Part shown: piece after piece, positions 1 to 38,879 of the stretch
Numbering within the stretch: position 1 is the first letter of the stretch
Layout of the letters: every line of letters begins with the position of its first letter
Source: Thermoanaerobaculum aquaticum
Lineage (GTDB): Bacteria; Acidobacteriota; Thermoanaerobaculia; Thermoanaerobaculales; Thermoanaerobaculaceae
NCBI RefSeq assembly: GCF_000687145.1
Contig: NZ_JMFG01000016.1
Location: forward strand, 75,748 to 114,626
Direction of reading: 5' to 3'
DNA length: 38,879 bases
Program-made: the position numbers and the translations under genes
Notes under the pieces: model-generated
What the model was told of the DNA's origin: nothing
Database searches by the model: none
The model's input: the letters and a program-made list of their open reading frames with translations, nothing else

Positions 1-154
1 GGGGCTAAGCGAGCGGAAGGGTGGGCGGAGCGCGAGCGGCCCCCCGCGTCGAATGTGGGGCCTGCGCTCCTGCTGTGGGGCCGCCGCTCCGCGGCGGCTA
101 AGAAAAGAAGCGACCCGCAGGTCTTGCATTTTTTGCGGATCACGCAGGGAGCGA
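1..154. other. GC-rich non-coding segment with hairpin
   Basis: No convincing gene is seen here. An 8-base perfect inverted repeat (GCCGCCGC, loop TCC, GCGGCGGC) lies at 80-98, downstream of the minus-strand export operon. It has no T-run after it in that direction, so it is at best a weak or factor-dependent terminator. GCGAGCGG occurs twice, at 9-16 and 32-39. Confidence 0.4.
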
Positions 155-1249
155 CTAGCTCAAGCTCCGACGAAAGCGCATTCGCGCCACCAGCAGAATC
201 ACCCCATCCACCACCACCAGCGCCAGCACCTGGGGCCAAAGGACCTCCAGCCCCACGCCTTTGAGGAAAACCCCCCGGAGGATCGTGACGAAGTAGCGCA
301 GCGGCACCGCGTAGGTGAGCATCTGGAAAAACCGCGGCATGTTTTCAATGGGGAAGATAAAGCCCGAAAGGTAAATTTGCGGCAGCATGAACACGAAAGC
401 GGCGAGCATCATGGCTTGCTGCTGGGTCTCGGCAAGCGTGGAAACCAAAAGCCCCAACCCCAAAGTGGCCAGCACAAAGGGCACGCAAAGCAGCAGCAAC
501 AGCCACACCGAGCTGCGCAGGGGAACGTGAAAGTAAAAGACAACCACCGGCAGCGCGGTGAGGATTTCCACAAAACCCACCAGCGCGTAAGGCACGAGCT
601 TGCCCAGGATGATTTGGCGCGGCAAAAGCGGCGTGACCAAAAGCTGTTCCCAGCTTCCCAGCTCCCGTTCCTTCACCAGCGCCATGGAAGCCAGCATCAT
701 GGTGGTGACCATGATGATCATGGCCAAAACCCCCGGCACCATGAAGTTGCGGGAAAGCAAGTCGGGGTTGTACAAAACCTTGGGGCGCACCTCGATGATT
801 GGCTGCAACCTGGCTTCGCGGTTGACCTGGAGCAGCACCCCCTGGGCGTAGGCCAGCCCCACCGTGCCGGTGGTGGCGTCGGAACCATCCACCAGGAGCT
901 GCACGGCCACCGGCTCGCCCCGCAGCCGGGCTGCCCCGTAGCCTTCGGGGATCGTTAGCGCCAGCTTGACCTTCCCCGCCGCCACCAAACCGTCCAGCTG
1001 CCGCTGGTCTGAAACCACCGCCACCAGGGCAAAGTAGCGGGAGGCTGTGAAGCGCTCCAGCAGGGCGCGCGATTCGCTGCTGCGGTCCAAGTCGCAAAGC
1101 CCCAGCTCCACCAGCTTCACGTCGGTGGTGGCGGCGTAGCCCAAGATGATGAGCTGGAAAATGGGCGCCAGAAAAAGGATCGGCAGGATCTTTCGGTCCC
1201 TTTTCAGCTGCAAAAGCTCCTTCCTCATGAGGGCGAGAATTGCCCGCAT
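155..1249 (-). CDS. ABC-2 type export permease (YbhR/YbhS-like)
   Basis: Membrane subunit of an ABC exporter, 364 aa. One transmembrane segment lies near residues 20-40 after a charged KELLQLKRDRK start, followed by an extracytoplasmic domain of roughly 130 residues. About five membrane segments then begin at the FMVPGVLAM stretch. The conserved cytoplasmic KERELGSWEQLLVTPL loop and the LSGFIFPIENMP segment are typical of ABC-2 membrane proteins. The stop is TAG at 155-157. Its ATG lies one base after the stop of the preceding permease gene, so the two are translationally coupled. The pair probably forms a heterodimer powered by the ATPases at 2351-3298 and 4590-5528. The substrate is unknown. 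The YbhFSR family is linked to drug and cation export, but nothing here proves that. Confidence 0.9.
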   Translation of the reverse strand: MRAILALMRKELLQLKRDRKILPILFLAPIFQLIILGYAATTDVKLVELGLCDLDRSSESRALLERFTASRYFALVAVVSDQRQLDGLVAAGKVKLALTIPEGYGAARLRGEPVAVQLLVDGSDATTGTVGLAYAQGVLLQVNREARLQPIIEVRPKVLYNPDLLSRNFMVPGVLAMIIMVTTMMLASMALVKERELGSWEQLLVTPLLPRQIILGKLVPYALVGFVEILTALPVVVFYFHVPLRSSVWLLLLLCVPFVLATLGLGLLVSTLAETQQQAMMLAAFVFMLPQIYLSGFIFPIENMPRFFQMLTYAVPLRYFVTILRGVFLKGVGLEVLWPQVLALVVVDGVILLVARMRFRRSLS

Positions 1250-1250
1250 G

Positions 1251-2354
1251 TTAGAGGGTCCTCCTGCTGCGCAGCACCGCTACCGTGAGCACGACCAGCG
1301 CAAAAACCGCCAGCGCCAGCGCTTGGTCCCACCAAACTGCCACCGGGTTAGCCTTCAGGACGATGCCCCGCAGCGCCACCAGAAAGTAGCGGGCGGGAAC
1401 CAGGGTGGTCACCAGCTGAATGGCCCGGGGCATGGAGGAAATGGGAAAGATAAAGCCCGAGAGCAACAGCGTGGGCAGCATGGTGGAAAGCAAGCCCAAC
1501 TGAAAGGCAACCTGCTGGGTGTCGGCCACGGTGGAAATCAAAAGCCCCCAGCCCAGGCCGCCCAAGAGAAAAAGCACGGTGATGAGAAAAAGCCAGACGA
1601 GAGAGCCGCGCACCGGCACCTGGAAAAGCCCGTGGGCCACGGCCAGTGCCAAAGCCGCCGCCAAAAGACCCAGGATCAGGTAAGGCAAAGTTTTGCCCAG
1701 CACCAGCTCCAGGGGGCGCAGGGGTGTGGCCCGGAGGCATTCCACGGTGCCCCGCTCTTTTTCCCGCACTACGGCCAGGGCGGTGGCTACGACCGAGGTA
1801 ATCATGAGGATGAAGGCCAACAAGCCCGGTACCAGGAAGATCGAAGAGCGCAAGTTGGGGTTGTACCAGACCAGCGGTTTGGCTGCCACCGGGCCTTTTC
1901 CCTGGTACCAAACAACCTTGGGGGACACGACGTTGGCGAGGAGTTCGCCGTACGCCAAAACCGCGGTGGCGGTGCGCGCATCGGAACCGTCCACCACAAA
2001 CTGCACCGGAGCCTTGCGGCGGGCCTGGAGGTTGGCGCCAAAATCCGCGGGGATCACCAGCGCGGCCTGCACGGTAAAAGAATCGAACCAGCGATCCAGC
2101 TCCCGGATGTCCCGGGAAAAGGCCACCAAGTCAAAGGTGGTGCCGGCGGCAAAGCTTTGGATGAGCTGGCGGGAGGCTGGGGTTTGGTCCTGGTCCACGA
2201 CGCCCAGGCGCAGGTGCTCCACGTCGAAGGAAAGGGCATACCCGTACATGAGCAGCAACACTCCGGGCATGATCAAAAGCGCCGCCAAGCTGCGGAAATC
2301 CCGAAGCAAATGGAGGGTTTCCTTATAAGCCAACGCGCGAATACGGCGGATCAA
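1251..2354 (-). CDS. ABC-2 type export permease (YbhS/YbhR-like)
   Basis: Second ABC-2 membrane subunit, 367 aa, with the same layout as its neighbour: an N-terminal membrane segment, a large periplasmic domain, then about five helices. It carries the family loop VVREKERGTVECLRATPL and the segment LLSGFIFPISSMP. The best start is TTG at 2354. It overlaps the TGA of the upstream ATPase (TTGA) and is preceded by GGAGGAAAAG, a good ribosome site. The parallel motifs in the two permeases suggest an old duplication that became a heterodimer, matching the two non-identical ATPases in the operon. Confidence 0.9.
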   Translation of the reverse strand: MIRRIRALAYKETLHLLRDFRSLAALLIMPGVLLLMYGYALSFDVEHLRLGVVDQDQTPASRQLIQSFAAGTTFDLVAFSRDIRELDRWFDSFTVQAALVIPADFGANLQARRKAPVQFVVDGSDARTATAVLAYGELLANVVSPKVVWYQGKGPVAAKPLVWYNPNLRSSIFLVPGLLAFILMITSVVATALAVVREKERGTVECLRATPLRPLELVLGKTLPYLILGLLAAALALAVAHGLFQVPVRGSLVWLFLITVLFLLGGLGWGLLISTVADTQQVAFQLGLLSTMLPTLLLSGFIFPISSMPRAIQLVTTLVPARYFLVALRGIVLKANPVAVWWDQALALAVFALVVLTVAVLRSRRTL

Positions 2355-3298
2355 GGCTCTTTTCCTCCCTCCTGTTCGGCTTTCTGGATCACAAACACGA
2401 AAACGTCCTCCAACGACGGCTCTGCCGGTCTGGCCCAGTGGACCCCTACCCCACGGGCTGGCAACTCAACGAGCAGCTGCTGCAGGTCATGCGGCTGGCG
2501 AAGCAAGCAGTGGATGGTGGTGCCAAAAAGGGCGGCGTCTTCCACGTGCGGGAGGGAGCCAAGCACCTTGAGGGCCAGCCCCGGATCGGAAGCCTCGAGG
2601 GCCACCAGAGACCGGGAGGGGATTAGAGCTTTGAGGTTGGCCACGGTGTCCAGGGCCAGAAGCTTTCCGGCGTGCATGAGCGCCACCCGGTGACAGCGCT
2701 CCGCCTCGTCCATGGCGTGGGTGGTGACAAAAACCGTTACGCCTTGCACGGAAAGCGCGTCAATGATTTCCCAAAAATCCCTGCGGGCTTCGGGGTCCAC
2801 ACCGGAGGTGGGCTCGTCCAAAAACACCAGCTTGGGCTGGTGCAACAGCGTGGCGGCCAGCGCCAGCCGCTGGCGAAAGCCCAGGGGGAGCTCCCGCACC
2901 AGCAGGTGCTGGTGGTCCCAGAGCTGCGATTGGTCAAGCCCGTTCTCCACCGCCTTTCGCAGGCGGGGGCCGGCGAGACCGTAAGCAGAACCCCAGAACT
3001 CCAGGTTTTCCACCACCGTGAGGTCGGTGTAAAGGGAAAACTTTTGGGACATGTAGCCCAGTTGCCGCCGGAGGTGGAGGGCCTGGGTGGTGATGTCGAA
3101 CCCCAGGGCGGTAGCCCGGCCGGAGGAAGGGGGGAGCAAGCCACAGAGCATGCGGATGGTGGTGGTTTTACCGGCACCGTTGGAGCCCAGGAAGCCAAAG
3201 ATCTCGCCGGGAGCTACCGAGAAGCTCACCCGGTTCACGGCCACAAAGGCGCCAAAGGCCCGGGTCAGCTCCCGCGCTTCCACAGCCCAGGGGTTCAC
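2351..3298 (-). CDS. ABC exporter ATPase, variant signature motif
   Basis: Nucleotide-binding subunit of the exporter. The start is chosen as GTG at 3298, which overlaps the TGA of the TolC gene (GTGA) and follows AAAGGAG at a 9-base spacing. This gives 315 aa. An ATG at 3337 is possible but lies inside the upstream gene. Walker A GSNGAGKT is at 38-45, the Q-loop is in LGYMSQKF, Walker B KLVFLDE at 156-162 and the H-loop His in TTHAMDEAE at about 194. The ABC signature is degenerate: LPLGF at 137-141 where LSGGQ is expected. The sister ATPase has the opposite pattern. Together they match the two halves of YbhF, which is one fused protein in E. coli. Confidence 0.92.
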   Translation of the reverse strand: MNPWAVEARELTRAFGAFVAVNRVSFSVAPGEIFGFLGSNGAGKTTTIRMLCGLLPPSSGRATALGFDITTQALHLRRQLGYMSQKFSLYTDLTVVENLEFWGSAYGLAGPRLRKAVENGLDQSQLWDHQHLLVRELPLGFRQRLALAATLLHQPKLVFLDEPTSGVDPEARRDFWEIIDALSVQGVTVFVTTHAMDEAERCHRVALMHAGKLLALDTVANLKALIPSRSLVALEASDPGLALKVLGSLPHVEDAALFGTTIHCLLRQPHDLQQLLVELPARGVGVHWARPAEPSLEDVFVFVIQKAEQEGGKEP

Positions 3299-4593
3299 TG
3301 CCCAAGGCTCCTTTCCAGCCGTGCTTGCGCCATCCATGCCCGCACCCGGCTTTGCTCCAGCTCGAACTCCGCCCGGGCCAAGGCGCTTTCGGCCGCCAGG
3401 AGGTCCTCCACCCGGGCAAGCCCTGCCAGGTAGGTTTCCCGCACCGCGCGTTCCCGCTCCTGAGCCGCGGCCAAGGCTGTGGAGGCCGCGGGTATCAAAG
3501 CCAGGGCATCTTCCAGCTGCTGGCGGGCCCGCTCCACCTCCAGGGCAACGATCCGCTTGGCTTCTTCCAGTTGGGCCAAGGCCGCGTCACGCTGGGCGGC
3601 TGCGGCTGCAGCTTTGGCCTGGGCCTCGAAGCTGTCCCAGGCTTTGAAGTTGGCCAACAAACCCACGGACCAGCTTCCGTGCCAGCGGTTTTCCAGCGGG
3701 AAGTACCGGGGGTTGGGGCGGGAGTAGTCGTACTGGGCAAGCAAGGAAAAACGAGGCTTTTTCTCGGCGCGTTCGGCGTCTGCTTGAAGACCCAAGGCTT
3801 CCACCTGGTGGGATAGCGCTGCCAGCTCCGGGCGTTGCTGCAGCGCTGCCGCTAAAAGCTCGCTTAACGCCGGCGGTTCCGGGGGTGGGGTGGAATTGGG
3901 TTGCAGCTGCAGGGGTTGCTCGGGAGGCAAATGCAAGAGGGAGCGCAGGGTGGCCAGCTCTAAGGCGGCGGCGCTGCGAGCGGAAACCAGCGCCACCCGA
4001 GCCTGCTCGCGGTGGGCTTGGGCGGTAAGCACCGCCGCGCGGGTGGCAAGCCCCGCCTCTTCCAGGAGCCTGGTATCGGCGAGGTTTTGCTCCGCCCTCT
4101 GCAGGTCTTTTTCGGCCACCGCAACGAAAGAGCTGGCCAAAACCGCTTGCCAAAAGGCAAGGCGGGCTTGCAGCGCTACATCCAGGCGGGTTTGGGCTGT
4201 CTGGATGCTGGCTTGCTGGGACCGGCTTTGGGCGGCGCGGGTGCGGTAGCTGAGGCTTGCATCCAGCGGTTGGCTGACGGTGAGTGTCGCTCCCGCAACG
4301 CTTTCGATGGAGCTGTAAAGGGTTTGGCCCCCGAAGACTGCGGGCAAGCGAAACTCCGGGACCGAGCTGCGCTGGATCAGGTTGGCCTGCACATCCATCT
4401 GGGGCTTCTTCTTGCTGGCAACGGCAGCCGCCTGGGCTTGGCTGGCGGCAGCCAAAGCTTGGCTTTCCTGCAAGGAGTAGGACACGGCCAGGGCCAGCTC
4501 TCGGGCTTTGTCTTCCGTGAGGACCAAAGTATCTTGGCCCCAAGAAAAAGCGGGAAAAGCCAGAAAAGCGAGGAAAAGCGTGGTTTTTTTCAT
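3295..4593 (-). CDS. TolC-family outer membrane efflux protein
   Basis: Outer membrane channel, 432 aa. It has a clear Sec signal peptide (KK then a hydrophobic run, ending near FSWGQ) followed by a long Ala, Gln and Leu-rich coiled-coil body. The internal repeat expected of TolC proteins is visible as alternating helical hairpin regions with strand-like patches. Length is normal for the family. The ATG at 4593 overlaps the stop of the upstream ATPase (ATGA). Its position between the two ATPase genes is unusual, but it makes the operon a complete three-part exporter: lipoprotein adaptor, ABC pump and outer membrane duct. It implies a Gram-negative cell envelope. Confidence 0.93.
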   Translation of the reverse strand: MKKTTLFLAFLAFPAFSWGQDTLVLTEDKARELALAVSYSLQESQALAAASQAQAAAVASKKKPQMDVQANLIQRSSVPEFRLPAVFGGQTLYSSIESVAGATLTVSQPLDASLSYRTRAAQSRSQQASIQTAQTRLDVALQARLAFWQAVLASSFVAVAEKDLQRAEQNLADTRLLEEAGLATRAAVLTAQAHREQARVALVSARSAAALELATLRSLLHLPPEQPLQLQPNSTPPPEPPALSELLAAALQQRPELAALSHQVEALGLQADAERAEKKPRFSLLAQYDYSRPNPRYFPLENRWHGSWSVGLLANFKAWDSFEAQAKAAAAAAQRDAALAQLEEAKRIVALEVERARQQLEDALALIPAASTALAAAQERERAVRETYLAGLARVEDLLAAESALARAEFELEQSRVRAWMAQARLERSLGQ

Positions 4594-5528
4594 GGTTTTG
4601 GTTCTCCTGCGGCCCGGGAAAGCTCAAAGAGAAAGACGTCCTCTAGGGTTGGGGGTATTTCCTCAAACCGATGGAGGCGAATGCCACGGTTTTGGAAAAC
4701 TTGGGGCTCTGGCGGTGGAGCTTTTTCGGCCAGCGTGACGTGGAACCCCAAGCCGAACGGCTGCACGTCCGCCACACCGGGTAGGTCGGCCAAAACCGCC
4801 GCCAGCTCCGCCCGTGGCTCGCCTTCCACGGCGAGGAGCCGGCCCTTAAGCGCTTGAGTGAGCTCCCGGGGCGAACCCTGGGCCAAAACCTCCCCGCGGT
4901 GGAACAATACCACGCGGCTGGCCCGCTGGGCTTCGTCCAAGTAAGGCGTAGCCACCATGAGGGTAAGGCCTTCCGCCACGAACTCCCCCAGAAGGCGCCA
5001 GAAATCCCGGCGGCTAATGGGGTCAACGCCGGTGGTGGGCTCGTCCAGGATCAAAAGCCTGGGGTCGTGCATGAGGCTGGCGGCTAGCGCCAGCTTCCGC
5101 TTCATGCCTCCGGAAAGGGCCTGGGCGCGGCGGTCCTGAAAGTTGGCCAATCCCAGGCGTTGCAAAAGCAAGCTCCGTCGTTCTTGCCAGTGCTGCAGGC
5201 CCATCAGGTGGCCAATAAAGGCCAGGTTTTCGGCAACGCTTAAGTCGTCGTAAAGGGCAAAGTGCTGAGGCAGGTAGCCCAGCTGGTGGTGGAGCTCGCG
5301 GCGGTGCTTCCAGGCCTCCAGCCCAAAGACCTCCACCTTCCCGGCGCTCACCGGCTGAAGGCCAGCTGTGGCGCGAAGCAGGGAGGTTTTTCCGGCCCCG
5401 TCAGGGCCAATTAACGCCACCACCTCGCCGGCGGAAACACTCAAGGAAACCGAGGACACCGCCGTCACCGTCCCGTAGCGGATCGTGACCTCCTGGAGCA
5501 CCACCACCGCAGGGGAGGATCGTTTCAT
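4590..5528 (-). CDS. ABC exporter ATPase, canonical signature but H-loop His replaced
   Basis: Nucleotide-binding subunit, 312 aa. Walker A GPDGAGKT is at 41-48, the Q-loop in LGYLPQHF, signature LSGGM at 138-142 and Walker B RLLILDE at 157-163. The H-loop reads VATPYLDEA, with Pro195 where the switch histidine normally sits. The C-terminal part ends with the PTLEDVFLF motif common to this drug-export ATPase family. With the partner at 2351-3298 it should form an asymmetric dimer with one intact and one degenerate ATP site. The gene lies 9 bases after the adaptor gene and overlaps the TolC gene by 4 bases. Confidence 0.92.
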   Translation of the reverse strand: MKRSSPAVVVLQEVTIRYGTVTAVSSVSLSVSAGEVVALIGPDGAGKTSLLRATAGLQPVSAGKVEVFGLEAWKHRRELHHQLGYLPQHFALYDDLSVAENLAFIGHLMGLQHWQERRSLLLQRLGLANFQDRRAQALSGGMKRKLALAASLMHDPRLLILDEPTTGVDPISRRDFWRLLGEFVAEGLTLMVATPYLDEAQRASRVVLFHRGEVLAQGSPRELTQALKGRLLAVEGEPRAELAAVLADLPGVADVQPFGLGFHVTLAEKAPPPEPQVFQNRGIRLHRFEEIPPTLEDVFLFELSRAAGEPKP

Positions 5529-5537
5529 GAGGCCCCC

Positions 5538-6500
5538 TCAGGGCGCCGAAAAGAACGCATCGGCGGGCATGCCGGGCTTGAAAACGCCGCCGGGGTTTTC
5601 CAGCGCCACTTTGACCTTGAACACCAGTTTGGCCCGCTCGTCGGGGGTTTGCACGTTTTTGGGTGTGAACTCCGGCTGCGGCGCAATGAAGGAGACAACG
5701 CCTTCAAAGGTGTCGGTTCGGCCGTCCACTTTTACCTTAACGGTTTGACCGAGGCGGAGGTGGGCTAAGTGCGGCTCGTCCACGTACACTTCAAGCCACG
5801 GGTTGGCGAGGTCGGCTACCACCAGCACGGGGGTCCCGGCCGGGAGGAACTCGCCAGGCTCGGCCAGCTTCTCGATGACGGTGCCGGCAATGGGGGAAAC
5901 GATGACGCTGTCGGCCAGCACTTGCTCCAAAACCTTCACCTGCGCTTCGGCGGCAGCCAGGCGAGCGCGGGCAGCGGCTTTTTCTTCACTTCGAGCACCG
6001 GCCCGGAGAAGCTGCAGCCGGGCTTCCAGGGCCTTGACCTGTTGAGCAGCGGTGAGGGCTTTGGTTTCGGCGTCCTCCAGAAGCTTGCGGTTGGCGGCGC
6101 CCTTTTGCGCCAGCGGCTGATAGCGGGCCACATCCGCTTGCGCCGCGGCTAGCTCCGCCTGGGCTGCTTTTAACCGCGCTTGCGCCTCGGCAATTTCCTC
6201 CCGGCGGGCGCCGGCTTCCAGCAAGGCCAGCTCGGCGGCAGCGGCGTCTTTTTGCGCTTTGGCTTTTTCCAGTTCCCTTTGCAGTTGCGCTGTATCCAAC
6301 CGGGCCACCACGTCTCCGGCGTTGAGCGTTTCGCCTTCCTGGAAGCGCACCTCCAGGAGGGTTCCGGAGACCTTGCCGGCCAGGCGAACTTGCGTGGCCT
6401 CCACGTGACCTGAGGCGGAAAAGCCGCCCGAGCTGGGGCTGCGCTGGCAAGCAAGAAGCGGGAGAGAAACCGCGAGAAAAATAGCGGCTTTGTTGTTCAT
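5538..6500 (-). CDS. HlyD/RND-type membrane-fusion lipoprotein (YbhG-like)
   Basis: Periplasmic adaptor, 320 aa. The N-terminus has a lipoprotein signal with lipobox LLAC (Cys18 predicted to be lipidated). A biotinyl-lipoyl-like half (VSGTLLEVRFQEGETLNAGDVVARLD) follows. Next comes a long Ala and Glu-rich coiled-coil hairpin of roughly 130 residues containing two GARREE/GARSEE repeats. The second lipoyl half and a beta-barrel region (VIEKLAEPGEFLPAGTPVLVVADL) close the protein. The ATG overlaps the TetR stop (ATGA). The gene order regulator-adaptor-ATPase matches E. coli ybiH-ybhG-ybhF. Confidence 0.92.
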   Translation of the reverse strand: MNNKAAIFLAVSLPLLACQRSPSSGGFSASGHVEATQVRLAGKVSGTLLEVRFQEGETLNAGDVVARLDTAQLQRELEKAKAQKDAAAAELALLEAGARREEIAEAQARLKAAQAELAAAQADVARYQPLAQKGAANRKLLEDAETKALTAAQQVKALEARLQLLRAGARSEEKAAARARLAAAEAQVKVLEQVLADSVIVSPIAGTVIEKLAEPGEFLPAGTPVLVVADLANPWLEVYVDEPHLAHLRLGQTVKVKVDGRTDTFEGVVSFIAPQPEFTPKNVQTPDERAKLVFKVKVALENPGGVFKPGMPADAFFSAP

Positions 6501-7135
6501 GGCTGGCTCCCTTCTTTGGCGATTCCGTAAAGCAGGATTTGCGATAGCTCGGCGGCCAAGCTTTCCCTTGGGAGGGCTGGAAGCGGTTCCTCCACAAGGC
6601 CCAGTTGCTTGAGCCGATCCAGGAGCTTTCCCGCTTCCCAGGCAAGACCCAGGGTGCCGATGAGCGAAAGGTGCACCAGTGCGGGATTGGCAGCTTTGAG
6701 GCTCCCTGCGGCCACGCCCTCGGTCACCAACCGGCGGGTCACACCAAAGATGCGGGCCATGACCTGCAGCACTTCCGCCGGGATGTGCTCCAGCTCGGTG
6801 ACCAGCATGCGAAGCACCAGGCGGGGAAGGTGCGGATGGGTGGTAAAGACACGGGCAAACGCCGCTTGAAGCGTGATCAGCCGCGTGGCTGCCGGTCCCC
6901 TCAGCTCCGCCACCTCGCTGGCCGCCTGCTGCACGGGAGCCAGGGCATCCAGTACCGCTTGGGAAAACAGGGTTTGCTTGTCCCCCACGTGGTAGTAAAG
7001 CAACGCCTTGTTGACCCCAGCCCGGGCGGCAATTTCATCCATGGTGGCACCCACAAAGCCCTTCTCTGCAAAAACTTCCAGCGCCGCCGTCAGGATGTTC
7101 TTCGCGGCAGTTTTGCTGGGCTTCCCCCTTGGCAT
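6497..7135 (-). CDS. TetR/AcrR-family repressor of the export operon
   Basis: DNA-binding regulator, 212 aa, and first gene of the minus-strand operon. Residues 10-60 form a classic TetR helix-turn-helix (TMDEIAARAGVNKALLYYHVGDKQTLF). The remainder is a helical ligand-binding domain of normal size. The ATG at 7135 follows GGAGGTG, a near-complete match to the 16S 3' end. Because a palindrome sits just upstream at 7155-7175, autoregulation together with the whole operon is likely. The inducer is unknown. Confidence 0.93.
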   Translation of the reverse strand: MPRGKPSKTAAKNILTAALEVFAEKGFVGATMDEIAARAGVNKALLYYHVGDKQTLFSQAVLDALAPVQQAASEVAELRGPAATRLITLQAAFARVFTTHPHLPRLVLRMLVTELEHIPAEVLQVMARIFGVTRRLVTEGVAAGSLKAANPALVHLSLIGTLGLAWEAGKLLDRLKQLGLVEEPLPALPRESLAAELSQILLYGIAKEGSQP

Positions 7136-7154
7136 TGCACCTCCTCGAAATCGC

Positions 7155-7175
7155 GGTTAACCGTTTGGTTTAACC
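7155..7175. promoter_or_regulatory. Candidate TetR operator upstream of the export operon
   Basis: GGTTAACC, then GTTT, then GGTTTAACC form an imperfect palindrome with a perfect AACC-N4-GGTT core at 7159-7170. It lies 20-40 bases before the TetR start codon. A TTGACT box on the minus strand (7185-7180) lies just upstream. No good -10 box was identified, so the exact promoter is uncertain. Confidence 0.5.
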
Positions 7176-7296
7176 ATACAGTCAACATAACGTCCCCCGA
7201 TCGCCCTGTCAAGCGTCGGCTGTTGGCACGTGCGGTGAAAGAGAGGGCGCTGCCGTTGGTCTTCGGAGCATTCTGAAACTCAAATGCACCTTTTTG

Positions 7297-7325
7297 TTGC
7301 CAAAGTGAAAAACATCACTTATCGT
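7297..7325 (+). promoter_or_regulatory. Promoter of the oxoacid oxidoreductase operon with embedded operator
   Basis: TTGCCA (7297-7302) and TATCGT (7320-7325) are spaced by 17 bases and fit a sigma-70-type promoter. An inverted repeat AAGTGA-N6-TCACTT (7303-7320) fills the spacer. The GTGA-N6-TCAC core recurs at the hydrogenase and iorA promoters. Transcription would start near 7332, leaving a short leader that contains the G-rich ribosome site before the ATG at 7343. A second possibility is TTGGTC (7256) with TCAAAT (7280). Confidence 0.5.
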
Positions 7326-7342
7326 GTCAGGGGGGAGGGGTC

Positions 7343-7921
7343 ATGCGGGAGCTCAGAATCCACGGCCGGGGAGGGCAGGGCGCCGTTATTGCCTCGGAAA
7401 TCCTGGCGGAAGCGGCCTTTCTTGCTGGAGCCTACGTGCAAGCCTTTCCTTCTTTTGGTTCCGAGCGGAGGGGGGCACCGGTGGCGGCGTTCTTCCGCAT
7501 GGACGATAAGCCCATCCTGGTGCGCACTGAGGTTTACCAGCCCGATGGCGTGGTGGTGCTGGATGAAAGCCTGGTGACGCTGGGTTTGGCCAACGTCACG
7601 CAGGGGCTGAAAGTGGGTGGCTTTGTGCTTTTGAACTCCTCCAAGGAACCCGAGGCCTTTGCCCATCTGGGGTCTTTTACCGTGGCCACCGTGGACGCGT
7701 CCCGCATTGCCGTGGAGCACCATCTGGGTTCGCTTACCGCTCCCATCGTCAACACCGCCATTCTTGGAGCCTTAGCGGCGCTCACCGGCTGGGTTTCGCT
7801 TTCGCACCTAGAAGAGGCCATCCGCCACCACGTGCCGGTGAAGCCGGAGGAAAACGTGGCCGCGGCCCGCAAGGCTTTCGAGATGGTGAAGGTGCTGGAA
7901 GCCGCGCGGGCAGGGAGGTAG
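7343..7921 (+). CDS. 2-oxoacid:ferredoxin oxidoreductase, gamma subunit
   Basis: 192 aa, the usual size of the POR/VOR gamma subunit. The N-terminus carries the family glycine-rich motif RIHGRGGQGAVIASEIL. It is followed by FPSFGSERRGAPVAAFFRM and a VVVLDESL strand, all standard for this domain, which forms part of the CoA and interface region of the complex. It is the first gene of a four-gene unit (gamma, delta-GltD fusion, alpha, beta) with gaps of 1-7 bases or overlaps. Which oxoacid is used (pyruvate or a branched-chain oxoacid) cannot be decided from the sequence alone. Confidence 0.93.
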   Translation: MRELRIHGRGGQGAVIASEILAEAAFLAGAYVQAFPSFGSERRGAPVAAFFRMDDKPILVRTEVYQPDGVVVLDESLVTLGLANVTQGLKVGGFVLLNSSKEPEAFAHLGSFTVATVDASRIAVEHHLGSLTAPIVNTAILGALAALTGWVSLSHLEEAIRHHVPVKPEENVAAARKAFEMVKVLEAARAGR

Positions 7922-7922
7922 C

Positions 7923-9596
7923 ATGGCCAGCGAGCTGAGACTGGAAGACCTGAGTTACATCCCGTTTTCCGAAAAGCCCACCACCGCCATCAAAACCGGG
8001 ACCTGGAAGTACGTGGAGCCGGTGTACCGCAATGCGCTCCCGCCCTGTGCCGCCACCTGTCCCGCCGGCAACGATATTTCCTACGGCTTGTTGCTGCTTG
8101 CAAAGGGACAGGTGCTGGACGCTGCCCGCTGGTGGCGGCGTCGCAACCCAATTCCCGCGACTCTGGGGCGGGTATGCCCTCACCCATGCGAAGGCCCCTG
8201 TAACCGGGAGCACCTGGGCGGTGCCATTGCCATCCACATGGTGGAGCGGTTTTTGGGGGACGTGGAAGGGGACGTGCTGCCGCCACCGGCCCCTGCCACC
8301 GGCAAGAAGGTGGCGGTGGTGGGTTCCGGGCCCGCTGGTCTCGCGGCCGCTTACAACCTGCGTCTTTCCGGTCACGAGGTGCACGTTTTTGACGACAAGC
8401 CCGCTCCAGGCGGGTACCTCCGCACGGGCATCCCGGAGTACCGGTTGCCCCGCCCGGTGCTGGACCGAGAGGTGGGGATGATTGAAAGCCTGGGTGTGGT
8501 CTTCCATCAGGGTGTTCGGGTGGGCCGCGATATTTCGTTCGATGCCCTTCGGTCTTCTCACGATGCGGTCATCCTGGCCCTGGGCCTGCACCGCAGCCGG
8601 GCTCTGGGGATCCCCGGAGAGGATCACCCCCGGGTGTACAACGGAGTGAAGCTCTTGGAGCAGCTGTTGGCCGGGGAGCGGCCGCCCCTGCCCCGCCGTA
8701 TGGCGGTGGTGGGGGGTGGCAACACCGCCATGGACGTGGCCCGGAGTCTGCTGCGGGTGGGGGTGGAGCCGGTGGTGGTGTACCGGCGGACTCGGGCGGA
8801 AATGCCGGCCATTGCCTCGGAAGTGGAGGATGCCCTCGCGGAAGGCATTCCCTTCGAGTTTTTAGCAGCGCCGGTGCGGGTTCTGATTGAAAATGACGCC
8901 ATTGTCGGCCTGGAATGCCAGCGCATGCAGTTGGGGGAGCCCGACGCTTCCGGCCGAAGGCGTCCGCTGCCCATCCCCGGCAGCGAGTTCGTGGTTCCCT
9001 GCCAGGGGGTGGTCACTGCCCTGGGGGAAGAGGTGGACCTGGAGGGCTTGCCGTCCAACTTAGGGGCCGGCGACGCCCGCCAAGCCGCGGCCCTGCCGGG
9101 GGTTTTTGTGGCGGGCGACATGGCCGATGGGGCGGGAACGGTGACCGCCGCGGTGGGTTCGGGGATCCGCGTGGCGGCGGTGGTGCACGCGTACCTTCAG
9201 AGCGGGAATTTGCCGGAAAAGGCTCCCGCTGTGCCGGAGCTTTGGCCCCGGGAGGTGGCGCAAGACCGCAAGGTGGAATTTGCCAACCTCAACACCGCGT
9301 ACCTCCGTCCGGCTCCGCGACCGGCTGTGAGCCATTTGCCGCCGGATCAGCGTCGCACAAGCTTTTCGGAAGTGGTTCAGGGCTGGAGTGAGGAAGCGGC
9401 GGTGCAGGAAGCGCGGCGGTGTTTTGCCTGCGGGACCTGCAACGAGTGCTCGAACTGCCTGTACTTTTGCCCGGATGTGGCCATCCACCGGGTAAACGGC
9501 GGCTTCTCCATTGATAGGGAGCACTGCAAGGGGTGCGGGATTTGCGTGCAGGAATGCCCGCGCTCGGCGTTGGAGCTGCGCGAGGTGACGCGATGA
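7923..9596 (+). CDS. GltD-like FAD/NAD(P) oxidoreductase fused to 2x[4Fe-4S] delta domain
   Basis: 557 aa with three modules. Residues about 30-110 form the Fe-S domain found at the start of GltD-type proteins, with Cys42, 46, 85, 89 and 93 (NPIPATLGRVCPHPCEGPC). Residues about 128-440 are a two-dinucleotide flavoprotein: GSGPAGL at 134-140 for FAD and GGGNTA at 264-269 followed by VVVYRR for NAD(P)H. The C-terminus, residues 500-545, is a bacterial ferredoxin with CxxCxxCxxxCP (506-516) and a second set at 535-545; Cys500 and Cys503 are extra. In the operon it replaces the plain PorD ferredoxin. It could pass electrons from oxoacid oxidation to NAD(P)+ as well as to ferredoxin. The direction of flow is inferred. 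Confidence 0.9.
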   Translation: MASELRLEDLSYIPFSEKPTTAIKTGTWKYVEPVYRNALPPCAATCPAGNDISYGLLLLAKGQVLDAARWWRRRNPIPATLGRVCPHPCEGPCNREHLGGAIAIHMVERFLGDVEGDVLPPPAPATGKKVAVVGSGPAGLAAAYNLRLSGHEVHVFDDKPAPGGYLRTGIPEYRLPRPVLDREVGMIESLGVVFHQGVRVGRDISFDALRSSHDAVILALGLHRSRALGIPGEDHPRVYNGVKLLEQLLAGERPPLPRRMAVVGGGNTAMDVARSLLRVGVEPVVVYRRTRAEMPAIASEVEDALAEGIPFEFLAAPVRVLIENDAIVGLECQRMQLGEPDASGRRRPLPIPGSEFVVPCQGVVTALGEEVDLEGLPSNLGAGDARQAAALPGVFVAGDMADGAGTVTAAVGSGIRVAAVVHAYLQSGNLPEKAPAVPELWPREVAQDRKVEFANLNTAYLRPAPRPAVSHLPPDQRRTSFSEVVQGWSEEAAVQEARRCFACGTCNECSNCLYFCPDVAIHRVNGGFSIDREHCKGCGICVQECPRSALELREVTR

Positions 9597-10783
9597 AAAC
9601 CGTAATCAAGGGAAACAGCGCGGTGGCTCATGGGGTGAGGTTGGCTCGGGCCCAGGTCATTGCTGCCTACCCCATCACCCCCCAAACCTCCATCATTGAG
9701 GATTTAGCTTCCTTTGTGGCCCAGGGGCAGCTGAAAGCCACCTTTGTCAAGGTGGAATCCGAGCATTCGGCGCTGGCCGCGTGCATTGGCGCGGCGTCGG
9801 CGGGGGCGCGGGTGTTCACCGCTACCTCCGCCCAAGGCCTGGCCCTCATGCACGAGCTGATCCACTGGGCGGCGGGGGCCCGCTTGCCCATCGTGCTGGC
9901 CGATGTGAACCGTGCCATGGCCCCGGGGTGGTCCATTTGGACCGATCAAAACGACAGCTTGTCCCAAAGGGACACCGGTTGGATGCAGGTGTACTGCGCC
10001 TCTTCCCAGGAGGTTCTGGATTCGGTGGTGCAGGCCTACAAGGTTTCGGAAAAGGTCCTGCTGCCCACCATGATCGTGCTGGACGCCTTTTTCCTCTCCC
10101 ACACCCACGAGGTGGTGGATGTTCCTGAGCAGGAGCTGGTGGACCGCTTCTTACCGCCGCTTTCTTTGCCCTTGAAGCTGGACGTGGAGCGTCCCGGCGC
10201 CTTTGGCAACTTGGTGTTTCCCGATCGCTACATGGAGTTCCGCTACAAGATCGAGCTGGCCCACCGCGAGGCGCTGGAGGTTTGGCGGCAGGTGGACCAG
10301 GAGTGGGGCCGCCTCACCGGCCGTTCCTACGGGCTGGTGGAGGGCTACCGGCTGGAAGACGCCGACACCGTGCTGCTCACCGCCGGCACGCCAGCATCTA
10401 CGGCCCGGGTGGCGGTGGACCAGCTGCGGGCGGAAGGCGTTGCGGCCGGCGTTTTGCGGTTGCGGGTTTTCCGGCCGTTTCCGGCGGAAGAGCTGGCCCG
10501 GCATCTGGCAGGACGCCGGCGGGTGGTGGTTTTGGACCGCAACTGCTCCTACGGTCACCACGGGATCTTTCATCAGGAAACCAAATCCGCCCTTTACGAG
10601 CTGCCCGAGCGCCGGCGCCCGCAGCTTTTCGGGGTAATTGCCGGGCTGGGTGGTCGGGACATTACGGTGAGCGACCTTGCGGAAATACTTCGCAAAGCCT
10701 CCCGCAGTGAGCTGGCCCCCGTCTCCTGGTGGAACGTTCTGCAGCCCGAGGAGGAGCTGGAAGCCGCGGTGGCTTCCAAGTGA
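9593..10783 (+). CDS. 2-oxoacid:ferredoxin oxidoreductase, alpha subunit
   Basis: 396 aa. It opens with the pyrimidine-binding domain I motif YPITPQTSIIEDLA, then VESEHSALAACIGAASAGARVFTATSAQGL, and later the transketolase C-like domain II (VLLTAGTPASTARVAVDQLR). These are the normal features of POR/VOR alpha subunits. The ATG at 9593 overlaps the previous stop (ATGA). The open frame extends upstream, but that part is the other gene read out of frame. It pairs with the beta subunit at 10791 to form the thiamine diphosphate active site. Confidence 0.93.
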   Translation: MKTVIKGNSAVAHGVRLARAQVIAAYPITPQTSIIEDLASFVAQGQLKATFVKVESEHSALAACIGAASAGARVFTATSAQGLALMHELIHWAAGARLPIVLADVNRAMAPGWSIWTDQNDSLSQRDTGWMQVYCASSQEVLDSVVQAYKVSEKVLLPTMIVLDAFFLSHTHEVVDVPEQELVDRFLPPLSLPLKLDVERPGAFGNLVFPDRYMEFRYKIELAHREALEVWRQVDQEWGRLTGRSYGLVEGYRLEDADTVLLTAGTPASTARVAVDQLRAEGVAAGVLRLRVFRPFPAEELARHLAGRRRVVVLDRNCSYGHHGIFHQETKSALYELPERRRPQLFGVIAGLGGRDITVSDLAEILRKASRSELAPVSWWNVLQPEEELEAAVASK

Positions 10784-10790
10784 GGTGCCT

Positions 10791-11765
10791 ATGAGCGCTC
10801 AACTGGAAAGCTACGATCCCAGAAACCTGCACCTCCCCGAGGAGGACCTCCTGCGTTCCGGCCATCTGGCCTGCCCGGGGTGCGGGGCTGCGTTGGGGAT
10901 GCGTTTGGCCCTCAAAGCGCTGGGCCCGAAAACCATCGTGGTGATCCCCGCGTGCTGTTGGGCGGTGATCAACGGACCGTACCCCTTCCACGCCTTGGGG
11001 GTTCCGGTTTTGCAGGTGGCGTTTGAAACCGCCGCGGTTTCCGCCGCCGGGATTCGGGCCGCGCTAGCGGTGCAAGGGCGGGACGACATTGCGGTTTTAG
11101 CGTGGGCCGGAGACGGTGGCACCTTTGACATCGGTTTTCAGTCGCTTTCGGGGGCAGTGGAGCGCAACGAGGACATCATTTACGTGTGCTACGACAACGA
11201 GGCCTACATGAACACCGGCATCCAGCGCTCCTCGGCCACGCCCTTTGGCGCCTGGACCACCACCACCCCTGAGCCCGACATCAAACCCGAGCCCAAGAAA
11301 AACATGGTGGAGATCCTGGCGGAGCACCGCATCCCTTACGCCGCGACGGCCTCCATTGCGTTTCCCGAAGATTTCGTGCGCAAACTGCAAAAGGCCCGCT
11401 CCATCAAGGGCACCAAGTTCATCCACCTGTGGATTTCCTGCCCGGCCGGCCACAAGTCCGAAGAGCGCCTTTCCGTGCACATCGCCCGTCTGGCAGTGGA
11501 AACTGGTGTTTTCCCGCTTTACGAGGTGGAGTACGGCAGCAAGTACACCATCAACCACGAGCCGGCTTTTCTTGATGTGACCGAGTACCTGAAGCTGCAA
11601 GGGCGCTTCCGCTACCTCACACCGGAGGATGTGGATTTCATCCGCCGATCGGTAGCCTGGGAGTGGCAGCGCTTAAGGGCCAAGGCGGCCATGGGGAGCT
11701 CGCTACCGCCACCGCCGGCACCGTCACGGCGGATCATGCCGGTAGCTAGCTCGTCAGAAGGTTAA
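10791..11765 (+). CDS. 2-oxoacid:ferredoxin oxidoreductase, beta subunit (TPP-binding)
   Basis: 324 aa. It carries CPGCG (Cys28, Cys31), a further Cys pair in PACCW (55-56) and Cys217 in SCPAGHK, which together supply the proximal [4Fe-4S] cluster. The thiamine diphosphate/Mg motif starts at GDGG (107-110) and ends near DNEAYMNTG. The segment QRSSATPFGAWTTTTP is characteristic of PorB/VorB proteins. The start ATG lies 8 bases after the alpha stop. The C-terminal tail (SLPPPPAPSRR onward) is Pro-rich and probably disordered. Reaction: oxidative decarboxylation of a 2-oxoacid to acyl-CoA with reduction of ferredoxin. Confidence 0.93.
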   Translation: MSAQLESYDPRNLHLPEEDLLRSGHLACPGCGAALGMRLALKALGPKTIVVIPACCWAVINGPYPFHALGVPVLQVAFETAAVSAAGIRAALAVQGRDDIAVLAWAGDGGTFDIGFQSLSGAVERNEDIIYVCYDNEAYMNTGIQRSSATPFGAWTTTTPEPDIKPEPKKNMVEILAEHRIPYAATASIAFPEDFVRKLQKARSIKGTKFIHLWISCPAGHKSEERLSVHIARLAVETGVFPLYEVEYGSKYTINHEPAFLDVTEYLKLQGRFRYLTPEDVDFIRRSVAWEWQRLRAKAAMGSSLPPPPAPSRRIMPVASSSEG

Positions 11766-11931
11766 GCCCCGACCGGTACTCCTCGGGGGCGGTGACGGTT
11801 CGGCCAATAAGCGTGTAAACCCGCTGCATGGCCGCAAAGGCGGCCACTTCGTCGCTAATGTGGTTACCGGCTGCCACCGGGATTACAGTTTCCACGGCAA
11901 TCTTGCGGAGGGCCACAGACCACGCCGCCAC
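11746..11931 (-). CDS. Possible small ORF or gene remnant, unrecognised
   Basis: A 61-codon frame starting GTG, convergent with and overlapping the last 20 bases of the beta-subunit gene. It stays open to an in-frame TGA at 11944-11946. Third positions are about 74% G or C, and the composition (IGRTVTAPEEYRSGLNLL near the end) looks protein-like. No family was recognised, and no ribosome site was identified. It could be the C-terminal relic of a lost gene or chance. Confidence 0.25.
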   Translation of the reverse strand: MAAWSVALRKIAVETVIPVAAGNHISDEVAAFAAMQRVYTLIGRTVTAPEEYRSGLNLLTS

Positions 11932-11951
11932 GTTGCGGTAGTATCACAACC

Positions 11952-13355
11952 ATGACCGGAGCGCGGGGCACGGGGTTGGTGGGCAAATCAAACGCAAGGG
12001 AACCGAAAAACCGTCGGCTGCCGCAAGGGGAGGCCAGCCGCAAGCTGGTGCACGCCAGCATGGGGCTGTTTGCTCTGCTCTTGCCGTTTTTGACCTACCC
12101 GCAGGCGGCTGCCTGTGCGGTGGCCGCGTTTTTGTTCAACTGGCAGGTTTTGCCCCGGCTTTTGGGGCACCGTTTCCGCACGGCGCGGGAGGGCAGCGGC
12201 GATGTGGGGGTGCTGCTTTATCCGCTGGTGGTCCTGGTGTTGATTTTGATCTTTCGCCACCGCATGGAGCTGGCGGCCTTCGGCTGGGGGGTGCTGGCCT
12301 TTGGCGACTCCCTGGCCGGTGTGGTGGGGCAAAAGTGGGGGAAGAGGCCCCTGCCGTGGAACCCTCAAAAAAGCTGGGAGGGTTTTGCCGGCTTTCTGGT
12401 GGGAAGCTTGGCAGGTGGGTCGCTTTTGGCCTTATGGTTTTTGGCCGCGAGGACACCCGAAGCACGGGAGCTTCCTTCTCTGCTTGCGGGCTTTGCCTTT
12501 TGGTGCGCTTGGGGCCTGATCCCTTGCGTTTTGGCGGCGGTTTTGGAGAGCTTACCCCACGGTTTGGACGACAACGTGCTGCCCCCTTTGGCGGTACCGG
12601 TTTTGGGGTCTTTGGGCAGCGAGGGAACGCTGGCAGCGGTGGTTACTGACGCGGGGCTGCCGGTGGTGGTGAACACCGCGTGTGCGGTTTTGGCTCTGGC
12701 CACCAAAACGCTGCGGCCCGGTGGGGTAGCGGTGGCTTGGATTCTGGGGGTGAGCACCTGGATGGCGGCGGGCTGGCAGGGCTTTGTGCTGCTCTTGGCC
12801 TTCCTGCTGGCAGGGCTGGGGGCCACGTTTTTGGGATTTGCGGCCAAGGCGCAGCGGGGCGTGGCGGAGCGTCGCCGGGGGCAGCGGGGTGCGGCTGAGG
12901 TGCTGGCCAAAGGGGGAGTGCTTCTGGTTTTGGTGTTGCAAGGTTTTGGGGCGCGACTCACCGAAGGGGCCGTGGTGAGCTGGGCGGTGGCCGCGACGCT
13001 CGCTGCGGCCTGGGCCGATACTTGGGGGAGCGAGCTGGGCGGGCTTTGGGGCCGGAGGGTTTTCCGTCTTCCCGATGGCGTTGCCGTACCCGCGGGGACG
13101 CCCGGTGGGGTTTCGGCGGTGGGGTTGCTGGCTTCCCTGGTGGGCGCTTTGTTCGCTGCCGGGCTTGGGGCGGCCTTGGGGCTGGTACCTGTCCGCCCGT
13201 GGGTGGGCTTGGTGGCTTTCGCCGGTTTTTTGGCCACTCTCGTGGAAAGTCTTTTGGCCCGCTCACCTTCCGCCACCCACGCGGGGCGAAACCTGGCGGT
13301 GACGTTACTTCCGCTGGTTTTTCTGGTGGCCATTGGTGGTGGGAGCCTCCAGTGA
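11952..13355 (+). CDS. Fused prenyl-alcohol kinase (VTE5/dolichol-kinase-like) and DUF92 (VTE6-like) protein
   Basis: 467 aa, highly hydrophobic, two domains. Residues about 28-215 match the CTP-dependent polyprenol/phytol kinase family: RKLVHASMG near 30-38 and FGDSLAGVVGQKWGKRP with KSWEGF (118-144). Residues about 235-460 match DUF92, the family of plant VTE6 phytyl-phosphate kinase: ADTWGSELG at 355-363 and PAGTPGGVS at 380-388. In plants and cyanobacteria these two steps convert phytol to phytyl phosphate and then phytyl diphosphate. The downstream UbiA gene overlaps the stop (GTGA). A TAGTAT box ends 7 bases before the ATG and no ribosome site is visible, so the mRNA may be leaderless. 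Confidence 0.85.
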   Translation: MTGARGTGLVGKSNAREPKNRRLPQGEASRKLVHASMGLFALLLPFLTYPQAAACAVAAFLFNWQVLPRLLGHRFRTAREGSGDVGVLLYPLVVLVLILIFRHRMELAAFGWGVLAFGDSLAGVVGQKWGKRPLPWNPQKSWEGFAGFLVGSLAGGSLLALWFLAARTPEARELPSLLAGFAFWCAWGLIPCVLAAVLESLPHGLDDNVLPPLAVPVLGSLGSEGTLAAVVTDAGLPVVVNTACAVLALATKTLRPGGVAVAWILGVSTWMAAGWQGFVLLLAFLLAGLGATFLGFAAKAQRGVAERRRGQRGAAEVLAKGGVLLVLVLQGFGARLTEGAVVSWAVAATLAAAWADTWGSELGGLWGRRVFRLPDGVAVPAGTPGGVSAVGLLASLVGALFAAGLGAALGLVPVRPWVGLVAFAGFLATLVESLLARSPSATHAGRNLAVTLLPLVFLVAIGGGSLQ

Positions 13356-14326
13356 GGTGGCGGGACCTTCGCGACCTGGCCCGACCTTTCACGCTGTTCC
13401 CACCGGCCCTGGGGATTGTGTCGGGGGGCCTGTGCGCCTTCGGTTCGGCGCATAACCCCGATCCGGCACGGGTTTTCTCGTGGTCCGTGGCTTTCACCAT
13501 GCTTTTGGGGGCAGCCTGTGCTTCGCTTTTGAACGCCGCCTCCAACGTGCTCAACCAAATTGCCGATTTGGAGGCCGACCGCATTAACAAGCCCCAGCGC
13601 CCCCTTCCCTCCGGGAGGGTGAGCGAAGCGCAAGCGTGGCGCTTGGCCTGGCTCCTGTACGCGGTAAGCGTGTTGCCGTCATGGCTTTTGGTGCCCTACC
13701 CCTACACCTCGCTGGAAGCAAAGCTTTTGGCGCCGTTCAAGGAACACGGCGTTTTCCTGCTTTACCTGGGGGCGGCGGTGGCCACGTGGGTGTACTCGCT
13801 GCCGGCGCTGGGGCGTACCAAGCGCTTCGGGATTTGGGCCAACGTCACCATTGCCGTGCCTCGGGGGGTATGGCTGAAGGTGGCGGGGTGGGGCACGGTG
13901 GCCGCGGTGACCGAACCGGAGGCATGGTGGATCGGGCTGATTTTTGGCGCGTTCCTGCTGGGAGCCAGCAGCACCAAGGACTTTTCCGATATGGCTGGAG
14001 ATCGCGCCAGCGGGGTCTTCACGCTTCCCGTGAAGTACGGCGAGCGCAGGGCGGCGTGGATGATTGCCCCTTCTTTTGTGGTTCCTTGGCTGCTCATCCC
14101 CTGGGGCGTGCGCTGGCAGGTCAACGGCACCCCGCTTCTTTCCGGCAACCCGTTGCTGTTGGACGGCCTGGCGGTGATCCTGACCGCCTGGGGGCTTTAC
14201 ACCTGCGGTCTTTTGCTCCGGGACCCCGAAGCTCTATCCCGCACGGAAAACCACCCCTCCTGGACCCACATGTACCTCATGATGATGACCGCGCAGGTGG
14301 GTTTTGCTTTGGCGTACCTGCTTTAG
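13352..14326 (+). CDS. UbiA-family prenyltransferase
   Basis: 324 aa membrane enzyme. The first Asp-rich motif is NQIADLEAD (68-76) followed by RINKPQRPLPSG. The second is KDFSDMAGD (209-217). Both bind the Mg-diphosphate of a prenyl donor. About eight to nine membrane helices are apparent. The GTG start overlaps the stop of the kinase fusion (GTGA), and the longer upstream frame belongs to the neighbour. The subgroup resembles chlorophyll synthase, homogentisate prenyltransferase and DGGGP synthase-type enzymes, but the acceptor cannot be told. The context suggests that its prenyl diphosphate can come from salvaged prenyl alcohol. Confidence 0.9.
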   Translation: MRWRDLRDLARPFTLFPPALGIVSGGLCAFGSAHNPDPARVFSWSVAFTMLLGAACASLLNAASNVLNQIADLEADRINKPQRPLPSGRVSEAQAWRLAWLLYAVSVLPSWLLVPYPYTSLEAKLLAPFKEHGVFLLYLGAAVATWVYSLPALGRTKRFGIWANVTIAVPRGVWLKVAGWGTVAAVTEPEAWWIGLIFGAFLLGASSTKDFSDMAGDRASGVFTLPVKYGERRAAWMIAPSFVVPWLLIPWGVRWQVNGTPLLSGNPLLLDGLAVILTAWGLYTCGLLLRDPEALSRTENHPSWTHMYLMMMTAQVGFALAYLL

Positions 14327-15318
14327 CTTCCCGGCTCTACGGTAAAGCCGTGCTCGTGCATCCACTGGTCGTTGTAAATGGTGCTGGCGTAACGGAAACC
14401 GGAGTCGGGGAAGAGCGTGACGATACGGGTACCTGGCGGAAGCTCCCGGGCCAGCTTGAGGACCACGGCTAAAACCGCCCCGCTGGAGCCCCCGGCTACG
14501 ATCCCTTCCTCCCGCGCCAAACGTCGGGCGGTGAGGAACGCTTCCCCATCCGAAACCTGAACGACGTCGTCCAGCGGCTCGAAATCGGCGGTGCCGATGA
14601 TGAACTCGTCGCCCAGCCCCTCCATCAGGTACCGCTTGGGCTGGGGACGGCGGCCGGTGCGGAAGTACTCAGCAAAAACCGAGCCCTCAGGTTCCACAGC
14701 AATGACCTTGATGTGCGGGTTTCGCTCCTTGAGGTAGCGACCCACGCCCGCCACGGTGCCACCGGTGCCCATGCCGGCTACAAAGTAATCAATGCGCCCT
14801 TCCATTTGCTCCCAGATTTCCGGACCGGTGGTGAGGTAGTGGGTTTCGTTGTTCTCGCGGTTGTTGTGCTGATCGGGGAAAAAGCAGCCGGAAAGCCCCC
14901 GGGCCAGACGAGGCGCTTTGTTGTTGTAGCTGTCTGGGTGTTCGGGAGGTAGGCTGGCATCCACAAACTCGATGTCCACCCCTAAGGCGCGCAAAAGCGC
15001 AATTTTCTCGGGAGAGGTGGAGTCCCGCACCACCACCTTTAGCTTGTAACCTTTTTGAATGGCCACCAGCGCCAAACCCAGGGCGGTGTTGCCCGAGGAG
15101 GCCTCAAGGATGAGCCCATCGGGCTGCAACCTGCCGTCAGCTTCGGCCTTTTCGATCATATGGCGGGCAATGCGGTCCTTCACGCTGCCCATGGGGTTGA
15201 GGAACTCGAGTTTAGCCCAGACTTCTGCGGGAAGGCCGGCGGTAATTCGGTTGAGGCGCACGATCGGTGTCCAACCGATGGCGTCGAGAATGCTGTCGTA
15301 ACGGTGTAACCCCCGCAC
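14323..15318 (-). CDS. PLP-dependent cysteine synthase / cystathionine beta-synthase family
   Basis: 331 aa, fold type II PLP enzyme. The PLP lysine is in GSVKDRIARHMIEKA. The substrate loop is EASSGNTALGLA, where SGNTG is more usual. The phosphate loop GMGTGGTVAGVGRYLKE and the C-terminal GGSSGAVLA are intact. No CBS domains follow, so it is more like a cysteine synthase (O-acetylserine or O-phosphoserine sulfhydrylase) or a short CBS-type enzyme. The GTG start at 15318 follows GGAGG at 8 bases. It is convergent with the UbiA gene and their stop codons overlap. Confidence 0.88.
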   Translation of the reverse strand: MRGLHRYDSILDAIGWTPIVRLNRITAGLPAEVWAKLEFLNPMGSVKDRIARHMIEKAEADGRLQPDGLILEASSGNTALGLALVAIQKGYKLKVVVRDSTSPEKIALLRALGVDIEFVDASLPPEHPDSYNNKAPRLARGLSGCFFPDQHNNRENNETHYLTTGPEIWEQMEGRIDYFVAGMGTGGTVAGVGRYLKERNPHIKVIAVEPEGSVFAEYFRTGRRPQPKRYLMEGLGDEFIIGTADFEPLDDVVQVSDGEAFLTARRLAREEGIVAGGSSGAVLAVVLKLARELPPGTRIVTLFPDSGFRYASTIYNDQWMHEHGFTVEPGS

Positions 15319-15424
15319 CAGCGTGACCTCCGTGCAAAGGCTACACGCGCGCCAACGCCTGGTCTAGATCGGCAAGCAACTCTTCCCGAAGGCTGGCAGC
15401 AAAAGCCCCGGGTTTTCGAGCCTT

Positions 15425-15955
15425 CTATACGCCCAGGGCGGCTTCGGGAGTTTCCAGGTCTTCAACCTCAGGGGGAGCGGGTGGCGCCAGCCTCCCGGGA
15501 CCCAGGGCAATTTCGATGGTTCCGGCGTGCAGCCGCACGTGCCGGACCTCCACCTCCAGGCCCAGGGGGAGGCGACCCCGGAGGTCCACCAGCACAACCC
15601 CGCTTTCCCTGTCCAGCTCTACGGGAAGCGGCAAGCGGCGGGAAAGGAGGTCAAGGACAACGCGGGGAACCCCCAGACCCAGGGGGCCCTTGATGGCCCG
15701 CAGGTGGAAGCCCAAAAGCCCGCCCTTCACGCGGATTTCTTCAACCTCCACGGCAATGCCCAGGGCCACCCCTGCGACCCGGACTTTGGATTTCAGCCGC
15801 AAGCGCTCACCTTCACCCTCGAGGGCGAGGTCTTCCACCTGCGGAGCCTGGCCCCGCAAAAGGCGGAGCGCAAAAAGCAGCAGCACGTCCCGGTCCAACC
15901 GCAAGGTGAAGGCATTCCAGCTAGCCAGGGGGCGAACGGCAAGGTCTCGACCCAT
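15425..15955 (-). CDS. Hypothetical protein, beta-rich, possibly lipid-binding
   Basis: 176 aa from the ATG at 15955; the frame is open further upstream but that part looks non-coding. After a short Leu-rich start the protein is a series of amphipathic strand-like segments (LRLKSKVRVAGVALGIAVEVEEIRVKG and later VELDRESGVVLVDLRG), then a Pro and Glu-rich tail. This pattern recalls LmeA/DUF2993 or other tubular lipid-binding proteins, but no family was identified with certainty. There is no signal peptide. A TATACT box lies 6 bases before the ATG and no ribosome site is present, consistent with a leaderless message. Confidence 0.55.
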   Translation of the reverse strand: MGRDLAVRPLASWNAFTLRLDRDVLLLFALRLLRGQAPQVEDLALEGEGERLRLKSKVRVAGVALGIAVEVEEIRVKGGLLGFHLRAIKGPLGLGVPRVVLDLLSRRLPLPVELDRESGVVLVDLRGRLPLGLEVEVRHVRLHAGTIEIALGPGRLAPPAPPEVEDLETPEAALGV

Positions 15956-16080
15956 GCTGGGAGTATACCCAAGCTGCAAAGGAACAGGCAGGGAGAAAGC
16001 CGGTTGATATTGAGGGAAAGGCGAAACGGGCGCCAGGGACCGGGAAAAAGCTGTTCCTATAAGAATCGAACCTTCGGGTC

Positions 16081-16138
16081 TTGACTTTTTGAGGGCGGGT
16101 TTTAAACTGAACAAGTCGTTCGGATGTTCAGTCCGAAC
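16081..16138 (+). promoter_or_regulatory. Promoter and nested operators of the TetR-emrAB-tolC operon
   Basis: TTGACT (16081-16086) and TAAACT (16103-16108) are spaced by 16 bases. Two overlapping perfect inverted repeats cover the -10 and start region. ACTGAAC (16106-16112) pairs with GTTCAGT (16126-16132), and GTTCGGA (16118-16124) pairs with TCCGAAC (16132-16138). This is a good candidate for autorepression by the TetR protein encoded next. Confidence 0.7.
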
Positions 16139-16147
16139 GGAGGCGCG

Positions 16148-16723
16148 ATGACCAAGGCGCAAATCCTCGACGAGGCTTTGGTGCTGCTGCTCCAGCGGGG
16201 GCTCAAGCGGTTCTCGGTTTCCGAGCTGGCCGAGCGCTTGGGAGTGGTGAAGAGCGCCCTGTACTTTCATTTCCCGGGTGGGAAGAGCGCCATCATCGAG
16301 GGGGTGTTTGGCCGCGAGGAGGAGCGGGTGCTTGCGGCCATGGAGCAGGCGGTGGCTGGCGCAGGAACGTGCAAGGAAAAGCTGCACGCTTTAATCACCG
16401 CCAAACTCGACTCGGTGGTGACGCTGGCGCGGCTTTACGGGGTTTCCGCATCGGTCACCGGTGAGCTGGCCGCTCATTTCCGGACCAGCCGGCGAAACTT
16501 CTTGGAGCGGGAGCGAAAGCTTTTGCGGCGGGTCTTGGCGGAGGGGATGGCGGCGGGGGAAATCCGGCAGCTGGACGTGGAGCTTTTGGCCTCCGGACTG
16601 CAGGCATGGCTTTTTGAGGTAGCGGAAAAGGCCGCTTTGGAGCAAAACGCATCGGCCAAAGATTTGGCCGGGCTTTTTGTGGACGTGCTGTTTTCCGGCA
16701 TTGGGCAGGGAGGTGGGCCATGA
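16148..16723 (+). CDS. TetR-family repressor of the efflux operon
   Basis: 191 aa from the ATG at 16148, which follows GGAGG at 4 bases; an upstream ATG at 16124 lies within the operator region and is less likely. The helix-turn-helix is FSVSELAERLGVVKSALYFHFPGGKSAII. The C-terminal domain is helical and of normal length. It overlaps the TolC gene by 4 bases (ATGA), so regulator and pump genes are one transcription unit controlled from 16081-16138. Confidence 0.92.
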   Translation: MTKAQILDEALVLLLQRGLKRFSVSELAERLGVVKSALYFHFPGGKSAIIEGVFGREEERVLAAMEQAVAGAGTCKEKLHALITAKLDSVVTLARLYGVSASVTGELAAHFRTSRRNFLERERKLLRRVLAEGMAAGEIRQLDVELLASGLQAWLFEVAEKAALEQNASAKDLAGLFVDVLFSGIGQGGGP

Positions 16724-18015
16724 AGAGCCGTGTTTTTTGGTTTGGGATGTTGCTGGCGGTGCGCACTGCCGCTGGCCAAGAGCTGACCCTGGGGCGGGCG
16801 CTGGAGCTCGCCACCCAGGGCCCCGCCGTGCAGGCCGCCGAGCGGGCGGCACAGGAAAGCCAGGCCAAGATAGGGGAGGTGGCCGCGCCGCGGTTGCCGC
16901 AGGTGGAGCTGGAAGCGCAGGCGCGGGGCCTGCGCAAGGATCCCGGTTTTCTGGTGCCCCGAGGTGCCTTTGGCAACCCCATCCCCCTGGCTTTGGTCAC
17001 CGGTGAGCGGGAAATCCAAACCGGCCGTCTGACGGTTTCCCAGCTCCTTTGGGACTGGCGGCGTACGGGTTTGGCGGTGGCTGCCGCCGAAGCTCAGGCG
17101 CAGGCTTACGAAAGCCAACGGGAGGCGGTTCGTCTGCAGGTGGCTAAAGCTACCGTGGAGGCGTTTGCCCGCGCCTGGGAAGCGCAAGGGGATTGGGCAG
17201 CTTGTCAGCAGGCCAAAGCAGCTGCCGTCGAGACCCTGCGGGTGGTGCAGGCCATGGTGGCGCAGGGCCTCCTGCCAAAATCGGACCAGCTGGCGGCGGA
17301 GTTTGTGGTGGCCAGGAGGGAGGCGGAGCTGGCCGCGGCCGAGGCAGCCCTGACGGGGGCTTTAGCTGTGCTCCGGGAGCTCACGGGGGTGGAGGTAAAA
17401 AGCGTGGTGCTGGAGGCGGAAAAGCTCGAAAAAACCAGCGCCAAAGTTCAAGGCACCGTCCGCCGGCCGGAGCTGCAAGCGCTGCGTTTCCAAAAGGACG
17501 CTTTAGCAAACGCGGCGCAGGCTTCCCGTCGGGAAAGCTGGCCGCTGCTGGTGGCGGTGGGTGGGGTGGAGCACGTGCGCGACCGTTTTTACCTTCACCA
17601 AACCAACAGCTTTGCGGCGGTGGTGCTGAAGGCCCAGCTTTTCGATGGGGGGCAAGCGGCGTCGCGCAGCAAGGCGCTGAGGCTGCAGGCGGAAACCATC
17701 GGCTTCCAGTTGGAGGCCACCTCCCGGGCGGTAGAGCGGGAAATCAGCGTGGCTGAAGCCAAGGAGATGGCGGCCAAAAAGGCGCTTTCGGCAGCGGTGC
17801 AAGCTGCAGCTTTTGCCGAGGAGGAGGTAAGGCTGGAAAGCTTGCGCCATGCCCAGGGTCTGGCCACCACCCGCGATTTGCTTTCGGCCCAGGAGCACCT
17901 GGCGCAGGCCCGGGCAGCCATTGCTAAGGCGCAAGCGGCCTGGCTTTCGGCGTTGGGGGAAAAAGCCGCAGCGTACGGCGAGGACTTTTTGCGTGTTTTT
18001 GGAGGCGAGGTATGA
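16720..18015 (+). CDS. TolC-family outer membrane efflux protein
   Basis: 431 aa. A signal peptide is present at the N-terminus (MKSRVFWFGMLLAVRTAAGQ). It is followed by the LTLGRALELA motif seen at the start of mature TolC proteins, and a long Ala, Glu and Gln-rich helical body with the two-repeat layout. It acts as the outer membrane duct for the EmrA/EmrB-type pump encoded next. ATGA overlaps link it to the TetR gene and to the adaptor gene. It is only loosely similar by eye to the TolC protein at 3295-4593. Confidence 0.92.
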   Translation: MKSRVFWFGMLLAVRTAAGQELTLGRALELATQGPAVQAAERAAQESQAKIGEVAAPRLPQVELEAQARGLRKDPGFLVPRGAFGNPIPLALVTGEREIQTGRLTVSQLLWDWRRTGLAVAAAEAQAQAYESQREAVRLQVAKATVEAFARAWEAQGDWAACQQAKAAAVETLRVVQAMVAQGLLPKSDQLAAEFVVARREAELAAAEAALTGALAVLRELTGVEVKSVVLEAEKLEKTSAKVQGTVRRPELQALRFQKDALANAAQASRRESWPLLVAVGGVEHVRDRFYLHQTNSFAAVVLKAQLFDGGQAASRSKALRLQAETIGFQLEATSRAVEREISVAEAKEMAAKKALSAAVQAAAFAEEEVRLESLRHAQGLATTRDLLSAQEHLAQARAAIAKAQAAWLSALGEKAAAYGEDFLRVFGGEV

Positions 18016-19118
18016 ACGGGAACAACACGAGCGGTTTGGCAAAACGAGCGGTGGTGGTGTTGGGCGTAGTGCTGTTGCTTGTGGGAAGCGTTCTTTCCGG
18101 GCGCTGGCTTTACTTTCGCTTCACCCACGTGAGCACCGAGGCCGCTTACGTGAAGGCCGACATGGCGGAGGTGGCACCGGAGGTCCCCGGGCGCGTAGCT
18201 GAAGTGCTGGTGGTAGAAGGCCAGCGCGTCCAGCAAGGCGAGCTTTTGGTGCGGCTGGAGCGGGACAACCTCACCGCCGGAAAGGCCCAGGCCGAAGCAG
18301 CGGTGAAGCAGCTGGAGGACACGGTGAAACGACAGGAGGCGCTGCTGGCCCGGACCAGGAAAACCGTGGCTGCCGCCCAAGCCGCGGCGCAAGCCGCAGT
18401 TGAAGCCGCCAGGGCCCAGGTGAAGAAGGCGGAAGCGCAAGTGGAGTATCTGGAAAAGCAGGAGGCGCGCCTGGAGGCGCTGCTGCGGGAGGAAGCTGTT
18501 CCCAAGTCCCGCTACGACGAGGTGCACGCCGGAGCGGAAGCGGCCCGGGCGGACCTGCGGGCGGCAACGGAGGCGTTGCATTTGGCGGAGGCCAAGCTCA
18601 AGGAAGCGTTGGCGGGGGAGATGGCGGTGGCTGAAGCCGAAGCGGGACTGGCGGAGGCCCGATCCGGTTTGGAGCAAGCCAAGGCGGCCCTGGCCCAGGC
18701 CCGGTGGGCCGAGGATAGGGCGGAAGTCCGCGCGCCCATTTCGGGAGTGGTAGCCCGCATCTTCCTGCGGCCCGGGGACTTTGCTGCTCCCGGCCGGCCG
18801 GTGCTGGCCATGTACGACCCGGCCACGCGCTACGTGGAAGCGCGGTTTGAGGAAACCAAAGTTCGGCACTTGCAGGTGGGGCAGGAGGCGCAAATTACCG
18901 TTGATGCCCTGCCGGGAACCAAGCTTTCCGGCACCATCCGCCGCATCACCCCGGCGGCCGCCCAGGAGTTCGCGTTGATCCCCAGGGATGTGACCGCGGG
19001 GGAGTTTACCAAGGTGACCCAGCGGGTTCCGGTGGAGCTGACCATCAAGGACCTGGACAACCATCCGGAGGTTGTTCCCGGGCTTTCGGTGGTGGTTTCG
19101 GTGCGCAAGCCGAGGTGA
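18012..19118 (+). CDS. emrA: EmrA/HlyD-type membrane-fusion protein
   Basis: 368 aa. One membrane segment lies at about residues 12-34, then VSTEAAYVKADMAEVAPEVPGRVAEVLVVEGQRVQQGELLVRLE (first lipoyl half). A coiled-coil hairpin of about 140 residues follows. The second half includes VRAPISGVVARIFLRPGDFAAPGRPVLAMYD and a beta-barrel. This is the EmrA pattern, with an inner membrane anchor and no lipobox. It overlaps tolC by 4 bases and lies 9 bases before the emrB-like gene. Confidence 0.92.
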   Translation: MNGNNTSGLAKRAVVVLGVVLLLVGSVLSGRWLYFRFTHVSTEAAYVKADMAEVAPEVPGRVAEVLVVEGQRVQQGELLVRLERDNLTAGKAQAEAAVKQLEDTVKRQEALLARTRKTVAAAQAAAQAAVEAARAQVKKAEAQVEYLEKQEARLEALLREEAVPKSRYDEVHAGAEAARADLRAATEALHLAEAKLKEALAGEMAVAEAEAGLAEARSGLEQAKAALAQARWAEDRAEVRAPISGVVARIFLRPGDFAAPGRPVLAMYDPATRYVEARFEETKVRHLQVGQEAQITVDALPGTKLSGTIRRITPAAAQEFALIPRDVTAGEFTKVTQRVPVELTIKDLDNHPEVVPGLSVVVSVRKPR

Positions 19119-19127
19119 GGCGCGACC

Positions 19128-20666
19128 ATGGGGCAGTCTCCCGGCGTTAGCAAATGGGTGGTGGCGGCGCTGGTTTCCGCCGGCATTTTCATTGCGCTTC
19201 TGGACACCACCATCGTGGATATCGTGCTCCCCAAGATGATGGCCACCCTGGAGGCCGACCTTTACGGCATTCAGTGGGTGATCATCGCCTACTTTATGGG
19301 AGCGGCAGTTTCCATGACCATCGTAGGTTGGATGGCCGAAGCGTTCGGCCATCGCAACACCTACCTTTTGGGCATCGTGCTGTTCGTGGGGACTTCCGCT
19401 CTCTGTGGGGTGGCGCCCTCGTTGGAGCTCATGCTGGTTTCCCGCTTTGTGCAGGGCGTGGCGGAAGGCATGATGCTGCCGGTGGGGGCCCTTATCCTCA
19501 TGGACGCTTTTCCACCGGAAGAACGCGGCCTGGCGCTGGGCGTTTACGGCCTGGGGGCTTCTTTCGCGCCGGCGGTGGGTCCATCCCTGGGCGGTTTCAT
19601 CACCGAGCACCTCACCTGGCGGTGGGTCTTTTGGGTGAACGTGCCCATCGGCTTAGCTGATGCTCTCTTGGTCTTTTTGCTACTTGCCAACGTTCGGGGA
19701 AGGCAGGTTCGCCGCCTGGACATCGTGGGTTTGTGCTTGTTGGCCACCTCCCTCATGAGCTTCATCGTTTTTATCTCCAAAGGGCAGGAGAAGGGCTGGT
19801 TGGACTCCGATTTCATCCTGCGGGCGTTTCTGGTGTTTGTGGTGACGCTGGTGGCTTTTGTGGTCTGGGAGGTCAAAGCCGCTTCCCCACTGTTGCCGCG
19901 CAGGCTCTTCACCAACCCCAACGTGATCCTGTCGCTGGTGGCCATGGCGTTTGTGTCCATGGCTGCTTATGGCGTTTTCCTCATGCTGCCGGTGTATCTG
20001 CAAAAGCTCAAGGGGTTCACGACCCTGCAGGCGGGTCTGATCATGCTTCCCGGCTCGCTGGCTGCGGCAGTGACCACGCTTCTGTCGGGCGTGCTTTCGG
20101 ACAGGCTGCCGCCCAAGTGGGTGGGGAGCTTTTTCTTGCTCTGTATGTTCATCACCACCTGGCAGTTTCGCACTGGTTTTTACGAGCCGCGCTCGGCGGC
20201 GGTGTGGGACAACTTCTTTTGGGGCCTGGCAATGGGGGGCGTTTTTACACCGCTTTTCGTGATCATGCTGGCCTCCCTTCCCCAGGCGGAGTTTTCCGAC
20301 GCGTCCATGGTGATGAACGTGGTGCGGCTGGTTTTTGGTTCGGTAGGGACCGCTTACGCCACCAACGTCTTCACCAACCGCTCAGCAAGCTTTTACGATG
20401 CCCTGGCTTCCCGGGTGGAGGTGAGCTCGCCGGCGGCCACCGAGCTTTTGCTTCGTCTGGGTGGAAGTACGGGAGGGCAGGGCTTTTTTGTGCCCGAAGC
20501 GGAAACCCGCGTCAAGGCCTCAATTCAAACGCTGTTGCAGGCGCTGGCCAGCGGGGAGGCGTTCCAGGCCACCTGGCGGCACCTGGCCCTCTGGAGCCTC
20601 CTGGCCCTGGGGGCCACGCTTTTCCTGCGCAGCGTTCGCGGGCAGGGCCAGGCTCCGCTTCATTAG
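19128..20666 (+). CDS. emrB: EmrB/DHA2-family multidrug MFS transporter
   Basis: 512 aa, typical of the 14-helix DHA2 drug:H+ antiporters. Motif D1 is LDTTIVDIVLPKM near residues 24-36. Motif A is in GWMAEAFGHRNTYLLG, and motif C in the fifth helix (GASFAPAVGPSLGGFI). The ATG follows GAGGTGAGGCGACC. Together with the adaptor and the TolC channel it forms a three-part efflux system across both membranes. The substrate is unknown. Confidence 0.93.
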   Translation: MGQSPGVSKWVVAALVSAGIFIALLDTTIVDIVLPKMMATLEADLYGIQWVIIAYFMGAAVSMTIVGWMAEAFGHRNTYLLGIVLFVGTSALCGVAPSLELMLVSRFVQGVAEGMMLPVGALILMDAFPPEERGLALGVYGLGASFAPAVGPSLGGFITEHLTWRWVFWVNVPIGLADALLVFLLLANVRGRQVRRLDIVGLCLLATSLMSFIVFISKGQEKGWLDSDFILRAFLVFVVTLVAFVVWEVKAASPLLPRRLFTNPNVILSLVAMAFVSMAAYGVFLMLPVYLQKLKGFTTLQAGLIMLPGSLAAAVTTLLSGVLSDRLPPKWVGSFFLLCMFITTWQFRTGFYEPRSAAVWDNFFWGLAMGGVFTPLFVIMLASLPQAEFSDASMVMNVVRLVFGSVGTAYATNVFTNRSASFYDALASRVEVSSPAATELLLRLGGSTGGQGFFVPEAETRVKASIQTLLQALASGEAFQATWRHLALWSLLALGATLFLRSVRGQGQAPLH

Positions 20667-20875
20667 TTGCTGCCAAGCGCTTGCGCCACTTTGGTGGCGG
20701 CGTCCTCCGCTTCGCTCCACAACGTCTTGGCGAGCACTAGTCGCTCTTCCAATCCCGCACCAGGCCCTGCAAGCCCTTGCCGGGCCGTGGCGCCGTCCTT
20801 CCTTCGCCTTTGTCTGACCTCCAGGCCAAACAGCCCAGCTGAGCCATGGCCTCTTGCAAAAGAACCGTCACGAAT
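20663..20875 (-). pseudogene. Possible C-terminal gene remnant
   Basis: A 70-codon open stretch ends TAA at 20663-20665, overlapping the emrB stop, and is closed upstream by TAA at 20876-20878. The last 30 codons encode an amphipathic helix-like end (LVLAKTLWSEAEDAATKVAQ) that looks like real protein. The only usable starts (TTG or GTG) would give 24-29 residues. Probably a truncated remnant or chance; no family was recognised. Confidence 0.2.
20684..20699 (+). terminator. Weak hairpin after emrB
   Basis: CGCCAC, loop TTTG, GTGGCG is a perfect 6-bp stem 17 bases after the emrB stop. No T-run follows, so termination here is uncertain. Confidence 0.3.
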
Positions 20876-20882
20876 TTATATT
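20854..20882 (+). promoter_or_regulatory. Hydrogenase operon promoter
   Basis: TTGCAA (20854-20859) and TATATT (20877-20882) at exactly 17 bases make a strong sigma-70-type promoter. The predicted start near 20889 falls at the first base of the large palindrome, giving a leader of about 90 bases before the ATG at 20978. Confidence 0.7.
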
Positions 20883-20883
20883 C

Positions 20884-20914
20884 CTAGTGAGCTAGTGAAT
20901 GTATTCACTAGCTC
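20884..20914. promoter_or_regulatory. Perfect 2 x 12 bp palindrome, Rex-like operator of the hydrogenase operon
   Basis: GAGCTAGTGAAT (20889-20900), GT, ATTCACTAGCTC (20903-20914). The centre reads GTGAATGTATTCAC (20895-20908), which fits the Rex pattern GTGAA-N4-TTCAC and also the looser CRP/FNR pattern GTGA-N6-TCAC. A third half-site CTAGTGA lies at 20884-20890, in direct repeat with 20892-20898. Its position at +1 to +26 suggests repression. Confidence 0.75.
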
Positions 20915-20977
20915 AAAGGCGGCCGCTGCTGGGGGAAGTCACGGAGGGAAGGAGGCAAAGGCAATGAAGGAGGCGCG

Positions 20978-22039
20978 ATGCAAACGCTACGCATGAAGGA
21001 CGGGCTTTTTGGGGAGTTCCTGGAGGTGCTTCGAGGCTTCGGAAGGCTCGTGGCGCCGGTAGAAAAGGCACCGGGGGTCTTCACACTGGAGATCGTGGAG
21101 GACATCACGAAGGTAAGGCCCGAAGCCCTGCGCACGATTCTTCCAATCAAGAAGTTTCTTCTCAAGCCCAAGTTTTGCATGCTGCACGGGAAACTGGGCA
21201 ACGGCGCCGAGGCTTGCCAGGATAACGCTTACGGCCCGCTGGTCTACGTGGGCGCCCATGCCTGTGATATTCACGCCCTACGCATACTGGATCAGCTTTT
21301 CCTCGGGGGCTACCCGGACCCCTACTACGAGATGAACCGAAAGCAGCTGACGGTGGTGGGTTACGGCTGCATGCCTGACGAAAAGTGCTTTTGCCAGTCG
21401 CTGGGTTGCTCCACGGTGGACACCGGGTTTGACCTGTTTTTCACTCCGCTCCCGGGCCGCTTCCTGGTGACGGTGGGGTCAGCCCGCGGCGACGACATCG
21501 TGAGGGCCAAGCCCAGCCTCTTCGAGCCGGCGGGCAAGAGGGATATTCAGGATTACCTGGAGCGCCTGCGGCAGCGAGAGGCGGCCTTCCAGCTGCATTT
21601 AGATGTGAGCGATTTGCCGTACGTTCTAGAGCTCAAAAAGGACGACCCCGTTTGGGATGAGCTAGCCAAGAAGTGCCTGTGCTGTGGCTCCTGTTCCATG
21701 GTGTGTCCTACCTGCACGTGTTTTAACGTGCGGGACGAACTCACCGCCGACGGCGCCCAGCGGGTGAGAACCTGGGACGCCTGCCTTTACCGGGACTACG
21801 CGCTGGTGGCCGGCGGTCACAACTTCCGCGCCGAACGGGCAGACCGCGTGCGCAACCGGTACTACCACAAGCAAGAGGCCTTCGTCCGACAGTACGGGAT
21901 GCCCTCCTGCGTGGGGTGCGGGCGGTGCATTGAGAACTGCCCCACGGGCATACACGTGGTGGAGGTTTTCGAAGCGGTGCGGGGTGAACTGGGACGGCAG
22001 CAGCGGGCTTTGGCGAAGGGGAAAGGGGTGCAAGCATGA
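20978..22039 (+). CDS. hydB: [NiFe] hydrogenase/sulfhydrogenase beta subunit (Fe-S protein)
   Basis: 353 aa iron-sulfur subunit of a cytoplasmic group 3b-type hydrogenase. It is similar to HydB of Pyrococcus sulfhydrogenase and to AsrA. Two ferredoxin-like clusters are seen near the C-terminus: CLCCGSCSMVCPTCTC around residues 230-245 and CVGCGRCIENCP around 310-321. The N-terminal half has the family's KPKFCMLHGKLG, VGAHACDIHAL and GCMPDEKCFCQSLGC segments, with further Cys residues. The ATG follows GAAGGAGG. It carries electrons between the small subunit and the flavin subunit. Confidence 0.9.
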   Translation: MQTLRMKDGLFGEFLEVLRGFGRLVAPVEKAPGVFTLEIVEDITKVRPEALRTILPIKKFLLKPKFCMLHGKLGNGAEACQDNAYGPLVYVGAHACDIHALRILDQLFLGGYPDPYYEMNRKQLTVVGYGCMPDEKCFCQSLGCSTVDTGFDLFFTPLPGRFLVTVGSARGDDIVRAKPSLFEPAGKRDIQDYLERLRQREAAFQLHLDVSDLPYVLELKKDDPVWDELAKKCLCCGSCSMVCPTCTCFNVRDELTADGAQRVRTWDACLYRDYALVAGGHNFRAERADRVRNRYYHKQEAFVRQYGMPSCVGCGRCIENCPTGIHVVEVFEAVRGELGRQQRALAKGKGVQA

Positions 22040-22932
22040 GCGAGCGTTTCTATCCGGGAATTCATCAGCAGCGCTTGCGCGGGTTGGCTACGGGCACGAA
22101 CGTGTACCAGCCGCAGCCGGCGCGCATTATGAAGGTGACCGAGCTTACCGCAGACGTGCGTTTGTTCGATTTGCGGTTTGTGGACCCCGCGTTGGCCCAG
22201 AGCTTTGAGTTTCGTCCCGGGCAATTTGTGGAGCTTTCCATTTTGGGGGTTGGGGAGGGACCGTTTTCCCTTCCCTCGCCGCCTACGCGCAAGGGTTTCT
22301 TCCAGTTGGGGATTCGCCGGGCCGGGGTGCTCACCAGCTACCTCTTCGATCACGTGCGGGAGGGGGACGTGGTGGGCATCCGTGGGCCCTTGGGCAACGG
22401 CTTTCCTGTGGAGCTGTTTGGCGGTCAAGACGTTTTGCTGCTGGCCGGAGGGTTGGGGATGGTCCCGCTGCGGGGGCTTTTGCTGTACCTCATGGACCAG
22501 CGCGAGCTGTTTGGCCGCGTCATCCTGCTGGCAGGGTTTCGCAACCCCGACCAGGTGCTCTTTGCCGATGAGATCTTTTCCTTAGCTCGCCGCGGCGATG
22601 CGGAAATTCATCTTTCCGTGGACGATACCCTGGGAAAGCCGTGGACAGGGCGAGTAGGGGTGGTCACCGAGCTTCTGGACCAGGTGCGCATTGATCCCAG
22701 CCGGACCTACGCCGTGGCTTGTGGTCCCCCGGTGTTTTACAAGTTCATGCTGGAAAAAGTGGTGGCCATGGGTCTCGGACGTGATCGCATCTTCCTCTCC
22801 CTGGAACGGCGTATGGAGTGCGGGGTGGGCAAGTGTGGGCATTGCGGTGTGGGGTATACGTTTACCTGCCTGCACGGTCCGGTGTTTTCCTACTGGGACG
22901 CCCTTAACTTGCCCGAACTCATTTACAGCTAG
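22036..22932 (+). CDS. hydG: Hydrogenase gamma subunit, FAD/NAD(P)-binding
   Basis: 298 aa ferredoxin-NADP reductase-like subunit. FAD contacts include FRPGQFVELSI and the GPFSLPSPP loop. The nucleotide-binding region includes LLLAGGLGMVPLRGLLLYL, with YAVACGPPVFYKF downstream. The C-terminal cluster is C-x4-C-x2-C-x7-C (Cys262, 267, 270, 278), the [2Fe-2S] motif of HydG and of dihydroorotate dehydrogenase PyrK-type subunits. The start overlaps the beta gene by 4 bases (ATGA). It should exchange electrons with NAD(P)H; which cofactor is preferred is not visible. Confidence 0.92.
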   Translation: MSERFYPGIHQQRLRGLATGTNVYQPQPARIMKVTELTADVRLFDLRFVDPALAQSFEFRPGQFVELSILGVGEGPFSLPSPPTRKGFFQLGIRRAGVLTSYLFDHVREGDVVGIRGPLGNGFPVELFGGQDVLLLAGGLGMVPLRGLLLYLMDQRELFGRVILLAGFRNPDQVLFADEIFSLARRGDAEIHLSVDDTLGKPWTGRVGVVTELLDQVRIDPSRTYAVACGPPVFYKFMLEKVVAMGLGRDRIFLSLERRMECGVGKCGHCGVGYTFTCLHGPVFSYWDALNLPELIYS

Positions 22933-22941
22933 GAGGCGGCC

Positions 22942-23733
22942 ATGGAAAACGGAAAGAAGCCGAAAGTAGGCATCTTTGGGTTGACAGGGTGTGCCGGTGA
23001 CCAGCTGCAGATCCTCAACTGCGAGGATGAGCTGTTGTGGCTTGCGGAAAACCTGGAGATCGTGGACTGGGTGATGGCCAAGGCGGACAACGACCATTTG
23101 TGCCGCCTGGATTTGGCGTTTGTGGAAGGCGTGGTGGCAACGCAACGCGACCTGGAGGACCTCAAGGCCATTCGGGCCCGGGCCAAGCGCCTGGTGGGCA
23201 TCGGCACCTGCGCGGTATGGGGCGGCTTACCCGCCATGCAAAACGCCCTCTCCCGGGAAGTTTTGCAGCGCGAGGTGTACGGGGCGGACCCTTCCTTTTT
23301 GGATTCGGTGGAGGCACTGCCGCCTTCCGCCTTTGTTCCCTTTGATTTGCTGATTCCCGGTTGTCCTATTGAGAAGCACGAGTTTATCCAGGCGGTGCGG
23401 TCGCTGCTGGTGGGGGCGTTGCCGGAGCTTCCCAAGGTCCCCGTGTGCTGGGAGTGCAAGACCAAGGAAAACCTCTGCCGGGTCATCTACTTTCGGGAGG
23501 TTTGCTGTGGCGCCATGACCCGAGGGGGGTGCGGGGCCCGCTGCCCGTCGCACGGCGTGGCCTGTGCGGGGTGTCGGGGGCCGGTGGAGGAGCCCAACTA
23601 CGATTCCAACATCACCATGTTTGCCGATCGCGGGATTTCGTGGATGGATATTGCCCAGCGGCTGAAGAACTTCTCCACGCCTTTGTGGATCAAGCAGGGA
23701 CTGGAAAAGGAGGTGCAGCGTGAGCGCCGGTAG
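22942..23733 (+). CDS. hydD: [NiFe] hydrogenase small (delta) subunit
   Basis: 263 aa, short form of the small subunit without a Tat signal, as expected for a cytoplasmic group 3 enzyme. The proximal cluster motif is LTGCAGDQ near residue 16, then GIGTCAVWGG and IPGCPIEKHEF. Additional Cys clusters in VCWECKTKENLCR and CCGAMTRGGCGARCPSHGVACAGCRGP would hold the medial and distal clusters. The ATG follows AGGAGGCGGCC. It overlaps the large-subunit gene by 14 bases. Confidence 0.92.
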   Translation: MENGKKPKVGIFGLTGCAGDQLQILNCEDELLWLAENLEIVDWVMAKADNDHLCRLDLAFVEGVVATQRDLEDLKAIRARAKRLVGIGTCAVWGGLPAMQNALSREVLQREVYGADPSFLDSVEALPPSAFVPFDLLIPGCPIEKHEFIQAVRSLLVGALPELPKVPVCWECKTKENLCRVIYFREVCCGAMTRGGCGARCPSHGVACAGCRGPVEEPNYDSNITMFADRGISWMDIAQRLKNFSTPLWIKQGLEKEVQRERR

Positions 23734-25024
23734 GACCGTAGTGATCCCTCACCTGGGTCGGGTGGAGGGCCACGGGGGCATCTTTGTGCGCGTGGAAGGG
23801 AACCGCGTTTCCCAGGTGCAGATGGACATTTTCGAAGGCAGCCGCTATTACGAAGCGCTGCTTAAGGGCAAGCACTTTGCCGAGGTGCAGGGGATCATCA
23901 CCCGCATTTGCGCCATTTGCTCGGCCTCTCACACGGTGACGGCCCTCCAGGCCCTGGAAAACGCCCTGGGCGTCACGGTGTCCGAGCGGGTCCACGACTT
24001 GCGGGGCCTGTTGCTGTTGGGGGCCACCATCGAATCTCACGCTTTGCACGTTTTTGCCCTGGCCCTCCCCGATTTTTTGGGTTTTGAATCGGTGCTGGCC
24101 ATGGCCCAGGAATTTCGGGAGGAGGTGGTTTTCGCCCTCAGGCTCAAACAGCTCGGTAACCAAATTCAGGAGCTTATTGGCGGACGGGCCGTCCATCCCA
24201 TCAACACGCTGGTGGGTGGGTTTGGCAAGCTGCCACGCCATCGCGATTTAGAGCTTTTGCGGGGTCAACTGGAAGCCTCGTTGCCGGTGCTGGATAGGTT
24301 TGTGGACCTGGCGGCATCCCTCAAGCTCCCTGAGCTACCGCAGGCGCCCACGGTTTACGTGGCGTTGCGGCCCTACCAGGAGGCCTTCCGTTTCCGGGGG
24401 GTGTCCATTTGCACCTCGCGGGGGGAGGAGTTCCCGCTGGAGAGCTACCGGGAGGTGATTCGGGAGTTTACCGTGGAGCACTCCCACGCCAAACATGCGG
24501 CGCTGGGCGCGGGCCACACCTACATGGTGGGGTCTCTGGCACGGATCAAGCTGTGGGGGCATTACCTGAAAGGCCGCGCTGAAAAGGCCCTGGCCAGGTT
24601 GATTCCCGACCCTGAGAGCAACAACCCGCTGCTCAACAACTGGGCGCAGCTGGTGGAGCTCGTCCACTCCGTGGAAAGGAGCATTGAGATTTGCGAGGAG
24701 CTCTTGGGCCAACCTGAAGAGCCCCAGGACCTGGCTTCCTACACCGTGAGGGCCGGTCGCGGTGTGGGGGCCATTGAGGTTCCCCGCGGCACGCTTTTCC
24801 ACGAGTACGAGCTGGACGACCAGGGGCGGGTGGTGGCGGCCAACGTCATTACCCCTACGGCCCAGAACCTGGCTAACCTGGAGCGAGACCTGCGGGAGGC
24901 GGTGGAGCACACGCTTTCCTCTAACCCGCAAGCCAGCGATCGCGAGCTGAAGCTCCAGCTGGAGATGGTCGCCAGGGCCTACGATCCCTGTATTTCCTGC
25001 TCGGTGCACGTGGTGCGGGCGTGA
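23720..25024 (+). CDS. hydA: [NiFe] hydrogenase large (alpha) subunit
   Basis: 434 aa catalytic subunit. The nickel ligands are seen in the L1 motif RICAICSASH (Cys64, Cys67) and in L2 DPCISCSVH at the C-terminus (Cys424, Cys427, His430). Only VVRA follows His430, so maturation would remove four residues, as described for the Pyrococcus enzyme. The start is GTG at 23720, 14 bases inside the small-subunit gene, after AAGGAGGTG. Gene order beta-gamma-delta-alpha is identical to archaeal hydBGDA. Expected role: reversible H2 oxidation or production with NAD(P)(H). Confidence 0.93.
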   Translation: MSAGRTVVIPHLGRVEGHGGIFVRVEGNRVSQVQMDIFEGSRYYEALLKGKHFAEVQGIITRICAICSASHTVTALQALENALGVTVSERVHDLRGLLLLGATIESHALHVFALALPDFLGFESVLAMAQEFREEVVFALRLKQLGNQIQELIGGRAVHPINTLVGGFGKLPRHRDLELLRGQLEASLPVLDRFVDLAASLKLPELPQAPTVYVALRPYQEAFRFRGVSICTSRGEEFPLESYREVIREFTVEHSHAKHAALGAGHTYMVGSLARIKLWGHYLKGRAEKALARLIPDPESNNPLLNNWAQLVELVHSVERSIEICEELLGQPEEPQDLASYTVRAGRGVGAIEVPRGTLFHEYELDDQGRVVAANVITPTAQNLANLERDLREAVEHTLSSNPQASDRELKLQLEMVARAYDPCISCSVHVVRA

Positions 25025-25030
25025 GGTTTT

Positions 25031-25498
25031 ATGGCCCCCAGCGTGCTGGTGGTGGGGTTTGGCAACCCGCTCATGGGTGATGACGGTGTAGGGCTTTTGG
25101 TAATCGAGCTTTTGAAGGAGCTGGGGGTGGCCCCCCACGTGCGGCTGGCCGAAGGGGGTACCGACGCCACGGTTTTGGCCGGTCTGTGGCAGGGTGAAGA
25201 GCGGGTGGTGCTGGTGGATGCCCTGGTTCGGGGATCCCCGCCAGGGACCATTCACAGGTTGAGCGCCGAAGAGGTCTTGCAGCTGCCCCAGCCGCATCGC
25301 GGTGTGCACGCCCTTTCCCTGCCGGAGTGTTTGCGCTGGGTACTTTTGGCCAAGCCCGAGCTGGCAAAGGCCACCGTTGAGCTTTTTGGTGTGGAGCCCC
25401 GGCAGCTGGAGCCGGGGCAAGGCCTAACGCCCGAGGTGAAAGCGGCGGCTCAACAGTTGGCCCGCCAGCTTTTGCAGGAATTGGCACCTGCTCCCTAA
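25031..25498 (+). CDS. Hydrogenase maturation endopeptidase (HyaD/HycI family)
   Basis: 155 aa. The family motif GFGNPLMGDDGVG is near the N-terminus. The metal-binding acidic residue sits in LVDALV (about residue 61), and a His in VHALSLPE follows at about 94. It lies 6 bases after the large subunit and should cut the VVRA tail after nickel insertion. Other hyp genes are not in the window. Confidence 0.92.
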   Translation: MAPSVLVVGFGNPLMGDDGVGLLVIELLKELGVAPHVRLAEGGTDATVLAGLWQGEERVVLVDALVRGSPPGTIHRLSAEEVLQLPQPHRGVHALSLPECLRWVLLAKPELAKATVELFGVEPRQLEPGQGLTPEVKAAAQQLARQLLQELAPAP

Positions 25499-25500
25499 AC

Positions 25501-25545
25501 CCTGTCGCAATTGCGGTGGTAAGCTCCACTTGAGCTTGCGACAGG
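25501..25545. repeat. 10-bp inverted repeat after the hydrogenase operon
   Basis: CCTGTCGCAA (25501-25510) and TTGCGACAGG (25536-25545) are exact complements. The 25-base loop contains a smaller GTGG/CCAC stem. The repeat starts two bases after the protease stop codon. It may protect the mRNA end or pause RNA polymerase. Confidence 0.6.
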
Positions 25546-25569
25546 TAACGGCAACGAGCGGGAAGTTCA

Positions 25570-25587
25570 AAAAGGCAAGCGCCTTTT
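25570..25587 (+). terminator. Candidate intrinsic terminator
   Basis: AAAAGGC, loop AAGC, GCCTTTT forms a 7-bp stem with an A-tract and a T-tract, followed after a short gap by a further TTTTT. It could end the hydrogenase transcript and is symmetrical enough to work in both directions. The GC part of the stem is only 3 bp. Confidence 0.45.
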
Positions 25588-25660
25588 GGGCAATTTTTCC
25601 GTAGCGTGGCCAACAGCGTGCCTTTCTCGCTCCCGGGCTTTTTGCTAGCCTTAAAACGCT

Positions 25661-26398
25661 ATGAGCGAAGGCATGTACTCCAAACGGGAAGAAATTGCCC
25701 ACAGCGTGATTCACGGTGTGGGTGTGGTGCTTTCCATTGCCGCTTTGGCGGTGCTGGTGGGCTTTGCGGCGAGGTACGGCAGTGCCAGACACATCGTTTC
25801 TGCGGCTATCTTTGGTGCGTCGTTGGTTCTGGCCTATACGGCCTCCACCATTTACCACGCCATTCCACCGTTTTTTCCACGCTTGAAGCGGGCCATGCGC
25901 ATGGTGGATCACGCCATGATTTTCCTGCTCATTGCCGGCACGTACACCCCCTTTTGCCTGGTCACGCTTCAGGGCCCCTGGGGCGTGGCTTTGCTGGTGG
26001 TGGTGTGGGTGTTGGCGGCGTTGGGCATCGTTTACGAAACCGTGCTTTTGGGGCGGTTTAAGGTGCTTTCCGTGGTGATTTACCTGTCGCTAGGGTGGCT
26101 GGTGGTGGTGGCCGCCAAACCGCTGATGGCAGCCTTGCCCTTTGGTGGGCTGGTCTTGCTGGTGGCAGGGGGCCTGGCGTACACGCTGGGGGTAGCCTTT
26201 TACGCGGCCAAGCCGCTGCCGTTCCACCATGCCGTCTGGCATTTGTTCGTGCTGGCCGGCAGCGTTTTGCACTTCTTTGCGGTTTTGCTTTACGTGATGC
26301 GGCCGCAAGGCACGGGCCCAGCACCCACAGCGGCAGCTTTTCTGGTTGGGCCTGACTTGCTGGGAGATTGCATCTTGGCAGCTATCGGTGCAGCATGA
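25661..26398 (+). CDS. Hemolysin III family (PAQR-like) membrane protein
   Basis: 245 aa with about seven membrane segments. Family residues are present: EIAHSVIHGVG at residues 11-21, YTASTIYHAIP, MVDHAMIFLLIAGTYTP, and FHHAVWHLFVLAGSVLHFFA near the C-terminus. The conserved His, Asp and Ser residues form the metal site in PAQR/YqfA proteins, whose hydrolase-like function in bacteria is unsettled. The tail beyond the last helix is short and unremarkable. It is probably transcribed separately from the hydrogenase, since hairpins lie between them. Confidence 0.85.
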   Translation: MSEGMYSKREEIAHSVIHGVGVVLSIAALAVLVGFAARYGSARHIVSAAIFGASLVLAYTASTIYHAIPPFFPRLKRAMRMVDHAMIFLLIAGTYTPFCLVTLQGPWGVALLVVVWVLAALGIVYETVLLGRFKVLSVVIYLSLGWLVVVAAKPLMAALPFGGLVLLVAGGLAYTLGVAFYAAKPLPFHHAVWHLFVLAGSVLHFFAVLLYVMRPQGTGPAPTAAAFLVGPDLLGDCILAAIGAA

Positions 26399-26413
26399 AC
26401 GGGGGAGGCGCAA

Positions 26414-27670
26414 GTGCCGCCGTTTCCGGTTTCGCCGCAGGCTTGGCAGCTTCTGTTGGTGCTGGGACTGGCGTTTCTTCTGGGCCTGGAGCGGGAGGGG
26501 CGCAAGGCCACCGCGGGGCACTACATCTTTGGGGGGGTTAGAACCTTCCCGTTAATTGGTTTTCTAGGCTACGGGATTGCGCTTTTGGCCGGTTCCCAGG
26601 TGCTCCCCGTGCTGTTGGGCTTTCTGGGTGTGGCGGCGTTTCTGGCCATTTCCTACTGGCACAAAATCACCCACGTGGGGGAAGCGGGGGTCACCACCGA
26701 GGTCACCGGGCTTTTGACCTACGTGCTGGGCAGCCTGGTGGCTTTTGGTTGGTACTGGCTGGCCACGGCGTTGGTGGTGCTGAGCCTGCTGCTTTTGGAG
26801 CTCAAGGCCGGGTTGGAGAACCTGGCAGAACGCATCCCCTCCTCGGAGATCCTGACGCTTACCAAGTTCTTGCTGCTCACCGCGGTGATCTTGCCGCTGG
26901 TGCCCAACCGTTCCTTCACCGAGTTTGGCATCAACCCCTTCCGCCTCTGGTTGGTGGTGGTGGCGGTGAGTGGCCTTTCGTACCTTTCCTACTTGATTCA
27001 GTGGCGGTTGGGGGAAAGGGCCAGCATTGCCTCTTCTGCCATTTTGGGCGGGATTTACTCCTCCACGCTGGCCACCGTCATCCTGGCTCGCCGTTCCCGG
27101 GAGCTGGCCGGCGGGTCCAGCTATGCGGCGGCGGTGGTGCTGGCCAGCTCGGTGATGTACCTGCGGGTGCTGGTGTTGCTGCAGCTTTTTCAACCTGCCC
27201 TGGCTTCGGCCTTGGCCGTGCCGCTTTTGGGCTTGGCTCTCGTAGGCTCGGCCCTGGCCTTGGTTTGGCTTTCCCGGGCTTCCGGACGGCAGGTGCAGCC
27301 GGAAAACCCTCGGGCTACCGTCAACCCCCTGGAGCTTTCCACGGCTTTCCTGTTTGCCGGTGTGTTTCTCGTGCTCACGGTAGGCACCTGGTGGGTCACA
27401 AGGCTTTGGGGTGATGTGGGGGTTTACGCGTTTTCGCTTTTGGCCGGTGCGGTGGATGTGGATCCTTACGTGATGAGCCTGGCCCAGCAAGCGGGTTTGG
27501 GCGTTGCTCTGCCCACGGCTGCCCGCGCGGTGCTGCTGGCCCTTTCGGGAAACCAGCTGGCCAAGGGGATTTACGCGCTGGTTTTGGGCCACCGGCCCAT
27601 GGGGCGGGCGGCCTTAGGCGGGTTAGTTTTTCTTTCGCTTTTGGGTCTTTTGCCGCTCCTGTGGCTTTAG
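26414..27670 (+). CDS. MgtC/SapB-DUF4010 family membrane protein
   Basis: 418 aa, about 11-12 membrane helices. The N-terminal part has the MgtC-like GLAFLLGLEREGRK and GGVRTFPLIGFLGY. The larger second part contains the DUF4010 features ILTLTKFLLLTAVILPLVPNRSFTEFGINPFRLW and LGGIYSSTLATVILARRS. The GTG start at 26414 follows GGGGGAGG. Function is unknown for the family; transport or ion homeostasis is only a guess. Its stop overlaps the convergent iorB stop. Confidence 0.85.
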   Translation: MPPFPVSPQAWQLLLVLGLAFLLGLEREGRKATAGHYIFGGVRTFPLIGFLGYGIALLAGSQVLPVLLGFLGVAAFLAISYWHKITHVGEAGVTTEVTGLLTYVLGSLVAFGWYWLATALVVLSLLLLELKAGLENLAERIPSSEILTLTKFLLLTAVILPLVPNRSFTEFGINPFRLWLVVVAVSGLSYLSYLIQWRLGERASIASSAILGGIYSSTLATVILARRSRELAGGSSYAAAVVLASSVMYLRVLVLLQLFQPALASALAVPLLGLALVGSALALVWLSRASGRQVQPENPRATVNPLELSTAFLFAGVFLVLTVGTWWVTRLWGDVGVYAFSLLAGAVDVDPYVMSLAQQAGLGVALPTAARAVLLALSGNQLAKGIYALVLGHRPMGRAALGGLVFLSLLGLLPLLWL

Positions 27671-28272
27671 CCTGCGGGGCTCACCGCTTGCCGGCCCAAC
27701 TGAAAAGCCTTGCGGTTGAGCTCCAAAAACTTCGCCGGGATGCGGCGCTCCAAACAGGCCCACCACACCTCCTCGGGAAGCGGCAAGAGCTTAGAAACCG
27801 CCCCCAAAAGCACGACGTTGGCGGCCTTCACGTTACCCGCTTGTTTGGCCAGGGCTTCCCCGGGGATGCGCAGCAACCTGGCGTTTAAAGCCGCCATGGC
27901 TTGCTCCAGCGCCCCATCCTCAGGGTAGGGCACACCCCCTACCGTGACGGTAATGGGCAAAAGCTCCATGTCGTTAACCAGGGCCGTGCCGCCGGCGCGC
28001 AGGTACTCGGCAAAGCGCAGGGCCTCCAGCTTTTCGAAGGCAATGAGCAGGTCGGCCTCTTGCAGGCCCACCAGCGGGGAAAAGACCTGCTGGGCGTTCC
28101 AGCGCACGTGGGAAATCACGCTCCCACCGCGCTGGGACATACCGTGAACTTCTGCCTTCTTCACGTCGAAGCCGGCCTCCATCCCCACCTCCGCCAGAAT
28201 GTGCGAGGCGAGGATGGTGCCTTGCCCACCCACCCCAACCAACACGAAGTTAAAAGCTTTTTGGCCGCTCAT
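27667..28272 (-). CDS. iorB: Indolepyruvate:ferredoxin oxidoreductase, beta subunit
   Basis: 201 aa, the small subunit that resembles the POR gamma domain. The N-terminus has FVLVGVGGQGTILASHILAE, followed by KKAEVHGMSQRGGSVISHVRW, both diagnostic for IorB. The ATG at 28272 overlaps the iorA TGA by one base and is preceded by GGAG at 8 bases. A GTG one codon upstream is possible. With IorA it converts aryl-pyruvates, formed by transamination of Trp, Phe and Tyr, to aryl-acetyl-CoA and reduced ferredoxin. Confidence 0.93.
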   Translation of the reverse strand: MSGQKAFNFVLVGVGGQGTILASHILAEVGMEAGFDVKKAEVHGMSQRGGSVISHVRWNAQQVFSPLVGLQEADLLIAFEKLEALRFAEYLRAGGTALVNDMELLPITVTVGGVPYPEDGALEQAMAALNARLLRIPGEALAKQAGNVKAANVVLLGAVSKLLPLPEEVWWACLERRIPAKFLELNRKAFQLGRQAVSPAG

Positions 28273-30074
28273 CACCGTGTCTCCAGAGCCACCTGCTCAC
28301 GGGTGAGGATGGCTTCATGAGGACAGAGCTGGGCGCACACCTCGCAGCCGGTGCAGAGGTCGGGATCAATAAGCGCCAGCGGCTTGTGGGTCTTGGGATC
28401 CAGCTCGTCGCTCTTGAGAAGGGCCGGACAGCCAATGCGGAAGCACACCCCGCAGCCGGTGCATTTCTCCTCCACCACTTCCAGGGGAACCCACGTCTTG
28501 CGTTCCTCGGGAAGCAAGGCGCAGGCGTGGCGGGCCACCAGCACCGCCGGTTCGTTGGTGGCCATGAGCGCTTTGAACGCCTCTTCCAAGGCTTCGGTGT
28601 CGTAGGCTTCCACGGTGGCCACCTTTTGAATGCCGAAAGCCCGGGCAATGGCTTCAAAGTCCAACGCTGGCGCCGGCTCTCCTTGCAAGGTCAAGCCCGT
28701 TCCCGGGTTAGGCTGGTGGCCGGTCATGCCGGTGGTGCGGTTGTCGAGGATGATGGTGAGCACGTTGGAGCGGTTGTAGGCCACGTTGGCCAACGCCGGA
28801 AGGCCGGTGTGGAAAAAGGTGGAATCGCCCAGCACCGCCACCATCCTTTCGGAAATCCCGGCTTTGGCTGCCCCGTGGGCTACGCCAATGGAGGCCCCCA
28901 TGCATCCGCAGAAGTGCAGGGCCGAGAGGGGAGGGAGGTAGCCCAGGGTGTAGCAGCCAATATCCCCCGAAACCGGAACTTTCTTTTTCGCCAAAAGCGC
29001 AAACACGCTACGGTGCGGGCACCCAGGGCAAAGCACCGGTGGCCTGGCCGGGAGCTGGGGTTTTTCTAGCTGCGGGGGAGGAAGCGGCTGGCGGTCCACC
29101 GGCAAGCCGGCTTCGGCACCCCTTTCCCGCACCACGGTGGGGTCCAGCTCACCACAAAGCGGGAAGATGCTTTTCCCGTCGCAGGGGATCCCCAGGAGCT
29201 TGACCTGCTCCTCGATGACCGGGTCCAGCTCCTCAAGGACCACCAGCCGCTTTACCCGCGAGGCAAAGGCCTTGATGCCTTGCGCCGGTACCGGGTAGGT
29301 GAGGCCCAGCTTCAAAATGGAAGCGCTAGGGAAAACCTCCCGGGCGTACTGGTAGGCAACACCGGAGGTGATGATCCCCACGCTTTCATCACGCCACTCC
29401 ATCACCGTGGGGCTTTCCTCGCTGTCAGCCCACGCCGCGATTTGCTTAGTGCGTTCTTCCACCACGGGGTGGCGGTGGCGGGCGTTAGCCGGCACCATCA
29501 CGTACTTTTCCGGGCGACGGGGAAACTTGTCGCGCCTGGGCGGCAGCTCGACGCGCTCCCCCAGGCTCACGATGCTGGAGGAATGGTTGATGCGGGTGGT
29601 GGTTCGCACCATGACCGGCGTGTCAAAGCGCTCGGAGAGCTCAAAGGCCAAGCGCATGAAGTCCTTGCACTCCTGGGAAGAGCTGGGCTCCAAACAGGGG
29701 ATGCGGGCGAAGGCCGCGAGGCGCCGGTTGTCCTGCTCGTTTTGAGAGGAGTGCATGGCCGGGTCATCGGCGGAAACCAGCACCAGCCCTGCTTCCAGGC
29801 CGGTGTACGAAGCGTACATGAGGGCGTCCATGGCCACGTTAACCCCCACGTGCTTCATGGCCGCCAGGGCCCGCCGGCCGGCCAGTGCTGCCCCCACCGC
29901 CACATCCAGCGCTACCTTTTCGTTGGTGGACCACTCGGCGTAGACCCCAGGAAGGCGGGCCAGCTCTTCCAAAAGCTCGGTGGAGGGGGTTCCGGGGTAT
30001 GCGGCAGCCACCTGCACCCCGGCTTCCCAAGCTCCCCGCGCCAGTGCCTCGTTGCCAGAAAGAATGCGCCGCAT
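28272..30074 (-). CDS. iorA: Indolepyruvate:ferredoxin oxidoreductase, alpha subunit
   Basis: 600 aa from the ATG at 30074, which follows GGAGGAG at 7 bases; the frame is open further but that is leader. The pyrimidine domain has AAAYPGTPSTELLEEL at the start. CPGCPHRSVF is at 349-358 and the thiamine diphosphate motif begins at GDST (416) and runs to the NRTTGMTG segment. The C-terminal ferredoxin holds Cys538, 541, 544, 549 (C-x2-C-x2-C-x4-CP) and Cys574, 577, 580, 584. All features match IorA, the thiamine and Fe-S subunit for aromatic amino acid breakdown. It has a promoter and a 225-base leader upstream. Confidence 0.94.
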   Translation of the reverse strand: MRRILSGNEALARGAWEAGVQVAAAYPGTPSTELLEELARLPGVYAEWSTNEKVALDVAVGAALAGRRALAAMKHVGVNVAMDALMYASYTGLEAGLVLVSADDPAMHSSQNEQDNRRLAAFARIPCLEPSSSQECKDFMRLAFELSERFDTPVMVRTTTRINHSSSIVSLGERVELPPRRDKFPRRPEKYVMVPANARHRHPVVEERTKQIAAWADSEESPTVMEWRDESVGIITSGVAYQYAREVFPSASILKLGLTYPVPAQGIKAFASRVKRLVVLEELDPVIEEQVKLLGIPCDGKSIFPLCGELDPTVVRERGAEAGLPVDRQPLPPPQLEKPQLPARPPVLCPGCPHRSVFALLAKKKVPVSGDIGCYTLGYLPPLSALHFCGCMGASIGVAHGAAKAGISERMVAVLGDSTFFHTGLPALANVAYNRSNVLTIILDNRTTGMTGHQPNPGTGLTLQGEPAPALDFEAIARAFGIQKVATVEAYDTEALEEAFKALMATNEPAVLVARHACALLPEERKTWVPLEVVEEKCTGCGVCFRIGCPALLKSDELDPKTHKPLALIDPDLCTGCEVCAQLCPHEAILTREQVALETR

Positions 30075-30300
30075 TGCGCTTCTCCTCCCGCGGGATGGTA
30101 CCAGGCCTTTTAAGCCCGGGTTAGCTTTCCGCCGGTGACAGGAAGGCGGAAAAAGAAAAGGCCCCGACGGGGAGGGCTTTTTGGCTTTCAGGAGGTCTTG
30201 GGGGGAGGACCAACGCCTGGAAGCCCGGAAGGACCCCGTCGGGGGGGCTTGCGTTCGCGTTTGTGTCAAAGTTCCAGCAATAATACGTGACTCTCTTCAC
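30075..30300 (-). promoter_or_regulatory. Structured leader of iorA, candidate attenuator
   Basis: The 5' leader is about 225 bases. Element A (CCCCGACGGGG on the transcript, 30244-30234) and element B (CCCCGUCGGGG, 30172-30162) are exact 11-base complements. Each can also fold alone as a 4-bp hairpin. Between them lies a stem with the pairs GGCUU/AAGCC, CAGG/CCUG and GGUC/GACC. B is followed by a U-rich tract. A UCCUCCC loop sequence (30209-30203) could also pair with the ribosome site at 30089-30083. No known riboswitch class was recognised. Confidence 0.5.
30148..30172 (-). terminator. Candidate intrinsic terminator inside the iorA leader
   Basis: On the transcript, CCCC-GUC-GGGG is followed by CCUUUUCUUUUU. 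An alternative AAAAAGCCCU/GGGGCCUUUU pairing is also possible. Element B of the leader forms the stem, so pairing with element A would prevent it. Confidence 0.4.
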
Positions 30301-30302
30301 AA
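30285..30302. promoter_or_regulatory. GTGA-N6-TCAC repeat at the iorA start site
   Basis: GTGA (30287-30290), CTCTCT, TCAC (30297-30300). The half TTCACAA (30296-30302) is a perfect Rex half-site; the other half (ACGTGAC) is diverged. It overlaps the predicted +1 of iorA, the same place as in the hydrogenase operon. Confidence 0.4.
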
Positions 30303-30306
30303 GCAC

Positions 30307-30335
30307 AGTATAAGACCCAGGGGGATTTCTGACAA
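30307..30335 (-). promoter_or_regulatory. iorA promoter
   Basis: On the minus strand TTGTCA (30335-30330) and TATACT (30312-30307) are spaced by 17 bases, both with strong consensus matches. Predicted start is near 30300. The promoter is back to back with that of ribH. Confidence 0.7.
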
Positions 30336-30350
30336 GCCTTTCTCCCTCGC

Positions 30351-30379
30351 TTGTGACCGCGTCCTGGCCCCGATACAAT
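30351..30379 (+). promoter_or_regulatory. ribH-nusB operon promoter
   Basis: TTGTGA (30351-30356) and TACAAT (30374-30379) with a 17-base spacer. Start near 30386, so the leader is only about 12 bases. There is no room for an FMN riboswitch. Confidence 0.7.
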
Positions 30380-30397
30380 GGGGGAACGAGGTGGGGC

Positions 30398-30865
30398 ATG
30401 GTGCGAATCCTGGAAGGCCAACTGAACGCTTCGGGTCTGCGGTTTGGGGTGGTGGTGAGCAGGTTTAACAGCGCCGTGGCGGAAAGGCTCGTGGAAGGGG
30501 CCTTGGACTGCCTGACGCGTCACGGTGCCAGGGAGGAGGACATCACGATCCTCAAGGTGCCCGGGGCCTGGGAGCTGCCCGTGGCTGCGGCTCGCCTGGC
30601 GAGCGGCGGGCAGTTCCACGCGATCATTGCTTTGGGGGCCTTGATCCGTGGGGAAACGCCGCACTTCGACGTTATTGCCGCGGAGTGCGCCAAGGGCCTG
30701 GCGCAGGTGAGCCTGGAGCGCAAGCTGCCGGTGGCTTTTGGCGTGCTCACCTGTGACACCATGGACCAGGCTCTGGACCGGTCCGGCGGTAAGGCCGGCA
30801 ACAAGGGCTGGGATGCGGCCCTGGCTGCCATCGAAATGGCGCAGCTTTGGCGGGTTACGGAGTAA
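30398..30865 (+). CDS. ribH: 6,7-dimethyl-8-ribityllumazine synthase
   Basis: 155 aa, the normal size. Lumazine synthase motifs are all present: [50 protein letters not shown] and [27 protein letters not shown]. The ATG at 30398 follows GAGGTG. It makes the penultimate intermediate of riboflavin. The remaining rib genes are not in the window. It forms an operon with nusB, as in many bacteria. Confidence 0.96.
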
Positions 30866-30868
30866 GCC

Positions 30869-31291
30869 ATGGGGGTTCGCCGGCGGGGGCGTGAGCTTGC
30901 CCTGCAAATGCTGTACCAGCACGAGCTTTCCGGGGCCAGCCTGGAGGAAATGACGGCGAGGTTTGAGGATTTGGAGCAGGCGCCGCCGGCGGTGCGGGAG
31001 TTTGCCGTGAGCCTGGTGCGGGGGGTGATAGCCCACCGTCCGGACATTGACCGTTTTGTGGCGGAACAGGCCGAGCACTGGCGCCTGGAGCGCATGGCCG
31101 CGGTGGACCGCAACATCCTGCGGCTGGCCATTTACGAGCTGCTGTTCCACCCCGATACCCCCCCGGCGGTGGTCATTGACGAAGCCGTGGAGCTGGCCAA
31201 GCGGTACGGCAGCGAGCAGTCCGGACCCTTTGTGAACGGGGTCCTGGATGGCTTCGTGCACCGCCAGATCATGCCCTCGAGGGGCACATGA
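30869..31291 (+). CDS. nusB: Transcription antitermination factor NusB
   Basis: 140 aa. The N-terminus GVRRRGRELALQMLYQHEL and the segment VDRNILRLAIYELLFHPDTPPAVVIDEAVELAKRYGSEQSGPFVNGVLDG are diagnostic. It is involved in rRNA transcription antitermination with NusA, NusE and NusG. The ATG lies 3 bases after the ribH stop. Its stop overlaps the next ATG (ATGA). Confidence 0.96.
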   Translation: MGVRRRGRELALQMLYQHELSGASLEEMTARFEDLEQAPPAVREFAVSLVRGVIAHRPDIDRFVAEQAEHWRLERMAAVDRNILRLAIYELLFHPDTPPAVVIDEAVELAKRYGSEQSGPFVNGVLDGFVHRQIMPSRGT

Positions 31292-32055
31292 TCTTTTTTG
31301 CGGTCCTTTTTGCTTTCATTACCGGATCTGCATTTGCAGACCAACTTCAGCTGGAGATGCCGGTGGGGCTTGCCGCCAGGGTCATTGCCGGACCTACCTG
31401 GGACGGTGCGGTAACCCTGGAGCCCAAGGATGCGCTGTCGGTGAGGGTCACGGTGGAGGCTCGCCTCCGCGGTGGCTCTTGGCAAACCGCCAGCCCCTCG
31501 CAGGGAGACAAGCCGTTCCCGGAGGCCACCAGCGTGGAGCGTTTGCTGCCCTTGCCCAGGGAACTTGCCGGTTTTGAAAAGGCCTCGCCCTGGGAAAAAC
31601 TGGTGGGCACGGTGCTTTGGGTTTCCCGCCACGTGCGGCTCGTGGAAGACGACCGGGGCTTGCAGGACGCGGCCTCGGTCCTCGCCCGGCGGGTGGGGCG
31701 TTGCTCGGGTCGCGCGAACCTCGCGGTGGCGCTGCTTCGGCAAATGGGCGTGCCGGCACGGGTGGTCCACGGGCTTTTGCTGCGCCCCGACGGGGCGGTA
31801 TGGCACCGCTGGGGGGAAGCGTGTCTTCCCAACGCAGGCTGGCGGCCCTTCGATCCCGGCGTAGCCGTGGGGGCGGTGGGGGTTCGATACCTGCCCATCG
31901 TGGGGGCCGACGAGAGTGTGCCGCTGGCGGGCCTGAAGGTGGTGTCGGTAGCCGAATGGGAGTTTGCCCACCTCCCGCGGGTCCAGGGCTTGCGTGTGGC
32001 GTTGCCCCGTTGGGTGCCGCCATTCTTGGCGGCCTGGGGAAAGGAGGGGCTATGA
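31288..32055 (+). CDS. Secreted transglutaminase-like (papain-fold) protein
   Basis: 255 aa with an N-terminal signal peptide (FFAVLFAFITGSAFA). The catalytic triad of the transglutaminase core is visible: Cys139 in GRCSGRANLAVALLRQMGVPAR, His173 in VWHRWGEACLPNAGW and Asp189 in RPFDPG. Bacterial members are usually proteases or cross-linkers of unknown substrate. It is translationally coupled to nusB and to the next gene. Nothing obvious connects it to riboflavin or transcription. Confidence 0.82.
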   Translation: MIFFAVLFAFITGSAFADQLQLEMPVGLAARVIAGPTWDGAVTLEPKDALSVRVTVEARLRGGSWQTASPSQGDKPFPEATSVERLLPLPRELAGFEKASPWEKLVGTVLWVSRHVRLVEDDRGLQDAASVLARRVGRCSGRANLAVALLRQMGVPARVVHGLLLRPDGAVWHRWGEACLPNAGWRPFDPGVAVGAVGVRYLPIVGADESVPLAGLKVVSVAEWEFAHLPRVQGLRVALPRWVPPFLAAWGKEGL

Positions 32056-33236
32056 GGGCCATCGTCGGCAGGCTTTCGGATTTGAGCCTTCCGGAGCTCC
32101 TGCGCTTGCTGGCCGCCGCTTCCGCTTCCGGGGAGCTTGCCCTGCGCAACGGCCAGGGGGAATGCCAGCTACGGGTGGCCTCGGGGATGGTGGAAGGGGT
32201 TTTTGCGCCGCCGGTGCTGGCGGCTTTTCACCGCCGGGAGGGAAGCTTCAGCTTTCGGCCAGGACCGGTCCCAAGCGAATTGGAATGGCAGCCCATGGAG
32301 GAGTTCCTGGTGCGTCTGGCCCGTTTGCCCTGGGAGGCCTCCCAACAAGCAAGGGACGAGCTATCGGAGCTGCGGGAAACCCTCAGCGAGGTGGCACCGG
32401 TGCCGGCCACCCGCAGGGTGCTGGTGGTGGCCGGGGATCCCCGCCCGTACCGGGGCCTGGAGGTGGAGTGGGGCAAGCGCGGGTGGGAGCTGGTGGTCAC
32501 CGGCAACCCCACATGGCCTACGGAGGAAAGCTTCGATGCCGTGGTGGTGCACCTTCCGGGCTCCGCCACCCTGGCCGGTCAGGGGGACCTCTGGCTTGCG
32601 ATCCTGCGCCACGCTCAGGAGCAGGAGCCGCCGGTGCCGGTGGTGTGGGTCGGGGGGTTGGCGGACGCCCGGCTGCGCCATGAGGCGGTGCAGGCGGGTG
32701 CGGCGTTTCTCCTGCCGGCGCCGGCTGGCGAGGTGGGGGAGGCGGCCCGCTGGTTCCGGGAGGACCTCACCACGGTGCTGGAGCGGGTTTTGCAAAAGCC
32801 AGCTACCGCCGCTGGGGAGGGTTGGGCTTTTCGCGAGTTTTTCCTGGCGCTCCATGCGGAAACCACACCCGAAGAAACCCGGGCTTCCCTCCTGCGGCTA
32901 GCGGCCCACAGTTTTTCCCGGGGTTTGCTGGTGGGGGTGGCGGAGGCACACCTGGAGGTGCTGGGGGGCTTTGGTTTTTCGCCGATCCCCAAGCGCCTGC
33001 CCCGGGGGGTTGAGGTGCTGGAAAAGGTCATTGCCGAGGGCATCCGCCTGGAAGGGCAAAGCGTTTCCGAAGGGCTGGGGGGCCTGGTGGTGGGTGGAGA
33101 TGGGTTATGGGCGTTTCCCCTGCGCCGGCGGGAAGGCACCGTGGGCTTGCTTTTGGCTTCTGGAAAACGGCCCGGCGCTGACCTCCGGGAGCTGGCCAAC
33201 GTGCTTCCGGGAGCCACAGCGCTTTTGGGGCTGTAG
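32052..33236 (+). CDS. DUF4388 protein with a degenerate receiver-like domain
   Basis: 394 aa from the ATG at 32052, which overlaps the previous stop (ATGA) and follows AAGGAGG. The N-terminal domain GRLSDLSLPELLRLLAAASASGELAL is a DUF4388 (PATAN-like) domain. Residues about 115-235 resemble a CheY receiver (RRVLVVAGDPRPY, FDAVVVHLPG, PVVWVGGLADARLRHEAVQAGAAFLLPAP). The phospho-acceptor Asp position is His and the conserved Lys is missing, so phosphorylation is unlikely. The C-terminal third may be GAF-like (GLLVGVAEAHLEVLGGFGF; GTVGLLLASG). Probably a signalling or scaffold protein. Confidence 0.65.
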   Translation: MRAIVGRLSDLSLPELLRLLAAASASGELALRNGQGECQLRVASGMVEGVFAPPVLAAFHRREGSFSFRPGPVPSELEWQPMEEFLVRLARLPWEASQQARDELSELRETLSEVAPVPATRRVLVVAGDPRPYRGLEVEWGKRGWELVVTGNPTWPTEESFDAVVVHLPGSATLAGQGDLWLAILRHAQEQEPPVPVVWVGGLADARLRHEAVQAGAAFLLPAPAGEVGEAARWFREDLTTVLERVLQKPATAAGEGWAFREFFLALHAETTPEETRASLLRLAAHSFSRGLLVGVAEAHLEVLGGFGFSPIPKRLPRGVEVLEKVIAEGIRLEGQSVSEGLGGLVVGGDGLWAFPLRRREGTVGLLLASGKRPGADLRELANVLPGATALLGL

Positions 33237-33260
33237 TCACGCCCCATTGCAAAGAGGCGG

Positions 33261-34322
33261 TCAGATATCGTGCGCCGATTGACGGGGCAGCTGAACCCAG
33301 GTTTGTGGGTCCTGCTCGGGGTGAAGGGCATACCACGCAAAGGCAAAGGCGTAGAGAAGCGGCGGCTGCTTTTCGGGGTGGGGAAGCGAAACCTCCCACA
33401 CCGGAGGGTGCCCGACGGGCACGAGCTCCACCGGCGTTTCCAAAGGCCCGGGAAGGGAGAGAACGGCCCGTCCAACGTCGGCGGTTTCTGCTGAAACCAC
33501 ATAGGGCCGGGTCCCGGGGTTGAACACCAGCAAGGGGGCTTTCCGGCGATAACCGGCGGGGAGCTGGGGTCTTACCGGAAAGCGCAGGAGATCCGAGCCC
33601 AGGTAGCTGCTGTAGGGGTCTCTCTTGTACTGGGCCAGGCGGGAAAGGTCCGGTTGAACAAGGGTGGTTTCGGGGTGCGTTTGTTGCCACCGCTCCCAGG
33701 TGGTGAGCGTGAAGGGCAGAAATTCCAGTTTTTGCGAGACGGCGGGGCCGGCAACCGCCGTTCCGGCTAAGGGGAACCACAGACTTTGGCTTTCCCGATC
33801 GTAAAAAAGCCCGCAGGAGTTCCACAGCAAGCCGCTGTGGCCAAAGGTAAGGGTGCGGGCCGAAAGCCTTCGGGAAAGCACCGCGGTCAACCCGCACAGG
33901 GGTTGGTGGACCACGAGGATGGGCTCCTCTCCCAGCCGGTCGCTGACAAGCTCGTGGAAGACCAAAACCCGCAAGGGGTAAGCGCGGGCTTGCCCGTGGA
34001 TGACCACACCCGCCACCGGGTCGGAGGGCAAAAGGAAACGGCGCCCCAGGGTGGGTAAAGCTTCCGGCGAAAGGGGTGCGGGGTCCACCAGCGCAGGGAT
34101 GCCGTCGCGGGGAAGGCCGGAAGCCACCAGGCTGCCGCGGTCCAGGGAAAAGTTCCCCAAGGCAAAGCCGTAGCTTTCCGGGTGGCGCCCGTCGCCCTGC
34201 CGGTAGGGGTGGGTGCCGGCCAGGTGAAGCATCCACCAGGCTACCGCCAGCGCTGACGCCACCAGGGCAAAGCCCAGCACCCAAAAAGCGGGGGAAAAAC
34301 CCGGCCTGCGCTTACCGTTCAC
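33261..34322 (-). CDS. DUF3179 membrane-anchored protein
   Basis: 353 aa from a GTG at 34322, overlapping the heme O synthase gene by 11 bases; a TTG at 34367 is the alternative start and neither has a good ribosome site. One membrane anchor (AFWVLGFALVASALAVAWWML) is followed by an exported domain. The domain has DUF3179 signatures: GIPALVDPAPLS, QPLCGLTAVLSRRL, HSGLLWNSCGLFYDRESQSLW and DPYSSYLGS. The function of the family is unknown. The position after the heme O synthase gene suggests a link to respiratory or envelope metabolism, but only by context. Confidence 0.78.
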   Translation of the reverse strand: MNGKRRPGFSPAFWVLGFALVASALAVAWWMLHLAGTHPYRQGDGRHPESYGFALGNFSLDRGSLVASGLPRDGIPALVDPAPLSPEALPTLGRRFLLPSDPVAGVVIHGQARAYPLRVLVFHELVSDRLGEEPILVVHQPLCGLTAVLSRRLSARTLTFGHSGLLWNSCGLFYDRESQSLWFPLAGTAVAGPAVSQKLEFLPFTLTTWERWQQTHPETTLVQPDLSRLAQYKRDPYSSYLGSDLLRFPVRPQLPAGYRRKAPLLVFNPGTRPYVVSAETADVGRAVLSLPGPLETPVELVPVGHPPVWEVSLPHPEKQPPLLYAFAFAWYALHPEQDPQTWVQLPRQSAHDI

Positions 34323-35268
34323 GAACCCAGATGAGCGCGGCCGCAGGGGGAGCGGGAGCCTCCGCAACTTGGCTGGATTTTACCTCGCCGCGGCGGTCCA
34401 CCGCCGAAAGAACAACCACCAGGGGAAGGTAAAGCAAGGTGGTGCGGAAAAGCGCCCGCGCCGTCCGGTCCGAAGGGGCAGCCGCCAGGCGCCAGGCAAA
34501 GAACACCAGGGTCCCACCGAGCAGGATGGCTCCCGCGGTGAAGTAAGCTCCGGCAAGCCGGAGAAGGGCGAGGGAGAGGGCCGAGCCGGCGGTGGCCAGG
34601 GCGTAGAGGAAAGAAAAGCGGCCGGTAAGGCGCCCCTCGGGGTCCACCTCCGGCAGCATGCGAAAACCACCCCTCCGGTAGTCCTCGCGGTAAAGCCAGG
34701 CCAGGCTCAGAAAGTGAGGGATTTGCCAGAAAAACAGCAGGAAGGCCAAAATCCAGGCCCCCGGCGCGAGGCTTCCTGTAGCTCCGGCCCACCCCATGAG
34801 CGGGGGAATGGCACCGCACACCGCACCGACCAGCGTGCAAAAGGGGCTTTTGGCCTTCAGGGGGGTATAAACCAGCACGTAAAGGGCAATCACCAGAAGC
34901 CCCAGGAGGGCGGCCAGCGGGTGGCTTTTCCAGGCCAGGAGAACAACCCCGAAGCTGCTGCAAAGAATGCCAAAAACCAACCCGTACCAGCGGGGGAGGG
35001 CTCCGGTGACCAGCGGCCGGGTGGCGGTGCGGTGCATCCTGGCATCGCGGCCCACCTCCCACACCTCGTTGAGCGCCATGGCTCCGGCGGAGGCCAGGAA
35101 CGTGCCCAAGAGGGTCCAGAGCAGGCGTGCGGAATCCTCAAAACCCGCAGCCAGCACGTACCCGCCTCCGGCGGTGACCACCACCAAGGAGGACAGGCGG
35201 GCCTTGGTGAGCTCCATGTGGAGCTGCAGAAAACGGACCAGCCGGCGGAAAAGGGGTCCCGCAAGCAT
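34312..35268 (-). CDS. ctaB: Protoheme IX farnesyltransferase (heme O synthase)
   Basis: 318 aa from the ATG at 35268; an upstream TTG at 35310 is less likely. UbiA-family membrane enzyme with the CtaB/CyoE motifs NEVWEVGRDARMHRTATRPL, YTPLKAKSPFCTLVGAVCGAIPPLMGW and FFWQIPHFLSLAWLYREDYRRGGFRMLP. It adds farnesyl to protoheme. It diverges from the heme A synthase gene about 118 bases away, so heme A and aa3/caa3-type oxidase use is likely. Confidence 0.94.
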   Translation of the reverse strand: MLAGPLFRRLVRFLQLHMELTKARLSSLVVVTAGGGYVLAAGFEDSARLLWTLLGTFLASAGAMALNEVWEVGRDARMHRTATRPLVTGALPRWYGLVFGILCSSFGVVLLAWKSHPLAALLGLLVIALYVLVYTPLKAKSPFCTLVGAVCGAIPPLMGWAGATGSLAPGAWILAFLLFFWQIPHFLSLAWLYREDYRRGGFRMLPEVDPEGRLTGRFSFLYALATAGSALSLALLRLAGAYFTAGAILLGGTLVFFAWRLAAAPSDRTARALFRTTLLYLPLVVVLSAVDRRGEVKSSQVAEAPAPPAAALIWVRER

Positions 35269-35386
35269 CGCGACTGAGACAGAGTAACATAACCCCGAGG
35301 ATTTGCCCAACGGTGCACAACCGAAGCCCCAGCGGCCTTCCTCCGCGGAGGGGCAGTGGGTAAGGTATCATCAGCCGGGAGGACCG

Positions 35387-36622
35387 GTGGAAGCGAAAGG
35401 AACAACACTGCCTTTAGCGTTTTTGGCGGCTGTCAGCATGTGGGCCGTGGGCTACCTGGGCCGCTTCCCGGGGGTTGGCGCGTCTCCCCGGGTGTTGGGC
35501 ATCGCCTTCATGCTCCTGTACCTGGCCTTCGGCTATTTGGCGGGCCGGGTGAACGGGCGGGGCTTTTGGCCGGGGGCAAAGGTGGGTTTTCTCACCTCGG
35601 CTGTCAACCTTTTGATCCTCGGGAGCCTGTTGGCCGAAGGAGGGGTTTCCCCCTGGGTTTTTGTGCCGGGGGCGCTGCTTTCCGGGGGCGTACTTGCCGG
35701 TTTGGGCTCGTTTTTGGCCAGGGGAAAGCAGCTGTCGGTGGATGGGGCCGAGCTCTTCGCCAGGACCGCGGTGGCTGCTACGTTCCTCCTGGTGGTGGCC
35801 GGCGGGCTGGTGACCTCCCAGGGGGCCGGGCTGGCTGTCCCCGATTGGCCCAACACCTACGGCAGCAACATGTTCTTCTTCCCGCTTTCGCGCATGACCG
35901 GGGGGGTGTACTACGAGCACGCCCATCGCTTGTTTGGGAGCCTGGTGGGGCTGACGGTTCTGGCGCTCGCCGCCTACCTTTCCTGGTTGCGAAAGCCCCG
36001 GGGTACGGTGCGCTGGGCTTGGGTCCTGGTCCTTTTGGTGGTGGTGCAGGGGGTGCTGGGGGGCTTGCGGGTGACGGGCAAGCTCACGCTTTCCCAGGAT
36101 CCGGCGGCCCTGGAGCCTTCCCTGGGTTTGGCGGTGGTCCATGGCGTGCTAGGCCAGCTGGTGCTGGCTGGCCTTGTGGCTTTAGCGGTGGGCCTGGCAG
36201 CCAACCGCCGGGGCAGTGATGAGGGTTCCCTGCTCTGGCCGCGCTGGCTCTGGGGGCTTTTGCTCCTGCAGCTGGTCCTGGGCGCCCTGCAACGCCACTT
36301 TGCTCAGGGGCTTTTGGTGCACATTTCGCTGGCCACGGTGGTGTTGCTGATGGCTGCGCTGGGAGCTGCTCGCCTTTTGGGGAGTAGCCCTTTGCGGACG
36401 TGGGCGCGAGCGTTGCTGGTGGTTGTGGGGCTGCAGGTGGTTTTGGGGTTTGCCGCCCTTTGGGTGCGCGGGTATCCCCCGGGGGCCCGGGCGCAAACGC
36501 CCCTGGAGGTGTTGCTGACCACCGCCCATCAGGCCGGGGGAGCGCTGCTGCTGTCGCTGGCGACCGCCCTGGCGGTGCGCACCTGGCCGCGGGTGCTGGG
36601 CCTCTTCGGTGTTCGTCGCTGA
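35387..36622 (+). CDS. ctaA: Heme A synthase (CtaA/Cox15) with N-terminal membrane extension
   Basis: 411 aa from GTG at 35387 after GGGAGG. Residues about 1-118 form three to four extra membrane segments not seen in the usual CtaA. From about residue 125 the Cox15/CtaA domain follows: LLVVAGGLVTSQGAGLAVPDWPNTYG, then YYEHAHRLFGSLVG (heme His pair), LGGLRVTG, HGVLGQLVLAG, LLVHISLATVV and TTAHQAGGALL. These histidines are the expected heme ligands of the two four-helix halves. The end overlaps queE by 14 bases. Confidence 0.9.
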   Translation: MEAKGTTLPLAFLAAVSMWAVGYLGRFPGVGASPRVLGIAFMLLYLAFGYLAGRVNGRGFWPGAKVGFLTSAVNLLILGSLLAEGGVSPWVFVPGALLSGGVLAGLGSFLARGKQLSVDGAELFARTAVAATFLLVVAGGLVTSQGAGLAVPDWPNTYGSNMFFFPLSRMTGGVYYEHAHRLFGSLVGLTVLALAAYLSWLRKPRGTVRWAWVLVLLVVVQGVLGGLRVTGKLTLSQDPAALEPSLGLAVVHGVLGQLVLAGLVALAVGLAANRRGSDEGSLLWPRWLWGLLLLQLVLGALQRHFAQGLLVHISLATVVLLMAALGAARLLGSSPLRTWARALLVVVGLQVVLGFAALWVRGYPPGARAQTPLEVLLTTAHQAGGALLLSLATALAVRTWPRVLGLFGVRR

Positions 36623-37283
36623 GGTTTTTGCCTCGCTGCAGGGGGAGGGCATCCTGGCCGGCACCCCTTCGTTTTTCATTCGCACCTCCGGGTGCAACCT
36701 GCGCTGCCGCTGGTGCGACACCCCCTACACCTCGTGGCAACCGGAGGGGCGGAGGGTTTCGGTGGGGGAGCTGGTGGCCGCAGCCCGCGATGCTGGGCTC
36801 CGGCACGTGGTCATCACCGGTGGCGAGCCGCTGCTGCAGCGGGAACTGCCAGCCCTGTGCGCGGCCCTCAAGGCCCAAGGGCACCACATCACCGTGGAAA
36901 CCGCGGGTACATTGGCCCCGGAGTTTGCCTGCGATTTGCTTTCGGTGTCACCCAAAACCGCCAACTCCGACCCGGAGGGCGTCTGGCGGGCGCGACACCG
37001 CAGGTTGCGGGAAAACCTTGCACCTTTGCGCTTGCTGTTGCAGCGGCATCCCAACTTCCAGCTGAAGTTTGTGGTCCAGGGCGAGCAAGATATGCCCGAA
37101 ATTGTGGCGCTGGTGGAACGCCTGGGGGTGAGTGGGGATCGGGTTTTGCTCATGCCCGAGGGCAAAACCGCCCAGGAGGTGGCCCAGGTGGCACCGGAGG
37201 TGGCCCGTTTGTGCCTGCGCTTCGGGTTTCGCTTTTCCCCGCGTTTGCACCTGGAGCTTTTTGGGGCGGGAAGGGGGGTATAA
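36609..37283 (+). CDS. queE: 7-carboxy-7-deazaguanine synthase (radical SAM)
   Basis: 224 aa. Signature start EVFASLQGEGILAGTPSFFIRTSGCNLRCRWCDTPYTSW, with the radical SAM C-x3-C-x2-C at Cys29, 33, 36. TGGEPLLQ and VETAGTLAP follow. It makes CDG for queuosine or related deazaguanine bases. The GTG start is inside the ctaA end and no clear ribosome site is visible, so translation is probably coupled. The other que genes are elsewhere. Confidence 0.93.
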   Translation: MFVAEVFASLQGEGILAGTPSFFIRTSGCNLRCRWCDTPYTSWQPEGRRVSVGELVAAARDAGLRHVVITGGEPLLQRELPALCAALKAQGHHITVETAGTLAPEFACDLLSVSPKTANSDPEGVWRARHRRLRENLAPLRLLLQRHPNFQLKFVVQGEQDMPEIVALVERLGVSGDRVLLMPEGKTAQEVAQVAPEVARLCLRFGFRFSPRLHLELFGAGRGV

Positions 37284-37289
37284 GCCGCG

Positions 37290-38411
37290 GTGAGCGAAAG
37301 CGAAGCCTCCGTGACGCGGCTTTTGGCGGCGGCTGTGGCCAGCGGCCTGGCGCCGGGCTTTGTGGCGCTTTGGGGGCGCCCGTATGAGCCGCAATGCGTG
37401 GCCTTCGGGCAAAGGGGACTTGGCGCTGGCCTGGTGACGCCGGATACTTGGTACGACCTGGCTTCCCTCACCAAGCCGCTGGTCACCACCACCCTTTTTC
37501 TCCTCGCCCGTCGTCAGGGTATGGGCTTGGCGGACCCTCTGAAACGCTTCCTCCCGGAGTTGAAGGGGAGCCCCTGGGCTTCCGTCACGGTGTTTCAATG
37601 CCTCACCCACACCGGAGGCTTTCCGGCTTGGGCGCCTCTTTACGCCTACGGTGAGCCCTCCCGGGAGGGCTACCTTTGGGCTATGGCTGGAATCGCCCCC
37701 GCTTATGCGCCGGGAAGCGCGGTGGTTTACTCGTGTTTGGGGTTTATTGCCTTGGGCATGGCGTTAGAAAGGGTAGGAAGGCTTCCCCTTTCTGAGCTTT
37801 TCCGGCGGGAGGTGCTTAAGCCTCTGGGGTTGGGGCAGGAGCTGGACTTTGCACCGCCCCTTTCGCGGCCGGTGGCCCTGGGGGAAAAGCGCTTTTTCGT
37901 GGAGGAGCGGCTGTGCCGGGAGCAGGGCTTCCAGGCGCAACCCCCCCCGCCTCTTGCCCATAGCTGGTCCTGCGACGACGGCAACGCGCGGGGGCTGGGT
38001 GGGGCGGCGGGCAACGCCGGGCTTTTTGGCACCGCCTGGGGGGCTCTGCGGTTGGCCCAGGAGTACCTCCCGGGTTTTGGCCGCTTGCTTTCGGCGGAGG
38101 AGGCGAAATTGGCCACCCGCGATCACACGCCGGGAATGGCACAGGCCCGCGGTTTGGGCTGGCAGCTGGCCACCACCCCGGGGTGCTCGGCAGGTCCGGC
38201 CCTGTCGCCGGCCTCCTTTGGCCACACCGGCTTTACCGGCACCTCCCTGTGGGTGGACCCGGAGCGGGAAGCAGTTTTTGTGCTGCTGGGGAACCGCTTG
38301 CACCCCGGGGGGCGCACCCCCGACCTTCACCCCTTGCGCCGGAGGTTTCACGCTCTTGCCGGAAGGGGCTTGCGGCGCCCCCATCCTGGCCCTAGCATCT
38401 CACGGTTATGA
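37290..38411 (+). CDS. Serine hydrolase, beta-lactamase class C / penicillin-binding family
   Basis: 373 aa, GTG start. The nucleophile motif is SLTK (Ser59-Lys62), the second motif YSC at 147-149 (YSN or YAN is common), and the third region is GHTGFTGTSLWVDP. No signal peptide is seen at the chosen start, so the enzyme may be cytoplasmic or the start may be wrong. It could be an esterase or peptidase rather than a resistance enzyme. Its stop overlaps the next ATG (ATGA). Confidence 0.8.
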   Translation: MSESEASVTRLLAAAVASGLAPGFVALWGRPYEPQCVAFGQRGLGAGLVTPDTWYDLASLTKPLVTTTLFLLARRQGMGLADPLKRFLPELKGSPWASVTVFQCLTHTGGFPAWAPLYAYGEPSREGYLWAMAGIAPAYAPGSAVVYSCLGFIALGMALERVGRLPLSELFRREVLKPLGLGQELDFAPPLSRPVALGEKRFFVEERLCREQGFQAQPPPPLAHSWSCDDGNARGLGGAAGNAGLFGTAWGALRLAQEYLPGFGRLLSAEEAKLATRDHTPGMAQARGLGWQLATTPGCSAGPALSPASFGHTGFTGTSLWVDPEREAVFVLLGNRLHPGGRTPDLHPLRRRFHALAGRGLRRPHPGPSISRL

Positions 38412-38879
38412 GGGTCACCTTCGCGTTTTCCGCTCTTTTGGGTGTGGCGTGCGCCGCCGTGGCTTCTCCTCCGGGGCGGGTGATCGTGCTGGGTTTTGAC
38501 GGTGCCGATGCTGCCCTTACCGAAAAGCTCCTGGCCGAGGGCAAGCTCCCCCATTTGGCCGCCTTGGCCAGCAAGGGAGGCTACGCGCGCCTCACCCCCA
38601 CCGTTCCCGCCCAAACGCCGGTTTCCTGGGCCACCTTCACCACGGGAAGGGACCCCGGCGGCACGCAAATCTTTGACTTTCTGCGGCGTGACCCGCAAAC
38701 CTACATGCCCACCTTTGCGGTGGCGGAAGAAAGGAAGGCCAAGTTCTTGCTGGGCACCGCCAACCGGCCGGCGGTGACCGCTGCTTTTGTGCTGGCAGGC
38801 TTGCTTTTAGCCTATTGGCTGGCCCGCCGGCTGAGACGGCGGCGCCCTTGGCTGCACGCTTTGCCGGTGGCGGTGGTGG
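38408..38879 (+). CDS. Alkaline-phosphatase-superfamily phosphodiesterase, partial
   Basis: Start of a gene cut by the window end; 157 codons are visible. A signal peptide (FAFSALLGVACAAVAS) leads into VIVLGFDGADAALTEKLLAEGKLPHLAALASKGGYARL and PVSWATFTTGRDPGGTQIFDF. These are the N-terminal motifs of the type I phosphodiesterase/nucleotide pyrophosphatase family, with metal Asp in GFDGAD and a Ser/Thr nucleophile region near TFTTG. A hydrophobic segment (about residues 120-138) interrupts the domain, so a membrane insertion is possible. Confidence 0.7.
   Translation, partial: MRVTFAFSALLGVACAAVASPPGRVIVLGFDGADAALTEKLLAEGKLPHLAALASKGGYARLTPTVPAQTPVSWATFTTGRDPGGTQIFDFLRRDPQTYMPTFAVAEERKAKFLLGTANRPAVTAAFVLAGLLLAYWLARRLRRRRPWLHALPVAVV

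Follow-up and report, generated by a model that had tools for sequence, protein, structure and literature searches.

The leader of iorA examined here is 226 nt long and lies in a 38,879-nt stretch of DNA from Thermoanaerobaculum aquaticum, which we call the window and to which all unqualified positions refer; G000 denotes the window's genome, and other G numbers denote the other genomes of the comparison. The genes iorA and iorB, encoding the alpha and beta subunits of indolepyruvate:ferredoxin oxidoreductase, and the features assigned to the leader are listed in Table 1. A paralogous alpha-type domain of 2-oxoacid:ferredoxin oxidoreductases is encoded elsewhere in the window, on the plus strand (9593-10132; G000:C16:85340-85879).

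Table 1. Features of the iorA leader and associated genes
Feature	Position	Strand or genome	Basis
iorB, beta subunit	27667..28275	-	NF005322, above cut-off
iorA, indolepyruvate:ferredoxin oxidoreductase alpha subunit	28272..30074	-	TIGR03336, 688 bits, above cut-off
Weak -10-like hexamer TACCAT, putative separate iorA promoter	30095..30100	-	inspection
U-rich tract closing the intrinsic terminator; predicted 3' end, RNA of ~150 nt	30150..30161	-	sequence and terminator scan
Element B, 3' arm of P1	30162..30172	-	folds, homologue comparison
P2 3' arm (CCUGAAAGCC)	30183..30192	-	fold
Putative seed GGUCCUCCCCCCAAGACCUCCU	30190..30211	-	complementary to ribosome site and start codon of M28 peptidase mRNA, G000 contig C25
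P3 hairpin GGUC-CUCCCCCCAA-GACC, C-rich apical loop	30194..30211	-	folds
P2 5' arm (GGCUUCCAGG)	30216..30225	-	fold; sequence unlike other genera, pairing kept
Element A, 5' arm of P1	30234..30244	-	folds, homologue comparison
Unconserved 5' spacer of predicted transcript	30245..30285	-	alignment
Rex-type operator TTGTGAAGAGAGTCACG, overlapping predicted +1 (~30300)	30286..30302	-	sequence; one arm degenerate in Thermoanaerobaculum
Promoter: -35 TTGTCA (30335-30330), 17-nt spacer, -10 TATACT (30312-30307)	30307..30335	-	predicted; homologue alignment
Rex-type operator before pyruvate:ferredoxin oxidoreductase	L170 543-560; L172 1501-1518	G012 and G016	

In plus-strand letters, element A reads CCCCGTCGGGG and element B reads CCCCGACGGGG. 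The two are exact reverse complements spaced 61 bases apart, and B runs on the minus strand into CC TTTTCTTTTT, which is rich in U. The first-pass annotation had reported this complementarity, the spacing and the U-rich tract after B, and its coordinates were confirmed exactly; its statement that A and B can each fold alone also holds, since both arms are near-palindromic and yield -4.5 kcal/mol each. A third copy of CCCCGACGGGG at 31785 was taken as chance, and the exact 11-mer complement CTTGGGGGGAG was found at three further sites in the genome, all apparently intragenic and none at a ribosome site. A terminator scan of the window genome reported a terminator-like site at 30177-30161, among six such sites versus 5.1 expected, which is the chance level and not significant in one genome. 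Compared with shuffled sequences, the fold of the whole leader was moderate and not significant in one genome (z -1.55), and that of the 101-nt segment from A to the U-tract was significant (z -3.5, none of 200 shuffles being as good). The structured element was accepted as real on the strength of its conservation across 14 genomes.

These 14 are the genomes with a close iorA homologue among the 17 of the family Thermoanaerobaculaceae (Acidobacteriota) that were compared. Every one of them carries the element directly upstream of iorA, on the same strand and in one copy, and a covariance model found no match in the three family genomes lacking a close iorA homologue. When the model was applied with stricter filters to 149 genomes of the class, matches were confined to Thermoanaerobaculaceae, although this setting also missed G000 and G002 themselves, so that more divergent versions may have escaped it. 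Scanning GTDB r220 by pattern gave 13 contigs from this lineage and two matches in Oscillospiraceae, the latter rejected as unsupported by the covariance model, and no match to the element was found in viral contigs. Rfam gave no family at the gathering threshold in the window and nothing credible at E values up to 5 on the leader, in agreement with the earlier remark that no known class was recognized. Across five genera of the family, the loop and the promoter-operator are near-invariant while the linkers diverge. The element is strongly conserved in Thermoanaerobaculaceae and always upstream of iorA. Separately, a 40-base stretch from the promoter and start region of ribH (L007 1501-1540) was seen to recur with 90% identity near the end of a G002 contig.

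Nearly all members are predicted to form a single interrupted hairpin consisting of P1 (A paired with B, 11 to 13 pairs), P2 and P3, immediately followed by the U-tract; the fold predicted for the inner helices of G002 is somewhat different. The apical loop of P3 is CUCCCCCC(C)AAG, and the sequence CGUUGGNYCUCCCCCC in the P3 region is invariant in the 14 genomes. Compensatory changes in homologous leaders, which the first-pass annotation had set as the key test, are present in two helices. Pair 6 of P1 is G-C in 11 homologues, A-U in two and G-U in one, and pair 7 is either U-G or C-G. In P2, for which predicted folds were compared by eye, G005 has two pairs changed on both sides (A-U to G-C and G-C to A-U), and in Thermoanaerobaculum the entire sequence has been replaced with the pairing retained. 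Thermoanaerobaculum has lost a bulge that is conserved in the other genera.

The minimum-energy fold predicted for each of the 14 homologues contains A:B; forbidding this pairing costs 9 to 17 kcal/mol in every case, with no competing conserved fold. The mutually exclusive folds proposed earlier were thus not borne out. It had also been proposed that pairing A with B would remove the terminator stem. Since A:B ends at the U-tract and is favored in every homologue, the relation is the reverse: A:B, the longer of the stems, borders directly on the U-tract and makes the terminator, so that the direction of the proposed switch is wrong.

Alignment of ten leaders revealed that -35 TTG, -10 TA...T and TTGTGAA...CAC are invariant at near-constant spacing. 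Three modules are conserved, namely, a promoter whose spacing is fixed, an operator of the Rex type at the predicted +1 (TTGTGAA-N4-TTCAC), and the hairpin; unconserved are the stretch from operator to hairpin and that from U-tract to iorA, which varies in length and content. The operator is complete in most other genera of the family and imperfect in Thermoanaerobaculum. A Rex-type site lies at the predicted start site in 14 of 14 homologues, and a Rex-type gene is present in 17 of 17 genomes, the copy of the window genome having both expected domains. The same operator in the same promoter register precedes pyruvate:ferredoxin oxidoreductase in G012 and G016, a gene named from its sequence rather than by profile search. 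The leader sites share the inverted repeat of the Rex operator consensus TTGTGAA-W4-TTCACAA (PMC2883068), but their last arm ends in CG. They also resemble the CRP-like TGTGA-N6-TCACA and may be read as such a site (TGTGA-N6-TCAC); the position of the operator, however, suits a repressor. A Rex regulon is marked by a TTGTGAA-N4-TTCACAA-like operator together with a Rex repressor gene in the genome, and both are found here, with an imperfect operator in Thermoanaerobaculum. With this Rex-type site in its promoter, the RNA appears to be Rex-controlled. Perfect TTGTGAA-N4-TTCACAA sites were noticed in L174, close to a gene resembling aldehyde dehydrogenases, and in L175 and L179, close to one resembling peptidases; zero-mismatch sites number several in G013 and G010 and none or one in most other genomes.

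A search of the window genome with the leader returned just the locus itself and one other place, so a repeat family within this genome was rejected. The other place covers 24 bases, 23 of which are identical (96%; E 5e-4); here an M28 peptidase gene has its ribosome site and start codon, oriented such that the mRNA is complementary to the P3 loop. The core of this complement is kept in a second species (G002). The loop:M28 duplex has a predicted energy of -48.4 kcal/mol versus a lowest value of -32.7 kcal/mol over 392 sampled start regions, and 20 shuffled loops reached -40.7 kcal/mol at the lowest over the same regions. In a scan of G000 that included the M28 locus by choice, with the whole-genome background estimated from 400-kb samples, the second-best duplex (-44.7 kcal/mol) was antisense inside another gene, indicating that strong duplexes may arise by chance and that energy alone is no proof. 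The argument for the predicted M28 pairing is therefore carried by the ribosome-site position and by conservation, and not by energy alone.

If the loop acts in trans, ribosome sites in the other genera should fit their own loop variant, and these were then searched. With the loop complement of the other genera, the 17-genome search had as its closest matches, besides the RNA genes, one site with a single mismatch, in G015, and one with two mismatches, in G013, both at the ribosome site of one orthologous 4Fe-4S protein gene (-54 kcal/mol). A reversed-pattern control gave four matches with three mismatches or fewer, from which, scaling by the number of possible variants, we estimate about 0.01 chance matches at one mismatch in all genomes together. 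When 400 kb of G015 were scanned (66,660 windows, the stretch being chosen to include the target), the site scored -54.2 kcal/mol versus -38.1 kcal/mol for the next. Most other orthologues have a mere G-run at the ribosome site (-24 to -34 kcal/mol), and thus the 4Fe-4S target is not universal. In G012 (L123), a loop complement with three mismatches precedes an ATG by about 60 nt, possibly in a 5' untranslated region. FNR/DNR-like TTGAC-N4-GTCAA repeats occur upstream of the 4Fe-4S target gene (L126, L127, L129, L130, L132), and a multihaem cytochrome-like reading frame follows this gene in L122.

Upon co-folding, the loop-target duplex persisted in all four cases. Complementarity to the ribosome sites of other genes extends over about 20 to 25 nt at -47 to -54 kcal/mol, and each target is an extreme outlier versus the background and matches the loop variant of its own lineage; one strong target was found per lineage, and the targets differ between lineages. 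Such extended ribosome-site complementarity beyond background is the mark of a trans-acting base-pairing sRNA. The earlier suggestion that the loop pairs with the ribosome site stands in that a C-rich loop suits ribosome sites, but iorA's own site fits poorly (-13 to -22 kcal/mol). That the loop fits the ribosome sites of other genes and iorA's poorly points to a trans-acting sRNA rather than a riboswitch of iorA.

Taking together the conservation, predicted structure, operator, terminator and complementarity that can be read from the sequences, we consider it probable, though by no means assured, that the region is a small-RNA gene before iorA, controlled by Rex and acting in trans through its C-rich loop on ribosome sites. 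Several observations count against this reading: the RNA is confined to the position before iorA, which is how a cis leader would behave; each lineage gave a single strong target, and these targets differ; G000 has the strong antisense duplex inside a gene; and the operator of Thermoanaerobaculum itself is imperfect. A cis-acting attenuator or riboswitch of iorAB, in which the A-to-B domain would be an aptamer or protein site and a ligand would shift termination at P1, would account for the constant position 5' to the same gene on the same strand (before iorA in 14 of 14) and for the lack of an RNA match in the three genomes of the family where iorA has no close homologue. The element has conserved unpaired nucleotides, as aptamers do, and in some species the U-tract lies about 40 to 45 nt from iorA, leaving little space for a separate promoter. 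We nevertheless regard it as unlikely: a conserved antiterminator was not found in the 5' part of the leader, which is unconserved in the ten aligned leaders, and the two mutually exclusive conserved folds that would mark a riboswitch or attenuator were not seen, given the strong preference for A:B. Moreover, Thermoanaerobaculum has lost the bulge that the other genera conserve, Rfam has no match, and this reading leaves unexplained why the loop is complementary to the ribosome sites of genes unrelated to iorA. From the original proposal of an attenuator or new riboswitch, a conserved structured RNA with a terminator is retained, but the terminator/antiterminator pair is not.

The two functions could also be combined, with termination giving a trans-acting sRNA and read-through giving the iorAB mRNA from one Rex-controlled promoter. 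A single promoter precedes both the sRNA and iorAB, no clear iorA promoter was seen in G007 and G009, and in two species this operator also precedes a different ferredoxin oxidoreductase gene. We hold this combination to be slightly less likely again than cis control alone. Against it, the counterpart of TACCAT between terminator and iorA is a -10-like TAGAAT or TACAAT in most other species, suggesting separate transcription there. Attenuation by a leader peptide starting from the GTG at the predicted +1 (VKRVTYYCWNF...), in which the codons for aromatic residues would act as sensors of aromatic amino acids for iorA, is suggested by a 59-codon open frame on the minus strand (30300-30121) with an aromatic-rich start and by WW and F nearby in G001. 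It is highly improbable, however, since the frames of other species are short (11 to 18 codons in several), unrelated and devoid of an aromatic run, most differences within the genus in codons 1 to 20 are non-synonymous, and no ribosome site precedes the GTG. Even less credible is an ordinary terminator-like inverted repeat with no regulatory role; it would agree with the chance-level terminator scan of one genome but is contradicted by a loop and promoter-operator that stay near-invariant across five genera while the linkers diverge.

Returning to the Rex-controlled sRNA, its closest functional parallel is RoxS/RsaE of Bacillus subtilis and Staphylococcus, in which C-rich regions pair with G-rich ribosome-binding sites and the targets are redox-related (PMC5419742, PMC4409812); roxS has a Rex site at the start-site position (PMC5419742), and the leader likewise has a Rex-type operator in its sequence just downstream of or at the predicted start site. 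The two differ in that no sequence match exists (RsaE is absent from the Rfam results even at E values up to 5), and the leader RNA comes from a different phylum, folds into a single long hairpin, interrupted and bearing just one C-rich loop, has a fixed place before iorA, and shows very long pairing with few targets found. On the best reading, it would work like B. subtilis RoxS yet be unrelated to it. CcsR1 and other sRNAs with the CCUCCUCCC motif have the C-rich motif in common with the leader RNA, but the leader is not a member of CcsR1, scoring 11.7 bits versus a cut-off of 65.3 (E 4.2). The NAD+-I riboswitch (nadA motif), a tandem with a ACANCCCC bulge (PMC7297122), is similar in its interrupted stem-loop, C-rich bulge and redox-cofactor theme; in contrast, the leader has no Rfam match to it, and the loop and target evidence points to base pairing.

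The course of events that we infer, from transcription under Rex control to pairing inside the cell and repression of the target, is as follows. An sRNA gene of about 150 nt would extend on the minus strand from 30300 to about 30150, directly before iorA. Rising NADH would release it from Rex repression at the start-site operator, and the RNA would fold into P1, P2 and P3, with P1 and the U-tract acting as an intrinsic terminator. The loop and the P3 flanks would then pair over their 20 to 25 nt with the M28 peptidase or 4Fe-4S protein ribosome site, most likely blocking translation of the target. Incomplete termination may feed iorAB, in which case the RNA would be a 5'-leader-derived sRNA.

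More tentatively, and with less than even confidence, we propose an sRNA specific to this Acidobacteriota family that arose independently of RoxS/RsaE, is cut by its own terminator from the leader of a ferredoxin oxidoreductase operon, and links the translation of peptidase and electron-transfer genes to amino-acid catabolism that depends on ferredoxin, its targets having been swapped between lineages with the match between loop and site kept. The open-access literature searched contained no paper pairing Thermoanaerobaculum with the phrase "small RNA." The sharply defined target pairs make the idea directly testable. If true, a little-studied lineage would possess an RNA family not described before, there would be a further, apparently independent instance of the RoxS-type design, Rex with a C-rich sRNA, and it would suggest that redox repressors repeatedly recruit sRNAs that block ribosome sites.
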